Below, in pieces: positions 1 to 64,000 of a stretch of 64,000 nt of DNA. The notes under the pieces are model-generated. The model searched no databases. It was not told the DNA's origin and saw only the letters and a program-made list of their open reading frames with translations. Origin of the DNA: Streptomyces gardneri (GTDB taxonomy: Bacteria > Actinomycetota > Actinomycetes > Streptomycetales > Streptomycetaceae); assembly GCF_006539185.1 (NCBI RefSeq), contig NZ_BJMN01000007.1, positions 1 through 64,000 of the forward strand, read 5' to 3'. The translations under genes and the position numbers were made by a program. The stretch's first letter is position 1. The number at the start of each line of letters is the position of its first letter.

Positions 1-180
1 TGCCGTGCCGGGTCCGGCTGCACCGGTCCCTGCCGTGCTGCGTCCGGCTGCACCGGTCCCTGCCGTGCTGCGTCCGGCTGCACCGGCCCTTGCCACACCG
101 CGTCCCGCTGCACCGGCCCCTGCCGTGCCGCGTCCGGCCGCTCCGGACCCTCGTGTGCCGTTCCCGGCCTGACCGTTCCC
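1..180. repeat. Six 30-bp tandem repeats
   Basis: Six consecutive 30-bp units share the pattern TGCCGTGC-GCGTCCGGCTGCACCGGTCCC, with divergence growing towards the right. The array starts at the window edge, so it may extend further left. Because 30 is a multiple of three it could be the repetitive end of a gene lying outside the window, but no gene can be assigned from what is visible. The stretch from 181 to 335 holds only the upstream region of the following permease gene. Confidence 0.85.
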
Positions 181-335
181 CTGTCGTCGGACATGGCGCC
201 GACTCTGCCACCGGGGGAGCCGGCCCGCCCAGGGATCCGTTCGATTCCCCGTCCCGACCACCGGGCTGACGTGCTCTCATCCGGCTCTCACGCGGGCCTT
301 ATCCCACCATCACGCGCCGCTCCTACCTTCGCGCC

Positions 336-1850
336 ATGTTCTTCACCTACCTCCGGCGCGAGCTGCGCCGCCGCAGAAAGGCGGCGCTCGTCGTCGCCTC
401 CGGGCTCGCGCTCGGGATCGCGCTGGTCATCGTCGTCAACTCCGTCTCCTCCGGCATGAAGGTCGCCCAGGGCAAGGTGCTCGAGTCCTTGTACGGGCTC
501 GGTACGGACCTGACGGTGACCAAGGCCCAGGAGCAGCTCCAGGAGGGCGCGCGGCCGCAGCGGCCCCGGTTCGAGTTCGAGGGCCAGGGGGAGGGCGAGG
601 AGAAGCAGAGCAGCGACCGCCTGATGGTCCAGGGCTTCCAGACCCTCGCGGACTCCACCGTCGCCACGGTCGCGAAGCAGCAGGGCGTCGACCGGGCGGT
701 GGGCGGGCTGAGCCTCGTCAACCTCAAGATCGACGGCGAGTTCACGCGCGGCCGGATCCAGCGCGGCGAGCAGCAGCCCGGGCAGCAGGCCCAGCCCGCC
801 CAGCCCGTTCAGCCGGGCGATGCCACAGGAGGAGGCTCGGGCGGTCCCGGCGACACGGTCACCGGCGGCGGCGCGGCCTTCGACGTCGACTCCTTCACGC
901 TCTACGGCACCGATGTCACGGCCCCCGATCTCGGCCCCCTCACCACCTCCACCGTCTCCAAGGGCCGTACCTTCAAGATCACTGAGACCGACGCGAAGGT
1001 CGTCGTCCTCGACAGCGCCTACGCGCAGCAGGAGGGTCTCGCGGTCGGCGGGAAGCTGACGGTCAAGGGTGTGTCGTTCGAGATCATCGGGATCGCGACC
1101 GCCGACAGTGGCCAGTCCGCCGCCCAGGTCTACCTGCCCCTGAAGCAGGCGCAGACGCTCTCCGCCTCCACCGGCAAGATCACCACGATCTATGTGAAGG
1201 CCAACGACTCGACGAGGATCGAGGCGGTCAAGACCGCCATCCAGAAGAACGTCTCCGGTACCACCGTCACCACCTCGGCCGATCTCGCCCAGACGGTCTC
1301 CGGCTCCCTGGACACCGCCGCGAACCTCGCCTCCAGCATGGGCAGGTGGCTCTCGTACGCGGTGCTCCTCGCCGCCGTCCTCGTCGCCGGCCTGCTCACC
1401 TCCTCGGCGGTCGGCCGCCGCGTCCGCGAGTTCGGCACGCTCAAGGCGCTCGGCTGGACGAGTGGCCGGGTCACCCGCCAGGTCGTCGGCGAGGCCCTCG
1501 TCAACGGCGTCGTCGGCGGAGCCCTCGGTATCGCGATCGGCCTCGCCGGGGCGTACGCGGTCACCGCCGTCAGCCCGAACCTCACCGCCGAACTCGGCTC
1601 GAGCGTGGGCGGCTTCGGCGGTCGGGGCGGCGGCGGGGCGGTCTTCGGCGGCGCCGCGGGCGGCGGCCCCGGCGGAGCCCGTACGGCCGTCGGCAAGACC
1701 GTCGACATCGCCCTCACCGCCCCGGTCGGCGTCACCACGGTCGGTCTCGCCGTGCTCCTCGCGCTCGGCGGCGGTCTCGTCGCGGGCGGCTTCGGCGCGT
1801 GGCGCGCCTCGCGCCTGCGCCCCGCCGACGCGCTGCGCCGCGTCGAGTAG
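336..1850 (+). CDS. FtsX/MacB-type ABC transporter permease
   Basis: This is a membrane subunit of a LolCDE/MacB-like ABC transporter, which couples ATP hydrolysis in the cytoplasm to work on the outer face of the membrane rather than forming a classical import channel. The 504-residue protein has an N-terminal membrane helix (about residues 17-37), a long extracytoplasmic domain with a Q/P/G-rich insert, and a C-terminal FtsX block of three helices starting near residue 335 with the conserved REFGTLKALGW loop. A TACCTT box ends 6 nt before the ATG and there is no ribosome site, so the transcript is probably leaderless. The ATPase gene follows 97 bp downstream. The Gly/Ala-rich loop around residues 420-450 is low complexity. 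The substrate is unknown. Confidence 0.9.
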   Translation: MFFTYLRRELRRRRKAALVVASGLALGIALVIVVNSVSSGMKVAQGKVLESLYGLGTDLTVTKAQEQLQEGARPQRPRFEFEGQGEGEEKQSSDRLMVQGFQTLADSTVATVAKQQGVDRAVGGLSLVNLKIDGEFTRGRIQRGEQQPGQQAQPAQPVQPGDATGGGSGGPGDTVTGGGAAFDVDSFTLYGTDVTAPDLGPLTTSTVSKGRTFKITETDAKVVVLDSAYAQQEGLAVGGKLTVKGVSFEIIGIATADSGQSAAQVYLPLKQAQTLSASTGKITTIYVKANDSTRIEAVKTAIQKNVSGTTVTTSADLAQTVSGSLDTAANLASSMGRWLSYAVLLAAVLVAGLLTSSAVGRRVREFGTLKALGWTSGRVTRQVVGEALVNGVVGGALGIAIGLAGAYAVTAVSPNLTAELGSSVGGFGGRGGGGAVFGGAAGGGPGGARTAVGKTVDIALTAPVGVTTVGLAVLLALGGGLVAGGFGAWRASRLRPADALRRVE

Positions 1851-1947
1851 CCGAGCAGCCGGGCACGCGCGTGGTCGCGGGGCCGGGCAGCCAGGTACTC
1901 GCGTGGCCGAGCGCCCGCACCGCACCACCTCACACAGGAGTCGCACC

Positions 1948-2634
<687 letters not shown>

Positions 2635-2672
2635 GAGGTCGAGTGGTCGGGTGGCTGAGACGGGGATCACTC

Positions 2673-2713
2673 CACCGTAACGGTGTTCGGCATTGTCGAA
2701 CGCCGTTACGGTG
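2673..2713. promoter_or_regulatory. Paired 13-bp palindromes, likely operator or terminator
   Basis: CACCGTAACGGTG is a perfect odd-centred palindrome and recurs 24 bp later as CGCCGTTACGGTG. The two halves also form a larger inverted repeat (17-bp arms with one mismatch, 7-bp loop GCATTGT). The site lies between the ABC operon and the hydrolase gene. A repressor of the TetR type acting as two dimers would fit; a terminator hairpin is the alternative, although no T-tract follows. Confidence 0.55.
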
Positions 2714-2750
2714 TCCGGGCGTCAGGAGCCAGGATTCCGGCGCCAGCGGT

Positions 2751-2813
2751 CCGCAGTCCGCAGTCCGCAGTCCGCAGTCCGTAGTCCGCAGTGCGCAGTG
2801 CGCAGTCACGAGT
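2751..2813. repeat. Nine 7-bp tandem repeats in a 5' leader
   Basis: The heptamer CCGCAGT is repeated about nine times with a few substitutions, and the array stops immediately before the ribosome site (AGGAGA) of the hydrolase gene. Such an array would be prone to slippage and would change the leader length in 7-nt steps. Confidence 0.85.
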
Positions 2814-2826
2814 CAGGAGAGCCGCG

Positions 2827-3699
2827 ATGTTCACCTTCACCTCCCGGGACGGGATCGCCATCCACGTCCACACGTGGCTCCCCGAGGGGGACGCGCGGGG
2901 CGTCGTGCAGATCGCGCACGGCATGGGCGAGCACGCCGCCCGCTACGCCCCGCTCGCCGAGCACCTCACCGGCCTCGGCTTCGTCGTCTACGCGGGCGAC
3001 CACCGCGGCCACGGACTCTCGATGCACGCGGGCGCGGGCCACTTCGGCGAGAACGGCTGGAACCTCCTCGTCGAGGACATCGCCGCCCTCACCCGGATCG
3101 CCCGCGACCGGCACCCCGGGGTGCCGGTGATCCTGCTCGGGCACAGCATGGGCTCCTTCGCCGCCCAGCAGTACCTCCTCGACCACGCCGCCCTCGTCGA
3201 CGGAGTCGCCCTCTCCGGCACCACGGCCGTGGACGGGCTCCTCACCGGGCTCGCCGAGGCCGCCCGGCAGGCCGCGGAGGCGGGCGTCGAAGGAGGCGGG
3301 GTCTTCGACGCCTTCAACGCGGGCTTCGCGCCCAACCGTACGGAGGCGGACTGGCTCAGCCGCGACGAGAAGCAGGTCGACGCGTACCTCGCCGACCCGC
3401 TCTGCGGCTTCGCCGCCGACGACCGGGGGATGGCCGACATGGGCGCCGCCGCGGGCCGGCTCGCCGCACCCGAGGGCATCCCGGCGGGCCTGCCGGTCTA
3501 CGTCCTCGTCGGCGACCACGACCCGCTCAACGCCCGCCTCGCCCTCTCCGACCTGCTGGTCGCCCGCTACCGCGAGGCCGGGCTCACCGACCTCACGTAC
3601 CGCAGCTACGAGGGCGCCCGCCACGAGGTCCTCAACGAGACCAACCGGGACGAGGTCGTCGCCGACCTCACCGCCTGGATCGAACGCGTGGCGGGCTGA
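2827..3699 (+). CDS. Alpha/beta hydrolase, monoacylglycerol lipase-like
   Basis: This is a predicted serine hydrolase of the lysophospholipase/monoglyceride lipase (Hydrolase_4) group, releasing fatty acids from lipid monoesters in the cytoplasm. The 290-residue protein shows the oxyanion-hole region HGMGEHAARY, YAGDHRGHGLS, the nucleophile elbow GHSMGS, an acid residue in VLVGDHDPLN and the catalytic His in YEGARHEVLNE. There is no signal peptide. The ATG at 2827 has AGGAGA 7 nt upstream. The gene stands alone behind the 7-bp repeat leader and the paired palindromes, which probably regulate it. Its natural substrate is not deducible. Confidence 0.88.
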   Translation: MFTFTSRDGIAIHVHTWLPEGDARGVVQIAHGMGEHAARYAPLAEHLTGLGFVVYAGDHRGHGLSMHAGAGHFGENGWNLLVEDIAALTRIARDRHPGVPVILLGHSMGSFAAQQYLLDHAALVDGVALSGTTAVDGLLTGLAEAARQAAEAGVEGGGVFDAFNAGFAPNRTEADWLSRDEKQVDAYLADPLCGFAADDRGMADMGAAAGRLAAPEGIPAGLPVYVLVGDHDPLNARLALSDLLVARYREAGLTDLTYRSYEGARHEVLNETNRDEVVADLTAWIERVAG

Positions 3700-3730
3700 C
3701 CCCTCTTCCCCTACTTCGCCTCACGGCTCC

Positions 3731-4777
3731 CTAGATGCGCACGCCGTGGCCGCGCAGATAGGCCAGCGGGTTGACGTCCGAGCCGAAGTACGGCGTGGTC
3801 CGCACCTCGAAGTGGAGGTGCGGACCCGTCACCCGCCCCGTCCTCCCGGACCGCGCGATCCGCTGACCCGCCGACACGCTCTGCCCGGGGGACACGTCGA
3901 TCCGCGAGAGATGGGCGTACTGGCTGTAACGGCCGTCGGGATGGCGGATCACCACCTCGTAGCCGTACGAGCGGCTGTACTGGGCCGTCACGACGCGCCC
4001 CGGGCCGACCGAGCGGACCGTCGTACCGATCGGCACCGCGAAGTCCTGCCCCGTGTGGTAGCCCCGCGACCACGCACCCGGCTGGCCGTAGTACCCCGTG
4101 AAGACGTACGAGGAGACCGGCGCCGTCCAGCCCCGCGAGGACGGAGCGGTCGGGGCCGTGGGGCCGGTCGGCTTCGAGGTGTTCCCCGAGGTGCCCGTCC
4201 GCTGCTCGTACTTCGACTGGTGACTCGTCCAGTACCAGTGGCCGCGGTACTTGTACCAGTAGACGCGGTCCTGGGCGTCCCAGCCCTGCCGCCCCCGGAA
4301 GACGGGCTCGCCGGTACGGCCTCCGCCGGCCGCGGTCCGCTGCCCGCCGCTTCCGGAAGCGCTGCCGCGGTCGCCGCCGCCGGCCGTGCGCTGGACGTAC
4401 GTGGAGTGGTGGCTGGTCCAGCGCCATTCGCCTGCCGCGTTCCGGAACCAGTACTTCGAGCCGTCCCAGCCGGCGTGCGCCGGGGCGGGTTCGGCGAGTG
4501 CCGCTCCGCTGCCGGCGCCCACCAGGGCGACCGCGCCGACGGTCGCGACGACGGCGCGGCGCACCCCGTGCAGGGTCGCGGCGCCGGAGCGCACGCCGTC
4601 CGTGCCCAGGCTCCGGGCGGCTGCGCCGCAGCCCGCGCAGGAGCAGTCCAGAGGTATCTCGTCGGTGAAACCGGGTGCGGCCAGTTCGAGTTCGAGTGCA
4701 GTGAGGTCGGGTGCGGTCGGTTCGGGTGCAGTGAGTTCGGGTGCGGTGAATCCGGGGGTGTTCACGATCCTCGTCAC
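3731..4777 (-). CDS. Membrane-anchored M23 peptidase (LytM-like)
   Basis: This is a putative zinc endopeptidase that cuts peptidoglycan cross-links outside the membrane. The 348-residue protein has a Pro/Glu/Ala-rich N-terminus with a Cys cluster (DCSCAGCG), a membrane segment around residues 75-95, and two Trp/Tyr-rich repeats ('KYWFRN..WRWTSHHS' and 'VYWYKY..WYWTSHQS'). The C-terminal LytM domain carries the zinc ligands in HTGQDF and GPHLHFEV. The GTG start at 4777 overlaps the TGA of the upstream SPFH gene (GTGA), so the two are translationally coupled. The paired aromatic repeats look like a wall-binding module but are not a family I can name. Confidence 0.85.
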   Translation of the reverse strand: MTRIVNTPGFTAPELTAPEPTAPDLTALELELAAPGFTDEIPLDCSCAGCGAAARSLGTDGVRSGAATLHGVRRAVVATVGAVALVGAGSGAALAEPAPAHAGWDGSKYWFRNAAGEWRWTSHHSTYVQRTAGGGDRGSASGSGGQRTAAGGGRTGEPVFRGRQGWDAQDRVYWYKYRGHWYWTSHQSKYEQRTGTSGNTSKPTGPTAPTAPSSRGWTAPVSSYVFTGYYGQPGAWSRGYHTGQDFAVPIGTTVRSVGPGRVVTAQYSRSYGYEVVIRHPDGRYSQYAHLSRIDVSPGQSVSAGQRIARSGRTGRVTGPHLHFEVRTTPYFGSDVNPLAYLRGHGVRI

Positions 4778-5985
4778 TCCTGATTCTGTGGGGCCGGCCC
4801 GCCACGCCGGGTGTAGAAGGCCACGGTCAAGTCCTTGACCAGGGCCTGGCGTTCGAAGTCGTCGAGTTCGACGAGTCCGCGTGTGGTCAGCCGGGTCACC
4901 GTGTCGTCCACGGCGTCGATCACGCCGGTCAGGACGGTGTCCCGGTGCTTGGCGTCGAGCGCCGCGATCTGCCGCCGCTGCATCGCGGCGGCCACCTCGG
5001 GGGCGTACTCGATACGCGTCGGCTGGGCGGAGAAGACCGCGATGCCGACCGGCCGGCACTCGGCCGCGAGCATGCAGGTGAGGGCGTCGCCGACCGCCTC
5101 GGCGTTCCGCAGGGTCGGCGCGCCACCCCGGAAGGCGTCGGCGGGCAGCTGGGAGAGGACCCGCGCGGCGGCCGCCTCCACCTGCTCCCGCAGATAGCCG
5201 AGATGGTCGTCGACGGCGAAGAGCGCCCGGGCGGTGTCCCGTACCGACCAGACCACCAGGACCACGACGCGCAGCGCCGAACCCTCGGCGTCGACGACGG
5301 AGATCGGTTCGCTGCGCCAGTGGCGCAGCCTGACGTCGATCCGGCGGCGCAGCACGAACGGGCTGATCCAGGCCAGGCCGGTGCGCCGCACGGTGCCGCG
5401 GTAGCGGCCGAAGAGCGACAGCACCCAGGCGGAGCCCGTGCGTCCGCGGGTCAGGCCGCCGAAGGCGACGACGGTGACGACGGCGCAGCCGGCGAGCGCG
5501 GCCCACTGCCAGGGCGGCAGTTGCGCGCCGCTCAGGGGGCGGGCCCGCCACAGCGTCGCCGCCGCCCCGGCGAGTGCGGTCAGGCCGGTGAGCACGGCGA
5601 GCCAGCCGGGGGCGGCGGGCCCGCGGCGCTCGACGAGGTCGGGGTCGGGGTCGGAGGGCGGCGGACGCCGGGAGACGGCGACCGCAGGGACGGTCTGTGG
5701 TGACTGCGGGGACTGTGGTGACTGAGGGGGCTGCGGGGAGTGTGCGGCCCGTGAGGCCCGTACGGACGCCGGCCGGCCGTGGGCCTGCTCGGCGGACTCG
5801 GCCGCTCGTACCGCTCCGGTCAGTCCGCTTGATTCGGTCAGTTCCGCCGCCTCCGGCCGGTCGTCGGGCCTGAGCAGGGTGCCGGTCGGTAGCGCGGGAT
5901 CCGACCGGAAGAGGTCGTCCATCGGTATGCCGTCGGGGTGGCGACGCACTCGGACGGGCAGGGGCCGCTTCTGTGGCTCGGTCAT
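4774..5985 (-). CDS. SPFH/band 7 domain membrane protein
   Basis: Proteins of this class build membrane-microdomain scaffolds. The 403-residue protein has a disordered N-terminal third with PQSPQSPQSPQ repeats, two membrane segments (about residues 125-180), and then an SPFH core ('RTGLAWISPFVLRRRIDVRLRHW', 'VDAEGSALRVVVLVVWSVRDTARALFAV'). The ATG at 5985 follows a GGAAGGG ribosome site. The gene ends in a 4-base GTGA overlap with the M23 peptidase gene, which suggests the scaffold positions or controls that wall hydrolase; this is inference from gene order. Confidence 0.82.
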   Translation of the reverse strand: MTEPQKRPLPVRVRRHPDGIPMDDLFRSDPALPTGTLLRPDDRPEAAELTESSGLTGAVRAAESAEQAHGRPASVRASRAAHSPQPPQSPQSPQSPQTVPAVAVSRRPPPSDPDPDLVERRGPAAPGWLAVLTGLTALAGAAATLWRARPLSGAQLPPWQWAALAGCAVVTVVAFGGLTRGRTGSAWVLSLFGRYRGTVRRTGLAWISPFVLRRRIDVRLRHWRSEPISVVDAEGSALRVVVLVVWSVRDTARALFAVDDHLGYLREQVEAAAARVLSQLPADAFRGGAPTLRNAEAVGDALTCMLAAECRPVGIAVFSAQPTRIEYAPEVAAAMQRRQIAALDAKHRDTVLTGVIDAVDDTVTRLTTRGLVELDDFERQALVKDLTVAFYTRRGGPAPQNQE

Positions 5986-6162
5986 GAGGCCCTTCCGGCC
6001 GTCGTCCGGAGATGACGGCACGTCGGATGATCTTCAAAGACCATCGTCACAGGGGTGAATGTCCGGAATGCCGCGACGAAAGTCCCGAATGTCCGGGACT
6101 TTGGTCCCTTGGCCAAGGCTTCACGGCGGGCTGATGTCAGTGGCGGCCCCTACCGTTTCCGT

Positions 6163-6639
6163 ATGACGACGACGAGCGGTGGGGGAACGTTCGAGGCGGC
6201 GACGGGGGACGGCCCGCCGCTGCCCGCGGCCGAGGCCGAGCAGCGTTCGCGAGAGGTCCGGACGGCCCGGGACGGCCTGCTCCAGATCAGACGGCTGACG
6301 AACGGTCAGGGTGGCGACCCGAAGGCCGTCCCCGCCGAGTGGGAGCGCGGCAGACCGGTCCGCGCGGTGGCCCTGGCCCTGGAGTCCGGCGGGCTCACCC
6401 CCTCCTCCGTCGACGCCTCGGGCACGCGGGTCGACACCGGCTACCGGGTCCGGACGGGGGACAGGCCGGCGACGGCCGTGGTGGAGTGGCTGGGCCCGCC
6501 GGGCTCGGGGGCCGCCCAGGAGGAGGCGGAGGCACTCGCCGCGTGCATGGCCGCCCTCACCCGCCTGGGCTGGGACGCGCTCCTCTACCGGGGCCCGCGG
6601 GGCCGCCGCTTCCTGGAGGTGGAGCCCATGAATCCGTGA
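6163..6639 (+). CDS. Conserved hypothetical protein
   Basis: The 158-residue soluble protein has no motif I recognise. It contains RDGLLQIRRLTNGQ near the N-terminus and a C-terminal region (ALTRLGWDALLYRGPRGRRFLEV) that reads like a compact alpha/beta fold. The ATG at 6163 is preceded by TACCGT ending 6 nt upstream and by no ribosome site, so I read it as leaderless; the open frame continues upstream without a better start. Codon usage is typical of the neighbourhood. Confidence 0.7.
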   Translation: MTTTSGGGTFEAATGDGPPLPAAEAEQRSREVRTARDGLLQIRRLTNGQGGDPKAVPAEWERGRPVRAVALALESGGLTPSSVDASGTRVDTGYRVRTGDRPATAVVEWLGPPGSGAAQEEAEALAACMAALTRLGWDALLYRGPRGRRFLEVEPMNP

Positions 6640-6690
6640 CTGCGTGAAAATCCTGAGGGCAGCCGGTGACGGCGTGCCAGAATCCGGCGC

Positions 6691-7719
6691 ATGGCGATCC
6701 GTTATCCCCAGCCCCTGCGCCCCGGCGACCGCATAGGTGTCACCTCTCCCTCCAGTGGGGTGTCGAAAGACCTGCGGGCGCGCCTCGACGTGGCGATCCG
6801 TGACGTGGAGGCACGGGGGTACGAGGTGGTGGTGGGCGACTGCATGGATGGCGACGGTCACCTCAGTGCGCCCGTCGCCGATCGCGCGGGCGAGCTGATG
6901 TCGATGCTGACCGACCCCGCCATCAGGGCCGTCGTGCCGCCGTGGGGCGGCGAGACCGCGATCGACCTGCTGCCGCACCTCGACTGGGACCGGCTGCGGG
7001 ACGCGGAGCCGACCTGGCTCGTCGGGTTCTCCGACATGGCGACCGTCATGACCCCGCTGACGCTCCTCACCGGGACGGCGACCCTGCACGGCAACAACCT
7101 CATGGACACGCCCTACCGTGCGCCGGACGGGCTCCTGTCCTGGCTCGACATCGTCACCGCCCCCCGAGGGCACCGGTTCACGCAGGTCCCGCCGAACCGC
7201 CACCGAACCGACGGATGGGACGACTACGCGGTCCACCCCGAGGTGCGCGAGTTCACGCTCGACACCCCAGGGCGGTGGACCCGGCTGGACGGCGACGGGG
7301 ACGTGGACGTCGAGGGGCGCCTCATCGGGGGCTGCATCGAGATGCTGTGCAACCTCGCGGGAACGCCCTACCTGGACGCCTCGGGTTTCGCCCGGGCCGA
7401 GGCCCCCGAGGGGCTCCTCGTCTACGTCGAGGCGGGCGGCGACGACTCCTTCGCCATCTGCAGGTACCTGCACGGGATGCGGCTGGCGGGCTTCTTCGAC
7501 CAGGCGAACGCCGTCCTCGTCGGCCGGACCTCGGCACCCGGCCACGAGTCGCTCGGCCAGCACGAGGCCGTGCTCGACGCCCTCGCGCCGCTGAACGTGC
7601 CGATCATCGGCGACGTCGAGTGCGGGCACGTGGCGCCCTACCTGCCGATCGTCAACGGAGCGCGCGGCCGCGTCGTCCACACGGCGACGCACAGCGAACT
7701 GACCCAGACTCTGGACTGA
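6691..7719 (+). CDS. S66 family peptidase (LD-carboxypeptidase/MccF-like)
   Basis: Family S66 serine peptidases either trim the terminal D-Ala of tetrapeptide stems (LdcA) or hydrolyse acyl-adenylate toxins such as microcin C7 (MccF). The 342-residue protein starts with PLRPGDRIGVTSPSSG, has the nucleophile motif GFSD (Ser114), RLIGGCIEML, the catalytic Glu in VYVEAGGDD and the His in CGHVAPYLP. Length matches the family. No signal peptide is seen, so it acts in the cytosol. AGAAT ends 7 nt before the ATG and there is no ribosome site, consistent with leaderless expression. The isolated position does not decide between recycling and immunity. Confidence 0.88.
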   Translation: MAIRYPQPLRPGDRIGVTSPSSGVSKDLRARLDVAIRDVEARGYEVVVGDCMDGDGHLSAPVADRAGELMSMLTDPAIRAVVPPWGGETAIDLLPHLDWDRLRDAEPTWLVGFSDMATVMTPLTLLTGTATLHGNNLMDTPYRAPDGLLSWLDIVTAPRGHRFTQVPPNRHRTDGWDDYAVHPEVREFTLDTPGRWTRLDGDGDVDVEGRLIGGCIEMLCNLAGTPYLDASGFARAEAPEGLLVYVEAGGDDSFAICRYLHGMRLAGFFDQANAVLVGRTSAPGHESLGQHEAVLDALAPLNVPIIGDVECGHVAPYLPIVNGARGRVVHTATHSELTQTLD

Positions 7720-7749
7720 CGCCGGACCGACGGGCTCGGCCCGACGCAG

Positions 7750-7782
7750 AGAGGACGCGACCCGATGGGGGCCGCGTCCTCT
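7750..7782. terminator. Hairpin between convergent genes
   Basis: AGAGGACGCG and its exact complement CGCGTCCTCT form a 10-bp stem around a 13-nt loop between the S66 peptidase gene and the convergent DUF350 gene, so it may serve both. Just beyond it, 7790-7860, the motif GGCGATCGTCAGGCG is repeated imperfectly. Confidence 0.75.
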
Positions 7783-7844
7783 CGTACGGACGACGATCGA
7801 CAGGCGATCGTGCGGGGCGATCGTCAGGCGATGGAAGGCGTTCG

Positions 7845-8267
7845 TCAGGCGATCGAGGCGGAGACGATCGCCGAGACCGCGAGGTTGCAGGAGGCCGTCA
7901 CCCACACCGCCGGGTGCGGCTCGGGGTCGACGAGCGTCGCGCCGAGCTTGCCCGGCGTCACCAGGTCCAGGACGAGGAAGGCGACCGCCATCATCACGAG
8001 GCCGAGCAGGCCGAACGCGGCAGTGGAGACGAGGCCCTTGCCGAAGTTGTCGTACGTGGTCCAGATCGAGGTGAAGACGATGCCGCCTATGCCGAGGAGC
8101 GCCGAGCTCAGCAGGATCGCGGCGTTGCGGTTGCGCTCTTCCCAGATCTGCCGGCCGAGCTTCCCCGGCGTCAGCAGATCCACGAGCACGATGCCGAGGA
8201 TCAGCAGGACCACGCCGAGGGCGCCGTAGGCACCTGCGCGGCCCAGGCCGTTGACGATGTCGCTCAT
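7845..8267 (-). CDS. DUF350 membrane protein
   Basis: The 140-residue protein has four membrane helices arranged as an internal duplication: each half ends with a nearly identical signature, LVDLLTPGKLGRQIW and LVLDLVTPGKLGATLV. That duplication is the hallmark of DUF350, whose molecular role is unknown. The ATG at 8267 has a GGAG element about 10 nt upstream; the longer open frame lacks one. It is convergent with the S66 peptidase gene. Confidence 0.85.
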   Translation of the reverse strand: MSDIVNGLGRAGAYGALGVVLLILGIVLVDLLTPGKLGRQIWEERNRNAAILLSSALLGIGGIVFTSIWTTYDNFGKGLVSTAAFGLLGLVMMAVAFLVLDLVTPGKLGATLVDPEPHPAVWVTASCNLAVSAIVSASIA

Positions 8268-8348
8268 GGGATGCCGGCTCCGAAGGGTTGCGATCGCGGG
8301 GGATCGGTGGTCAAGGACCGGCAAAATGTAGCGCACAGGTCAAGCGCC

Positions 8349-8383
8349 CCCGCCGCCCGCCCGGGAATCGGGCGGACGGCGGG
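8349..8383 (-). terminator. Terminator of the hdeD-like gene
   Basis: Fifteen-bp arms (CCCGCCGCCCGCCCG and its complement with one mismatch) enclose a 5-nt loop (GGAAT). The hairpin lies about 50 bp past the stop codon of the minus-strand HdeD-family gene. Confidence 0.8.
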
Positions 8384-8434
8384 AGCGCGGTGGGGGTGTG
8401 GAGAGGCGGCGGGCAGCGGCGACGGGCCGCTCCG

Positions 8435-9037
8435 TCAGGCCCCCGGAGGCAGGTTCCCGGCGCGCGAGCGGATCATGAAGGCGGTGGCCGCCTCGACCAG
8501 GCCGACCATGATCAGCCAGATCCCGGCGAGGACGGTGAGCACCTCCGCCGACTCCAGCGGCGACACGATGAGCACCACACCGGCCACCGCGCTCACGATG
8601 CCGAGGAAGATCTGCCAGCCTCGGGCCGGCATCGTGGGGTCGGAGGCCGCGGCCACCGTCTGCGTGATGCCCCGGAAGAGCCAGCCGATGCCGATCCAGA
8701 GCGCGAGCAGCAGGGTCGACTGCATCGCGCCCCGGAAGCAGAACAGGCCGAGCAGGATCGAGAGCGCGCCGCTGATGAACGCCATGACCCGCAGCGCGGT
8801 CGTCGCATGCGTACCGAAGGCCGTGACCAGCTGCATCACGCCGCTGAAGAGCAGATAGAGGCCGAAGAGCACCCCTGCCACGCGCAGGGAGGCATCGGGC
8901 CAGACGAGCACCATGATGCCCAGGACCACCGAGACGAGCCCGGCCACGAGCAGTGCCTGCCAGGCCGCGCCCGCCAGGACGCCGAGTGGACCGGGCGGTA
9001 CGTCGTTCCGGGTGGGTCCGTCATGAGTCTGTGTCAT
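8435..9037 (-). CDS. HdeD family (DUF308) membrane protein
   Basis: The 200-residue protein has six membrane helices in three hairpins with the repeated DUF308 pattern (LVSVVLGIMVLVWPDAS, ISGALSILLGLFCF, GIVSAVAGVVLIVSPLES). Family members such as E. coli HdeD are linked to acid resistance, but their mechanism is unclear. The ATG at 9037 follows GGGAGCG. It lies 64 bp downstream of the M20 peptidase gene on the same strand and may share its transcript; the terminator at 8349-8383 closes the unit. Confidence 0.88.
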   Translation of the reverse strand: MTQTHDGPTRNDVPPGPLGVLAGAAWQALLVAGLVSVVLGIMVLVWPDASLRVAGVLFGLYLLFSGVMQLVTAFGTHATTALRVMAFISGALSILLGLFCFRGAMQSTLLLALWIGIGWLFRGITQTVAAASDPTMPARGWQIFLGIVSAVAGVVLIVSPLESAEVLTVLAGIWLIMVGLVEAATAFMIRSRAGNLPPGA

Positions 9038-9101
9038 GGAACCATCGCTCCCTTTCCGTTCGGGGTCGCCGGGGCCGCCGCAGTCGACGGGGTCGCCGGG
9101 G

Positions 9102-10481
9102 TCATCGGGCCGCCGCCGCGTAGCCGCTCAGGAACAGCGCCTCGGCCAGCGCCATGTGCTCGATCTCCGAGGGGTCCACGCTCTCGTTGGGCGCGTGGAT
9201 GAGGCAGCCGGGCTCCTCGACGCCGATCAGCGCGATCTCCGCCTCCGGGAAACGGTCGGCCAGGACGTTGCACAGCGGGATCGACCCGCCCTGCCCGGAC
9301 TCGACCATCTCCTTCCCGTACGCCTCGCGCAGCGCCGACGCCAGGGCCCCGTAGGCCGGGCCGTCGGTGCGCGCCCGGAAGGGCTGCCCGGCGCTCTCCG
9401 GCTCCACGTCGACGCGGGCGCCCCAGGGCGCCATCGCGGTGAGATGGTCGGTGAGCGCGCGGAGCGCGTCGTCCGAGTCGATGCCCGGCGGGACCCGCAG
9501 GCTGACCCTGGCCCGTACCTTCGCCTGGACCGCGGCCGAGGAGCCCACCACCGGCGGGCAGTCGATGCCGAGGACGGTGACGGCGGGCCGGGCCCAGAGC
9601 TCGTCGGCGACCGAACCCGTACCGACGAGGGACACGCCGTCCAGGACGCCCACGTCGGTGCGGAACTGCTCGACCGGGTAGTCCACGCCGTCCCAGGAGC
9701 CGTCGCCCGGCAGTCCCTTGATCGCGGTGTTGCCGTCCGCGTCGCGCAGGCTGTCGAGGATCCGTACGAGCGCGGCCAGCGCGTCGGGCGCGGGGCCGCC
9801 GAACATGCCCGAGTGCATCTCGCCCTTGAGCGTGGAGACGGTGACCACGACATTGGTCAGCCCCCGCAGCGAGGTGGTCGCGGTGGGCAGTCCGAGCGCG
9901 AAGTTGCCGGTGTCGCAGATCAGCAGGGCGTCGGCGGCGAAGAGGTCGGGCTGGAGCGGCACCAGCTGCTCCATGCCGCCCGTGCCCTGCTCCTCCGAGC
10001 CCTCCGCCACGAACTTGATGTTCACGGGGAAGCCCTTGCCCTCCGGCCCGCCCAGCGCGCGCAGGGCCGTCAGGTGCATGGCGATGTTGCCCTTGCAGTC
10101 GGCGGAGCCCCGCCCGTACCAGCGCCCGTCGCGCTCGCTGAGCTCGAAGGGCGGTGTCCGCCAGGCCGCGTCGTCCAGCGGGGGCTGGACGTCGTAGTGG
10201 CAGTAGAGCAGCACCGTGGGCGCCCCCTCGGGGCCGGGCGCGTGGCCGACGACCGCGTCCGTGCCGTCCGGGGTCGTCACCCGCCGCATGTCACGGAGCC
10301 CGGCCTCGGTGAAGGCCCGGACGAGGAAGTCGGCGGTCTTCGCGCACTCCTCGGGCGGGAACTGCCGGGGGTCCGCGACGGAGCGCATCGCCACCAGCTC
10401 GGTGAGGTCCTCCTTCGCCCGGGGCATCAGCGCCCGGACCTTCTCCCGCAGGGCTGCGGTCTCGGGGGACTCGGCGGTCAT
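9102..10481 (-). CDS. M20 family dipeptidase
   Basis: This is a cytosolic di-zinc dipeptidase of the CNDP/PepV-like branch of M20, expected to hydrolyse dipeptides for nitrogen supply. The 459-residue protein contains the metal ligands in LLYCHYDVQP and GRGSADCKG, the general-base pair EGSEEQG, a dimerisation lid domain in the middle, and the final His ligand in IHAPNESV. Length is right for the family. It is divergent from the doxX-like gene and heads the strand that continues to the HdeD protein. Substrate range cannot be read from sequence. Confidence 0.9.
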   Translation of the reverse strand: MTAESPETAALREKVRALMPRAKEDLTELVAMRSVADPRQFPPEECAKTADFLVRAFTEAGLRDMRRVTTPDGTDAVVGHAPGPEGAPTVLLYCHYDVQPPLDDAAWRTPPFELSERDGRWYGRGSADCKGNIAMHLTALRALGGPEGKGFPVNIKFVAEGSEEQGTGGMEQLVPLQPDLFAADALLICDTGNFALGLPTATTSLRGLTNVVVTVSTLKGEMHSGMFGGPAPDALAALVRILDSLRDADGNTAIKGLPGDGSWDGVDYPVEQFRTDVGVLDGVSLVGTGSVADELWARPAVTVLGIDCPPVVGSSAAVQAKVRARVSLRVPPGIDSDDALRALTDHLTAMAPWGARVDVEPESAGQPFRARTDGPAYGALASALREAYGKEMVESGQGGSIPLCNVLADRFPEAEIALIGVEEPGCLIHAPNESVDPSEIEHMALAEALFLSGYAAAAR

Positions 10482-10659
10482 GCGTACCCACTTTCATCGG
10501 GACGGCCACAGCACCCTCACTTAAGCAATGGAGGACAAACGCCGCAAAAGATGACTCCGATGGAGCAGAGGACGGCGGTCCCGGGCGGCGCGGCCCGGGG
10601 AGCGGGCCGAGAGTGGACGGCGTACGAGTCCGCGCCCCCGACGTTACGGAGACCCCCTC

Positions 10660-11229
10660 ATGGCCGACCTCAACCGACGCGACCTCGGGCTGCTCGTGCT
10701 GCGGGTCGGCACCGGCGCCGTACTCGCCGCCCACGGCGCGCAGAAGCTCTTCGGCTGGTTCGGCGGTGGTGGCATCGAGGGCACCGCCAAGGGCATGGAG
10801 GCGATGGGCTTCTCACCCGGCCGGGAGAGCGCGATCGCCGCCGGTCTCGGCGAGGCGGGCGGCGGTGTCCTCCTCGCCCTCGGCCTCGCCACCCCGGCCG
10901 CCGGCGCCGCCGCGGCCGGCGCCATGACGGGAGCCGTCGCCGTCCACGCCCCGGCCGGCTTCTTCGCGCAGGGCGGTGGGTACGAGTACCCGGCCTTCCT
11001 CGGCTTCACCGCCGCGGCGATCGGGATCGCGGGCGCCGGACGGTACTCCCTGGACCACGCCACCTGCCACGTCCTCGACCGGCCGTGGGTGGTGGCGACC
11101 GCCTTCATCGGCACCGCGCTCGCGGCGGCGGCCGTGGTGGGCCGCCGAGCCCAGGACCAGGCGTCCCCGTCGAACGGCGAGTCGGCGGACACCGAACCGG
11201 CCGACGCCGCACCGGGCGAGGAGCGTTAG
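10660..11229 (+). CDS. DoxX family membrane protein
   Basis: The 189-residue protein has the DoxX fold: four membrane helices with the opening motif LGLLVLRVGTGAVLAAHGAQKLFGWFGG and an acidic, disordered tail. DoxX-like proteins are associated with quinone or thiol redox chemistry in the membrane; MRE-complex members help in oxidative stress. The ATG at 10660 follows CGGAG. The opcA homologue begins 31 bp after the stop, so the two probably form an operon, which would put a redox protein beside a regulator of NADPH supply. Confidence 0.85.
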   Translation: MADLNRRDLGLLVLRVGTGAVLAAHGAQKLFGWFGGGGIEGTAKGMEAMGFSPGRESAIAAGLGEAGGGVLLALGLATPAAGAAAAGAMTGAVAVHAPAGFFAQGGGYEYPAFLGFTAAAIGIAGAGRYSLDHATCHVLDRPWVVATAFIGTALAAAAVVGRRAQDQASPSNGESADTEPADAAPGEER

Positions 11230-11260
11230 GCTCGCCGCAGAGGAAGGGACGGCGCCGCGC

Positions 11261-12172
11261 ATGAAGATCGATCTGACGGACACCAACTCCAGCGAGATCA
11301 ACAAGGCGATCCTGGAGGGCCGGCGGGCCGTCGGCACACCCGCCGTCGGCGTCGTGCTCACCCTCCTCGTCGTCACCGACGAGGAACACGCCTACGACGC
11401 GGTCAAGGCCGCCAAGGAAGCCTCCCGGGAGCATCCCTCCCGGACCCTCGTCGTCATCAAGCGCCATGCCCGCACCCCCCGCGAGCGGCACGAGACCCGG
11501 CTCGACGCCGAGGTCAGGCTCGGGTCCGACGCCGGCGCGGGCGAGACGGTCCTGCTCCGCTTCCACGGCGAACTCGCCGCCCGCGCCGACTCCGTGGTCC
11601 TGCCGCTGCTCCTGCCGGACGCGCCCGTCGTCGTCTGGTGGCCCGTCGACGCCCCGGAGGTCCCCTCCCGGGACCCGCTGGGCGCCCTCGCGCAGCGCCG
11701 CATCACCGACATGTACGCGGTCGAGGACCCGCTCGCCGCACTGGAGGCCCGGGCCGCCTCGTACGCCCCCGGCGACACGGACCTCGCCTGGACCCGGCTC
11801 ACCCCGTGGCGTTCGATGCTGGCCGCCTCGCTCGACCAGGCCCGGGCGACCGTGACCTCGGCCGCCGTCGAGAGCGAGGCGGAGAACCCCAGCGCCGAGC
11901 TCCTCGCCCGCTGGTTCGAGGTCCGGCTCGGCGTCCCCGTCGACCGGATCGTCACCGACGGCCCGGTCGTCACGGCCGTCCGCATGGGCACGCCCGACGG
12001 GGAGATCCGCATCGACCGGCCGGAGGGCCCGGTGGCCCGGCTCGCCATCCCCGGCCAGCCCAGCCGGGTCCTCGCCCTCAAGGTCCGGACGACCGCCGAG
12101 CTGATCGCCGAGGAACTGCGCCGTCTCGACCCCGACGAGGCCTACGCGGCCGCTCTGCGCGGCCGCGTGTGA
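11261..12172 (+). CDS. opcA: OpcA, glucose-6-phosphate dehydrogenase assembly protein
   Basis: OpcA binds glucose-6-phosphate dehydrogenase (Zwf) and controls its assembly and redox response, and so NADPH production in the pentose phosphate pathway. The 303-residue protein begins MKIDLTDTNSSEINKAI and keeps the family blocks DAPVVVWWPVDAP, DPLGALAQRRITD, DLAWTRLTPWRSMLAA and a C-terminal LIAEELRRLDPDEAYAAAL. The ATG at 11261 is preceded by AGGAAGGG about 13 nt upstream. Normally opcA sits directly behind zwf; no zwf, tal or tkt is present here, so this is an orphan copy next to doxX. Streptomyces often have two opcA genes. Confidence 0.9.
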   Translation: MKIDLTDTNSSEINKAILEGRRAVGTPAVGVVLTLLVVTDEEHAYDAVKAAKEASREHPSRTLVVIKRHARTPRERHETRLDAEVRLGSDAGAGETVLLRFHGELAARADSVVLPLLLPDAPVVVWWPVDAPEVPSRDPLGALAQRRITDMYAVEDPLAALEARAASYAPGDTDLAWTRLTPWRSMLAASLDQARATVTSAAVESEAENPSAELLARWFEVRLGVPVDRIVTDGPVVTAVRMGTPDGEIRIDRPEGPVARLAIPGQPSRVLALKVRTTAELIAEELRRLDPDEAYAAALRGRV

Positions 12173-12199
12173 CGTACTCCGTACGTCGACCTCGTCGGC

Positions 12200-13426
12200 T
12201 CAGCCCTCCGGAGTGAAGGCCACCGGCAGCGTCGCCATGCCCCGCAGGATGCCCTCGCGCCGTGAGAGATCCGCGTCCGGGTCCGCGAGCCGCAGATCCG
12301 GGAAGCGGCGGAGCAGGGTGCCGATGGCGATCCGGGCCTCGGCCCTGGCCAGCGGGGCACCCAGGCAGAAATGCACACCGTGGCCGAAAGCGAGCTGTTG
12401 TGGGACCTCGCGGCGTGCGATGTCGAGGATGTCGGCGCGGTCGTAGCGGGCCGGGTCGCGGTTGGCCGCGGCGAGCCCGATGATGATCATCTCGCCCGCC
12501 GGGACGGTCACCCCGCCGATCTCGTAGTCGTCCACGGTGAAGCGCGCGACACCCCGGCTCACGGGGCCCTCGTAGCGCAGCAGTTCCTCGATCGCGCCGG
12601 GGAGCAGCGAGGGGTCGTCGCGGAGCGCGGCGAACTGCTCCGGGTGGCGCAGGAGCGCGTGGACGCCGTTGGCGATGAGGCTCGCCGTCGTCTCGTGGCC
12701 GGCCAGCGTGAGCAGGATCGTCATGGCCGTCAGCTCGCGGTCGCTGATCCGCTCCTCGGCCTGCGCGGCACACAGCGCGCTCAGCAGGTCGTCCTTCGGG
12801 TCGGCCTTGCGCTGGGCGATCAACGGCAGGAAGAACTCGGCGAGTTCGGCCCGGGCCTGTGCCCCCTTGGCGAGGCGCTCGGGTGTGTTGGGCGGCATGA
12901 TGAGGCCGACCGCGAGGCGGGCGAAGTCGGGCTGTCCCTCGGCCGGGATGCCGATGAGTTCGCTGAGTACGGCCATGGGCAGCGGGAGCGCGAACTCGGA
13001 GACGAGATCGGCGGATCCGCGGGTCGCGAAGGCGTCGATGAAGGCGTCGGTGTGTGCCTGGACGCGGGGCGCCATCTGCTCCACGCGACGGAAGGTGAAG
13101 GCCTTCGAGACGAGGTTGCGCAGCCGCGTGTGGTCCTCGCCGTTGGCGACGAGCATGCTGGCCATCAGGACGTTGGTGCGCTCCTGATGGGCCATCTCCT
13201 CCTCAAGTCCGTTGACCCCGACCGGGCTACTGCTGAGCCGGGGGTCGGTGAGCGCCGCCACCGCCTCGTCGTAGCCGGTGACCATCCAGACTTCAAGGGT
13301 GGGATTCAGCCGGACACGCTGGACGACTCCGTGTTCGCGGATGCGCTCGAAGAGGGGGTAGGGGTTGGGCTGTTGGGCGACGTTTACCGGGACATCGTGA
13401 ACTATCGTCTGGTCTTGGCCGGTCAT
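12200..13426 (-). CDS. Cytochrome P450 (CYP105/107-like)
   Basis: This is a soluble class I P450 that needs ferredoxin and reductase partners, neither of which is nearby. The 408-residue protein contains the I-helix oxygen-activation motif AGHETT, the K-helix ExxR in EELLRYEGP and the haem loop FGHGVHFCLG with Cys354 as the thiolate ligand. GGGGAG precedes the ATG by 9 nt. The gene is divergent from the second P450, with 237 bp between the starts. All conserved P450 residues are intact, so it should be active. The substrate is unknown; a role in maturing the MKYWH peptide product is possible only by proximity. Confidence 0.92.
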   Translation of the reverse strand: MTGQDQTIVHDVPVNVAQQPNPYPLFERIREHGVVQRVRLNPTLEVWMVTGYDEAVAALTDPRLSSSPVGVNGLEEEMAHQERTNVLMASMLVANGEDHTRLRNLVSKAFTFRRVEQMAPRVQAHTDAFIDAFATRGSADLVSEFALPLPMAVLSELIGIPAEGQPDFARLAVGLIMPPNTPERLAKGAQARAELAEFFLPLIAQRKADPKDDLLSALCAAQAEERISDRELTAMTILLTLAGHETTASLIANGVHALLRHPEQFAALRDDPSLLPGAIEELLRYEGPVSRGVARFTVDDYEIGGVTVPAGEMIIIGLAAANRDPARYDRADILDIARREVPQQLAFGHGVHFCLGAPLARAEARIAIGTLLRRFPDLRLADPDADLSRREGILRGMATLPVAFTPEG

Positions 13427-13501
13427 CTTCCGTAACTCCCCGAAGATTTGTGAAGGATCTCTGGCAGGTAGTCATACCAGCCACCTCAGTTGCGTGGTAG
13501 C

Positions 13502-13558
13502 GTCACCGGCGCTCGGCTCGAATGATGTACGGGGAAGGACCGGCGAACCGCCGGTGAC
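13502..13558. promoter_or_regulatory. Inverted repeat in the divergent P450 promoter region
   Basis: GTCACCGGCG and its exact complement CGCCGGTGAC are separated by 37 bp inside the region between the two divergent P450 genes. It could be a looped operator or a hairpin in the leader of the right-hand gene. No known operator motif is recognised. Confidence 0.4.
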
Positions 13559-13663
13559 ACACCAGCGAGGCGCTCCGCCCACCGGCGGATCGGCGTCTCG
13601 CACAGCTCGACTCGTCAGCAGTCAAGGCCTCAACCAGGCCCTATGCGAAGGGGGAGATGTTTC

Positions 13664-14854
13664 GTGGAGCAAGCGACAGGCGTGGACCCGATCCTGGACC
13701 TGATCCGTCCGTCGAACCTGCGGAACCCCTACCCCGCGTATGCCCGGATGAGGGAGTCCGCCCCCGTCTACTGGCACGAACTGCTCGGTTCCTGGGTGCT
13801 CACCCGGCACGCCGACTGCCTCGCCGTACTCACCGACAGTCACCGCTTCGCCTCCGACTGGCGCCGCGCCGGGGAGGACATCCCCGCGCCGCTGCTGAGC
13901 GTGCAGACCCTCGACCCGCCGGAGCACACGGCGATCCGGCATCTGCTCCTCGACGGCTTCCGGGCCCAGGACCGACGGGCGTTGCACGACGGTCTGGACC
14001 TCCAGATCGACGACCTGCTCGCGGAGTTGGCCGAGCGGCCCTCGTTCGACTTCGTCGGAGAGCTGGCCGAACCGGTCGCGCTGCGCTTCGTCACCGCCTT
14101 CCTCGGCGTCCCGGCGCCCGAGCTCGACTGGTTCGTGCCCATGTCCCGTACCGTCGTCGACGGCATGGACGCCGGCCTGTGGCCGGAGAAGCACGAGCCC
14201 GCCGTCGCGGCGCGGGCACGGCTCGCCGAGTACGCCGGCGGGTGGCTCGCGGACCCGCCGAAGGAAGGGCTCATCGCCTACGTCGCCGAACACGCGGCGG
14301 ACAGTGGCGTAGAGGAAACGATTCTTCGGAACAGTCTGCGCGCGGTCCTGCACGCCGGCTACGAATCCGCCTCACGGCTCCTCGGCAACGCCGCGGCGGC
14401 CCTGCTCACCACCCCCGGCGCGATGGCCGCCTTCCCGGCGACCCCGGCCTCCGCCGTGGACGAACTCATCCGGTACGACGCACCCGTCCAGGCGGACGCC
14501 CGGGTCTGCGTCACCGATACCGAACTGGGTGGCGTCACGATGAGAGCGGGTGATCCGGTCACGCTCTTCCTGGGCGCGGCCAACCACGACCCGCTCCGCT
14601 TCGACCACCCCACAGAGCTGCGACTCGACCGCGCCCCGAACCCACACCTCGGGTTCGGACGCGGGGCCCATGCCTGTCTGGGCGCGTCCATGGCGATCCG
14701 GCTTGCCGGATCGGTCCTCGGGGCCCTGGCCAGGGACTACCCGGACGCACGGGGAGTCGCGGAACCGGAACACCGGCGCAATCTGACCCTCCGCGGTCTC
14801 GACCGCTTCGAGGTCACTCTGCGCCCGAGAGCGGGGGAGGGGGTACGACCATGA
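13664..14854 (+). CDS. Cytochrome P450, candidate peptide cross-linking enzyme
   Basis: The 396-residue P450 has the K-helix ExxR in DELIRYDAP and the haem loop FGRGAHACLG with Cys338. Its I-helix reads AGYES (residues 231-235), with Ser where most P450s have the proton-relay Thr, and the acid step kept as Glu. The GTG at 13664 is chosen because AGGGGGAG lies 7 nt upstream. Its TGA overlaps the ATG of an 18-bp gene encoding MKYWH, so the two are coupled. In described biarylitide pathways a single P450 joins Tyr3 to the aromatic residue 5 of an MxYxH pentapeptide. I infer that role here from the precursor, not from family-specific residues. Confidence 0.85.
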   Translation: MEQATGVDPILDLIRPSNLRNPYPAYARMRESAPVYWHELLGSWVLTRHADCLAVLTDSHRFASDWRRAGEDIPAPLLSVQTLDPPEHTAIRHLLLDGFRAQDRRALHDGLDLQIDDLLAELAERPSFDFVGELAEPVALRFVTAFLGVPAPELDWFVPMSRTVVDGMDAGLWPEKHEPAVAARARLAEYAGGWLADPPKEGLIAYVAEHAADSGVEETILRNSLRAVLHAGYESASRLLGNAAAALLTTPGAMAAFPATPASAVDELIRYDAPVQADARVCVTDTELGGVTMRAGDPVTLFLGAANHDPLRFDHPTELRLDRAPNPHLGFGRGAHACLGASMAIRLAGSVLGALARDYPDARGVAEPEHRRNLTLRGLDRFEVTLRPRAGEGVRP

Positions 14855-14868
14855 AGTACTGGCACTGA
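14851..14868 (+). CDS. Pentapeptide precursor MKYWH (biarylitide-type RiPP)
   Basis: Five codons followed by TGA encode Met-Lys-Tyr-Trp-His. The ATG overlaps the TGA of the P450 gene (ATGA), and a purine-rich site GGGGGAGGGGG ends 7 nt before it, inside the P450 coding end. The peptide fits the MxYxH pattern of biarylitide precursors (for example MRYYH), in which a P450 links Tyr3 and His5 and the first two residues are removed to leave a cyclic tripeptide. The expected product is therefore a cross-linked Tyr-Trp-His. A perfect terminator follows at 14933. In the clusters I recall, the tiny gene precedes the P450; here it follows. It is far too short for gene finders. Confidence 0.8.
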   Translation: MKYWH

Positions 14869-14932
14869 AACCAGTGAGCGGGGCGCCCGTCCGGGAGGCG
14901 CGCGCCACGCCTCGTGCACGACCGTGCACGAC

Positions 14933-14968
14933 CTGAAGCCCGAGCCTGTTGTACGGCTCGGGCTTCAG
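14933..14968 (+). terminator. Terminator after the P450/pentapeptide operon
   Basis: A perfect 14-bp stem (CTGAAGCCCGAGCC and GGCTCGGGCTTCAG) encloses the 8-nt loop TGTTGTAC, 65 bp after the pentapeptide stop codon. It fixes the right end of the transcript and shows that nothing else belongs to the operon downstream. Confidence 0.88.
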
Positions 14969-15007
14969 CCCTGTCCGGAGCGGGACGGACGACGGACGCG
15001 GAGGGAT

Positions 15008-15088
15008 CCGGACCCGGACCCGGGCGGAATCGAACCGGACCCGGACCCGGGCGGAACCGAACCGGAGCCGAACCCGGTCGGACCGACC
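15008..15088. repeat. Three 27-bp tandem repeats
   Basis: The unit CCGGACCCGGACCCGGGCGG plus AACCGAA occurs three times, the first two nearly identical and the third degenerate. The array lies between the terminator of the pentapeptide operon and the stop codon of the convergent esterase. Confidence 0.85.
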
Positions 15089-15111
15089 GGACCCCGGACG
15101 GGTCATCGGCG

Positions 15112-16083
15112 TCAGCCGCGCAGCCTTCCCGGCAGCCAGCGGAGCTGGGCGGCCTGCTGGAAGGAGCCGCCGCCCTCGTGGTCGTTGAAGTCGTAGACCT
15201 CGATCTCCTTGTCGTCCTCCGCGTACGCGTTGAAGGCCGCGAACACCGTGGACGGCGGGCACGTCTGGTCCTCGAGGGCCGTCGAGAACAGCGCCGGCGC
15301 GGTGGCGCGGGCGGCGAAGTGGACCCCGTCGAAGTACGCCAGGGTGTCCCGCGCCCGCTGGACGCGGCCCCGGTGGGCCTTGAGGTAGTTGCCGATCTCG
15401 CGGTACGGCATGCGGTCCGTGAGGGTCGTCGCGCGCGGGAAGTCGCAGAGGAACGGCACGTCGGGGGCGACGGCCACCAGGTCCCGTACGAGCCCGGCCA
15501 CCGCGAGGGTGATGCCGCCGCCCTGGCTTCCGCCGGTCACCGCCGTGCGGCCGGCGTCCACCAGCGGGTGCGAGCGCGCCGCCTCCACGGCGCGGACCGC
15601 GTCCGTGAAGAGCCGCCGGTAGTAGTAGGTGTCCGGATTCTCGATGCCCCGGGTCATGAATCCGGGGGCGGCGGGCGCGCTGCCGACCGGGTCGGGGGTG
15701 TCGCCGGTGGCCCACCCGCTGCCCTGCCCCCGGGTGTCCATCACGAAGTGCCCGAACCCGGCGGAGGCCCAGAGCAGATGCGTGTGCGGCAGCCCGCGCC
15801 CGCCTCCGTAGCCGAGGAACTCGACGACCACGGGCAGCGGTTCCGAGATGCCCGCGGGCAGCGCGAACCAGCCCTTGACCGGCTGGCCGTCGAACCCGGC
15901 GAACGTCACGTCGTACGTCTCCACCGTGGCGAGCCCCGTGGCGACGCGCTCGAAGCGCGCGTCGAGCGGGTGCGCGCGCGTCTCGGCGAGGGTCTTCGCC
16001 CAGAAGGCGTCGAAGTCCTCCGGCTCCACGGACGCGCTGCGGTACGTCCGGAGTTGGTCGATGGGCAGGTCGAACTGGCTCAT
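15112..16083 (-). CDS. Acetylxylan esterase/cephalosporin-C deacetylase (CE7)
   Basis: Family CE7 enzymes remove acetyl groups from short xylo-oligosaccharides and also from cephalosporin C, usually in the cytoplasm as hexamers. The 323-residue protein has the typical start FDLPIDQLRTYR, the RGQGSGW loop, the nucleophile motif GGSQGG, the acid in ALEDQTCPPS and the His in DFNDHEGGGS, with no signal peptide. Length matches the family. AGGCGG precedes the ATG. The palindrome at 16166-16187, about 85 bp upstream of the start, is a likely operator for sugar-responsive control. Confidence 0.92.
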   Translation of the reverse strand: MSQFDLPIDQLRTYRSASVEPEDFDAFWAKTLAETRAHPLDARFERVATGLATVETYDVTFAGFDGQPVKGWFALPAGISEPLPVVVEFLGYGGGRGLPHTHLLWASAGFGHFVMDTRGQGSGWATGDTPDPVGSAPAAPGFMTRGIENPDTYYYRRLFTDAVRAVEAARSHPLVDAGRTAVTGGSQGGGITLAVAGLVRDLVAVAPDVPFLCDFPRATTLTDRMPYREIGNYLKAHRGRVQRARDTLAYFDGVHFAARATAPALFSTALEDQTCPPSTVFAAFNAYAEDDKEIEVYDFNDHEGGGSFQQAAQLRWLPGRLRG

Positions 16084-16165
16084 GGAAACCGCCTGGTGAG
16101 TGAGGGTCGCGTTCGAAATCTCGACCGGTCACTCCGGTCCTCCCCACCCTAGTAGGACCCCTCGG

Positions 16166-16187
16166 CCGATTCATATACGTGAATCGG
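16166..16187. promoter_or_regulatory. Palindromic operator upstream of the CE7 esterase
   Basis: CCGATTCA and TGAATCGG are perfect inverted 8-mers around TATACG, giving a 22-bp site in an AT-richer patch. Position and symmetry suit a dimeric repressor of the LacI or GntR type acting on the esterase gene. The sequence between 16188 and 16332 contains no other recognisable feature. Confidence 0.55.
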
Positions 16188-16332
16188 TCGAGGTGCCATC
16201 CAGCGGCGCCGCACCGACACATCACACGGAGCGCGCCACGAGAACGCCCCCGGGGCAGTCCCCGTGGCATCCTCGGACGATGCCCCACCGCGTCCGGCTG
16301 CGGGCCTTCGTCGTCCTGCGCGGAGGAACACC

Positions 16333-16614
16333 ATGCTCATCAGCCACACCGTTCGCCACCACGTCCTGCACGTGGCGCTCCACCGCGACCTGGACGTCAC
16401 CAACAGGGCCGCGGCCGCCCTTCAGATCCAGGCTCTGGTCCAGACCCACCGCCCGACCCGGGTGGTCATCGCACTCCCGGCAGCCGACCCCACCCCGGCC
16501 ACCCTCAGCGCCCTCGCCCGCGCCCACCGCATGTGCGGAAGCCTCGGCATCCCCCTCACCCTGACGGGCGCGAGCACCCGCACGAGCCGCCTCCTGGAGG
16601 CGAACACGCCTTAG
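16333..16614 (+). CDS. STAS-like small protein
   Basis: The 93-residue protein follows the STAS (anti-sigma factor antagonist) plan: beta strand LHVALHRDLDVTNRAAAALQIQALV, a core strand PTRVVIALP, and LARAHRMCGSLGIPLTLTG, which parallels the 'L..A...A...G..L.L.G' ending of SpoIIAA-like proteins. The usual D-S phosphorylation dipeptide is replaced by PAADPTPATLS, so a phospho-switch is uncertain. GGAGG lies 7 nt before the ATG at 16333. No anti-sigma factor is adjacent; the hairpin at 16731 ends the unit. Confidence 0.65.
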   Translation: MLISHTVRHHVLHVALHRDLDVTNRAAAALQIQALVQTHRPTRVVIALPAADPTPATLSALARAHRMCGSLGIPLTLTGASTRTSRLLEANTP

Positions 16615-16730
16615 GGGCCGCGGAGAATTCGCATGCGGCGGCACCGGCCGTCTGCTGAGCATGCGTCGCTGTGGAGATCGACGACTCACTCGTCCGCCGC
16701 GCTGTCGACCATGTGTGGTGCCCCGAGGAT

Positions 16731-16766
16731 CCCCAGCGCTCCGGCCGAACGGTCGGAGCGCTGGGG
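16731..16766. terminator. Terminator hairpin
   Basis: CCCCAGCGCTCCG and its exact complement form a 13-bp stem with a 10-nt loop, 116 bp past the STAS-like gene and just upstream of the next promoter. Confidence 0.8.
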
Positions 16767-16774
16767 AAAGCCGC

Positions 16775-16803
16775 CTGACCGTGAACCGAACGGGGGCTAG
16801 GCT
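16775..16803 (+). promoter_or_regulatory. Sigma-70-type promoter for a leaderless gene
   Basis: CTGACC (16775-16780) and TAGGCT (16798-16803) are spaced by 17 bp, and the GTG start at 16810 begins 6 nt after the -10 box, so transcription should start on or next to the first codon. Confidence 0.65.
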
Positions 16804-16809
16804 CGCACC

Positions 16810-17238
16810 GTGACTGCTGTATGGGAACCCACGACGGCGGGCGTGCTGCGACTGCCCTCAGGCCGGCTCGTCCGCGGCCGGGGACTGAACTGGCCGCTCC
16901 CGCAGGGCCCGCAGCCCACCTTCGCGCTCTACCTGCTGGGCCACCGGCCACCACCGGTCGCCTGGGAAAGCCGCTGGCTGCGCTGGCCCGACTTCCGGCT
17001 GCCGTCCGACCGCGCCACAACCGCCGAAGCGTTGCGCGAGGCATGGGAGCGTGCCGAGAGCGAACGTGTCGAGATCGCCTGCGCCGGTGGACGCGGACGA
17101 ACCGGCACCGCACTCGCATGCCTCGCCGTGCTCGACGGAGTACCCAGCCGCGAGGCCGTCGCCTACGTCCGGGAGCATTACGCTCCGCGCGCCGTGGAGA
17201 CACCCTGGCAACGCCGTTACGTCACCCGCTTCCCGTAG
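16810..17238 (+). CDS. Small dual-specificity/tyrosine phosphatase-like protein
   Basis: The 142-residue protein has the Cys-dependent phosphatase loop C(X)5R as CAGGRGRTG (Cys91, Arg97) following a strand, and an upstream Asp-containing segment RWPDFRLPSD that could supply the general acid. It lacks a signal peptide. It should hydrolyse phosphotyrosine or another phosphomonoester in the cytosol; the target is unknown. The GTG at 16810 is set by the promoter spacing rather than a ribosome site. The gene converges on a lipoprotein gene with only 9 bp between the stops. Confidence 0.8.
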   Translation: MTAVWEPTTAGVLRLPSGRLVRGRGLNWPLPQGPQPTFALYLLGHRPPPVAWESRWLRWPDFRLPSDRATTAEALREAWERAESERVEIACAGGRGRTGTALACLAVLDGVPSREAVAYVREHYAPRAVETPWQRRYVTRFP

Positions 17239-17247
17239 CGGCATCGC

Positions 17248-17778
17248 TCATCCGTCACAGACACCACCCGACGTGACCGACAGGCGGTAGGCGGAGCCCG
17301 AGGTGAGCTCGGGGCCGGGTTCGTGTTCCTCGAAGGAGAGGTTCTCGGCGGTCAGGAAGTAGACGTCCAGCTGGGCCGACTCCCCGCCTTCGGTACGCGA
17401 GAAGCACAGGCCCTCCGGCTTCCCGGGCGGCGGAGGAGTGGGGTTCGAGGGCGCCTTCCAGCCGTCGCGCTCCGCCGCCGTCCGGTAGTGCCGGAGCACT
17501 TCGGCCCGGGTGCCGGGGAACGCGTACGTCCGGTCGGCGTACACCATGACGTCTCCGCTGTCCGCCCAGCATCCGGCGTCGACGTTCTCGTAGTGCACGG
17601 GGCTGGTGGCCCCCACGGGCCGGGAGTCGAGGATCGCGAGCGACTCCAGTTCCTTCACACGCCCTTCGGTGCCCTCGCAGTCCTTGAGCAGGTCGAGCGC
17701 GGCCGAGCAGCCGGTGAGGCCCCCGACCCCCAGCACCGCCGACAACAGCAGAGCGGTCGGGCGGATCCGTATCGGCAA
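17248..17778 (-). CDS. Putative lipoprotein of unknown function
   Basis: The 176-residue protein has a lipoprotein signal peptide ending in the lipobox LTGC, so it should be anchored to the outer face of the membrane. The mature part contains four further Cys residues (KDCEG, AGCWAD, GLCFSR, GVCDG) that may form disulphides, and a strand-rich core (DVMVYADRTYAFPGTRAEVLRHYRTAAERDGWK). I choose the TTG at 17778 because GGGAG lies 6 nt upstream and it gives a normal signal peptide; a longer open frame exists. No family is recognised. Confidence 0.65.
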   Translation of the reverse strand: MPIRIRPTALLLSAVLGVGGLTGCSAALDLLKDCEGTEGRVKELESLAILDSRPVGATSPVHYENVDAGCWADSGDVMVYADRTYAFPGTRAEVLRHYRTAAERDGWKAPSNPTPPPPGKPEGLCFSRTEGGESAQLDVYFLTAENLSFEEHEPGPELTSGSAYRLSVTSGGVCDG

Positions 17779-17854
17779 CGTCGGCTCCCGGGTGAACGTC
17801 GAGGTGGGTGAGTGGCGCACGCCATCCGCGGAGAAGGCTATCCCCACGCCCGGG

Positions 17855-18787
17855 TCAGGGATTCCTCTGAACTTCCCGGCCGTACACATGGAACCCCCGG
17901 CCGGTCTTCCGGCCGAGCAGCCCCGCCTCCACCATCCGCTGCAGCAGCGGGGGAGGGGCGTAGAGCGGCTCCTTGAACTCCTCGTAGAGCGACTCGGCGA
18001 TCGAGTGGACCGTGTCGAGTCCGATGAGGTCGGCGAGCCTCAGCGGTCCCATCGGGTGGGCGCAGCCGAGTTCCATGCCGCGGTCGACGTCCGTGGCGGA
18101 GGCGTGGCCCGACTCGGTCATGCGGATCGCGGAGAGCAGGTACGGGACCAGGAGCGCGTTGACCACGAATCCGGCGCGGTCGGTGGAGCGGACGACGGTC
18201 TTGCCGAGGGTGAGGGTGGCGAAGTCGTGGACGGCTGCCGTGGTCGCCGCCGAGGTGTGCAGCGTCGTGACGAGCTCGACCAGCGGCAGTACGGGGACGG
18301 GGTTGAAGAAGTGGAGACCGACGACCCGGTCGGCGCGGCCGGTGGCTCTGCCGAGGCGCATGACGGGGAGCGAGGAGGTGTTGGTCGCCAGGATCGCCTC
18401 CGGATCGGCGACGATCTTGTCGAGCGCCGCGAAGACCTCGGTCTTCGCCCGGGCGTTCTCGGTGACGGCCTCGACGACCAGCTGCCGGTCGGCGAGGTCG
18501 GCGAGTTCCGCGGTGACCGTGACACGGGCCAGGGCCGTCTCGGCGGAGGACCGGTCGAGCTTACCGCGCTGGACGGCCCGTTCCAGGGACACGGCGATCC
18601 GCTCGCGGGCCGCCGTCGCGGCTGGACGGGAGGTCTCGGAGACGATCGTGTCGAGTCCGGCGCGGGCGCAGACCTCGGCGATGCCCGCTCCCATCCGGCC
18701 GCCGCCGACGACGCCCACGCGCCGGATGTCCAGGTGCTGGATGTCGACGTGCTGGATGTCCACGCCTCGGGCGCGCGCGCCGCTCAT
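17855..18787 (-). CDS. 3-hydroxyacyl-CoA (hydroxybutyryl-CoA) dehydrogenase
   Basis: This NAD(P)-dependent enzyme interconverts 3-hydroxyacyl-CoA and 3-oxoacyl-CoA. The 310-residue protein has the dinucleotide motif GVVGGGRMGAG, the catalytic HFFNPVPVLPLVELV block and the C-terminal dimer domain with GCAHPMGPLRLADLIGLD. The short N-terminal extension repeats DIQHVDIQHLDIRR. Its ATG overlaps the stop of aceB (ATGA), making it the third gene of the aceA-aceB operon and linking short-chain acyl-CoA oxidation to the glyoxylate shunt. Confidence 0.92.
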   Translation of the reverse strand: MSGARARGVDIQHVDIQHLDIRRVGVVGGGRMGAGIAEVCARAGLDTIVSETSRPAATAARERIAVSLERAVQRGKLDRSSAETALARVTVTAELADLADRQLVVEAVTENARAKTEVFAALDKIVADPEAILATNTSSLPVMRLGRATGRADRVVGLHFFNPVPVLPLVELVTTLHTSAATTAAVHDFATLTLGKTVVRSTDRAGFVVNALLVPYLLSAIRMTESGHASATDVDRGMELGCAHPMGPLRLADLIGLDTVHSIAESLYEEFKEPLYAPPPLLQRMVEAGLLGRKTGRGFHVYGREVQRNP

Positions 18788-20379
18788 GACCGGTCCTCGG
18801 CAATCCGGACGAGGTGGCGCTCGTACGCGGAAGGGGTGAAGAACGAGGGCAGCTCGGTCGCGAGCGTCGTCTCGGTGAACAGGTCCCGTACCTCGTCGAG
18901 CGCGGCCCACGGGAACTCGGCGCCGAGCGAGGCGAGTTCCTCCTCCAGGATCCGCAGGACGGTGTCACGCTCCACCACCCGGTGGCGGAGCCACTGCCAG
19001 ATCTGGACCCGGGCGATCTCGGCGGTGGCGGCGTCCTCCATGAGGCCGTACAGCGCCACGGCGCCCTGGCCGCGCAGCCAGGCGTCGAAGTACCGGAGGG
19101 TGACGGCGATGTTGGTCCGCACGCCCTCCTCGCTGGGCGGGCCGCTGATCCGGCGTACGGAGAGCAGACCGGCCGCCGTGGCCTCCACGTCCTCGCGGGT
19201 CCGGTGGAGCTGGTCGGGGCGGTCGCCGAGGACACCGTCGAAGACCTCGCGGCAGGTCGGGACCAGGCCGGGGTGGGCCACCCACGAGCCGTCGAAACCG
19301 TCCTCCGCCTCCCGTTCCTTGTCGAGCCGCACCTTCGCCAGGGCAGTGGCGTTCGCCTCCTGGTCCTTGCTCGGCACCTGGGCGGCCATGCCGCCGATCG
19401 CGTGCGCACCGCGCTTGTGGCAGGTGCGGACGAGGAGGTCGGTGTACGCCCGCATGAAGGGGGCCGTCATGGTGACCTTGGCCCGGTCGGGAAGAAGGAA
19501 GTCGGTGCGGTGTCCGAAGGTCTTGATCAGGCTGAACAGATAGTCCCAGCGGCCCGCGTTGAGCCCGGAGCTGTGCTCGCGCAGCTCGTGGAGGATCTCC
19601 TCCATCTCGAACGCGGCGGTGATCGTCTCGATGAGGACGGTCGCGCGGACCGTGCCGCGCGGGATGCCGAGGAGCTCCTGGGCGAGGAGGAAGACGTCGT
19701 TCCACAGCCGGGCCTCGTAGGCGTTCTCCAGCTTGGGGAGGTAGAAGTACGGTCCGTGGCCGGCGTCGATCTGCCGCCGGGCGCAGTGGAAGAAGTACAG
19801 GCCGAAGTCGACGAGCGAGGCCGGCACGGGGCGTCCGTCGAACAGCAGGTGGTGCTCCTCCAGATGCCACCCGCGTGGCCGGACCACGATCGTGGCGGGG
19901 TTCTCGCGGAGGCGGTACTCCTTGCCCTCCGGTGTGGTGAAGTCGATGCGCCGCTCGATCGCGTCGAGGAGTACGAGCTGTCCGCCGATCACGTTCTCCC
20001 AGGTGGGCGCGGTGGCGTCCTCGAAGTCGGCCATCCACACCCGGGCACCGGAGTTGAGGGCGTTGACCGCCATGCGCCGGTCGGCGGGCGGGCCGGTGAT
20101 CTCGACCCTGCGGTCGGTGAGGCCGGGCGCGGGCGGCGCGACCCGCCAGGAGGCGTCGGAGCGGACGGCGGACGTGGTCAGGGGAAAGTCGAGAGGGGTG
20201 CCTGTGGCGAGGCGGATCGCCCGCCGCCGGCGCTCCTTCAGGAGCCAGCCCCGGCGCGGGGCGAAGGCATCGACGAGCCGGGCGACGAAGTCGAGGGCCT
20301 CGGGGGTCAGGATCTCGTCGTGACGCTCGCCCGCGGCGGCGAGGACACGGAGGGAGCGCGGTGGGGCACTGGGAGGCAT
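18784..20379 (-). CDS. aceB: Malate synthase A
   Basis: Condenses glyoxylate with acetyl-CoA to malate, the second step of the glyoxylate shunt. The 531-residue protein carries the family signature HSSGLNAGRWDYLFSLIKTF split over the active-site loop, the block MADFEDATAPTWENVIGGQ and the C-terminal catalytic region TNIAVTLRYFDAWLRGQGAVALYGLMEDAATAEI. Length fits isoform A. It lies 163 bp behind aceA, with a strong hairpin in the gap, and overlaps the dehydrogenase gene by 4 bp. CAGGAGA precedes the ATG. Confidence 0.96.
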   Translation of the reverse strand: MPPSAPPRSLRVLAAAGERHDEILTPEALDFVARLVDAFAPRRGWLLKERRRRAIRLATGTPLDFPLTTSAVRSDASWRVAPPAPGLTDRRVEITGPPADRRMAVNALNSGARVWMADFEDATAPTWENVIGGQLVLLDAIERRIDFTTPEGKEYRLRENPATIVVRPRGWHLEEHHLLFDGRPVPASLVDFGLYFFHCARRQIDAGHGPYFYLPKLENAYEARLWNDVFLLAQELLGIPRGTVRATVLIETITAAFEMEEILHELREHSSGLNAGRWDYLFSLIKTFGHRTDFLLPDRAKVTMTAPFMRAYTDLLVRTCHKRGAHAIGGMAAQVPSKDQEANATALAKVRLDKEREAEDGFDGSWVAHPGLVPTCREVFDGVLGDRPDQLHRTREDVEATAAGLLSVRRISGPPSEEGVRTNIAVTLRYFDAWLRGQGAVALYGLMEDAATAEIARVQIWQWLRHRVVERDTVLRILEEELASLGAEFPWAALDEVRDLFTETTLATELPSFFTPSAYERHLVRIAEDRS

Positions 20380-20440
20380 CGGTTCTCCTGAACGGCGGGG
20401 CGAGGGCGGGCCGAGGTGGGGGTGGGGCGGGGGAGGAGGA

Positions 20441-20479
20441 GTACGGGGCGGGCGGTACGTGGAGCCGCCCGCCCCGTAC
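20441..20479 (-). terminator. Strong hairpin between aceA and aceB
   Basis: A perfect 15-bp stem (GTACGGGGCGGGCGG and its complement) with a 9-nt loop lies in the aceA-aceB gap. It could be a terminator that makes aceB depend on read-through, or an RNA-stability element that sets the aceA:aceB ratio. Confidence 0.75.
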
Positions 20480-20542
20480 GGCTGTGGGCCGCGCGACGCG
20501 CGAGGCGTGGGCCGTGTCCGGCGGCCCGCGGCCTGACAGGCC

Positions 20543-21847
<1,305 letters not shown>

Positions 21848-21875
21848 GATGTTCTCTCCTCGGGTGTGTCGAATC

Positions 21876-22097
21876 CTGCAAAGATTCGTGGGAGGTGAAG
21901 GACGGCCCGCAGGTCGCGGTGTGGAGGCGTCCGAAACCGGCGGTGTCAGGGCATGAACCGCGCCCCGGTTTCCGCCTGTCAGAGCTGCTCTCGGCGGGCC
22001 GTTGCCATGACTTTCGCAGTGGCACCCCGTGCCAACAACCGTGGCCGACTGCCAAGTTCTGCGAATCTTCCCGCGCGATTCCGCGAAGTCTGCGAAG
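21876..22097. promoter_or_regulatory. Repeated CTGCGAA boxes between aceA and its regulator
   Basis: The 314-bp divergent region contains CTGCAAAG (21876), CTTTCGCAG (22011, opposite orientation), TTCTGCGAA (22057), CCGCGAAG (22081) and CTGCGAAG (22090). They resemble the TTTGCAAA-type sites known for corynebacterial RamB. Clustering near both starts suggests that the adjacent regulator controls aceA and itself. Confidence 0.65.
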
Positions 22098-22161
22098 CCC
22101 TGAGCCAGGCGCGACCCGACTAGGCTGCCGACGACCCGTAGCCGCGACCCGAGGGAGGACC

Positions 22162-23568
22162 ATGAGCAAGATCTACGCGGGCGGGAGACTGCGCAGGCTC
22201 CGTGAGGAGCGCGGGCTGAACCAGGCCGACCTGGCCAAGGTCCTCAGGATCTCGCCGAGTTACCTCAACCAGATGGAGCACGACACCCGGCCGCTGACCG
22301 TGCCGGTGCTCCTGCGGCTCACCGAGTCCTTCGGCCTCGACCCGGAGTTCTTCTCCGAACGGGACGCCAGCCGGCTCCTCGCCGACCTGCGCGAGACCCT
22401 GGCCGACGAACTGGACCGGGCCGCGCTCTCCGCCGCCGACCTCAAGGACCTGTCCGGCCGCCTGCCCCACGTGGCGGCCCTCCTGCTCGACCTCGGCCGG
22501 AGGAACCGCGCCCTGACCGAGAGCCTCGCCGAACTGACCGGGGCGCGCGGCGGTACGACCGCCCCCGGCGCGGCCCGCACCCCGCACGAGGAGATCCGCG
22601 AGTTCTTCCACCGGCGCCGCAACTACCTCCACGACGCCGACCGTGCCGCCGAGGACCTCGCGCATGAGATCGGCGTCCGCCCCGGCGAGGTGGGACGGGC
22701 CCTCGCCACCCGCCTCGACGAGCACCACGGCGTGCGCATCGCGAACGACGCGGGCGACCGTCTCCACCGCTACGACCCCGGCGCCCGGATCCTGCACCTC
22801 TCGCCCCGACTGCGCCCCGGCCAGCAGGCGTTCCGCATGGCCGCCCAGCTCGCCCTGCTCGAACACGACGACCTGCTCCGCGCGTACGCCTCCGAGGACT
22901 ACGAGGAGGCCACCACGACCTGGTCACTGGCCCGCATCGGCGTCGCCCAGCACTTCGCCGCCGCCCTGATCCTCCCGTACCGGGTCTTCCACGCGGCCGC
23001 GGAGGAGAGCCGGTACGACATCGAGCGGCTCGCCGACCGCTTCGGCCTCGGCTACGAGACCATCTGCCACCGCCTCAGCACCCTCCAGCGCCCCCGGCTG
23101 CGCGGTGTCCCCTTCTCCTTCGTACGGGTCGACCGCGCCGGCAACATGTCCAAGCGGCAGTCCGCCACCGGATTCCACTTCTCCCGCGTCGGCGGCACCT
23201 GTCCCCTGTGGAACGTCTACGAGGCGTTCGCGGCGCCCGGACGCATCCACGTCCAGGTGGCGGCCATGCCCGACGCACAGCGCTACCTGTGGACGGCCCG
23301 GACGGTCACCCGCCACGGCGGCGCGTGGGGCGCCCCCGGCAAGACCTTCGCCATCGGCCTCGGCTGCGAGGTCCGCCACGCCTCCCGCCTGGTCTACTCC
23401 GACGGCCTCGACCTCGACAACCGGGCCGCCGACACCCCGATCGGCATGGGCTGCCGAGCCTGCGAACGCCTCGACTGCACCCAGCGCGCGCTGCCGCCGG
23501 TGGGTCGCGCACTGGCCGTCGACGAGAACGTGGGCAGCTTCGTGCCGTACGTCGTGGAGGACACCTGA
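22162..23568 (+). CDS. RamB/ScfR-type short-chain fatty acyl regulator
   Basis: This is a transcription factor of the RamB/PrpC/ScfR group that controls acetate, propionate and glyoxylate genes. The 468-residue protein has an N-terminal XRE helix-turn-helix ([40 protein letters not shown]), a central ImmA/IrrE-like region and the C-terminal ScfR domain with a Cys cluster [12 protein letters not shown] that could sense redox state or bind metal. GGGAGG lies just before the ATG at 22162. Divergence from aceA plus the repeated boxes point to direct control of the shunt operon. Confidence 0.9.
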
Positions 23569-23692
23569 CCGCATTCGATACGGATTACCATGTGTGAAAG
23601 CGCACCAAAGGCGCATAAGCACCTACGAAAGACGCAGGCAACGGAAATCGACTTTCCGCTACCACCGCCCGACGTTCGGTGACCGGGAGGAG

Positions 23693-23896
23693 ATGGCCGT
23701 GACACTCGGATCGCGCCGCCACGGTCGCCGGAGAAGGCGTCGTGCGCGGGCCCGACGGACTCCGGGCGCTCTCGTTCGCCGAGGTGTCGTGCGCGTGGCG
23801 AAGTGGGAGCTCCGCCTGATGGCCTGGAGCGTCCGGACGCGGTTCCGGGCGGCATGCCAAGCGGCGCTGCCGACGGCGGTCCGGCGCAGGCTGTAG
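23693..23896 (+). CDS. Small basic hypothetical protein
   Basis: A 67-residue, very Arg-rich protein (RRHGRRRRRRARARR near the N-terminus) with a possible amphipathic helix WELRLMAWSVRTRFRAACQAAL. GGGAGG lies 5 nt before the ATG at 23693; a GTG two codons later is the alternative. No family is recognised. The upstream 23569-23692 holds no other gene. Confidence 0.5.
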   Translation: MAVTLGSRRHGRRRRRRARARRTPGALVRRGVVRVAKWELRLMAWSVRTRFRAACQAALPTAVRRRL

Positions 23897-24154
23897 GGCT
23901 CTGGGGCGGGCCGGTGCGAGTACAGCAGGATTCACGACACGGGACCTCGCGTCCGTCGGGGCGTGCGCGGGCCCGTGGCTGAACGCGTGCCCCGTCCGTC
24001 CATGAACATCCCCTGGAGGACAGCGAATCGACGGTTCCGGCGTGCTCGCGGGCCGGGAGGGATCCGGGCCGAACGTCTCCGAGGACGGACGGAATGATCC
24101 CCGGAGACCCGGGTAGGCGGACGCTGTCCAACCCGCAGGGAGGAGCAACCAACC

Positions 24155-24379
24155 ATGGGTCTGGGACTGTTCATCATCATGATCGCCGTCGGCGCCATCC
24201 TCACGTTCGCGACCGACTGGGAGCTCGCAACGGTCGACCTCGATCTGGTCGGCCTGATCCTGATGGGCGTCGGCCTGCTCGGGACCGCCGTCTACAGCAG
24301 CGTTCTGCGCCGCCGCCGGATGGTGGTCCCGCCGGTGGCGCCCACGGTCACCGACGACGACCGTCGTGGCCGGCTCTGA
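24155..24379 (+). CDS. DUF6458-like small membrane protein
   Basis: A 74-residue protein with two membrane helices (LFIIMIAVGAILTFAT and LIGLILMGVGLLGTAVYS-like segment) and a charged tail, matching the small GLGLFIIMIAVGAIL... family common in actinobacteria. Function unknown. GGAGG precedes the ATG. The PRC-barrel gene follows after 59 bp and may be co-transcribed. Confidence 0.75.
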   Translation: MGLGLFIIMIAVGAILTFATDWELATVDLDLVGLILMGVGLLGTAVYSSVLRRRRMVVPPVAPTVTDDDRRGRL

Positions 24380-24438
24380 GGCGGCCCACACGTCCGGCGC
24401 CGCGCCCTGCACGAACACACGACAGAGGAGTGACAGCG

Positions 24439-24813
24439 ATGACCGACCATCTGTGGTCCTTCAGCACCGAGTCCGGCCACCTGGCGGGTACCGATCTCAC
24501 CGGGTGGCGCGTCGAGGCCTCCGACGGGCACATCGGCAAGGTGGACAAGCACTCCGACGAGGTGGACGACTCCTATCTGGTCGTCGACACGGGCGTCTGG
24601 ATCTTCGGCAAGGAGGTGCTCATCCCGGCGCGGGCGGTGACCCGCATCGACCTGGAGGAGCAGACCCTCCACCTCGCCCTGTCGAAGGAACAGGTGAAGG
24701 ACTCGCCCGAGTTCGTCTCCGACAAGCACCTCGCGGACCGCCAGTACCGCGAGGAGATCGGCCAGTACTACCGCACGTCCTGGCCCTTCCCGGGAGGTAT
24801 GGGCGGCTTCTGA
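24439..24813 (+). CDS. PRC-barrel domain protein
   Basis: The 124-residue protein is a PRC-barrel: LTGWRVEASDGHIGKVDKHS, YLVVDTGVWIFGKEVLIPARAVTRID, then a C-terminal SKEQVKDSPEF..Y..EIGQYY motif common in actinobacterial stress proteins. These small beta-barrels are thought to bind RNA or membranes; the role is unknown. GAGGAG lies 8 nt before the ATG. From 24814 to 24960 no gene or motif is visible. Confidence 0.85.
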   Translation: MTDHLWSFSTESGHLAGTDLTGWRVEASDGHIGKVDKHSDEVDDSYLVVDTGVWIFGKEVLIPARAVTRIDLEEQTLHLALSKEQVKDSPEFVSDKHLADRQYREEIGQYYRTSWPFPGGMGGF

Positions 24814-24960
24814 CGGGCCGTCGGTCCACGCCGGTACTCGGGTTCGTCGAGCGTAAGGCGGCCGACGACCTCAAGCGGTCACGTCGTTCATCGAGGAGCG
24901 GCGGCCTGCAGGCAGGCGGCCGGCGCGGATCGGTCCGATGATCCGGCGCCGGCGCGCCCT

Positions 24961-25037
24961 TGGCAGGGGTGACAGGAGTCGAACCTGCGGCATCCGGTTT
25001 TGGAGACCGGCGCTCTGGCCAGCTGAGCTACACCCCT
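24961..25037 (-). tRNA. tRNA-Trp (CCA anticodon), CCA end encoded
   Basis: Read on the minus strand, the acceptor arm AGGGGTG pairs with CACCCCT, the anticodon stem CCGGT/ACCGG holds the loop CTCCAAA with anticodon CCA (at 25003-25001), the T-arm shows GTTCGACTC, and discriminator G is followed by a genomically encoded CCA. It is a complete cloverleaf. The canonical streptomycete tRNA-Trp lies next to secE; this one is surrounded by unrelated genes and looks like an additional copy. Confidence 0.93.
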
Positions 25038-25188
25038 TCGGTGTGCGGCAAGCGTGCCACTCCGACGGGAGGCGGCGCCACCGGATATCGCGGCGGGGAG
25101 CGGACGACACCGCGCACCCGGTACCTGCCGGGTCGACCATGGATCGGACGAGGATCCACCTGAGGTTCGTCGGGGAACTGGCCCAGGA

Positions 25189-26190
25189 TCAGATCGGTGG
25201 GTGCTGGCCCCGCCCCACCGGAGGGCCGGCCAGTGGCGTGGGGGAGAGTGCCGACGGTTCCTCTCCCGGTTCCAGGAGGGTGTCGGCGGCGCCCACGATC
25301 AGGGGATCGGGCCGGCCCACGGCCTCGGCGTCCTTGTTGGCATAGTCGATCCGCCACAGCAGATAGCGCATCGCCTCCAGCCGCGCCCGGCGCTTGTCGT
25401 TGCTCTTGACGACCGTCCACGGCGCGTCGGCGGTGTCGGTCGCGCGGAACATCTCGATCTTCGCGGCGGTGTACGCGTCCCACAGGTCCAGCGAGGCCAG
25501 ATCCGTCGGCGACAGCTTCCACTGGCGGACGGGGTCCACCTGCCGGATCGCGAACCGGGTGCGCTGCTCCGCGCGGGAGACCGAGAACCAGAACTTGACC
25601 AGGATGACGCCGTCCTCGACCAGCATCGACTCGAAGGCCGGGCACTGCCGGAGGAAGAGCGCATGCTCCTCCTCCGTGCAGAAGCCCATGACCTTCTCGA
25701 CACCCGCGCGGTTGTGCCAGGAACGGTCGAAGAACACGATCTCGCCGCGCGCCGGCAGGTGCGGGACGTACCTCTGGAAGTACCACTGTCCCGCCTCCCG
25801 CTCGGTCGGCTTGTCCAGAGCGACGATCCGCGCCCCACGGGGGTTCAGCCGCTCCGTGAAGCGCTGGATCGTGCCGCCCTTGCCCGCGGCGTCCCGCCCC
25901 TCGCAGATCACGACCAGCCGGGCCCCCGTCTCCTTGGCCCAGCGCTGGAGCTTCAGCAGCTCGATCTGCAGGACCCGCTTGGTCCGCTCGTACTCCCGGC
26001 GGCGGACCTTCCGGTCGTAGGGGTAGTTCTGGCGCCAGGTCCGGATGGGTCCCCCCTGCGCGTCCAGCAGGACGGGCTGCTCCGGCTGGCTGGTGTCCAC
26101 CCTCAGCCCGGCCAGCAGGTCGTCGGCGGGGTCGTCGGCGTCCGGGGCGGCGGATCCGGGGTCGTCCCGGTCGCCGTCGTGAGTGCTCAT
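25189..26190 (-). CDS. ppk2: Polyphosphate kinase 2
   Basis: PPK2 transfers phosphate between polyphosphate and nucleotides, usually making NDP or NTP from polyphosphate. The 333-residue single-domain protein has an acidic disordered start, YPYDRKVRRREYERTK, Walker A EGRDAAGKGG, the lid arginines, Walker B VFFDRSWHNR and the block AIRQVDPVRQWKLSPTDLASLDLWDAYTAAK. GGAAGGGG precedes the ATG. One PPK2 domain with a long C-terminal tail fits the class that phosphorylates nucleoside diphosphates, but the class is not certain. Confidence 0.92.
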   Translation of the reverse strand: MSTHDGDRDDPGSAAPDADDPADDLLAGLRVDTSQPEQPVLLDAQGGPIRTWRQNYPYDRKVRRREYERTKRVLQIELLKLQRWAKETGARLVVICEGRDAAGKGGTIQRFTERLNPRGARIVALDKPTEREAGQWYFQRYVPHLPARGEIVFFDRSWHNRAGVEKVMGFCTEEEHALFLRQCPAFESMLVEDGVILVKFWFSVSRAEQRTRFAIRQVDPVRQWKLSPTDLASLDLWDAYTAAKIEMFRATDTADAPWTVVKSNDKRRARLEAMRYLLWRIDYANKDAEAVGRPDPLIVGAADTLLEPGEEPSALSPTPLAGPPVGRGQHPPI

Positions 26191-26318
26191 GGGGGCCCCT
26201 TCCCCCGTCGGCGGACCGACACGAGCGTGACAGCCGATACATCACCCGGACGGCGCGGTCGGGCCGGAGGGCGCCCCGCTCCGCGGAACGCGCTCCGGCC
26301 CGGCCCGGCGGATCCCGC

Positions 26319-26999
26319 TCAGACGAAGGTCACCGTCACCCGCTCGAAGCCCAGGCCCCGCAGCAGTTCCCGCAGCATCGCGGCGGTGTTCCGTTCCGCC
26401 CGGGACGTCAGGTCGGACTCGCGGGCCGCGTCGCCGATGCGCCGGGCGGCGAGGACATGGACGGCCTGCTCGCTCGCGGGGTTGTCCGAGAAGAGGTCGC
26501 CGATCCGGTCGAGCAGACCGCGCTGCTTCGACACGGCGTACGACCGCTCCGGATCGAGAGCCGGGTCGGCCAGCCGGGCGTGCGGCAGCCGGAGGGTGGC
26601 CTCGGTCCGGTCGGCGTCGACGGTCACGGCGTCGTCCCCGAGGCCGCCGAACTCGACGTAGGAGGCGACGCTGCCGCTCGCCACGTACAGGATGCGGGTG
26701 CCGCGGATCGCGTCCGGCAGGAGCCGCGCGTCGTGCTCCAGGTCGACCACCACCTGGTAGGTCCCCGCCGCCCCCTCGTACCGGCTCAGGTCCTGGACGG
26801 ACTTCAGGACGGCGGGGCCGGAGCGGTCCTTCACGTCCGTCCCGAAGACGTCCAGGCCGGGGACCCGGAGGAACTGGCCGATCAGCATGAGGGCGACGGC
26901 GAGCACGAGCAGGACGACGACGGCGAGGCGCCACCTCCCTCCGGGGCGCTTCCACGATCGGCGGGCCGGCGCGGGACTGTTCTCGGTCTCTTCTCCCAT
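26319..26999 (-). CDS. DUF4230 membrane-anchored protein
   Basis: The 226-residue protein has one N-terminal membrane helix (LAVVVLLVLAVALMLIG) and an external DUF4230 domain with the pattern VLKSVQDLSRYEGAAGTYQVVVDLE, IRGTRILYVASGSVASYVEFGGL. The domain is widespread in bacteria without a defined activity. The ATG at 26999 has no clear ribosome site. It is divergent from the VanZ-like gene, with 181 bp between starts. Confidence 0.85.
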   Translation of the reverse strand: MGEETENSPAPARRSWKRPGGRWRLAVVVLLVLAVALMLIGQFLRVPGLDVFGTDVKDRSGPAVLKSVQDLSRYEGAAGTYQVVVDLEHDARLLPDAIRGTRILYVASGSVASYVEFGGLGDDAVTVDADRTEATLRLPHARLADPALDPERSYAVSKQRGLLDRIGDLFSDNPASEQAVHVLAARRIGDAARESDLTSRAERNTAAMLRELLRGLGFERVTVTFV

Positions 27000-27180
27000 G
27001 CGGGCCGGATGCCCGAGTCCGCCGCTCCCACACCCGACTCCGCCCGAAACGCGCTCTGTTGGGGCCCGAGGGGAGGGTGGTTCGGAGGTGAGCGCCCCGG
27101 GGGACCGCAGGGCATGCGGTCCCCCGGCGGGGGTACGCGGGATCCGTTCGCACCAGGGCACCAATGGGAGGAGACGGCTC

Positions 27181-27858
27181 ATGTTCGGTCGGAGAGCGTC
27201 CAAGGGACGGGGCGGTGCTGCGCCCGCCGGAGGTGACGGGGGCGACGGGGGCGAAGGAGGAGCCGCGGGGGGCGCGGGCGGTGTGGCGCCGGCCGGCGGG
27301 AGCCCGGAGCGGAAGGAGCCGGACACCGCGGCGCCCCCGGCGGCGGTCCCGGTCCGGCGCGGCCCGGGTCGGTTCGTGCGGACGCTCGTCGCCCTCACGG
27401 CCCTCGCGGGCATGGTGGCGTTCGCCGTGGTCCTGGCCCGGCTGACGCTGGAGGCCTCGCCGGCCTCCGTGCCCCTCACCCACAGCAACCTGACGCCCGG
27501 GCGCTCGATCGAGGCCTACCTCGGCCGGCCCGCGTTCGTGGACACCGTCAAGCAGCTCGGGGGCAACATCCTCCTCGGCGTCCCCTTCGGGATCCTGCTG
27601 CCGCTGCTGTCCCGCAAGGCCCGCGGCTTCCTCCGCGTCGCGCTCCTCACGTCGGCCACCATGCTGCTCGTGGAGCTGGTGCAGGGGGCGCTCGTCACGG
27701 GCCGTGCCTTCGACATCGACGACGTCCTCCTCAACACGACGGGAGCACTGCTCGGCTACGTGACCGTCGGCCGGAGGCTGGGCCGTGCCGTGCACCCCCG
27801 CCCCCGCCCCCGCCCCCGCTGGTGGCAGCGCCGGCGCCCGGCCCGTACCTCGCCATGA
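27181..27858 (+). CDS. VanZ family membrane protein
   Basis: The 225-residue protein has a Gly-rich disordered N-terminus, then a VanZ-like domain: a first helix, the signature GGNILLGVPFGILLPLLS, a Glu-containing helix MLLVELVQGA and FDIDDVLLNTTGALLGYV. VanZ proteins contribute low-level teicoplanin resistance in enterococci, but most homologues are uncharacterised. GGGAGGAG lies 7 nt before the ATG. The stop overlaps the next gene's likely start (ATGA). Confidence 0.85.
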   Translation: MFGRRASKGRGGAAPAGGDGGDGGEGGAAGGAGGVAPAGGSPERKEPDTAAPPAAVPVRRGPGRFVRTLVALTALAGMVAFAVVLARLTLEASPASVPLTHSNLTPGRSIEAYLGRPAFVDTVKQLGGNILLGVPFGILLPLLSRKARGFLRVALLTSATMLLVELVQGALVTGRAFDIDDVLLNTTGALLGYVTVGRRLGRAVHPRPRPRPRWWQRRRPARTSP

Positions 27859-28997
27859 CAGCCGGGACGGCGGGCTCCGGCGTAGGACCGGCCGAGGGGG
27901 GTAGCCGCCCGGGCATGGCCGAACGGAACGTCCCGGAACGGCGGGCTCCGGAGTCACGGACCCCGCCCCCCGACCCGTCCGACGCCGAGGGCCCCGGGCC
28001 GGGCCCCGGCGTCGAGGAGCGAGCCCCCGATTCGCCCGCCGACCTCCCCTGGGCCTCCTGGTTCGCGGTCCTGAAGGGGTCGGTGCGCGAGTTCACGGAC
28101 GACGAGCTCATGGACCGGGCGGCGGCGCTGACGTACTACGGCGTCCTGTCGCTCTTCCCCGGACTGCTCGCCCTGGTCTCGCTGCTCGGGATCAGCGGGC
28201 AGCGGACCACCGACCGGGTGACGGAGAGCCTGCGGGAACTGGCGCCGGGACCGGCCCGCGACGTCCTGGAACAGGCGCTGGCGGCCCTGAGCGGCAACAC
28301 CGGCACCGGCGCCGTCATGGCCGTGGTCGGACTCCTGGTGGCGCTGTGGTCCTCGTCCGGCTACGTCGGCGCCTTCATGCGCGCCGCGAACCGCGTCCAC
28401 GACGTCCCCGAGGGGCGCCCCGCGTGGAAGCTGCTGCCGATCCGGCTCGGCATGACGGCGGCGCTCATGGTGATGGCCGCCGCCGGCGCCCTGATGCTCG
28501 TGCTCAGCGGTGACGTGGCACGCCGGGCCGGAGAGGCGCTGGGCGTCGGCGACACCGCCGTGACGGTCTGGTCGGTGGCCAAGTGGCCCGCCCTCCTCCT
28601 TCTCGCCGTGGTGATGGTCGCCCTGCTGTACTGGGCGAGCCCGAACGCCAAGGGCCGCGGATGGCGCTGGATCACCCCGGGCAGCGTGCTCGCCCTGCTG
28701 ATCTGGATGGCGGCCTCGGCGGGCTTCGCGGTGTACGTCTCCGAGTTCGCCTCGTACAACCGGGTCTACGGCACCATGGCCGGCGTCGTCGTCTTCCTCG
28801 TCTGGCTGTGGATCAGCAACCTGGCCGTGCTGCTGGGCCTGGAGTTCGACGCCGAACTGCTGCGCCGGCGCGCGGTGGCCGGTGGCATGCCGCCGGACCG
28901 GGAACCGTACGTCAGGCCGCGCGACACGCGGACGTGGAGCGACGAGGAGCGCCGCGAGGCAGGCCTGCCGGAGAAGTCGCACCACCACGACGGATGA
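27855..28997 (+). CDS. YihY/virulence factor BrkB family membrane protein
   Basis: The 380-residue protein has a Pro-rich disordered N-terminal 70 residues, then a YihY domain with about six membrane helices: ELMDRAAALTYYGVLSLFPGLLAL, LLVALWSSSGYVGAFMRAANRVHDV and YNRVYGTMAGVVVFLVWLWISNLAVLLG. Members were once named ribonuclease BN by mistake; their function is unknown. I chose the ATG that overlaps the vanZ stop (ATGA); a second ATG at 27915 is possible because GAGGGGGG lies ahead of it. Confidence 0.85.
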   Translation: MTAGTAGSGVGPAEGGSRPGMAERNVPERRAPESRTPPPDPSDAEGPGPGPGVEERAPDSPADLPWASWFAVLKGSVREFTDDELMDRAAALTYYGVLSLFPGLLALVSLLGISGQRTTDRVTESLRELAPGPARDVLEQALAALSGNTGTGAVMAVVGLLVALWSSSGYVGAFMRAANRVHDVPEGRPAWKLLPIRLGMTAALMVMAAAGALMLVLSGDVARRAGEALGVGDTAVTVWSVAKWPALLLLAVVMVALLYWASPNAKGRGWRWITPGSVLALLIWMAASAGFAVYVSEFASYNRVYGTMAGVVVFLVWLWISNLAVLLGLEFDAELLRRRAVAGGMPPDREPYVRPRDTRTWSDEERREAGLPEKSHHHDG

Positions 28998-29150
28998 GCA
29001 CGACGTACGGGACCGAGGACCGCCGCCGGCGCGGCGACCCGGAGCGACGGCATCGGGCCCGGGTTCGGAGCGCCCCGCTGCATCCGTCACCCGCCCGGCG
29101 GCGGAACTGGATACGAGTCCCTCGACGCCGCCGAAGAACCGGAGGCCCTC

Positions 29151-30065
29151 ATGCCCCGCACCTGGGAACCTGAAGGACGTACCGCCGTCGTCACGGGCGC
29201 GGCCCGCGGGCTGGGCGCCGCACTGGCCCGCCGGCTCGCCGGGCGCGGGATGCGCGTGGCGCTGCTCGGGCGGGAGCACGCCACGCTCGCCGCCCTGGCC
29301 GAGACGCTCGGCACGGAGAGCCACGCCGTCGAGGTCGACGTGACCGACGACGCGGCGATGGAGCGGGCCGCCGGGGAGGTGACCCGGGTCCTCGGCGCCC
29401 CGTCCGTCGTCGTCGCCAACGCGGGCGTCGCCGAGGGCGGGCCGTTCGAGACCTCCGCCCCCGAGACCTGGCGCCGCGTCGTGGAGGTCAACCTCGTGGG
29501 CAGCGCGATCACCGCGCGCGCCTACCTGCCCGGTCTGCGTGCCAGCGGGGGCTACTTCCTCCAGGTCGCTTCCACCGCCGCCTTCGGCGCGGCCCCGATG
29601 ATGAGCGCGTACTGCGCCTCCAAGGCGGGTGCCGAGGCCTTCGCCCGCTCCCTGCGGGCCGAGGTGGCGCACCAGGGCGTCGGCGTGGGCGTGGCGTACC
29701 TGCACTGGACCGACACCGACATGGTCCGCGACGTCGACCGCCACCCGGTGCTGCGCGAACTGCGCGGGCACATGCCCGGACCCGCCCGCCGCGTGTATCC
29801 GGTGGACCGGGTGGCGTCCTGGCTCGTGCGGGGAGTGGAACGGCGCTCCGCCTCCGTGTACGCCCCGCCCTGGCTGAGGCTCGCCCAGGCCGGCCGGCCG
29901 TTCTTCCCCCTCGCGGTGGACCTGCTCTCCCGGCGCGAACTGCCCCGTCTCATGCGGGCGCACTCGTTCGAGCAGACCGGACTGCTCGGCGCGGGCGGCC
30001 GCATCGAGGAGAGGCTGATCGACCGGACGCCCGCCGGGCCGCCCGCGGACGGGCACGGAAGGTGA
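29151..30065 (+). CDS. Short-chain dehydrogenase/reductase
   Basis: The 304-residue SDR has the nucleotide motif VVTGAARGLGAALA, the NAG motif VVVANAGVAEG and the catalytic Ser...YxxxK (ASTAAFG...YCASKAG). The C-terminal extension with hydrophobic FFPLAVDLL resembles SDRs that act on membrane-associated lipids. The cofactor is probably NADP(H) because Arg follows strand 2 (LLGRE). Substrate unknown. The 153-bp gap after the YihY gene contains nothing recognisable. Confidence 0.9.
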   Translation: MPRTWEPEGRTAVVTGAARGLGAALARRLAGRGMRVALLGREHATLAALAETLGTESHAVEVDVTDDAAMERAAGEVTRVLGAPSVVVANAGVAEGGPFETSAPETWRRVVEVNLVGSAITARAYLPGLRASGGYFLQVASTAAFGAAPMMSAYCASKAGAEAFARSLRAEVAHQGVGVGVAYLHWTDTDMVRDVDRHPVLRELRGHMPGPARRVYPVDRVASWLVRGVERRSASVYAPPWLRLAQAGRPFFPLAVDLLSRRELPRLMRAHSFEQTGLLGAGGRIEERLIDRTPAGPPADGHGR

Positions 30066-30128
30066 CGAGGAGCGGGATTGCGACGCCGAGCCGAGCCGTC
30101 GGCTCACCACGACCCACCACGAGGTCGG

Positions 30129-30650
30129 TTACTCGTCGTCCTCCTCGTCTTCGTCGTACCAGCCTTCGATCATGCCGACGAGCCGTTCGTCGATCGGGTT
30201 GTCGAACTCGTCCTCGGTGACGAGGAGTCGGCGAAGCGTGTTCAGGGGGTACCAGTGCTCGCCGGGCTTGGCGTCGGGCGCGCCGACGCAGGGGGTATCC
30301 AGGTATGCGGGGTCCGGGACCGCCGGATAGAACGCCGGGAGCAGGCCGAAGGTGACGTCCGGTTCGAACTTCCATACCCAGCCCTCGCGCCGTCGGCGCA
30401 GGGTCTCGCCGATGTACCACACGGCACCCTGGACGAAGGGGGAGCGGCGCTGTGCGGTGATCTCCTCCGACTCGGCGAATGACTCCTTGACGAGGTCTTC
30501 CAAGGCATCGAGGGAGGCGTCGGAGAAGTCGAACCGGTCGACGCCGCCGGCTTCCCGAGCCCAGCGTTCGAAGGCGGCCTGGCGTTCGGTGAGCCAGACC
30601 AGGAGGTCGGGGTGGCGGGTGGAGTCGTAGTCGGAGTGGGGTGTGGTCAT
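30129..30650 (-). CDS. Hypothetical acidic protein, possible immunity-type
   Basis: A 173-residue acidic protein with no signal peptide, ending in an Asp/Glu run (YDEDEEDDE). The segment GAVWYIGETLRRRREGWVWKFEPD resembles a motif seen in small actinobacterial proteins located near polymorphic toxins, but I cannot assign a family. A single, well-conserved reading frame with typical codon bias supports a real gene. It is divergent from the large surface protein. Confidence 0.6.
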   Translation of the reverse strand: MTTPHSDYDSTRHPDLLVWLTERQAAFERWAREAGGVDRFDFSDASLDALEDLVKESFAESEEITAQRRSPFVQGAVWYIGETLRRRREGWVWKFEPDVTFGLLPAFYPAVPDPAYLDTPCVGAPDAKPGEHWYPLNTLRRLLVTEDEFDNPIDERLVGMIEGWYDEDEEDDE

Positions 30651-30713
30651 GGCCAGAACCTACCGAACCGCGCTGTCACCCACGCAGGATCTTCGCGGAG
30701 TCATCACACGCCA

Positions 30714-30746
30714 CGTCAACAACGCCTTGTACGCGCGGTGTTGACG
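30714..30746. promoter_or_regulatory. Inverted repeat upstream of the surface protein
   Basis: CGTCAACAACGC and GCGGTGTTGACG are 12-bp inverted arms with one mismatch and a 9-bp centre. The right arm contains TTGACG, so an operator overlapping the -35 box of a promoter for the surface protein is plausible. Confidence 0.5.
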
Positions 30747-30852
30747 GCCTCTAGTGTGGTGGGTGGGCAGGAGTGGGCACGATACGGGGGCCCCATGTCC
30801 GGCCTGCCCTCCCAGTCTTGAGTCCCGTGGCCCCCACGACCAGGGACACTAA

Positions 30853-33270
30853 GTGAGCACATCCATACGACAGCGCCTGAAAAGGCGCCTCTCTGCCGCG
30901 CTGGCGGTCGTTTCCTCGGCGGCGGTGCTGCTGGTCGGCCTGCCGTCCGTGGCGTCGGCCGCGCCCGGGGACTACGCGAAGATCAGCGGCGGCAAGCGGT
31001 GCGATCAGATGCACCTGAAGAGGACCGTCCCGCGTACGCCCAACAACTCGGGTGCGCCGACGGGTCAGCACCAATGGACGAAGTCCGGGCCGGACGAGGA
31101 GTACTACTACAACAACGCGTTCAAGGGCTTCGAGAACGTTCCCGCGCCCACTGCGGCCGAGCTGGGGCAGGTCACCGGCAGCCGCGCGGACATCGACAAG
31201 TGGGACAAGGCGTACGCGGCCTCCAAGGACCCGGAGGACATGCGCAAGGCGATCTACTCCCGCTATCAGCGGCACCGGAACGAGTCGAACAACCCCAAGC
31301 CGTTCGGCAGCTGGAAGGTCAACCTGATCAGCGCGCAGGTCAGCAAGCAGAAGGGGGGCGTGTTCGAGGTCAAGGCGGTTCAGGACTTCAACATGGTCGG
31401 CCCCGACTGGCTGTGCGAGGTCACGATCGAGATCTTCGACAAGGACGGCAAGAAGATCGCCTCCCGGCGGTACGACTCCTACAACCAGCGCACCGGTGAG
31501 CTGGGGGAGTTCAAGTCCGACGGGAAGCGCAAGCCGGCCCAGCTCCGGGCCGACAGGATCATCCTGCGGCACAAGGACGCGAACCACGACTTCACCCGGC
31601 ACCGCCTGACGATGTTCACGTCGGAGAAGCCGAACGGGGCCACCCTCCGCGACTACAAGGCCGAGAACGACAAGCTGCGGGCGGAGCGGGGGACGGGGAA
31701 CAACCCGATCCGGATCGCGGAGCGCCGGGCGACCGCGAAGGGCCTGTGGCCGGAGACGAAGTACACGAAGACGTACAACGTGTTCAACCCGCTGCCGAAC
31801 CGCGGCACCCAGGGCCCGGGCGCCTCGATCGCCTACGGGTCGGGACAGAACCCCGCCCAGGCCCGGCAGTTGCAGAACCAGTACCTGGCGGACAACGCCC
31901 GGTCCGCGCTCGGCCGGGGCCCGGGCGGGGTGGACTTCTCCACCCTGGAGCTCCAGTACGTCGGCAACCCGGTCAAGGGCAAGGCCCTGGACTACTCCAT
32001 GAAGGCCGACCTCATGCCCGATGAGGACGACAACCCGGGCTGGGGCGGACAGGCGAAGCTCGAACTGGCCTCCGATGCCCTGTTCACGTGGCTGGCGCTC
32101 ACCCCGGACCGGCAGTGGGTGAACCTCAACCCCGACCAGCCCGACACCATCATGGACAAGGCGTTCGGTGAAACCGACGCCGGCCGTGTCCTCCTCGTGG
32201 CCGACATGGAGATGAAGCGGGACTTCTCCCGCGCCATGGACCCCAAGAAGTCCCCGGGCAAGGAGTTCATGGAAGCCGCCCCCAAGGTCGACGGGGTGCC
32301 GTGCTGGGGATCGGGACGCAACTGGATCGTTCCCGGCCGGGCGAAGGTCCGCGAGCAGGACGGCGGGATCTACATCCTCGACGCCCCGCTGGAGGTCAAC
32401 CACGCGGCGATGGACTTCGACACCCCCGTACAGGGAGAGGACTGCTCGAAGAAGCTCAGCAAGGAGGAGAACGAGCGCAGCCACCGGCTGATCACCCAGT
32501 ACCTCGTCCCGCATGTCGAGAAGCAGATCAACACCGACCCCAAGTACGCCGACCTGCGCCGCGTCTACAAGTCCCGCGTCGCGGCCGAGTGGATCCGCCA
32601 GCAGGACGCGAGGAAGGCCACCGACTTCCGTCCCCTCATCAACAGCAACAGCCTGAAGCGGTGGCCGCTGCGCGGTGAGAATGCCCACTGGGACAAGCGG
32701 ACCGTGTGGCGGGAGATGGTGAAGTCCTTCACCGAGGGCGACTTCACCTACGAATGGCCCCTCGGTGACGGCCGGATCTACACGTTCTTCGTCGGCGGCA
32801 TCGACTTCGCGAAGGCCCCCAAGCGGAACGTCACCGCAGTCGAGTTCACCGCCCAGCACCGTGAACTGCCCCGCACGACGAAGGACTCCGTCCGCACGGA
32901 GACCTCCGCCCGCGACAGCGACACCGCGTTCCTGGGCGGCAACGGCATCGCCCCGGCAGATGACGGGAAGCCCGACCCGACACCGACGCCGACGCCAAAG
33001 CCGACGCCGACCGACCCGACACCGACCGACCCGACGCCGACCGACCCGCCCACGTCGCCGGGCCCGGACCCGACCAAGCCCGGCAACGGCGACACCGGCG
33101 GCAGCGGGGGCGCGACGCCTCCGGCGAACCGACCGGACCCGGACGGCGGCCTCGCCGACACCGGATCGGACACCCCGATCGGCCTGATCTCCGGCATCGC
33201 CGCGGCGATCGCCGCCACCGGCGCGGCCCTGGTGTGGTGGACGCGGCGTCGCCGCACCGTCCAGGAGTAG
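30853..33270 (+). CDS. Large sortase-anchored surface protein, unknown domain
   Basis: The 805-residue protein has a Sec signal peptide ending near VASAAPG, a large extracellular region (about residues 40-690) of unknown fold, a Pro/Thr-rich spacer (PTPTPTPKPTPTDPTPTD), and a C-terminal sorting signal LADTG followed by a membrane helix and RRRR. LAxTG is the motif recognised by class E sortases, so the protein is expected on the peptidoglycan. The long domain is rich in Lys, Asn and Asp and contains RVLLVADMEMKRDFSRAMDP and KRTVWREMVKSF; I recognise no enzyme motif. Codon use is less biased than in neighbours. GTG start at 30853. Confidence 0.85.
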   Translation: MSTSIRQRLKRRLSAALAVVSSAAVLLVGLPSVASAAPGDYAKISGGKRCDQMHLKRTVPRTPNNSGAPTGQHQWTKSGPDEEYYYNNAFKGFENVPAPTAAELGQVTGSRADIDKWDKAYAASKDPEDMRKAIYSRYQRHRNESNNPKPFGSWKVNLISAQVSKQKGGVFEVKAVQDFNMVGPDWLCEVTIEIFDKDGKKIASRRYDSYNQRTGELGEFKSDGKRKPAQLRADRIILRHKDANHDFTRHRLTMFTSEKPNGATLRDYKAENDKLRAERGTGNNPIRIAERRATAKGLWPETKYTKTYNVFNPLPNRGTQGPGASIAYGSGQNPAQARQLQNQYLADNARSALGRGPGGVDFSTLELQYVGNPVKGKALDYSMKADLMPDEDDNPGWGGQAKLELASDALFTWLALTPDRQWVNLNPDQPDTIMDKAFGETDAGRVLLVADMEMKRDFSRAMDPKKSPGKEFMEAAPKVDGVPCWGSGRNWIVPGRAKVREQDGGIYILDAPLEVNHAAMDFDTPVQGEDCSKKLSKEENERSHRLITQYLVPHVEKQINTDPKYADLRRVYKSRVAAEWIRQQDARKATDFRPLINSNSLKRWPLRGENAHWDKRTVWREMVKSFTEGDFTYEWPLGDGRIYTFFVGGIDFAKAPKRNVTAVEFTAQHRELPRTTKDSVRTETSARDSDTAFLGGNGIAPADDGKPDPTPTPTPKPTPTDPTPTDPTPTDPPTSPGPDPTKPGNGDTGGSGGATPPANRPDPDGGLADTGSDTPIGLISGIAAAIAATGAALVWWTRRRRTVQE

Positions 33271-33290
33271 CCAGAACGAGCAGCAAACAG

Positions 33291-33330
33291 GAAGGGCCCC
33301 ACCCCGGTTCGCCCCGGGGCGGGGCCCTTC
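33291..33330 (+). terminator. Terminator of the surface-protein gene
   Basis: GAAGGGCCCC pairs with GGGGCCCTTC, and inside it CCCCGG pairs with CCGGGG, so a long two-part stem starts about 20 bp after the stop codon. Confidence 0.9.
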
Positions 33331-33532
33331 CCATGTGCACTACCGGTGTCACAGATCAGGTCGCTCGACCGTCCACGACCTTTCAGCACGGCGTGAAAGC
33401 CCAGGTGTGAAGCCGTCCAGCCTGACCGGAAGCGATGTTCCTCACAACCATCGAATAGGGGTGTCGGTGTAGGGCCGAGAAAGCCCGTGACCTGCACAAA
33501 GCAGGCAGGGAGCCGTCTCGGAGGAGTCCCGA

Positions 33533-33565
33533 ATGCTGCGCATTCTGTTCAAGTCCAAGATCTGA
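33533..33565 (+). pseudogene. panD: panD 5' fragment, copy A
   Basis: GGAGGAG lies 7 nt before an ATG that opens MLRILFKSKI and then stops. MLRTLFKSKI is the strongly conserved start of actinobacterial aspartate 1-decarboxylase (PanD), which normally continues HRATVTQADLHYVGS. Here the frame ends at codon 11, so this is the 5' end of panD carried as part of an integration site. The rest of panD is not in the window. Confidence 0.75.
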
Positions 33566-33707
33566 CTATTTGGCGTCGCCGCAGGTCAGGGGCATCATGT
33601 GCCCTCCTCAGGTCAGCAAACGGTCAGCATGCGTCCGCATGGTGTCCCCGCTCGCTGACCTTCGACCTGCAGTGCGGTGCCTGAGCATGATTCCTGGGCT
33701 GGATCGG

Positions 33708-34137
33708 ATGGGTCGCCACATCGCCCGACAGCTCGCCCGCGGCATGGGTTCCTTCTTCAAGGACTGCGTCTGCGCCAAGCCCACCCACTGCCCCCACCCC
33801 TACTCGATCCGTTTCCGCGACGCGCGCGGCAAGCAGCGAGAGGAGTCCGGATACGGCACGCAGGACGACGCGATCGAACGCCTCACGCAGCTCTATGCGG
33901 AGAAGAAGACCACGGTGCCCTCAGTGGCGGTGGCCCGCCGTGAGCTGGGTCAGCTGACGATCGAGGAGTACGCGATGCAGTGGCGGCCCCGGCAGCGAAG
34001 GATGACGGACTAATCCACCGGCTGGCACGTCGACAGTTCGATCAACGTCCACATCGTCCCCCGCCTCGGATCGCGGAAGCTGAACGCGGTCACGCCGATC
34101 GTGGTCGAACGGTTCCTGGACGAGATGGAGAACGATG
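33708..34137 (+). pseudogene. Tyrosine integrase, copy A (nonsense-mutated, truncated)
   Basis: From ATG 33708 the frame encodes the N-terminal integrase domain (MGSFFKDCVCAKPTHCPHPY, REESGYGTQDDAIERLTQLYAEKK) and ends at TAA 34011-34013, where copy B has TAC (Tyr). Homology to the integrase continues after the stop to about 34137 and then breaks off at transposase-like sequence. The catalytic domain is lost, so this copy cannot be active. Confidence 0.88.
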
Positions 34138-34500
34138 GATGCACGATGCGACCGCAGCACGCAATGAAGGCATCGCCGTCTGTTTCCAGCACTTCCCAGG
34201 GGTGGAAGTGCTTCTGGATGACGGCTACCTCGGCCTCAGACGCGACCACCTCGATAAGGCGATCACACCGCTCAGAAAGCCCAACAAGATCGCCGTCTCG
34301 CAGGTGCACGCCGCCAGAGAAGAGGCCCGGCACCGGCACTCATCGAAGCGCATCACCGGCGAGCACGCGCCCGCCGACCACAAACGCTGGAAGCAGCTGA
34401 CCCGCTGGACCCACCGGCGAGAGGTCTTGCCCGACACCTACCGGGTCATCGCCGGCCTCGTCTCCGGACCGCAACACCATCGCCTGACAAAACCACCAGC
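34138..34500 (+). pseudogene. DDE transposase fragment (IS5-like)
   Basis: The plus strand reads GVEVLLDDGYLGLRRDHLDKAITPLRKPNK and then HKRWKQLTRWTHRREVLPDTYRVIAGLVSG, the second half of an IS5-group (HARBI1-like) DDE transposase. There is no start and no N-terminal catalytic Asp. It joins the truncated integrase copy A directly, so an IS event probably broke that copy. A GCGCCGG-CT-CCGGCGC hairpin at 34594-34609 follows and may terminate the opposite-strand MASE1 gene. Confidence 0.7.
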
Positions 34501-34614
34501 TCAGGACCGTGCATCTCCAACGCAATCACGCACCAGTTTGTCAGCGCCGGACAGTTCCCATGCCTTGCAGTCGTTGTACGGCTCCTGATCCCTGCGCCGG
34601 CTCCGGCGCTGGGG

Positions 34615-35634
34615 TCACAGGTCCCGGTGCCCGCCGGGTGGGGCTGCCCGGCTCTCGGCGGTGCCGGGTGGACCCGGCGAGGACTCGCCCGCCGCGAGGT
34701 GCTCCAGGACCTCCGCCAGTTCCTGGCAGGCGCGGCGCACCGACCGGCGGGTCGCACGCTGCTCGGTGATGACGGAGGAGAGAAGCAGGGCGGTCAGGGC
34801 GGCGGAACCGTTGAACGCCTGGAGCTTGGCCATGATCTCGACGTCCGTCAGGTGGAGGAACGCGCCCCGCCCGGAGGTCGCCTCGAAGGTGGTGAGCACG
34901 GAGGCGAAGAGCGCGCACAGCATGCTTCCGGCGAGCTGGAAGCGGAGTGCTGCCCAGATCAGCAGGGGGAAGACGAGGAAGAGCATGCTCATCGGGCTGA
35001 GCACGGCCATGGGCATGAGGACCAGGGTCGTCAGCCCCAGAAAGGCCGCCTCCTTCCAGCGCCGTACCCGGAACCGTCCGGCCGGCCCCGCGAGGACGAG
35101 CAGGAGCGGGGCGACGAGCAGCACCCCCATCGTGTCGCCCACCCACCAGGCCAGCCAGACGGGCCAGAACTCGCTCTTGTCCAGGGAGCCCTTCGCCACC
35201 TGTAGTCCGACCCCCGCGGTCGCGCTGATCAGCATGGCGCCGAACCCGCCGAGGAAGACCAGGGAGAGTCCGTCCCGCAGCCGCGCCATGTCGCGCCGGA
35301 ATCCGGCCCGTCTCAGCAGCAGGAAGGCGCAGAGCGGCGCGACGGTGTTGCTCACCACGGTGACCACTGTGGTGGGCCCCGGAGCGGTGAGGGAGGTGAT
35401 GACGAGGAAGGAGCCGAGGGCGATCCCAGGCCAGACCCGCGCGCCGAGCAGCAGCAGGGCGGCGACGGCGACGCCGGTGGGCGGCCAGATGGGGGTGGCC
35501 ACCACGTCTTCGACGACGAGGCGGCCCATCAGGCCGAGTCGTCCGGCCGCGTAGTAGCAAACCGCCACGGCCAGCGACATCAGAGCCGCCTCCGTAGCGG
35601 ACCGGAACTGCCGAGTATCCAACACGTCAGCCAT
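34615..35634 (-). CDS. MASE1-domain integral membrane sensor
   Basis: The 339-residue protein is a MASE1 sensory domain: about eight membrane helices with the signature TPIWPPTGVAVAALLLLGARVWPGIALGSFL and the segment SLDKSEFWPVWLAWWVGDTMGVLLVAPLLLV. A short coiled C-terminal stretch (RATRRSVRRACQELAEVLEHL) follows, but no output domain is fused. The SpoIIE phosphatase gene lies 116 bp upstream on the same strand, so the pair may work as a split sensor-phosphatase. The ATG at 35634 is used; the open frame extends further upstream. Confidence 0.85.
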   Translation of the reverse strand: MADVLDTRQFRSATEAALMSLAVAVCYYAAGRLGLMGRLVVEDVVATPIWPPTGVAVAALLLLGARVWPGIALGSFLVITSLTAPGPTTVVTVVSNTVAPLCAFLLLRRAGFRRDMARLRDGLSLVFLGGFGAMLISATAGVGLQVAKGSLDKSEFWPVWLAWWVGDTMGVLLVAPLLLVLAGPAGRFRVRRWKEAAFLGLTTLVLMPMAVLSPMSMLFLVFPLLIWAALRFQLAGSMLCALFASVLTTFEATSGRGAFLHLTDVEIMAKLQAFNGSAALTALLLSSVITEQRATRRSVRRACQELAEVLEHLAAGESSPGPPGTAESRAAPPGGHRDL

Positions 35635-35750
35635 CAGACACCGGCCGGGCCGCCACGACCGGGCAAGGCCCCTGCGTGTCGGGCGCCGCCGTCCGGCACG
35701 GGCCCGGGCCGGTCCGAGGACCGACCCGGCCCGAGGAGAGCCCCCTCCCC

Positions 35751-36593
35751 TCACTCCTCGGCCGCCGACCGCGCCGGACCGCCGTCATGGCCGACGACCA
35801 GGACGGCCGCGTCGTCCTCGTGCCCCACCGTGGCCGCCAGCTTCATGACGGCGGTGGCGAGCGCGTCGACGTCCAGCCCGGCGACGGCGGTGATCCCGGC
35901 GAGCCGCGTCACCCGGTCCAGACCCTCGTCGACGTGGAGCGAGGGCCCCTCCACCACCCCGTCGGTCAGGAGGACGAAGACACCGTCGGCGGTGAGCCGG
36001 TGGCGCGTGGCCGGGTAGTCGACGCCGCGGAGCACACCGAGCGGAGGCCCGCCCTCGCTGTCGTCGATACCGGAGCGGCCATCGGTGGTGGCCCAGATGT
36101 AGGGGATGTGACCGGCCCGGGCGCACTCCAGGGTGCCGGCAGCGGGGTCGAGCCGCAGGAAGGTGCAGGTGGCGAAGAGGTCGGCGCCCAGAGAGATCAG
36201 CAGGTCGTTGGTGCGACCGAGCAGCTCTCCCGGGTCTCCGGTGACGGAGGCCAGCGCGCGCAGTGCCACGCGGACCTGTCCCATGAAGGCGGCGGCCTCG
36301 ATGTTGTGCCCCTGCACGTCACCGATGGACATGCCGATCTGCCCGCCGGGCAGGGAGAAGGCGTCGTACCAGTCACCGCCGACGTTGAGCCCGTGGTTGG
36401 CGGGCTCATAGCGGACGGCCAGCCGGGCGCCCGGAAAACTGGGCAGGTCCGAGGGCAGCATGTCGCGCTGCAGGGCCACGGCGAGCTCGACCCGGGAACG
36501 CTGCGTCTCGGCCAACTCCCGCGCCCTGGCGGTCAGCGACCCGAGCCGGACCAGAAGGTCCTCGCTGTTGTCGGCCGGCCGTCTGCGGAACAT
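35751..36593 (-). CDS. SpoIIE-type PP2C phosphatase
   Basis: The 280-residue protein is a PPM/SpoIIE serine phosphatase: short coiled start (ARELAETQRSRVELAVALQRDMLP), metal ligands in GGDWYDAF and GDVQGHNIEAA, LLTDGVVEGP and the final EDDAAVLVVG. Such enzymes dephosphorylate anti-sigma antagonists (STAS proteins) and so release sigma factors. It lacks its own sensor domain; the next gene supplies a MASE1 membrane sensor. A STAS-like protein at 16333 is the only candidate target in this window. Confidence 0.9.
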   Translation of the reverse strand: MFRRRPADNSEDLLVRLGSLTARARELAETQRSRVELAVALQRDMLPSDLPSFPGARLAVRYEPANHGLNVGGDWYDAFSLPGGQIGMSIGDVQGHNIEAAAFMGQVRVALRALASVTGDPGELLGRTNDLLISLGADLFATCTFLRLDPAAGTLECARAGHIPYIWATTDGRSGIDDSEGGPPLGVLRGVDYPATRHRLTADGVFVLLTDGVVEGPSLHVDEGLDRVTRLAGITAVAGLDVDALATAVMKLAATVGHEDDAAVLVVGHDGGPARSAAEE

Positions 36594-37148
36594 CGATCAC
36601 TCCGACGTCACGACAATCCTCGCATCACTCCGTCCCGTCTCCAGCACGCGGGACCACAGGGGACCACCTCGGTACGAACAGGTCCTTCCCCACTCTGCCC
36701 GGAGGGGACGGCGTCCGCATCTCATCGGCGGAGAACGCGGCGGATCCCAGCCGGGCCACCCCACACCGCCGGAAACGAACAGCGGTTCGGCGAGATCGAA
36801 GGCATCGCCCGCCCCTGACCTCTGTCCGGACCGAGCAGGCCGACGCCGCGCGACTCGCCCGGCGGTCACCCGCCGCACCCGCCACCCCGGCGCCCGGTGC
36901 CTGCCTGACCTGGCGGCAAGGCACCGGCGGCCCCAAGAACGGCGGGCACGACCACGAACCACACCCTCGCCCCCCGGGCGCGCCGGCCGGTCTCGCGGGC
37001 GCCGCTCAGCACACCTTCCGGTAGAGGATGCCGGAGGCGCTGCCGCGGTCCTCGACACCGACCGGCGCGTCCCGCAGCACGAGCCGGTCCCGGTCTGGGG
37101 CTCCGCACACCCCCGTCGCCACCTCGGGGCCAGTGCGTCCCGCGCCGT

Positions 37149-37256
37149 GACCGGCCCGAGGACGTCGCGGCCCTGGTGGCATACCTTGTGGGCCCCTCCG
37201 CCTCGTTCATCGCGGGGCAGTCCGTCCACGTCTACGGCGGCTGGCTGCTGCACTGA
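37149..37256 (+). pseudogene. SDR C-terminal fragment
   Basis: Thirty-five codons read DRPEDVAALVAYLVGPSAS and FIAGQSVHVYGGWLLH, then TGA: the typical end of a short-chain dehydrogenase. No catalytic part precedes it. The stretch 36594-37148 otherwise has no convincing gene. Confidence 0.75.
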
Positions 37257-37287
37257 AGACCGTCAACAAGCAAGGAGACGAACCGAA

Positions 37288-37725
37288 ATGATCGAACGAG
37301 TCCGCGCCGTCCTCGTCACCCCCGACGACACGATGCTGGTCATCCGCCGCACCCGGCCCGGCATCCCCGAGTACTGGGTCCTTCCCGGCGGCGGCGTCGA
37401 ACCCGGCGACGCGACCCGGGAGGCCGCCCTCCATAGGGAGATCCACGAGGAGATCGTGGGGAAGCCCAACATCGTTCGCCTCCTCCACACGATGGAGTCC
37501 GACGACGAGCGCCAGCTCTTCTACCTCGCCCGCATCGCGACCTGGTCCTTCGACGACCGCACCGGCCCCGAGTTCAGTGCCGAAGGCCGCGGCGAGTACG
37601 CGCTGGAGGAGGTCCCGCTGACTCTGGAGGGGCTCGACGGCATCGACCTCAAGCCCGAGGAGATTACCAACGTGTTGAGGGGAGCCATCGGCGCCGGGAG
37701 CCTTGGAGCCGGGGTACCGCTCTGA
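37288..37725 (+). CDS. NUDIX hydrolase
   Basis: The 145-residue protein has a NUDIX box, GGGVEPGDATREAALHREIHEEI, which departs slightly from the consensus (GX5EX7REUXEEXGU) with His-Glu where Leu-Glu is usual, but keeps R-E and E-E. It hydrolyses a nucleoside diphosphate linked to some moiety; the substrate is unknown. AAGGAG lies 10 nt before the ATG. It is the first intact gene after the SDR fragment. Confidence 0.88.
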   Translation: MIERVRAVLVTPDDTMLVIRRTRPGIPEYWVLPGGGVEPGDATREAALHREIHEEIVGKPNIVRLLHTMESDDERQLFYLARIATWSFDDRTGPEFSAEGRGEYALEEVPLTLEGLDGIDLKPEEITNVLRGAIGAGSLGAGVPL

Positions 37726-37883
37726 GCCTGCAAGCAGATCGAGATCGACATCCCGTCGGGGCCGGCTCCGAGGAGGGTCGGCCCGGACGGCGATCCCCGG
37801 TCCTACCGGGGCTTCTCGTCCTGCCCCGGCAGCAACCGCAGGGCGAAGACGGAGCCGTCGGCGTGGACGGAGACGGGGCCTCG

Positions 37884-38815
37884 TCAGCTCTTGTCGAAGG
37901 TGAGCCGGGGGCGAGTGTCGCGGCCGGCGTGGACGACGGCGCGGTACTCCTCGACGTCGCCCCTGGCGAGGAGACGGAAGAGTGCCTGGTCCACGCCGGA
38001 GAACGCCTCGACGTGAGGACCGTTCAGGCGGAAGACGTGGTCGGTGCCGACGTACTCGGTCCCCAGGAGCTTGTGGGCAGTGTCCTGCACACTCGTGCTG
38101 GCCGCGTGTCGTAGGCCGGTGAAGCGTTTGTGACCCTGCGGCTCGGTGAGGTAGCGGGCGGATGGCGCGGCCGGAGCCCGTAAGGGCCATGAGGCCCGCC
38201 GCGGTGGTGTGGGCCAGGGACTCCTGGAACCAGGCGAAGTCCTTCGGCTGCACGTGGCAGCCCCGCACCGGATCGGGAGCCACCAGGCCCTGGCCGGCGG
38301 GTGGATGTCCGGCATCACGTTCGCTTGCGTCGGAGACGCGTCCAGGTTCGGCTCCCGGCCCTCCGCCGGGGACAACCGGCCGCCGCTGCCCGGCGCCTCA
38401 AGGGCGTGGACGGCCATTGTGCCCCCGTCCGTCGGGATCTCCGTGCTGCACAGCAGGGCCGGGGTCTCGTTCCACGCACCGATGTGGACCGCTTCGGTGT
38501 GGACGGAGGCGGAGGCCAGCTGGTCGGCGGAGGCAGCGGAGTTGCCGTGGTCGCCCTTGCAGGCGAGGGGGAAGACGCGGGACGCCTCGCCCGGCCGCCA
38601 GACCTCGGCGAAGTACTGGGGCCAGTAGCGGTACTTCACCTTCTCGCCCTTGTCCCGGCTGGTGAGGGCCCAGCCCGCGCGCGATGCCGTGTCGGCGGGG
38701 ACGATCGTCACCGAGTGGCCGGGGAAACGGCGGCGCAGCATGTGCTCGGCGGGGGTGAGCGCGAAGCCGATGTCGAGCTCGCCGGACTGCAGCGACTTGT
38801 TGTCGCAAGCACCGT
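37884..38815 (-). pseudogene. Frameshifted, truncated gene of unknown family
   Basis: Minus-strand coding is split over frames. It starts without an initiation codon at about 38815 (KSLQSGELDIGFALTPAEH), continues through HSVTIVPADTASRAGWALTS and HTEAVHIGAWNETPALL, shifts frame around 38260 (GCHVQPKDFAWFQESLAHTT) and shifts back around 38165 (YLTEPQGHKRFTGLRH) to end RPRLTFDKS. Two opposite shifts plus the missing 5' end show decay. I recall similar actinobacterial proteins of unknown function. A further minus-strand remnant, VSVHADGSVFALRLLPGQ, precedes a stop near 37816. Confidence 0.6.
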
Positions 38816-39014
38816 CAGCTGGGAACCGGCCCTGGGCAACGTCTCTTCCTCAGGTCGTTCGAGGGGTTCCTGTTGACGCTTCATCCCATCGGCGTAGCGT
38901 GAATCTAGGCCCTGTCCATTGGCAGGCGGCCTCGGGGCTCGCGGGAAGTTCCACCGTTGGACGCCGCGCCGCTGCCACAGGCACCACGCCTTCCGAGCCA
39001 GGGCAAGAGGAGCG

Positions 39015-40391
39015 ATGGCCATGGGTAACCTCTCTGTGGACCAGCTGCGCCAACGTGTGCGTGGCGCGGTCGTCACTCCCGGGGACAAGGCCTACGACGA
39101 GGCCCGCAAGGTATACAACGCCATGATCGACAGACGGCCGGCCGCTGTCGTGCGTTGCGTCAACGCGGGTGACGTCATGGCGGCCGTCGACTTCGCCCGG
39201 GAGAACGGGCTCGACCTGGCGGTCCGTGGCGGCGGGCACAGCGTGCCCGGCTTCGGCACCTGTGACGATGGCGTGGTCGCCGACCTGTCCGCAATGCGTG
39301 GCGTCCGCGTCGACCCCGTGCGCCGGACGGCGCGTGCCGAAGGCGGCGCGACCTGGGGCGACTTCAACGCGGCCACCCATGCCTTCGGCCTGGCGACGAC
39401 CGGCGGGATCATCTCCACCACCGGCGTCGGCGGCCTCACCCTGGGCGGCGGCCTCGGTTACCTCGACCGCGGACTGGGCCTGAGCTGCGACAACCTGGTA
39501 TCGGCCGACGTGGTGACCGCGGACGGCCGGCTCGTCGTGGCGAGTGAGCAGGAGCACGAGGACCTCTTCTGGGCGCTGCGCGGCGGTGGTGGCAATTTCG
39601 GCGCGGTGACCTCCCTCGAATTCCGGCTCAGCCCCGTCAAGGACATCTACGGCGGGCCGATCCTCTTCGAACTGGACAGCGCCGGCACGGTCCTGCGCTC
39701 CTTCCGGGACTTCATCGCCGACGCGCCGGAGCAGCTCGGCGGGTTCCCGGCCTTCCAGATCGCCCCGCCGCTGCCGTTCATCCCCGAAGACCGGCACGGC
39801 GAGCCCTTCGTCCTGATCGTGTCGTGCTGGGCGGGTCCGCCGGAGGAGGGCGAGCGGGCGCTCCAGCCCTTCCACGACTTTGCCCCGGTGGTCGCGGAGC
39901 ACGTCGGCGTCATGCCGTACCCGGCACTCAACAGCGCCTTCGACGCGCTCGTGCCGCCCGGTCTCCAGCACTACTGGAAGGCCAACTTCGTGACGGAGCT
40001 GAGCGACGCCGCGATCGAGGCGCACTTGGTGCACGGCCCGCGCCTGCCCGCCGTGAACTCGACGGTCCACATCTACCCGATCAACGGCGCCTGCCACCGG
40101 GTCGCCCCGGATGCGACGGCCTTCGCCTACCGGGACGCCTCCTTCGCCACCGTCATCGCGGGCATGTGGCCGGACCCCGCCGACAACGAGGCCAACACCG
40201 CCTGGGTCCGCGACTACTACGAGGCCACCGCCCCGCACTCGGAGGAGGGCGGCTACGTCAACTTCATGGCGGACGACGACCAGGGCCGCATCCGTGCCAA
40301 CTACAAGGGAAACTACGACCGCCTCGTCGAGGTCAAGCGCACGTACGACCCGGGGAACCTCTTCCACCTGAACCAGAACATCAGGCCTTAG
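39015..40391 (+). CDS. BBE-type FAD-linked oxidoreductase
   Basis: This is a berberine-bridge-enzyme-like flavoprotein (FAD_binding_4 plus BBE domains), a class that oxidises sugars or secondary-metabolite intermediates. The 458-residue protein shows the FAD-linking His in VRGGGHSVPGFGTCDDG, GGIISTTGVGGLTLGGGLGYL, and the C-terminal BBE motif NYKGNYDRLVEVKRTYDPGNLFHLNQNI. The second covalent-attachment Cys of bicovalent members is not seen, so attachment is probably through His only. No signal peptide. AAGAGGA lies before the ATG at 39015; ATG 39021 is an alternative. Confidence 0.9.
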   Translation: MAMGNLSVDQLRQRVRGAVVTPGDKAYDEARKVYNAMIDRRPAAVVRCVNAGDVMAAVDFARENGLDLAVRGGGHSVPGFGTCDDGVVADLSAMRGVRVDPVRRTARAEGGATWGDFNAATHAFGLATTGGIISTTGVGGLTLGGGLGYLDRGLGLSCDNLVSADVVTADGRLVVASEQEHEDLFWALRGGGGNFGAVTSLEFRLSPVKDIYGGPILFELDSAGTVLRSFRDFIADAPEQLGGFPAFQIAPPLPFIPEDRHGEPFVLIVSCWAGPPEEGERALQPFHDFAPVVAEHVGVMPYPALNSAFDALVPPGLQHYWKANFVTELSDAAIEAHLVHGPRLPAVNSTVHIYPINGACHRVAPDATAFAYRDASFATVIAGMWPDPADNEANTAWVRDYYEATAPHSEEGGYVNFMADDDQGRIRANYKGNYDRLVEVKRTYDPGNLFHLNQNIRP

Positions 40392-40822
40392 CGGGTGTCT
40401 CACGTGGCGGGATTTGCGAGCCTCTGCGTTCGCCGGACTCGATGCCGGGCCGAGCGATGTGCGTGACGATCCGGTCACGCTGCCACGCACCATCGCGGTC
40501 GCGGCTTGGGTCAGGACGGCGACGGCCCCGATGACGGCTGTGATCCGCTGTCCGGCGATGAGGCAGTGATGGCGGGGGCGGAGACCAGAAACGGGGCGTT
40601 GCCCGGGGCCCTCCCCATGCGAGGAACCTCTTCGACCGCGGGTCACATCGGTCCGTGCTGAGGCCAGGGCCCGGTCTGGCCACGGCGGATGTGCGGCCCG
40701 CATCGGATCTCGTCTTGGCCGGTGCTCTCGGCCGGGCTGCGAGGGGGCGGGGGCCCGTGCATGCTGGCTTTTGAGGCGGTGAGTGTCGGGCCCGCCGGGC
40801 CGGCCGTCCTGGATGAGGGTGA
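40392..40822. other. No gene recognised
   Basis: The 430 bp after the BBE gene show no frame with typical codon bias and no hairpin or repeat that I can support. Confidence 0.5.
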
Positions 40823-41508
40823 ATGCCGGTGTGGGGCGAAGGGGAAGCGTACGAGCCCTACATCGGGCGGTGGAGCCGGCAGGTGGCGGTGGAGTGCGTC
40901 CGCCGGCTGGACGTCGCGGAGGACAGCGACTGGCGGGACATCGGCTGCGGGACGGGTGCCGTCACGCGAGCGGTCCTGGACGTGGCCGACGCCCAGCGGA
41001 TGGCCGGGCGTCGGTGGCGATCAGCGGCCTGGTCCTCAACTTCGTCCCTTGCTCCCGAGCGGGCCGTCGCAGAGATGGCCCGCATCGTGCGCCCGGGCGG
41101 CACGCTCGCCGCGTACCTCTGGGACTACACCCAGGGGGCATGGAACTCATCCGCTACTTCTGGGAAGCCGCCGTCTCCCTGGACGAGGGCAGCCGGGAGC
41201 TGGACGAGGCCCTCCGGTTCCCTCTGTGCGCGCCCGGTCCGTTGGACGAGTTGCTGCGAGCGGCCGGCCTGGCGGACGTGGAGGTCGACGAGATCAACAT
41301 CCCCACACGCTTCAGGGATTTCGACGACTGCTGGGCCCCGTTCCTGGGCGGGCAAGGGCCTGCCCAGTCTTACCTCGCTTCACTGCCGCCGAAGGGGCAG
41401 GACGCGTTGCGCGAGCGTCTGCGCGCTCGCGTACCCATCGAGGCCGACGGTTCGATCGCCCTCACCGCTCGCGCCTGGAACGGCCGGGGAAGACGTCCGA
41501 CCCGCTGA
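40823..41508 (+). pseudogene. Class I SAM methyltransferase, decayed
   Basis: Coding begins MPVWGEGEAYEPYIGRWSRQ with motif I as DIGCGTGAVTRAVL, then the middle is deleted and the frame changes: SGLVLNFVP in one frame, ARIVRPGGTLAAYLWDY in the first, and ELIRYFWEAAVSLDEGS to RVPIEADGSIALTARAW in the other. At least three shifts and an internal deletion have destroyed the gene. It was a Methyltransf_11-type enzyme. Confidence 0.8.
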
Positions 41509-41692
41509 CGTCAGGTTACGGGCCTCACGCCCCCTACGGGGAGGGGAGTGGGAGCAGGCCGGGACAGACGATTCGCCCCGCCTGCGCCGTGCCAGCCGGT
41601 CGCGACGGGGTACCAACCGACGTTCCCGCCTGCGGCGTCCCGTCTCTCGCCGACCCTGGCGCTTCAGGCATAGGCACGCGAGTCTGCGCTAG

Positions 41693-42390
41693 CAGATGAG
41701 GGTGCAGGCGATGCTGGTGAAGGCGAGGAAATGCTCGGCTTTGCGCCGGTCGAGCATCATGTGGCCAGCGTCCTCCCCGTCACCGTCGCGACGGCCCAGC
41801 CGACACGCCCGGCTCCGCGCATGAGGTGCCTCCTCATCCGGCTCTCACTTCCCTCCTGGACCGCTCCGTTCCGTACAGCGTGCACATGTGGCACCCGCAC
41901 GATGACGAAGCGCAGCCGGGAGAACCCCCGATCGGCGGCGAAACAGACGCTGCCGCCGCGGCCACCTCCATCCGCCGGTCGATCCTGTCCCGCTCCCAGG
42001 TGCTGGTGTCGACGTACTTGTCGTGGCCGTAGCCGCGGTCACCCAGCACCACGTCAGGCCGGCGTCGAGGTCGGCCACGCCGGCCGCGCACGGGCGGCAC
42101 GGCCTGGAGGAGCGGGATCAGCTGGGTGACGTCGCTGCGGGTTGCCACCGGTCAGGTGGCTGGAAGCGGGATGCCGGTGGCGTCGGTGATCAGGTGGTGC
42201 TTGCTTCCCACCCTGCCCCGGTCCACTGGGCTTCGTCCGGTATTGGGTCTCCTTTTAACGCCCGGATGTGGGACCCGTCGACCGCCGCACGGGAGAAGTC
42301 CAGAACGTTCGCGCCGCGGAGTCTGGCGAGGAGGACCTCGCGCAGAGGACCTCGCGCAGAGGTTCCACACACCAGCCTCAGCATCATCAG
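41693..42390 (-). pseudogene. IS5-family transposase remnant
   Basis: Minus-strand pieces in several frames match IS5-group transposases: AVDGSHIRALKGDP and GSKHHLITDATGIPL (42190-42300), DVTQLIPLLQAVPPV and RPRRRPDVVLGDRGYGHDKY (about 42000-42148) and the C-terminal FLAFTSIACTLIC near 41700. The Asp-containing catalytic blocks are split by frameshifts, so it is dead. No terminal inverted repeats could be fixed by eye. Confidence 0.8.
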
Positions 42391-42395
42391 GAGTC

Positions 42396-42560
42396 CTAAG
42401 CGCCGGTGGGCTCGGGGTTCGGTTCCAGCAGTCGCTCGGCGAGCTGTTGGAGCTGGACCCCGCGGGATGCCTTGACCAGGACGACGTCCCCGTGTCGGAG
42501 CGTGTCGCCGAGCAGCTGGAGGGCGGTGTCCTGGTCGGGAAGGTGGACGGCGCGCGTGGT
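42396..42560 (-). pseudogene. murF: MurF C-terminal fragment
   Basis: Reading the minus strand to TAG at 42396 gives RAVHLPDQDTALQLLGDTLR, then HGDVVLVKASRGVQLQQLAE and RLLEPNPEPTGA. That is the C-terminal end of UDP-N-acetylmuramoyl-tripeptide:D-Ala-D-Ala ligase, whose usual text is DVVLVKGSR. Only about 52 codons remain, so it is a displaced relic. Confidence 0.75.
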
Positions 42561-42798
42561 CCTTCGCATGCCTGATGGCTCATCAGGTAAGTCAGCATCC
42601 GGTCAGCATGAGTCGCCAGGCAATCCCGAGCGATTGCCTGTAAAGGCGTCGGTGACGGCGCGAAACCCCAGGTAGGGAGCCATCTCGCCTGACCGGAGCG
42701 ATGTTCCTCACAAACATCGAATAGGGGTGTCGGTGTAAGGTCGAGAGCGCCCTTGACCTGCACAAAGCAGGCAGGGAGCCGTCTCAGAGGAGTCCCGA

Positions 42799-42831
42799 AT
42801 GCTGCGCACTCTGTTCAAGTCCAAGATCTGA
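42799..42831 (+). pseudogene. panD: panD 5' fragment, copy B
   Basis: The fragment reads MLRTLFKSKI and stops, with GAGGAG 7 nt upstream. This copy has the Thr at position 4 expected of PanD. Beyond codon 10 the sequence is identical to copy A, so the junction with element DNA lies at the same base. Confidence 0.78.
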
Positions 42832-42875
42832 CTATTTGGCGTCGCCGCAGGTCAGGGGCATCATGTGTCCCCCTC

Positions 42876-42927
42876 AGGTCAGCAAACGGTCAGCATGCGT
42901 CCGCATGGTGTCCCCGTTTGCTGACCT
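42876..42927. promoter_or_regulatory. Perfect inverted repeat upstream of integrase B
   Basis: AGGTCAGCAAACGG and its exact complement CCGTTTGCTGACCT flank a 24-bp centre that itself contains GCATGCG-T-CCGCATG. It lies 47 bp before the integrase start. Likely roles are an integrase arm-binding or att-associated site, or a hairpin limiting integrase expression. Confidence 0.6.
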
Positions 42928-42973
42928 TCGACCTGCAGTGCGGCGACTGAGCGCGGTTCTTGGGCTGGAACGG

Positions 42974-44123
42974 ATGGTGCGTCACATGGCTCGACAGCTC
43001 GCCCGCGGCATGGGGTCCTTCTTCAAGGACTGCGGCTGCGCGAAGCCCACCCGCTGCCCTCACCCGTACATGATCCGTTTCCGCGACGCCCTCGGCAAGC
43101 AGCGCGAGGAGTCCGGTTACGGCACGCAGGACGATGCGATCGAGCGCCTCACGCAGCTGTATGCGGAGAAGAAGACCACGGCGCCGTCCGTGGCGGCGGC
43201 CCGCCGTGAGCTGGGTCAGCAGACGGTCGAGGAGTACGCGAAGCAGTGGCGGCCTCGGCAGCGCAAGATGACGGACTACTCCACCGGCTGGCACGTCGAC
43301 AGCTCGATCAACGTGCACATCGTCCCGCGCCTGGGGTCGCGGAAGCTGAACTCGGTCACGCCGCTGGTGGTCGAGCGGTTCCTGGACGAGATGGAGAGCG
43401 ACGGGGTTGGCCGAGGCAACCAGGTGAACATCTTCCGGGTCCTCAAGACCATCCTTCGGGACGCGTACGCCAAGGGGGGGCATGGCGGACGACCCGGTGA
43501 AGGGAGTCCAGGAACCGGAGTACGTCCGCGAGCAGGTCGCCATCCCATCCCTCGCCTACGTGAAGAAGGCACTGACGGTCGCCGACGAGGACCTGGCACT
43601 GGAGATCGTCATGATGGCGGGATGCGGCCTGCGTAATGGTGAGGCGCGGGCGGTGAACGTCCACAACGTCGTGGCCCAGGACGTGTACCGGGTGCGCGAG
43701 CAGATCCACTCCAACACGCTCAAGCCGGCGAAGCTGAAGCACCGCAAGACGGGGGAGTTCCGGGAGGTTCCTCTGCCACGATCGGTCCGGGAGGCGATCG
43801 AGCACTACGCGGCCAAGCACGGCACCACGAAGGAGGGCTACCTCCTGTGCGGCCCGGGCGGCTATTTCACCGAAGGCATGGAGCGACGCCGGGTGAAGAG
43901 GCTCTTCGAAGACCTCCCGCCGGAAGAAGGTGTCGGGATGTACGGCTTCCGGCACTACTTCGCCTCGAACGCCCTCGACAGCGGCATCCCGATCACCGAC
44001 GTGGCGGAATGGATGGGCCACAAGTCCATCGAGGAGACGTACCGGACCTACCGGCACCTGATGCCGGGCAGCATCACCAAGGCCGCACGGATCCTGGACG
44101 CCGGCCTCTGGGAAGCAGCCTGA
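42974..44123 (+). pseudogene. Tyrosine integrase, copy B (frameshift in a G tract)
   Basis: The N-terminal half (from ATG 42974: MGSFFKDCGCAKPTRCPHPY, TDYSTGWHVDSSINVHIVPR) and the catalytic half (MADDPVKGVQEPEYVRE to ARILDAGLWEAA) lie in different frames. They join at seven Gs (43474-43480), where copy C has six. Read through, the protein would be about 382 residues with Arg in GCGLRNGEARAV, YGFRHYFAS (Tyr in place of the usual first His), GHKSIEET and the nucleophile Tyr in TYRTYRHL. A mutation or assembly error is likely; slippage on the G run could also restore it. Confidence 0.88.
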
Positions 44124-44566
44124 AGGGCGGTTAGAGCGACACATGACCTGTTGAGGTGGCGAGGAGATCTTCTTGAAGTCGTCGCCCTCAATGCGCTGAC
44201 CTGCGAAGATCGCTGTACGAGGTGTGCTGACCTGGGGCTTTGCTCGTTTCTGGGGCTTTCACGGTGACGCCGTTTTACGCGTTCGATTCTCCCCAGCCAC
44301 TCCCCGGGGCAGCTCCATTCTCCCCAGATTCTCCCCAGCGAACGCTGGTTCCGGGTGGTGTTTCCGCTGGTCATTCGGCTCTTCCTGGACCTGCGAGACG
44401 CTTACGCGCTGTATCGGCGGGGCGCGCGGCGTGTGTCGGACCGGTAGGTGATACCTGACTGTTGGAAGCAGGGTCATGGCTGTGGAGGGAAGGGTGGGGC
44501 GGTTAGCAGGGAATACAACCACCACCGTTTTCGCTGAGATCGGAGGCTCGGCGTACCCCGGGGTTC
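44124..44566. other. Non-coding stretch after integrase B
   Basis: No gene is supported. ATTCTCCCCAG occurs three times between 44285 and 44340. The AT-richer composition differs from the neighbours. Confidence 0.5.
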
Positions 44567-44869
44567 GTGCTGGTCGAGGGGTGCGTCTACACGGCGCGGC
44601 GCTGGGTCCTGAAGGCAACCGCCGCTTGGACATGTACACAGGCCCGCCCGTGGAGCGGAGGCGTCATCCGCGCGGGCCCGCGAGGCGAGGCCAAGGCGTC
44701 ATACGAGGCCGCCGTCGACACCATGCTGAATCCCGGCGTGTTGCCGTCGAACGGTGCCCGCGTGGAGTTCCTCGCCACGCCGCTGTTCCACCGCGACGGG
44801 GCGCTCGTCGCCACACCGGTGTTCGTCGCCCTCTCCACCTGCCGGCGGAACGGGGACGCCGGCGGCTGA
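44567..44869 (+). CDS. Uncharacterised small ORF, possibly a remnant
   Basis: From a GTG at 44567 the frame of 100 residues shows GC-rich third positions, which the other frames here do not, and ends SYEAAVDTMLNPGVLPSNGA, then FHRDGALVATPVFVAL. No family, ribosome site or partner is recognised, and it may be the 3' end of a lost gene. Confidence 0.35.
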   Translation: MLVEGCVYTARRWVLKATAAWTCTQARPWSGGVIRAGPRGEAKASYEAAVDTMLNPGVLPSNGARVEFLATPLFHRDGALVATPVFVALSTCRRNGDAGG

Positions 44870-45299
44870 TGCGCCCGTGTCCTCCGAGCGGCCTGCGTTG
44901 GGCCAGTGACGCGTGCACTGGTCTGGACGCCCCACGTCGGGGCCGGTGCAGTCCGCGGCCCCCGATTCCGTGCTCTGGCGTCGGGGCCGTGTCAGCTCCC
45001 CCGATGCATGCGAAGGTCCCGATCTCCCCGAGCGGTCGGGGCCTTGCTCATCGTGTCCATCAGGCCCCTGGTCCGTGATCGCCAGAACCGGCCCCTACCC
45101 GTCCGTGGCGTGTGCCCGGATATGCGGTGAGTAACCCGGCGATGACCGCCCCGCGACCCTCCGCGTCACCGTTCGAGGTCGATTACCTGCCCACCGGACA
45201 CACGGAAATCTATGTCGGCCGGAGTAGACATTGGGTGGTGGCGTGGTTATGGTTTCTCTCGTAGCCCAGAGAGACGGCAGGGCCTGGCAGGGACGAACT

Positions 45300-45700
45300 G
45301 CCGGCAAGCAGTACCAGCAGTACAGGTAGTTGCAGTGAGCAGGACGGTGCGGCGGTGGAGTTTCGAAGCCAGGTTGTTGCAGGACGGCGACGGGACCGAC
45401 GGCCGGACCGGGTGGCCCGCAGTGATCAGGGGCCGCCGTGAGCGGGACCGCGGTCATGGCAGGTGCGGTACCCGTGAGTGCAGTGCGCAGTACCCAGCAG
45501 TGAAGTCAGTGAGCAGTACCCCTGGTGAAGGCGTCGGCTGCGGACGCGCGCACCGGGAAGTTCGGCAGTGGGGTTCTAAGCCAGAGCAGACGCAGGACGG
45601 GCGACGGGGCTGGCTGCCGAAGTGTGGCGCTTTCACAGGCCACTGAGTGGTTCGCATCACCAGCAGTACCCGCAGTACGCAGTACCCCGTAGTAAGTAGT
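45300..45700. repeat. Interspersed GCAGTACC motifs in non-coding DNA
   Basis: The octamer GCAGTACC or close variants (GCAGTACAG, GCAGTGAGCAG, GTAGTAAGTAG) recurs in three groups, near 45305-45345, 45485-45520 and 45660-45705. The whole stretch 44870-45906 has no convincing gene. The motif density resembles protein-binding iterons or slippage products. Confidence 0.55.
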
Positions 45701-45906
45701 TGATCACCGAGGAAGAATGGAGGAACTCGCGCCATCAGGATCGCCCGGGCGGAAGTCTGAGCCCGGGTACCGCAGGACATCGATATCGAGGTGGTCTCCG
45801 GTCAAGCAACCGCGATCCCCGCACCCCCGACAGCAGCCAGGTCGGGTACGCGGACACAGAACGCCGGCGCAGTATCAGGGCCGGCAGGTGGTGTAGAAGT
45901 TCCTTC

Positions 45907-45939
45907 GGGGCCCTGGTGCCAGTACGGCACCAGGGCCCC
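45907..45939 (+). promoter_or_regulatory. Perfect hairpin in the merR leader
   Basis: GGGGCCCTGGTGCC and its exact complement flank the loop AGTAC, 27 bp before the ATG of the MerR-like gene. With a TAGAAG-like -10 box just upstream it would lie in the 5' untranslated leader, which suggests attenuation or temperature-dependent folding; a terminator of upstream transcription is the alternative. Confidence 0.6.
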
Positions 45940-45966
45940 TCCACGCGTTCCACGAGAGAGGTGCAG

Positions 45967-46305
45967 ATGACAGCAGACGACTCGTACGGCCGTCTCGACG
46001 ACGACGACTACCCCGCCTACACGATGGGCAGGGCCGCCGAAATGCTCGGCACCACACAAGGATTCCTCCGCGCCATCGGCGAAGCCCGCCTCATCACCCC
46101 GCTGCGCTCGGAAGGCGGCCACCGCCGCTACTCCCGCTATCAGCTGCGCATCGCCGCCCGCGCCCGCGAACTCGTGGATCAGGGCACACCGATCGAAGCC
46201 GCCTGCCGCATCATCGTTCTGGAAGACCAGCTCGAAGAGGCCCAGCGCATCAACGCCGAATACCGCCGCGCCACCGAAACGGCCCACCCGCCGGCCCCGG
46301 CCTGA
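45967..46305 (+). CDS. Small MerR-type regulator
   Basis: A 112-residue MerR-like protein with an acidic N-terminus, the winged helix ([42 protein letters not shown]) and a coiled dimerisation helix ([21 protein letters not shown]). It lacks an effector domain or metal-binding Cys, so it probably senses nothing directly. GAGAGAGG precedes the ATG. It is followed by the cspA-type gene, a pairing I recall in many Streptomyces. Confidence 0.85.
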
Positions 46306-46419
46306 GGCGGTGCCAGCCCGCCGGGACCGCGCACTCACCCAGGGATACGTTTCCTCTGGTGACAGGCTGTGCGGACGTGTACCGTCCCCGTTAGCTGTCG
46401 TGGTTCGGAAGTTCCCTTT

Positions 46420-46444
46420 GCCCACGCCTAGGCGTGGGCGTTTT
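46420..46444 (+). terminator. Palindromic hairpin with T-tract
   Basis: The 20-bp perfect palindrome GCCCACGCCTAGGCGTGGGC is followed by GTTTT, a rare U-tract in this genome. It lies between the merR gene and cspA, as a terminator or as part of the cspA leader. Confidence 0.75.
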
Positions 46445-46528
46445 GCTGTGCTGTGCCGCAGGAACCAGGGCGATCACCTCCGTCTTCCGCAGGGTGCGGG
46501 AGGCGTCCATCGACTGGAAGGCATGAAC

Positions 46529-46732
46529 ATGGCTACCGGAACTGTGAAGTGGTTCAACGCTGAGAAGGGCTTCGGCTTCATCGCCCAGGACGGCGGCGGC
46601 CCGGACGTCTTCGCCCACTACTCGGCCATCAACTCGACGGGCTTCCGTGAGCTCCAGGAAGGCCAGGCCGTCACGTTCGACGTCACCCAGGGCCAGAAGG
46701 GCCCCCAGGCGGAGAACATCAACCTCGCCTGA
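46529..46732 (+). CDS. Cold-shock protein (CspA family)
   Basis: The 67-residue protein is a single cold-shock domain: [20 protein letters not shown] with RNP1 (KGFGFI), RNP2 as VFAHY, and the ending [10 protein letters not shown]. It binds single-stranded RNA or DNA and melts RNA structure. I chose ATG 46529 over 46523 because GGAAGG is spaced 8 nt from it and the product has the usual length. Confidence 0.95.
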
Positions 46733-46735
46733 CCC

Positions 46736-46761
46736 GTTCCACCCGCCGGTGGAGGTGGAAC
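46736..46761 (+). terminator. Hairpin after the cold-shock gene
   Basis: GTTCCACC and GGTGGAAC form an 8-bp stem immediately after the stop codon. The following 46762-47075 contains no gene I can support. Confidence 0.65.
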
Positions 46762-47075
46762 CGGGGGCACTGGGCTCAGGGCGCACGGCTGCTTCGCGTG
46801 TTCCGGGTTGAGTGTCCCCGGAACCCGCTCATGGCCTCGTCGCCACCGTGGCACTGGCGGTATGAGCAGGGCCCGGCGATGCCGGGGGGACCTGGCGCAG
46901 TGGGCGCTGGTCGAGGCGAGCGCGCGCCGGTCGCCGAGCTGCATCGATGTTCACCGCGGCCCTACTGCCAGTAACGTGCCGCGCCGCGATGCGGCAGACC
47001 TGTGGCCGACTCTCTCCTGGGGGATGATGTGTATGTGAAGAGCCTGGCTGCTGGCGCTCACCCTGGCGGATTGCC

Positions 47076-48345
47076 GTGTCGGCGCGGGCGGGGCTCGTCG
47101 AAGGGACCGTGGCCGTGGCTGCTGGGCAGAGTGAGCTTCCTCGGCTTCTGACCGCAGCGGAGACGGCCGCGCCGGTGGAGGCCGTCGACGTCGTTGCGCG
47201 GGATCTGCGTCGGCGGTTCGAGGCCGTCGAGGGCTCCTTCCTCATCGTGGACCTGACGGGGAGGGCGGTGGCCCGGCTGTCCACCACCGCTGCGGGGGAG
47301 GGCGGCCGGGGAGCGGAACGGATTCCCTTGCTCGGCAGCGTGTACGAACATGTGCCGTACCCAGCGGCTGTACCAGGAGGCGACCCACCGCGGACACCGC
47401 GTGATCGCGCCGGTCACCAACCGGGGGGACGCGATCGGGCTCCTGGAACTCCTTCTGCCGGCCGGACCCGGCGAGGGCACCCTCACCGCGGTCGAGGAAG
47501 CCGCGCACGTACTGGCTTACGTCGTGATCGCCAACGGTCGCTTCACCGACCTCTACACCTGGGGCAAGCGCTCCAGACCGCCCACCCTGGCCGCGGAGAT
47601 CCAGTACCAGCTGCTTCCCCCGTCCCTGTCGTGCGAGGCGGCCCAGTTCACCCTGTGCGGGAGCCTCGAGCCCTCCGAAGACCTCAGCGGCGACACCTTC
47701 GACTACACCCTGGACCGCGACACCCTGCACGTGTCGGTGACCGACCCCATGGGGCACGACATCGACGCGGCCCTGGCCGCCACCGTGCTGGTCGGCGCCT
47801 TGCGGGGCGCCCGTCGCGCAGGTGCCGGCCTGGTGGAGCAGGCCCATCTGGCGGACCAGGCCCTGGCCGACCACGGCCAGGGCCACGCCACGGGGCAGCT
47901 GTTGCGCATCAACCTCCACACGGGGCGGTCCCAGCTCGTCAACGCCGGTCACCCCTGGCCACTGCGACTGCGCCAAGGGGTCGCGAAGGCGATCACCTGC
48001 GAGGTGGACCACCCCTTCGGACTGTCCGTCCCCGTGCCCCACCCGTACCGCGCTCAGGACGTCGACCTGCGCCCCGGCGACCGACTGCTCATGTTCACCG
48101 ACGGCATGCTCGAGCGCCACGGAGAGAACGTCGATCTCCCCGGCCTGTTGGAGCGCACCCGGAACCTGCACCCCCGCGAGGCCGCTCTGGCCATGACTTC
48201 AGCGGTACGGGGCGCAGCCGGCGACCGACTCGAGGACGACGCCACCGTGATGTGCCTGGACTGGCACGGCCCTCAGGAGACCCAGCGGCAGGTCAGCTCC
48301 GGGGCGGACACCCACCAAGCCTCGCCCGACCGCCCGAAGCCGTAG
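47076..48345 (+). pseudogene. SpoIIE-type PP2C phosphatase with a frameshift
   Basis: The N-terminal part ([43 protein letters not shown]) and the rest ([20 protein letters not shown] to [12 protein letters not shown]) are in different frames, with the shift between 47340 and 47360. The second part contains a regulatory coiled region and a PPM domain with [33 protein letters not shown] and [10 protein letters not shown] Met at 47350 opens a 331-codon frame, so a shortened phosphatase could still be made. Confidence 0.75.
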
Positions 48346-48349
48346 GCTC

Positions 48350-48600
48350 GGCCGTACCGGCCGCGAGAGCGAACGCCGCAGAGCAGCGTGGTTGCCTTCG
48401 GCCGACGCGGTCGGCCGGCCTTCGGGGTCTTCTCCCGGATGCAGCCGCGCTCGATCCGTCTGGCCCCACGGCAAGCACGGCGAAAAAGCCTGGCGTCGAT
48501 GCCGTTGGGGTCGTAGATGCCGGTGAGCGGGCCTGTGAGGAGTTCGAGCTGGATACCGCCGGCCTGGAGCTCGGCGGACATGCCATCCCTGGTGAGAGCT
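48350..48600 (-). pseudogene. Serine recombinase (resolvase) fragment
   Basis: Minus-strand text in two frames, LQAGGIQLELLTGPLTGIYD, PNG, then FFAVLAVG and CIREKT, matches the end of the catalytic domain of resolvase/invertase-type recombinases (usual text LTGPLAGVYDPNG, REKT). Neither the catalytic Ser nor the full DNA-binding part remains. Confidence 0.65.
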
Positions 48601-48699
48601 CAACCCCTGTCGCGACCCTGGCACTGGTAGTCCCCCCGAGAGCGCTGGGCCAGGTCCTGCCCGCTCCCCACTCAGCCCGCGCTGAACGCGCTGCCCGAC

Positions 48700-48867
48700 A
48701 TGGCCGCCCCTCGGCCCCAACGGCCTGCTCGCGGAGAACAACCTCTGCTCCCCGCGTTAGAGGCGACGGGCTGGTACTGGGACGAGGGCGAGGTCGCCGA
48801 CCTCGACTCGACAGCGGAGCGCATCAGCGCGCACGACGACCTGCACATGGGAATGGACGGCCGATGA
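48700..48867 (+). pseudogene. Small remnant overlapping a second remnant
   Basis: A 55-codon frame ends PALEATGWYWDEGEVADLDS, then TAERISAHDDLHMGMDGR, with its TGA overlapping an ATG at 48864 (MTRLYHFAWGDNSGG...) that opens a 44-codon frame. The ATGA overlap and coherent C-terminus suggest the tail and head of two former operon genes. Families are not recognised. The stretch 49000-49838 shows no convincing gene; a 49-codon frame at 49280 (MDSDAAWCQTDLPGLEVHRE...) is possible. Confidence 0.35.
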
Positions 48868-49838
48868 CCCGCCTCTACCACTTCGCATGGGGTGACAATT
48901 CGGGCGGTGAGGGCTCCCGAGTGTCTTCTCGTGGCCGGCTGGCCGGGGCGGCCGCCTCCGCCTACGGCATCCGCCGGTTCACCGTATGTCCCGGCTGATG
49001 AACATCTCTGCGGGGTGGCGAAGCGGCCCTCGGTGCGTATCGAGCTGGGACCTGACCTGGCCGGCGCGGATGTGCACCAGGTAGGCGAGGTGCTCGCCGC
49101 CCGGGCGGGAACCCGACGCGTAGCCAGAGGTGGTCGGCAAACACGGCATCCCGGGAGACGCTGACGACAGCACTGTCAGCGGGCCGGGTCACCGCGGCGG
49201 AAGGGCCGGACGGGTGACGTCAGGGCACGGCGGGACGGGCGGCGGCGATCCACCGCTCCGAAGGGGCCGATGGTCGGGCATGGACAGTGACGCGGCGTGG
49301 TGTCAGACCGACCTTCCCGGCCTCGAAGTCCACCGTGAGGGAGACGCGGTGCTGGGGGTCCGTCTGTTCGGATGGCAGGAGGTGCTGCCGCGATCTCTTG
49401 TCGCCGCCCTCCATGTCGATGGCCACTGACGATCGACGTCCACGCAAGAGGGCGACCAACCGAGAATCCCCCGTCCTTAAACCGGTCCGCTGCCCCTTCT
49501 GCGCTGATGATGGACCTCTGCCGCCGGATTGAAGCCCGGCGAACGGTCCGCGCGTGACGTCGACCGGGTTCGCGACGGCCCGACGTGACGGCCTTCTCGG
49601 CGTGAGCGTGAGCGAGCAGGCATCCTCCGGCTCGCCGGCCTCGGCTCATCGTGGCTCGGCGGTCAGCCGCACTGCCGTGCTGCACATGGACTACGTTCCG
49701 CGTTCTTGCGCACTGGCGTCCCTACCTCCGAATCGTGGCCGAACCGCTCAGGCCGGCCCGGGCCGGCACGACCAGCGATTGGATCGCCCGCCTTGTGAGG
49801 GCCTGCCAGGTCGTTGGCCGGAGGGGCGATAGGGGTTC

Positions 49839-50555
49839 TCATAGGGGTGCGGCGCAGCGGAAGCCCGCGTGCCCGCTGGAGCTGTCCGGGCTGTTGGCGC
49901 TGCGGGCCGCGACGCGGTAACGGTTGCAGTAGGACTTGTGGCACATGTGGGAGCCGCCTCGGATGACCTTTTCGGTACCGGCGGCCGGGCCCTTGGGATT
50001 CACCAGGGGGCGGGCTGCGTCGTGGTCGGTGGTCCACCAGTCGGTGCACCACTCCCATACATTGCCGGCCATGTTCCACAGGCCGAACCGGTTGGGTGAG
50101 AAGGCGTCGACGGGGGCGGTGCCGCGGTAGCCGTCCTCGGCGGTGTTCTTCGCGGGGAAGTGCCCGCGCCAGATGTTGCAGCGAAAGGCTCCGTCCGGGT
50201 TCAGCTCGTCGCCCCATGGATAGCGCTTCTGTTCCAGGCCGCCGCGCGCCGCGTACTCCCACTCGGCCTCGGTCGGTAGCCGCTTGCCCGCCCACCGCGC
50301 GTATGCCGCCGCGTCGTTCCAGGACACGTGCACCACCGGGTGCGCGCCGCGACCCTCCAGCGTGCTGCCCGGCCCCTCGGGGCGATGCCAGGAGGCGCCC
50401 TCGACGCCGCACCACCACGGGGTGCCCTCGGGCCGCGGTGCGCCGCGCCGTAGGTCAGCGGGGAGGAAGCCGGCGAACACGTACGACCAGCCGAACCGCT
50501 CGGCGTCGGTCTGGTATTCGGTGTCGGCGACGAAGGCCGCGAACCGTTCGTTGCT
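49839..50555 (-). pseudogene. Formylglycine-generating enzyme, N-terminally truncated
   Basis: The frame holds the C-terminal three quarters of an FGE/SUMF1 protein: [69 protein letters not shown] with both active-site Cys residues, and HAGFRC. FGE oxidises a Cys of type I sulfatases to formylglycine using copper and oxygen. Upstream the frame stays open to [15 protein letters not shown] at 50555, where integrase copy C begins, so the start and first strands are gone. No sulfatase gene is nearby. Confidence 0.85.
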
Positions 50556-51356
50556 GTCCCCCGCCTCGGATCACGAAAGCTGAACTCGGTCACGCCGCTG
50601 GTGGTCGAGCGGTTCCTGGACGAGATGGAGAGCGACGGGGTCGGCCGAGGGAACCAGGTGAACATCTTCCGGGTCCTCAAGACCATCCTGCGGGACGCCT
50701 ATGCCAAGGGGGGCATGGCGGACGACCCGGTGAAGGGCGTTCAGGAACCGGAGTACGTCCGGGAGAAGGTGGCCATCCCGTCTCTCGCCTATGTGAAAAG
50801 GGCGCTGCTTGTCGCTGACGAGGACCTCGCGCTGGAGATCGTCATGATGGCGGGATGCGGCCTCCGGAACGGCGAGGCGCGGGCGGTGAACATCAACTAT
50901 GTCGTGGCGCAGGATGTCTACCGGGTGCGTGAGCAGATCCATTCCAACACGCTGAAGCCGGCGAAGCTGAAGCACCGCAAGGTGGGGGAGTTCCGAGAGG
51001 TGCCCCTGCCACGGTCGGTGCGGGAGACGATCGAGCGCTACGAGGCGAAACACGGCACCACGAAGGACGGCTACCTGCTGCGCGGTCTGGGCGGCTACTT
51101 CACTGAAGGCATGGAACGGCGCCGTGTGAAGAGGCTCTTCGTGAACCTTCCGGCGGAGGAAGGGGTGGGGATGTACGGCTTCCGGCACTACTTCGCCTCG
51201 AACGCGCTTGGGAACGGGATCCCCATCACCGACGTAGCGGAATGGATGGGCCACAAGTCCATCGAGGAGACGTACCGGACCTACCGGCATCTGATGCCGG
51301 GCAGCATCACCAAGGCCGCACGGATCCTCGACGCTGGCCTCTGGGAGGCAGCCTGA
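50556..51356 (+). pseudogene. Tyrosine integrase, copy C (lacks N-terminus)
   Basis: Homology to copies A and B starts abruptly at 'CCCCCGCCTCGGATC', equivalent to B 43322, so the arm-binding and start regions are missing. The catalytic domain is intact in one frame with six Gs at 50708-50713: Arg in GCGLRNGEARAV, YGFRHYFAS, GHKSIEET, Tyr in TYRTYRHL. A GTG at 50601 opens a 251-codon frame, but a functional recombinase is unlikely. The left junction truncates the FGE gene on the opposite strand. Confidence 0.88.
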
Positions 51357-51399
51357 TTGCACCGTTTCGGGGAACAACAGGTTCTTCGTCTCCTGGTGG

Positions 51400-51900
51400 C
51401 ACAGGCTTCGTGTGGCCGCCGACCAGCGGAGACGGCAGAGAATCGGTCGACCAGCAGCTGGCTGGGCAGCGCACGGTCCGGATCTTGGTTTGAGCCTGCG
51501 CGAACAGGTCGTCGACGCGGGAACAGCCTGCGGTGAACTGGGGCTTGGGCACGGGCAGCACGTAGCCGAAGTCCCGACTGCAGCAGCCGACGGAAGCGGC
51601 TCTCCTGCCCGTAGGCAGCGTCCGCGGTAACCCAGGTGATGGGCATCGGCGAGGTGACGGCGCGCAGCACCATGCGCCGGGACGGTTCGTCATTCGTGGC
51701 GAGCTCCCGGTCGTCGGGGACTTTGGCGGCGCGGCATCGTTCGCGGTCCTCGGTCCAGGACTTGGGCAGGTAGAGCTAGCGGTCGGCCAGGGCCCGGCCG
51801 CGGGTGGCGACATAGGCGGCGAAGACGTTGAGCTGGCAGTTTTCGGTGCGTCCGAGGGTCCCGGAGTGCTGAGGCTGGAGCCTGGCGTGGCGGGGACGGG
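51400..51900 (-). pseudogene. IS701-like transposase remnant
   Basis: Minus-strand pieces match IS701-family transposases: VFAAYVATRGRALADR, then an in-frame TAG, LYLPKSWTEDRERC, MVLRAVTSPMPITWVTADAA, YGQESRFRRLL, and in another frame FGYVLPVPKPQF and VDDLFAQAQ. Nonsense and frameshift changes show it is dead. From 51907 to 52165 no gene is supported. Confidence 0.75.
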
Positions 51901-52165
51901 GTCGCCGATGGCTTCTCTATGGACCGTTGACTGCCTGTAGCGCTGGATCCCGATGCTCGCCGGAGTCGTCGCCGCGTTCGTCGCAGGCAGCAGGGCCGCC
52001 CGGGCTGTGGCGGGCGTCCTGTGGAGCGTCATCTCCCCGACGGCCGCCTTCAGTCACCTCATGGCACGCGACGATCCGGCGGGAGTCGCGCAAGCACACC
52101 AGGCGGCTCGACAGCCCCGTCGCCGCCGCATCGTCCGTTCCCGCCGGACACGAGGGCGAGAGTTC

Positions 52166-52999
52166 TTACTCTCGGGAAGGGAGCTGCTCCGGGACGTCGC
52201 CGGGCTCGACGTGCTTCTCCGGTGCGTCCTCCTTGCCGAACTGGCGGGCGGCGCGGTCGAAGTAGCGGAGAAGTTCCACCGGGAAGGGCATGACGAGCGT
52301 GGAGTTCTTCTCCGCGGCGACCTCGACGACTGTCTGCAGCAGGCGCAACTGCATGGCCTCCGGGGTGTCGGCCATGATCCGCGACGCGTTGGCCAGCTGC
52401 TGAGCGGCCTGGAACTCGCCGTCCGCGGTGATCACTCGGGCCCGCCGCTCGCGCTCCGCCTCGGCCTGCCGGGACATCGATCGCTTGAGCGACTCCGGCA
52501 GCTGTACGTCCTTGATCTCGACCCGGTCGATGTGGACGCCCCAGCCGGCCGCCGGGCTGTCGATCATCAACGCGAGGCCCTCGTGGAGTCGTTCGCGGTC
52601 GGAGAGGAGGTCGTCCAGGTCGCTCTTGCCGATGATCGAGCGGAGGGAGGACTGCGCGACCTGGCCGACGGCGAAGACGTAGTCCTGCACCTCGATCGTG
52701 GCCTGCGCCGGATCGACGACCCGGAAGTAGACGACCGCGTCGACCTTGACCGAGACGTTGTCCCGGGTGATGCCCTCCTGCGTCGGGATCGGCAGGGTCA
52801 CGACCTGGACGTTCACCTTCCGCATCCGGTCGGCGAAGGGGACCAGGAAGGTGATGCCGGGCTGTCGATGGCCAGGCAGCGCCTTGCCGAGGCGGAACAC
52901 CACGCCCCGCTCGACCTGATTGACCACGCGCAACCCGCTGCGCAACAGCAGCAGGATGAAGACGACGGTGATCACGGCTCCGACGACTGCGCCATCCAT
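52166..52999 (-). CDS. Slipin/stomatin-like SPFH protein
   Basis: The 277-residue protein has one N-terminal membrane helix (VGAVITVVFILLLLRSGL), the start of band 7 (VNQVERGVVFRLGKAL, PGITFLVPFADRMRKVNVQV), a conserved AVGQVAQSSLRSIIGK and a helical SRQAEAERERRARVI stretch. It is anchored on the cytoplasmic face and oligomerises. Partner NfeD proteases that usually accompany slipins are absent. AGAGGGAG precedes the ATG. This is the second SPFH protein in the window and is unrelated in detail to the one at 4774. Confidence 0.9.
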   Translation of the reverse strand: MDGAVVGAVITVVFILLLLRSGLRVVNQVERGVVFRLGKALPGHRQPGITFLVPFADRMRKVNVQVVTLPIPTQEGITRDNVSVKVDAVVYFRVVDPAQATIEVQDYVFAVGQVAQSSLRSIIGKSDLDDLLSDRERLHEGLALMIDSPAAGWGVHIDRVEIKDVQLPESLKRSMSRQAEAERERRARVITADGEFQAAQQLANASRIMADTPEAMQLRLLQTVVEVAAEKNSTLVMPFPVELLRYFDRAARQFGKEDAPEKHVEPGDVPEQLPSRE

Positions 53000-53264
53000 G
53001 ACGGCTCACTCCCTCTTGAATTCGTTCTCGACATTCGGCAGGACGTCCGTGGGGGAGTGTCGGATGCAGGGCGAGACGTCAGGAACGTGTCAAAGTCTGC
53101 GTGCGCCTCGGCCCATTCCTCGCATGTCCAGAAGGAGACGCTGCCGGTTCCGCCGGGATGGCCCGTCCCGTACAGGCCGTGCGAGCGGGGAGGCCACGCT
53201 CTGCTGATCCGGCTTCGCAGAGCGTGGCGGAGGTCGGCGCGCATGATGGAAGGAGAGCGTGTGG

Positions 53265-55811
53265 GTGCGACAGACCGGCAGGAGCTCGTCGATGCCGCGT
53301 GGACGATTGCGGATCTATCTCGGGGCAGCCCCTGGGGTGGGAAAGACGTATGCCATGCTCGAAGAAGGCCAGCAGCTGCGCTCGATCGGGGCCGACGTGG
53401 TCGTCGGTTTCGTCGAGCCGCATGGGCGGCGGCCGACCGCCGCCCTGGTCGAAGGGCTGGAGACCATTCCCCGGCGGAGCATGACGCATCGCGGAGCGGC
53501 CTTCACGGAGATGGATCTGGACGCGGTGCTCGCCTGCCGCCCGCAGGTCGCCCTGGTCGACGAGCTGGCCCACACCAATGTGCCCGGCTCCCGCAACACC
53601 AAGCGATGGCAGGACGTCGAGGAACTCCTGGACGCGGGTACGGATGTCGTCACCACGCTCAACGTCCAGCACCTGGAGTCCCTGGGCGACGTGGTCCGGC
53701 AGATCACCGGCGTACCGCAGCGTGAGACCCTGCCCGACGAGGTCGCGCGCCGCGCGGACCAGATCGAGCTGGTCGACCTGGAGCCGGAGCTGTTGCGCCG
53801 TCGCATGCTGCACGGCGAAATCTATCCCTCGGACCGCGTCGAGGCCGCCCTCACCCACTACTTCCGCGTCGGCAACCTCACAGCTCTGCGGGAGCTCGCC
53901 CTGCTGTGGCTCGCGGACCGCGTGGAGGAAGGCCTGCAGCGCTACCGTGCCGAGCACGGCATCACCGCCCCCTGGGAGACCCGCGAACGCATCATGGTCG
54001 CCCTGACCGGTGGCCCGGAGGGCGAGACTCTGATCCGCCGGGCTGCCCGCGTCACCGCCCGCACTCCCGGCAGCGAACTCCTGGCGCTTCATGTCGTGCC
54101 GAGCGACGGACTCGTCCACGCCGATCCGGCTGCCCTCACCGCCCAGCGTGCCCTGGTGGAGTCGCTGGGAGGCAGCTACCACCAGACGTCCGGCGAAGAC
54201 CTCCCCGCGACCTTGGTGCAGTTCGCCGAAGCCGAGAACGTCACCCAGATCGTGCTGGGCGCCAGCCGGCGGGGACGGCTGTCCACGTTCCTGTACGGAA
54301 GTGTGGGACACCGGACGATCCGGCGATCCGGCCCCATCGACGTACTCGTCGTGACCCACGAGCACGCCGCAGGGGAGTCCTCCCCCCTGCGGCTGCCCCA
54401 CCCGACCCGAGCCACCGGGCCGCGGCGCTTCTGGGCCGCGATGCTGATGACGGCGGTCGCACTGCCGGCCCTCACCCTGTTGCTGGCCGCCCTCCGTGAC
54501 GACGTGGAGCTGGCCTTTGTTCTGGTGCTGTATCTCCTGACCATCGTCGTCATCGCACTCGTCGGTGGGCTTGTCCCTGCTCTGCTCGCCGCTCTGGCAG
54601 CGGGCCTGCTCGCCGACTACTACTTCACCGCGCCACTGCACTCGCTGCATGTCGAGCGCACCTCCGACGTCCTGGCCCTCGTCGTGTTCGTGGTCACGGC
54701 CGTCGTGGTCGGCATGGCCTCGGGCACGGCCGCGCGCCGCACCTACGAGGCTGTCCGCGCGAGATCCGAGGCTCGGGCGCTGAGCAGGCTGGCTGCCGCC
54801 CTGATGCACGGCGAGGGCCTGGCGTCTCTCCTCGAACAGGTCCGGGAGGACTTCGGCCTGGATGCGGTCAGCCTGCTGGCGGAAGACACGGAGCACCCAG
54901 CCGCGCCTCGTTGGCACATGGTCGCCGGCGCCGGTGAGGATCCCCCGGAACGCCCGTACGACGCGGATGTGGAAAGCCCCGCCGCCGACGGACTGATACT
55001 GGCCGCCCGAGGCCGATCGCTGAGCAGTGACGACCGGCTTGTACTCGAAGCGTGTGCCGCGCAGTTGGTGATGGCACACGTGCACGGCCGGCTTGCCGCC
55101 GTGGCGGCCGAGACCGGCCTTCGTGCCGAGGCCGAACACACCCGGGCGTCCCTGCTCCTCGCCGCGAGCCGTGACCTGCGGGCCCCGCTCCGCACCGCCG
55201 ATGAGGCGCTCCACCGCCTTTCCAGCCTCCCTGCCGGGCCGGACAGCCGGCCGCCCGTCCGGGAAGTGGAGCGGTTCCTCGCCACAGCTCGATCGTCGGT
55301 GCGCCGTGCCGTCCAGCTCGTCACGGACCTCGACGACCTCAGCCGTCTGCACGCGGAATCCCTCGACATGTATCCGCGCCCGGTCGACCTCGACGAAGTG
55401 CTGACCGCGGTCCTGGACATCCTCGGTCCCGGCAGCCAGCGGATCCGCTGCAGCCTGCCGGAGCAGTTGCCCGACGTGATCGCCGACGCGGCAGTGCTCA
55501 CCCGCGTTCTGGCCGCGCTGGCGGCGGAAGCCCTGCGCCACGCCCCACCCGAGCGGCCCGCGGACCTGACCGCCGAGACGGGGCCCGGACGCCTGGCCAT
55601 TCTCGTGACGGACGGGACCACTGGCGATGCCGACGGTGTGGTGTCCGGGAAGCAGGAGGGCCGAACGACGGACAGCGTGATCCTGCGGCTGTCCCGCGAC
55701 CTGGCCGAGGCCATGGGCGGCACCCTGGCACCCGTCGCGGCCCTGCCGGGATTCGCGATGGTGCTCACGCTTCCGACGGCGGGCCCCCTGGCGTCGCGGA
55801 AACCGGCGTAG
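53265..55811 (+). CDS. KdpD-like protein with a degenerate kinase core
   Basis: The protein keeps the KdpD sensor parts: Walker A GAAPGVGKTYAM, DELAHTNVPGSRNTKRW, a USP domain (ALTGGPEGETLIRRAARV), four membrane helices around residues 385-490 and a GAF-like region. In the kinase part the H-box reads AASRDLRAPL, with Arg636 where KdpD has the phospho-acceptor His; the N-box reads VLAALAAEALRHAPP, lacking the Asn residues; and the G-boxes are weak. It therefore should not autophosphorylate. GTG 53265 is used because AGGAG lies 9 nt upstream. It may act as an ATP/K+-sensing scaffold or modulate the intact KdpD at 59171. Confidence 0.88.
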   Translation: MRQTGRSSSMPRGRLRIYLGAAPGVGKTYAMLEEGQQLRSIGADVVVGFVEPHGRRPTAALVEGLETIPRRSMTHRGAAFTEMDLDAVLACRPQVALVDELAHTNVPGSRNTKRWQDVEELLDAGTDVVTTLNVQHLESLGDVVRQITGVPQRETLPDEVARRADQIELVDLEPELLRRRMLHGEIYPSDRVEAALTHYFRVGNLTALRELALLWLADRVEEGLQRYRAEHGITAPWETRERIMVALTGGPEGETLIRRAARVTARTPGSELLALHVVPSDGLVHADPAALTAQRALVESLGGSYHQTSGEDLPATLVQFAEAENVTQIVLGASRRGRLSTFLYGSVGHRTIRRSGPIDVLVVTHEHAAGESSPLRLPHPTRATGPRRFWAAMLMTAVALPALTLLLAALRDDVELAFVLVLYLLTIVVIALVGGLVPALLAALAAGLLADYYFTAPLHSLHVERTSDVLALVVFVVTAVVVGMASGTAARRTYEAVRARSEARALSRLAAALMHGEGLASLLEQVREDFGLDAVSLLAEDTEHPAAPRWHMVAGAGEDPPERPYDADVESPAADGLILAARGRSLSSDDRLVLEACAAQLVMAHVHGRLAAVAAETGLRAEAEHTRASLLLAASRDLRAPLRTADEALHRLSSLPAGPDSRPPVREVERFLATARSSVRRAVQLVTDLDDLSRLHAESLDMYPRPVDLDEVLTAVLDILGPGSQRIRCSLPEQLPDVIADAAVLTRVLAALAAEALRHAPPERPADLTAETGPGRLAILVTDGTTGDADGVVSGKQEGRTTDSVILRLSRDLAEAMGGTLAPVAALPGFAMVLTLPTAGPLASRKPA

Positions 55812-55923
55812 GCGCGTCAGAGAAGTGTCAGGCGCACGCGGAGGCCATGGTCTGCCGCTGTCCTCGGGCGTATGCAGGGAGCGCAGATGTCCGAAGGTGC
55901 GTACGCCGAGGGGTGATGGAGCG

Positions 55924-56457
55924 ATGAGCGGTGCCGAGGGGCGGCGCGTCGTGGTCGGAGTGAGTGGTTCGATGGGCAGTCTGACAGCGCTGCACCGGGC
56001 CGTGGACGAGGCACGGCGTATCGGGGCGGAGCTGGTGGTCGTGCTGGCCTGGCTGCCACCGGACGGTGAGGCGGCTCAGCGTCACGTGGTGACCCCTCCG
56101 GCGATCGACTTCCGCCGGGCGGCGGCGGACCGGCTGCTCGAAACCATCGAAGACGCGTTCGGCAGTGACGGCCCGGGGGTGCCCTGGCAGGGCATGATCG
56201 CGCGTGGTCATCCGGGCCCCGCACTCGTGGAATCGGCTGACCGCGACGGTGATCTCCTGGTGATCGGCGCGGGGCGACGCGATGGTCTGCGGCGGCTGCT
56301 GTTCCCGTCGGTCGTCCGGTACTGCGTCGCCCATGCCGCCTGCCCGGTCCTCGCCGTACCGCCCTCGCCCCTGCTGAGCGACCTCGCTTCCGCGCACCGC
56401 CGGTTCAACCGGTGGCTGCGGTTCGACGCCCGTCAACTGACGGAGGGCACGCCCTGA
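55924..56457 (+). CDS. Universal stress protein family
   Basis: The 177-residue protein is a single USP domain with VVVGVSGSMGSLTALHRAVDEA, a central segment and LLVIGAGRRDGLRRLLFPSV, then PVLAVPP. The usual ATP-binding G-2x-G-9x-G-S/T text is altered (GAGRRDGLRR), so nucleotide binding is uncertain. It lies 112 bp behind the degenerate KdpD and probably belongs to the same stress group. ATG 55924. Confidence 0.85.
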   Translation: MSGAEGRRVVVGVSGSMGSLTALHRAVDEARRIGAELVVVLAWLPPDGEAAQRHVVTPPAIDFRRAAADRLLETIEDAFGSDGPGVPWQGMIARGHPGPALVESADRDGDLLVIGAGRRDGLRRLLFPSVVRYCVAHAACPVLAVPPSPLLSDLASAHRRFNRWLRFDARQLTEGTP

Positions 56458-56611
56458 CCGAGCCCCGCTCCTCCTGCCGCCTGCATTCCGTCAGGAGCGC
56501 GTTACGGGGCAGGGGAATCCCGTCAAGCGCCCGTCAGCGGAGTGGCCGGACCCCATCCCGGCGGGCATAGCTTCATCTCGGAGCAGGCACGGCCGATCGG
56601 CCGGGCGTGCG

Positions 56612-56934
56612 ATGGCCGGCTTCAACGGAGCCACCGACTTCCACAACCTGCTGATGGTGGTGGCGATGCCGGCCGGGCGTTACCTGCCGAGGGTCTGCGT
56701 CCTGGCTCTCGCCGGGAGGCTTGCCAAGCAGCAGCCCGGTGTCGTCACGGTGGGCACCCTCCGCGCGCGCACGGCGTGAGCTTCGTCGTCCTGGCCACGG
56801 CGGCTTCGGTGATCCTGGCGTTGCTGAACTTCCTCCCCGCCCTCTCGCTCGGATCGGTGGCGGACGGACTGCTCCAGCTGCTCCGGCGACGACCGAGCTC
56901 GACCGCCGGTTCCACGGGCGCACGGCCCTCGTGA
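56612..56934 (+). pseudogene. kdpA: kdpA C-terminal remnant
   Basis: The frame from ATG 56612 reads AGFNGATDFHNLLMVVAMPA, GRYLPRVCVLALAGRLAKQQ and GTLRA, then stops; a second frame continues HGVSFVVLATAASVILALLN and FLPALSLGSVADGL. Together they match the last membrane helices of KdpA, the K+-channel subunit of the KdpFABC pump (usual text FNGATDFYN, LALAGSLA, FFPALALGPIAE). About 450 N-terminal codons are missing and a frameshift splits the rest. Confidence 0.72.
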
Positions 56935-57045
56935 AACCGGCGGGAGCGTATGTGCTGCCGGGGAGGGCAGGTGCCAAGGGGTGCGGCGGGAACGGTCGTT
57001 CATCCGCCCGGTGGCCTGGGGTCGCTGCCCGTCCCGGGCGCCCGC

Positions 57046-57885
57046 TCAGCCGACCAGGTGGCCGACGAGGTCGGCGAGGCGGTCGGGTTGTTCCTCGATC
57101 ACGAGGTGTCCGGCGCCCTCGACGACCCCGAGTTCGACGTCGAGCGTTCGGCGCACGGCGGCCCGGAGCCGTCGCGGAGGCAGGAACACATCATGCTCGC
57201 CGGTCACGACGCGCCGGGGGACGGACCGGCTCGCCACGTGGGCAAGCCCCGGGGCGCCGCTGGACCGGGCGTGGCGGGCGACGAGCGTCATCCAGTCCAC
57301 CAGCGCGGGCCGGGGAGTGCCGCCGGTGCCGTACATGGTGCGGAGGAGCCAGGCGCTGTGCCGTGGCCGGGGAATCGCGAGCCAGGTGGCGGAAGCACAC
57401 AGAACACCGGGCGTCAGCCGCAGCCCGGTGAGGCCGCCGGGGGAGACGAGGATCTGCCCGTCGATGCGGGGAGAGGCGCTGGACAGCGCGATCGCCGCGC
57501 CGAAGGAGTGGCCCAGCACGATCACCGGCCCTGACGCGCAGGCCTCGACGGCGTCGGACAACCATGCCCCGTACCAGTCGAGCCGGCCCTCCGCCAAGCC
57601 TCGCTCACCCGAGCTCAACCCCGGCTGACCCGGTACGTCGATCAGGACGGTCCGGTACCGGGTGGCGAGGGCGGTGGCCAGAGGCAGGCAGGTCGCCGCG
57701 TTGAAGTTCGTCCCGGGTACGACCACCACCGTCGGCCCGCCGCTGCCGGCGACGACCGCATGGGTCTCGACACCGCCTGCCTTGAACACCCGGCATTCAT
57801 GCGGTACTTGCCATGCAGCCAGCTCTTCGACACACCAGCGCCGAACGGCTTCCCGGCCCTCCGCGCTTCGATAGATCGACATCAC
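57046..57885 (-). CDS. Alpha/beta hydrolase
   Basis: The 279-residue serine hydrolase has PTVVVVPGTNFNAAT as the oxyanion region, VLIDVPGQPGLSSG, the nucleophile elbow GHSFGA, the acid in VVTGEHDVFLP and His in VEGAGHLVIEEQP. No signal peptide. I use the GTG at 57885 because GATACT ends 6 nt upstream and no ribosome site is present, which fits a leaderless transcript; ATG 57882 follows directly. Substrate unknown. Confidence 0.85.
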   Translation of the reverse strand: MMSIYRSAEGREAVRRWCVEELAAWQVPHECRVFKAGGVETHAVVAGSGGPTVVVVPGTNFNAATCLPLATALATRYRTVLIDVPGQPGLSSGERGLAEGRLDWYGAWLSDAVEACASGPVIVLGHSFGAAIALSSASPRIDGQILVSPGGLTGLRLTPGVLCASATWLAIPRPRHSAWLLRTMYGTGGTPRPALVDWMTLVARHARSSGAPGLAHVASRSVPRRVVTGEHDVFLPPRRLRAAVRRTLDVELGVVEGAGHLVIEEQPDRLADLVGHLVG

Positions 57886-57979
57886 GCGGCGAGTATCACA
57901 CGGGCTGTCCGGGGCAGAGCGGTGTCTTCACGCTCGCTTGACGGCCCATGCATCCACAGGATTCAGAGAGGATCTCCGT

Positions 57980-58363
57980 ATGAGCAAGGTGACGAACAGC
58001 GGAACCGGTGACACCAGTGGTCTTCCGGAGTTGTCGATCCTCGACGGTCGGCACCGGTTGGCGGTGCACGGTCTGACCATCCATCAGGACTCCTTCACCA
58101 TCCGGTACACGATCACTCCGCCCCTGCCGGGAGGGGACGACGAGGCGTCCATCCTGCTGTTCCTCGAGGCGGAGGACGACCTCGGTCGTACGTACTCCGA
58201 CTGGGGTGGCGCCTTCGGACGCAGTCCCGACGGCACGCACACCGACGGAAGCATCACGGGGCAGCCGGCCGTCGCTGCCGGGGCCGGCGAGATCCGGGCG
58301 CGGATCACCTTCCTGCGCGACGGGGAGGAGTTTCCGTACGCCCTGACCCTGCCCCTGCCCTGA
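57980..58363 (+). CDS. Hypothetical beta-rich protein
   Basis: A 127-residue soluble protein with alternating strand-like segments (RLAVHGLTIHQDSFTIRYTI, ASILLFLEAEDDLGRTYSDW, EIRARITFLRDGEEFPYALT), suggesting an immunoglobulin-like sandwich. No catalytic motif or signal peptide. GAGAGG precedes the ATG at 57980. The 58364-59084 stretch downstream contains only the hairpin listed next and no supported gene. Confidence 0.65.
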   Translation: MSKVTNSGTGDTSGLPELSILDGRHRLAVHGLTIHQDSFTIRYTITPPLPGGDDEASILLFLEAEDDLGRTYSDWGGAFGRSPDGTHTDGSITGQPAVAAGAGEIRARITFLRDGEEFPYALTLPLP

Positions 58364-58834
58364 CGGGCTCCGGGCTGCCCCCGGGTCACGGCGGGGAGTC
58401 TCGCTGCGGGCGCGGGAGGCATGTCGAGGCATGACGACGGGACGAGTCACCGCCATGACTCGTCCCGTCGGAGGTCTGGCCGATGGGGCGGCCGGAACCT
58501 CACGCCACCGGACATTCAGGTTGTTCGGCGACTGAAGAGGAACCTAAGGCTCCGTCGGGCTTCAGAGGCGTTGCGCGGGACAAACTTGCGCACTCTTGAC
58601 GGTCACCCCGCCCCGTCGTCAACAACGCGTGAATCCGGCCCCGAACAGCATCAGAACCACGTAAACGAGCGCCGCTCCTGGCCAGAACAGATCACAGAAT
58701 GATCGACGCGGGGGACGGAAGACCCTTCGTGGCGTGGGTCGGAGGCGATTGACCATCACCTCCGGAGAAACACGAAGTCCGGAAGCGGGGGCCCGGACAG
58801 GCGTGAAAGACCTGCCACGGACGGTCTCCCCGAG

Positions 58835-58880
58835 GGGGACCGCCCGGGCCGAGCTGAGGGGCAAGGGCCGGGCGGTCCCC
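58835..58880. terminator. Hairpin upstream of kdpF
   Basis: GGGGACCGCCCGGGCC and GGGCCGGGCGGTCCCC are 16-bp inverted arms, matching but for one internal shift, around a 14-nt loop. The hairpin lies about 200 bp before kdpF and probably insulates it from upstream transcription. Confidence 0.7.
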
Positions 58881-59084
58881 GTACTCGGGTACAGCGGCGG
58901 ACCGCCGCCGCAGCGGGGTCCCTTCCCGCGCCCTATCCGTATGGGAATCGTCAGGACTGCGTCAGCATCGCCCCGGACCGCGCAAGAGAGCCGTCAAGCT
59001 GACTGTGCGCCCCGGATGCGGCGCGGTTCTGTGTACCTGAATCCGTACTCCAAGGTACGTACGGGCAAGGGGAGTTGATCGTGC

Positions 59085-59174
59085 ATGGGCGTGGAGAACG
59101 TCGTCGGCCTCATCGTGGCCATCAGCCTGGTCGGCCACCTGGTGGCCGCCCTGATCCGCCCGGAGAAGTTCTGA
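59085..59174 (+). CDS. kdpF: KdpF, small subunit of the K+ pump
   Basis: Twenty-nine codons encode one membrane helix (VVGLIVAISLVGHLVAAL) ending in IRPEKF, the hallmark of KdpF, which stabilises the KdpABC K+-ATPase. GGGGAG lies about 11 nt upstream. KdpA, KdpB and KdpC are absent; the next gene, overlapping by 4 bp, is kdpD. The peptide is too short for routine gene calling. Confidence 0.85.
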   Translation: MGVENVVGLIVAISLVGHLVAALIRPEKF

Positions 59175-61729
59175 AGCACGAAGAAACCCCGGCTGCCTCG
59201 CCTCTGCCCGCGACGCGCCCGGGAACGCTCAAGGTCTTTCTCGGCGCGGCACCAGGAGTCGGGAAGACGTACCGCATGCTGGACGAGGGTCGGCGCAGGG
59301 CCGCACGTGGCATAGATGTGGTCGTCGGATACGTGGAGTGCCACGGCCGGCCGCACACCGAGGCGATGCTGGACGGCCTGGAGGTGCTGGAGCGAGCCCG
59401 GCGGGAGTACCGCGGGAGTACGTATCCCGAGCTCGATCTCGACGCCGTGCTGCGGCGCCGACCGGACGCCGTCCTGGTCGACGAGCTCGCCCACTCCAAC
59501 GTGCCGGGCTGCCGGAACGCCAAGCGCTGGCAGGACGTGCAGGAGTTGCTGGCCGCCGGCATCGACGTCGTCGCCACCGTCAACATCCAGCACCTGGAGT
59601 CCCTCAACGACGTCGTCGTGAAGATCACCAGGGTTCCGCAGGTGGAGACGGTGCCCGACGACGTCGTACGCCGAGCGGACCAGATCGAGCTCGTGGACAT
59701 GCCTCCGGAGGCGCTGCGCCGCAGGATGGCGCACGGCAACATCTACCCGCCGGAGAAGATCGACGCCGCGCTCGCCAACTACTTCCTGCCGGGCAACCTC
59801 ACCGCGCTGCGCGAACTGGCCCTGTTCTGGACCGCCGACCGCGTCGACGAGGCCCTGCGGAAGTACCGCTCCGAGCACGGCATCGGCCGGGTGTGGGAGA
59901 CCCGGGAGCGGGTCGTGGTGGCGCTGACCGGCGGGCCGGAGGGCGAGACGCTGATCCGCCGCGCCGCCCGGATCGCCGACCGCACGGCCCAGGGCGGCGC
60001 CCTGCTCGCCGTACACGTCGTCCGCAGCGACGGTCTCGCCGCGGGCGCCTCGCACTCGGCGCTCGTCCGGCAGCGACGCCTCGTCGAGAGCGTGGGCGGC
60101 AGCTATCACACGGTCGTGGGCGACGACGTGGCCACCGCGCTGGTGGAGTTCGCACGCGCCGAGAACGCCACCCAGCTGGTCCTGGGAACGAGTCGGCGCG
60201 GTCGGCTCGAACGCTTCCTCACCGGCCGTGGTATCGGCGAGACGACCGTCGCGCTCTCCTCCGACATCGACGTCCACATGGTCACCCACGAGCGGGCCGG
60301 CCGCGGCCGACTGCTGCCCTCCCGCCGCCGTACGCTGCCGACCTCCCGGCTCGTCGCCGGTCCCGTGGCGGGTCTCGTCCTACCGGTACTGCTCACGCTC
60401 TTCCTCGACCGCACCCGGGGCACCTTCAACCTGACGAGCGAGGCGCTGCTGTTCCTGGTGACCGTGGTGGGCGTGGCCTCCATCGGCGGGGTCGTCTCCG
60501 CGCTCGTCGCCGCGGTGACCGCGTCCCTGCTGCTCAACTACTGGTTCATAGCGCCGATCGGCGAGTTCAGCTTCAGGGATCCCGACAACCTGCTCGCGCT
60601 CGTCGTCTTCGCCCTGGTCGCGGGCACGGTGGCCGCGATCGTGGACCGCTCGCTGAGAATGTCCCGGCGTGCCGCGGCGGCCACGGCCGAGGCGGAGACG
60701 CTCTCCTCACTCACCGGCGACGTCGTGCGGGGCGACCAGGCGATTCCGGCGCTCCTGGCCCGTACGCGGGAGACCTTCGCGATGGACTCAGCCGAACTCG
60801 TCGAGCAGCAGGTGGACGACCCCGCCGCGACCCAGGTGTCCGTGGGCCCCGGTCTCCACCTCGTCCTGCGCGGCCGCGCCCTGCCGTCCTCCGAGCGCCG
60901 GGTCCTCGCCGCGTTCGCGGCCCATGTCTCCGCGGCCGTCGAGCGGGCCCGGCTCGCCGAGGCCGCCGCCGAGGTCGAACCGGTCAAGGCCGCCGACCGG
61001 ATGCGCACCGCACTGCTCGCGGCCGTCAGCCACGACCTGCGCACCCCCCTCGCCGCGGGCTGGGCGGCGGTCGGCTCCCTGCGCAGCCCGGACGTGCAGT
61101 TCACGGACGAGGAGCGGGGCGAACTGCTCGCCACCGCTGACGAGTCCATGGCGCGCCTCAGTCGGCTCATCGACAATCTGCTGGACATGAGCAGGCTCCA
61201 GGCCGGAGCGCTCACCTTGAACCTTCGCGCGACGAGCCTGGAGGAGGTCCTGCCCTCCGCCCTGGACTCGCTGCCCCCGGACGCGGCACCGCCCGTGCTC
61301 CACGGCGTGGAGGCGATCCCGCTGGTCCTCGCCGACCCGCCACTCCTTGAACGCGTCATCGCCAACCTCATCGGCAACGCCGCGCGCTTCGCCCCACCGG
61401 GAACCCCGGTGCTGGTCACCGCGAGCGCGCTCGCCGACCGCGTCGAAGTGCGCGTCGTCGATCGCGGCCCCGGCCTTCCGCCCACCGACCGGGAACGGGT
61501 CTTCGAACCGTTCCAGCGGTTGGGCGACACCGACAACTCCACCGGCGTGGGCCTCGGGCTCGCCTTGTCGCGCGGCCTCACCGAGGCCATGGCGGGCACC
61601 CTCACCCCGGAGGACACCCCGGGCGGTGGCCTGACGATGGTCGTCTCGCTGCCCGTCGCGGAACCACCGGGAACGGCCGCAGCGCGGACACCGTACGGCG
61701 TCGGTACGCAAGGAGCCGCCGGCATGTGA
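59171..61729 (+). CDS. kdpD: KdpD sensor histidine kinase
   Basis: KdpD senses K+ limitation and turgor and phosphorylates KdpE. The 852-residue protein has Walker A FLGAAPGVGKTYRM, DELAHSNVPGCRNAKRW, a USP domain, four membrane helices (about residues 395-490), a GAF-like region, the H-box AAVSHDLRTPL (His621), N-box NLIGNAARFAPP and G-boxes DRGPGLPP and GVGLGLALS. All kinase motifs are intact. No ATG fits: I propose CTG 59171, overlapping the kdpF stop (CTGA) with GGAG 5 nt upstream; in-frame GTG 59081 and TTG 59075 overlap kdpF. Confidence 0.9.
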   Translation: MKHEETPAASPLPATRPGTLKVFLGAAPGVGKTYRMLDEGRRRAARGIDVVVGYVECHGRPHTEAMLDGLEVLERARREYRGSTYPELDLDAVLRRRPDAVLVDELAHSNVPGCRNAKRWQDVQELLAAGIDVVATVNIQHLESLNDVVVKITRVPQVETVPDDVVRRADQIELVDMPPEALRRRMAHGNIYPPEKIDAALANYFLPGNLTALRELALFWTADRVDEALRKYRSEHGIGRVWETRERVVVALTGGPEGETLIRRAARIADRTAQGGALLAVHVVRSDGLAAGASHSALVRQRRLVESVGGSYHTVVGDDVATALVEFARAENATQLVLGTSRRGRLERFLTGRGIGETTVALSSDIDVHMVTHERAGRGRLLPSRRRTLPTSRLVAGPVAGLVLPVLLTLFLDRTRGTFNLTSEALLFLVTVVGVASIGGVVSALVAAVTASLLLNYWFIAPIGEFSFRDPDNLLALVVFALVAGTVAAIVDRSLRMSRRAAAATAEAETLSSLTGDVVRGDQAIPALLARTRETFAMDSAELVEQQVDDPAATQVSVGPGLHLVLRGRALPSSERRVLAAFAAHVSAAVERARLAEAAAEVEPVKAADRMRTALLAAVSHDLRTPLAAGWAAVGSLRSPDVQFTDEERGELLATADESMARLSRLIDNLLDMSRLQAGALTLNLRATSLEEVLPSALDSLPPDAAPPVLHGVEAIPLVLADPPLLERVIANLIGNAARFAPPGTPVLVTASALADRVEVRVVDRGPGLPPTDRERVFEPFQRLGDTDNSTGVGLGLALSRGLTEAMAGTLTPEDTPGGGLTMVVSLPVAEPPGTAAARTPYGVGTQGAAGM

Positions 61730-61938
61730 GGAGCTTGTAGGCCGGGTTGGTTTCCCGCTGTGGGCCGACTGGGTGTAGGAGGTTCGTCAAGACGGTGCAT
61801 GGCCTCGTAAGGGCGTCGTCAACGGAAGCCGCGACGTGGCCGAGAAATGATTCTCTCCAACCGTCCCGCAGTTGCTTCTTCCCCCCCCGACGCCCCACCC
61901 CGGTTCTCAGCTCCCTGGAACAGAAAGGCCGCACGTCG

Positions 61939-62625
61939 ATGAGCCAGGTGCTCGTGGTCGAGGACGATCCCCGGTTGGTTCGGACTCTCACGATCAATCT
62001 GAAGGCACGCAACCACGAGGTGGCAGCCGCGACCGGCGGTGTCGCGGCGCTGAGGATCGCCGCGGGCGTCCCTCCGGACGTGATCCTGCTGGACATGGGT
62101 CTGCCGGACATGGACGGAATCCACGTGATCAAGGAGTTGCGTCGTTGGAGCAGAGTACCGATCGTGGTCGTCTCCGCTCGTCGAACCTCCGGCGAGAAGA
62201 TCGCGGCCCTCGACGCCGGCGCCGACGACTATGTGACCAAGCCCTTCGACATGAACGAACTCCTTGCCCGGCTGACGGCCGCTGTCCGCCGCAGGGAGAC
62301 CACCGGGCCGGCCGCTGACGAAGTGCAGGTCGTCACCACCGACGACTTCAGCGTCGACCTCGTGGCGAAAAAGGTCCGGCGTGCCGCCCACGACGTGCGG
62401 CTGACGCCCACCGAGTGGCACCTGCTGGAGACCCTGATCCGCAACCCGGGCCGGCTCGTCAGCCAGCGGCAACTGTTGGAGGAGGTGTGGGGTCACCATG
62501 CGGGAGACAGGACCAACTACCTCCGGGTCTACATGGCGCATCTGCGGCGCAAACTCGAACCCGACCCGTCGCAGCCGCGGCACTTCATCACCCAACCGGG
62601 CATGGGCTACCGCTTCGAGACGTGA
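61939..62625 (+). CDS. kdpE: KdpE response regulator
   Basis: An OmpR-type transcription factor that is phosphorylated by KdpD and normally activates kdpFABC. The 228-residue protein has a receiver domain with the acidic pocket VVEDD, the phospho-acceptor Asp52 in ILLDMGLPD, the switch Ser in VVSAR, Lys in VTKPFD, and a winged-helix domain (LTPTEWHLLETLIRNPGRL, RTNYLRVYMAHLRRKLEP). The 209-bp gap after kdpD suggests its own promoter. With no pump genes nearby, its targets must lie elsewhere or have changed. Confidence 0.95.
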   Translation: MSQVLVVEDDPRLVRTLTINLKARNHEVAAATGGVAALRIAAGVPPDVILLDMGLPDMDGIHVIKELRRWSRVPIVVVSARRTSGEKIAALDAGADDYVTKPFDMNELLARLTAAVRRRETTGPAADEVQVVTTDDFSVDLVAKKVRRAAHDVRLTPTEWHLLETLIRNPGRLVSQRQLLEEVWGHHAGDRTNYLRVYMAHLRRKLEPDPSQPRHFITQPGMGYRFET

Positions 62626-62840
62626 CCCGGACAAGAGCTGACCGAGGCCACCTCATGACGTACTGAAGTGTCTTGTGGTGCTGGAGAGTCCGGGCATCGT
62701 CCGTGCCCGGTCGGCCGCAGGGCGTATGCATCACGTTGGGTGGCGGTCGTCCTGCGTCAAGAGATCGCGAATGATTCCGGCCAGAACGTGCTGGGGGCTC
62801 CGGGGGATCGAGGATCGACCCTCATGGGAGCTGATGTTCG

Positions 62841-63965
62841 ATGACAACAGAGGTCATGTACGCGATGACGGACGGCGCGTGGGAGCAGCCGGTCCGCTGG
62901 TACTCGGCGAACGGGGCCCCGCAACCGCAGCACATCGCCACCGTCGCGGACACCATCAGTGTCGCCGCGGCGCACCGCCTGATGGCCGAGGGCACCGCCC
63001 TGCTGTGGTCCGGGGACTACGAGTCCGCGCGCCGGCTCCTGGCGGCCCTGGGCCGTCGCAGCGAGCGCAGGCAGCCCGCTCTGGCCCAGAGCCCTGCCGA
63101 GGCGTTCGGGCGGCACCGTCGTGAGCAGGAGAGGCGTGCACGGCTGCTGGGGATGCTGCTCGTTCCGTACGGCGGCGACTGGATAATCCCGCTGCGCCGG
63201 GCGCCCCGTGTCCGCGAGGCATGCCTGCACGCCTACGGCCCGTCCGGCGGCCCTGGCGTCGGCTCGTTGCGGGAGCTGCTCGGCGTGATCGGCGCGTACG
63301 AGTGGTACAGGAAGGGCGTGGAGATCCCGGCGCTCGGCGGTGAACGCATCCATCCGCACTACGGTGTCTTCTCGCCGGTCCGGGGCGAGTACGTGGATCT
63401 GGTGGCCGAGGCGAAACTCCCCAGGGGAGCCACGGCCTTCGACATCGGCACGGGCACGGGCGTGCTGTCCGTCCTGCTCGCCCGCCGCGGGTTGCGCCAT
63501 GTCGTCGCCACCGACCAGGACGCCCGCGCCGTGCACTGCGCCCGCGACAACGTCGCCCGGCTCGGGCTGGCCGACAGGATCGCCGTACGGCACGCCGACC
63601 TGTTCCCCGCGGGCCGTGCCCACGTGATCGTCTGCAACCCGCCCTGGCTCCCGGGCCGTCCCCGTACCCCGCTCGACCAGGCGGTCTACGACCCGGACAG
63701 CCGGATGCTGCACCGCTTCCTGACCGGTCTCCCACACCGTCTGGAGCCTGGCGGAGAAGGCTGGCTGATCCTCTCCGACCTGGCCGAACGGCTCGGGCTG
63801 CGGGGCCGTACGGAACTCGACGACGCCATCCGGGCCGCGGGCCTGCGCGTGCTGTCCCGCACGGTCACGAAGCCGCGCCACCCGCGTGCGTCGGACCCAT
63901 CGGACCCCCTGCATCGGGCCCGCGTGGGGGAGGCGACCTCTCTGTGGCGCCTCGGAGTCGCCTGA
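62841..63965 (+). CDS. Class I SAM methyltransferase with NPPW motif
   Basis: The 374-residue protein has a long N-terminal helical region (ISVAAAHRLMAEGTALLW) and a C-terminal Rossmann domain: FDIGTGTGVLSVLLARRG (motif I), VVATDQDARAVHCARDN (motif II) and VIVCNPPW (motif IV). NPP(Y/W) is typical of enzymes that methylate nitrogen in glutamine or nucleobases, such as HemK and RsmC relatives, so a translation-related target is likely. The order of parts resembles RlmG/RsmC-like enzymes, but the target is open. ATG 62841 follows GGGAG by 10 nt. Confidence 0.85.
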   Translation: MTTEVMYAMTDGAWEQPVRWYSANGAPQPQHIATVADTISVAAAHRLMAEGTALLWSGDYESARRLLAALGRRSERRQPALAQSPAEAFGRHRREQERRARLLGMLLVPYGGDWIIPLRRAPRVREACLHAYGPSGGPGVGSLRELLGVIGAYEWYRKGVEIPALGGERIHPHYGVFSPVRGEYVDLVAEAKLPRGATAFDIGTGTGVLSVLLARRGLRHVVATDQDARAVHCARDNVARLGLADRIAVRHADLFPAGRAHVIVCNPPWLPGRPRTPLDQAVYDPDSRMLHRFLTGLPHRLEPGGEGWLILSDLAERLGLRGRTELDDAIRAAGLRVLSRTVTKPRHPRASDPSDPLHRARVGEATSLWRLGVA

Positions 63966-64000
63966 CCCCCCACTGCTCCGGGTCCCGCAGGGCGGTCGAA

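Follow-up and report, generated by a model that had tools for sequence, protein, structure and literature searches.

A biarylitide locus with two cytochrome P450s in Streptomyces gardneri, the second a probable further oxidase of the YWH peptide

Is a single cytochrome P450 enough to complete a peptide that is encoded by only 18 base pairs? The window analysed here, a 64,000-nucleotide stretch of Streptomyces gardneri DNA, carries a frame for MKYWH (bytA) at the very end of a P450 gene (bytO), and a sequence-only reading took this pair for a minimal RiPP system of the biarylitide type. The 18-bp gene and its cross-linker are of known kinds, and precursor form, linkage and P450 homology all agree with the biarylitide assignment. 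The system is probably not minimal, however, as a second P450 family, here called P450b, stands at every YWH locus examined. We consider it likely that this is a biarylitide locus with two P450s, in which bytO joins Tyr3 to His5 and P450b oxidises the YWH peptide again, most probably at Trp4.

The features of the locus are collected in Table 1. The overlap of the P450 and MKYWH genes, the ribosome site ahead of the latter and the terminator-like perfect repeat behind it had all been read from the sequence, and each is borne out at exact coordinates, the repeat without a T-run; we likewise agree that an 18-bp gene is invisible to ordinary gene calling. Most bytA relatives have a GGAGG-like ribosome-site sequence. 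A hairpin 3′ of bytA recurs as a perfect stem of at least 13 bp in 14 of 20 relatives and of 8 bp in two, while four of the 20 have no stem there within the limits of the script. Within the divergent promoter region, the block GCGTGGTAGCGTC (13492–13504) is near-invariant in 21 Streptomyces loci and is a possible shared operator or promoter element of P450b and bytO. On its other side, P450b lies almost end to end with opcA in the window (12172–12203), and an in-frame Pfam scan agrees with the OpcA identity of this neighbour.

Table 1. Features of the bytO–bytA–P450b locus, in window coordinates.
Feature	Position	Strand	Details
P450b, second cytochrome P450, predicted second oxidase of the pathway	12200..13426	-	divergent from bytO
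Divergent promoter region common to P450b and bytO	13427..13663	.	contains near-invariant block GCGTGGTAGCGTC
bytO-type cytochrome P450, predicted Tyr3-His5 cross-linker	13664..14854	+	GTG start 13664, TGA 14852-14854; 396 aa
bytA ribosome-binding site	14833..14843	+	GGGGGAGGGGG; 7 nt ahead of ATG
Overlap of bytO stop and bytA start	14851-14854	+	ATGA; 4 bp
bytA, 18-bp precursor gene, MKYWH	14851..14868	+	ATG AAG TAC TGG CAC TGA
Perfect 14-bp hairpin, likely terminator	14933-14946 / 14955-14968	+	64 nt past bytA stop; no U-tract

P450b is a hydroxylase-type P450 whose I-helix carries AGHET and whose heme loop reads FGHGVHFCLG; PikC and vitamin D hydroxylase are among its high-scoring solved chains. 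No NCBIfam family rises above the cut-off for either bytO or P450b. Among 295 Streptomyces genomes, P450b is present in 10 of the 10 that carry MKYWH and in 0 of the 285 others (E ≤ 1e-150, with the best six candidates scored per genome), 22 of which encode other bytO-like P450s and still have no P450b at that threshold. In 20 Streptomyces loci chosen by P450 homology (L041–L060), MKYWH lies directly behind the P450 and P450b adjoins bytO in every case, one of these loci (L058) running into a contig end. Outside Streptomyces, P450b is found at all four YWH loci of the first set, those of Micromonospora MW-13, Rugosimonospora, Actinomadura hibisca and A. rupiterrae. No P450b turned up next to the 14 non-YWH loci with the precursor behind the P450 (two MRYRH, one MRYVH, four MRYLH, one MRYIH, four MRYWY and two MRYAY), where the available flanks were about 6 kb on each side in most. 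A genome-wide search of 22 genomes (the four YWH, the 14 non-YWH, two without a found precursor and two with the precursor in front) returned P450b orthologues of 59–100% identity in 4/4 YWH genomes; in the other 18 the best match was 49% and 13 had none at E ≤ 1e-90, and the matches in these 18 group outside the P450b clade.

A later test on 298 genomes of the A. hibisca family gave six MxYWH matches: three further MKYWH loci, all of which have bytO and a P450b of 77–78%, A. hibisca itself, and two chance frames with neither bytO nor P450b. A further Streptomyces YWH locus with P450b is L147 (in genome G663). Altogether P450b stands beside the bytO–MxYWH pair in 32 of 32 records examined (the 20 loci L041–L060, the window, genomes G015, G268 and G270, L147, and the sets of four and three loci just described), a count in which duplicates across two collections enter once and some records may be the same species in two assemblies. 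We propose P450b next to a bytO–MxYWH pair as the mark of a two-P450 YWH subtype, and the window has this arrangement.

The wider P450b clade has members beyond these loci. One is a P450 of A. rupiterrae (L133/L148, G691:C11:30000-45000, gene at 6968–8197) that shares 50% identity with the P450b of the A. hibisca locus; no bytO or pentapeptide gene was found near it in the 15 kb fetched. The database proteins P0131–P0135, P0137, P0138 and P0145 fall in or beside the wider clade as proteins alone, except P0132, which the tree separates from L142 by a branch length of zero. A search in the family of G399 gave a match of 39% in one of 35 genomes, too little to be informative. Four MRYAY/MRYDY loci with the precursor upstream (L082, L083, L084 and L094) have a different second P450 directly after bytO (about 7170–8340), 29–30% identical to P450b. 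Biarylitide loci with two P450s may have had more than one origin.

The precursor scan covered a set of 80 bytO-related loci less L101–L120 (30–34% identity). It found no precursor in L062, L081, L091 or L095–L099, and a frame in L100 was dropped as chance (GTG start, no ribosome site, 34% relative). The Actinomadura locus L061 has two MRYRH frames, 53 and 134 nt past bytO, the second of which fails a stricter ribosome-site test. The bytO tree has 44 rows, nine of them from the 20 Streptomyces loci. A branch supported at 99/97 separates all 27 rows whose precursor follows the P450 from all 13 in which it comes first; two rows that yielded no precursor and two of unassigned context fall among the former group. 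As judged from the tree, the order of precursor and P450 follows phylogeny. The clade of the window's bytO holds the precursors MKYWH, MRYWH, MRYRH, MRYVH, MRYLH, MRYIH, MRYWY and MRYAY, and monophyly of the YWH bytO is rejected (AU p 1.0e-4; p 6.7e-5 in the 44-row tree, where two motif-unassigned rows were constrained with the YWH rows). The Streptomyces YWH enzymes are closer to the MRYRH/MRYVH/MRYIH/MRYLH group (97/84; 89/82 in the second tree), and those from outside Streptomyces to the MRYWY group (98/93; 99/98 in the second tree).

The P450b of both YWH lineages nevertheless group together (96/86; 96/77 in the other tree), inside a 99/97 clade distinct from the generic P450s that were sampled, which are about 50% identical (37 and 16 rows in the P450b trees, taken among the matches listed, 120 of 2673 at E ≤ 1e-80). 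The position of the gene differs between the lineages, being divergent and upstream of bytO in Streptomyces and co-directional and downstream of bytA elsewhere. At L143 P450b comes right after bytA with nothing between, while in other non-Streptomyces YWH loci a methyltransferase and a hydroxylase gene intervene; neither of these two has a match on the 6.3-kb contig of L143, and they could lie past its ends. Since the YWH cross-linkers do not form a single clade and the position of P450b differs between the two lineages, P450b appears to follow the peptide motif and not lineage or synteny, over only two or three independent changes. An independent-pairs sign test, in which P450b presence was labelled by hand from the locus scans, found these 2–3 changes all concordant (p 0.5), too few for any significance. 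The distribution would fit either one ancient gain with parallel losses, or transfer.

The best-surviving alternative is an ordinary biarylitide, in which the pathway ends with the cross-linked YWH tripeptide made by bytO and bytA, and local gene order has kept P450b alongside as an unrelated gene. AchB alone cross-links MKYWH in vitro (PMC13417212), P450b resembles hydroxylases of other metabolites, and an M20 peptidase (13/20), DoxX (16/20) and the opcA region (14/20, a location count) are also common near bytO in the Streptomyces loci. These other neighbours, however, are unmatched in the four YWH loci tested outside Streptomyces, on which ground they were rejected as pathway genes, whereas P450b is also linked to the YWH loci of Micromonospora, Rugosimonospora and Actinomadura, in another position and orientation, and did not turn up at the sister loci of other motifs. 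We therefore regard the ordinary biarylitide as unlikely, and prefer the reading in which P450b belongs to the pathway.

Other neighbours were weighed as pathway genes. In 16 of the 20 Streptomyces loci a methyltransferase orthologue is the neighbour of P450b (L058, cut by its contig end, is among the other four); the window locus lacks it, and the genome's best match, at 37%, is unlinked. The Asp-hydroxylase and the other methyltransferase were rejected as YWH-specific, being present with several non-YWH motifs as well. An acetyl xylan esterase/S9-like hydrolase (15112–16083) was set aside as leader peptidase, since it adjoins bytA in only nine of the 20 Streptomyces loci; a prolyl oligopeptidase is implicated for myxarylin (PMC12951456). 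Acetylation of the product, raised as an option in the sequence-only reading, has no local support, with no acetyltransferase among the 13 neighbouring proteins scanned in frame with Pfam (7845–20379).

The chemistry expected of bytO follows from its relatives. A biarylitide precursor is by definition five codons long and aromatic at residues 3 and 5, MxYxY/H (PMC13417212), a form that MKYWH has; bytA is tightly linked to bytO, in the window by overlap and in 20/20 Streptomyces relatives, and bytO is homologous to characterised pentapeptide P450s (8u2m, 8spp). Its best-scoring solved chains include RufO (8spp/9duj; E 1.4e-105 for 8spp) and P450Blt (8u2m; E 1.9e-91), as these entries are identified in PMC12186263 and PMC12951456, and it falls in one tree with MxYxH/Y-linked P450s. 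By homology and gene arrangement this is a biarylitide locus, and bytO is predicted to be a cross-linking enzyme. The RufO chains outscore P450Blt (357 vs 310 bits), so that bytO might instead nitrate Tyr3 in the manner of RufO and feed another pathway with no cross-linking at all. Residue positions that separate cross-linking from nitration are named in PMC12186263, and there the V165 and S235 of bytO match V169 and S239 of P450Blt and not the Asp169 and Val240 of RufO (RufO numbering). Given these residues, nitration is rejected as very improbable; nor is there a nitric oxide synthase among the same 13 proteins scanned in frame. At the cross-linker positions, H230 and E234 of bytO are the residues common to the compared enzymes, the A. 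hibisca enzyme having Thr, not Glu, at the E234 position. A Tyr–His cross-link thus stands as the expected reaction, on the cross-linker residues of bytO and the in vitro precedent of an MKYWH enzyme.

A gene of 18 bp invites doubt as to whether it is a gene. The degenerate pattern ATGNNNTAYNNNCAYTRA, which stands for any ATG-started MxYxH followed by a stop, was scanned over both strands of the genome (9,030,421 bases) and has a single match, the MKYWH gene; the reversed control pattern has 0 matches on both strands of the same genome. Ten of 295 Streptomyces genomes contain the MKYWH 18-mer, against none for the control. In the other nine it ends a P450 that is 89–99% identical to bytO (9/9), and close relatives of bytO (at least 89% identity) are confined to the same 10 of 295 genomes, the next relative being at 51%. 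Within L041–L060, bytA overlaps the P450 gene by ATGA in 15 loci, lies 1–22 nt downstream in four, and in one (L060) stands behind a broken P450 frame. L060 (G224, an assembly of S. diastatochromogenes; 6001–7174) has bytO in two pieces in different frames with bytA intact; as the methyltransferase there is likewise in two pieces, an assembly error is as likely as decay.

An alignment of 22 Streptomyces loci (L041–L060, the window and the motif hit L122) has all 18 bases of bytA invariant. At the 3′ end of bytO in the same loci, invariance falls to 19/50 for third positions and 66/100 for the others, and in the flank past bytA to 4/38 bases (+22 to +60) and 2/50 (+60 to +110). Two-fold codons vary within bytO (19 loci; TAC 104:TAT 18, CAC 230:CAT 30, AAG 44:AAA 1). 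By this comparison the five bytA codons are under selection. The earlier suggestion had been to align homologous P450 loci and see whether the codons are kept while neighbouring bases drift, and this is the pattern found, the P450 and all 18 bases being kept, with no refutation of the gene. The MxYWH pattern has nine matches in 394 + 298 genomes, three of them without bytO nearby (L121, L145 and L146), and the reversed control pattern has three in the 394 and two in the 298. Chance MxYWH frames do therefore occur, but a chance, untranslated open frame is hardly tenable for MKYWH in the window, where the sole match in 9 Mb coincides with the stop codon of the P450 gene and has a ribosome site, the frame is invariant across 22 loci, and sister P450s also precede MxYxH or MxYxY precursors.

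The A. hibisca P450 P0105, which we take to be AchB, is 54% identical to the window's bytO over 89% of the query. The two loci (A. hibisca, L074) are alike in the MKYWH peptide, in a precursor downstream of the P450 and in the presence of a P450b orthologue. They differ in that bytA overlaps bytO in the window and lies 49 nt behind it in A. hibisca, that P450b is divergent and upstream in the window, unlike in A. hibisca, and that the methyltransferase and Asp-hydroxylase genes of A. hibisca are not adjacent in the window. The MKYWH biarylitide of A. hibisca was published in July 2026; AchB is described as converting Nle-KYWH by 70% in vitro, with NMR showing a C–N bond from Tyr C6 to His N-tau, and as having a strong preference for Trp4 (PMC13417212). 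Cross-linking in vitro needed no partner P450, and in vivo attempts failed (PMC13417212). The Tyr–His link of the sequence-only reading agrees with the reaction expected here, but its aryl bond is an incomplete account, MKYWH having already been published with the bond solved as C–N (PMC13417212). Like Micromonospora MW-13 P450Blt/MRYLH and myxarylin, the window has an 18-bp gene of the MxYxH type and a dedicated P450 for a Tyr–His C–N bond (PMC10929621, PMC12951456, PMC8708641). It differs from both in residue 4 of the precursor, P450Blt being described as intolerant of Trp4 (PMC13417212), and bytA precedes bytO in the myxarylin operon (PMC8708641), whereas it follows in the window's clade. 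The lau atropopeptide cluster of laurentirubin B resembles our proposal in having two P450s, the second of which adds a further bridge after the first; as an atropopeptide it has no pentapeptide precursor, and the likeness is one of description, not of second-P450 sequence (PMC11450843).

In the pathway that we propose, the ATGA overlap would couple translation of bytA to that of bytO. bytO would then bind MKYWH and form a C–N bond between a Tyr ring carbon, C6, and His N-tau, as its homology and the published AchB work suggest. P450b, whose part in the YWH pathway is suggested by co-occurrence, would next oxidise the YWH macrocycle, by hydroxylation of Trp4 or by closing a second ring there, for example through a Tyr–Trp bond. 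The calculated [M+H]+ of the YWH species is 505.219 when linear, 503.204 with one cross-link, 519.199 with a cross-link and an added O, and 501.188 with two rings; for the full pentapeptide it is 764.355 linear and 762.339 cross-linked. The Met-Lys leader would be cut off by a peptidase encoded elsewhere, as is proposed for other biarylitides (PMC12951456). Motif and precedents point to Trp4 as the most likely target of P450b, because among the loci examined the enzyme occurs with YWH and not with YLH, YRH, YVH or YIH. MRYWY loci have Trp4 and lack P450b; Trp4 alone would therefore be insufficient, and the His-linked ring must matter too. Counting against the proposal, the substrates of the high-scoring solved relatives are macrolides and vitamin D, not peptides; the small number of independent changes and the A. 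rupiterrae clade member with no bytO in the 15 kb fetched also weigh against it. With a second P450 family at every YWH locus examined, the cross-linked Tyr-Trp-His tripeptide, previously put forward as the end product, is probably a pathway intermediate. The broader proposition, that YWH biarylitides form a two-P450 class in which P450b oxidises Trp4, perhaps fusing it to Tyr3 to give a bicyclic or oxygenated tripeptide, is in our judgement evenly balanced.

Hyalucidin A, according to the title of a 2026 Angew. Chem. paper (e22698) cited in the 2026 biarylitide article, is reportedly a bacterial RiPP with a benzofuranoindoline made by 'tandem P450 catalysis'. Its pathway may be the YWH two-P450 pathway or a sister of it, and we claim no priority for the two-P450 idea. 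A second P450 for MKYWH is not discussed in the main text of PMC13417212, where the lone 'additional P450' concerns the training set and the lone 'tandem P450' is a reference title. A literature search found no paper title that shows a pairing of a second P450 with a biarylitide.

A role for the second P450 could account for the Trp retained at position 4, and also for work with bytO only yielding, as it may, no more than an intermediate. The biarylitide of PMC13417212 is reported to have no detectable activity, as in earlier assays, and possible effects of related peptides on plants are mentioned there. Assays on an unfinished intermediate could be one reason for the absent activity. P450b is a directly testable partner enzyme and, where it stands beside bytO, a sequence marker for YWH biarylitides whose real product may be unseen. 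If the proposal is true, the smallest known RiPP genes would encode a bicyclic or oxygenated tripeptide, and not the simple cross-linked one assayed so far.
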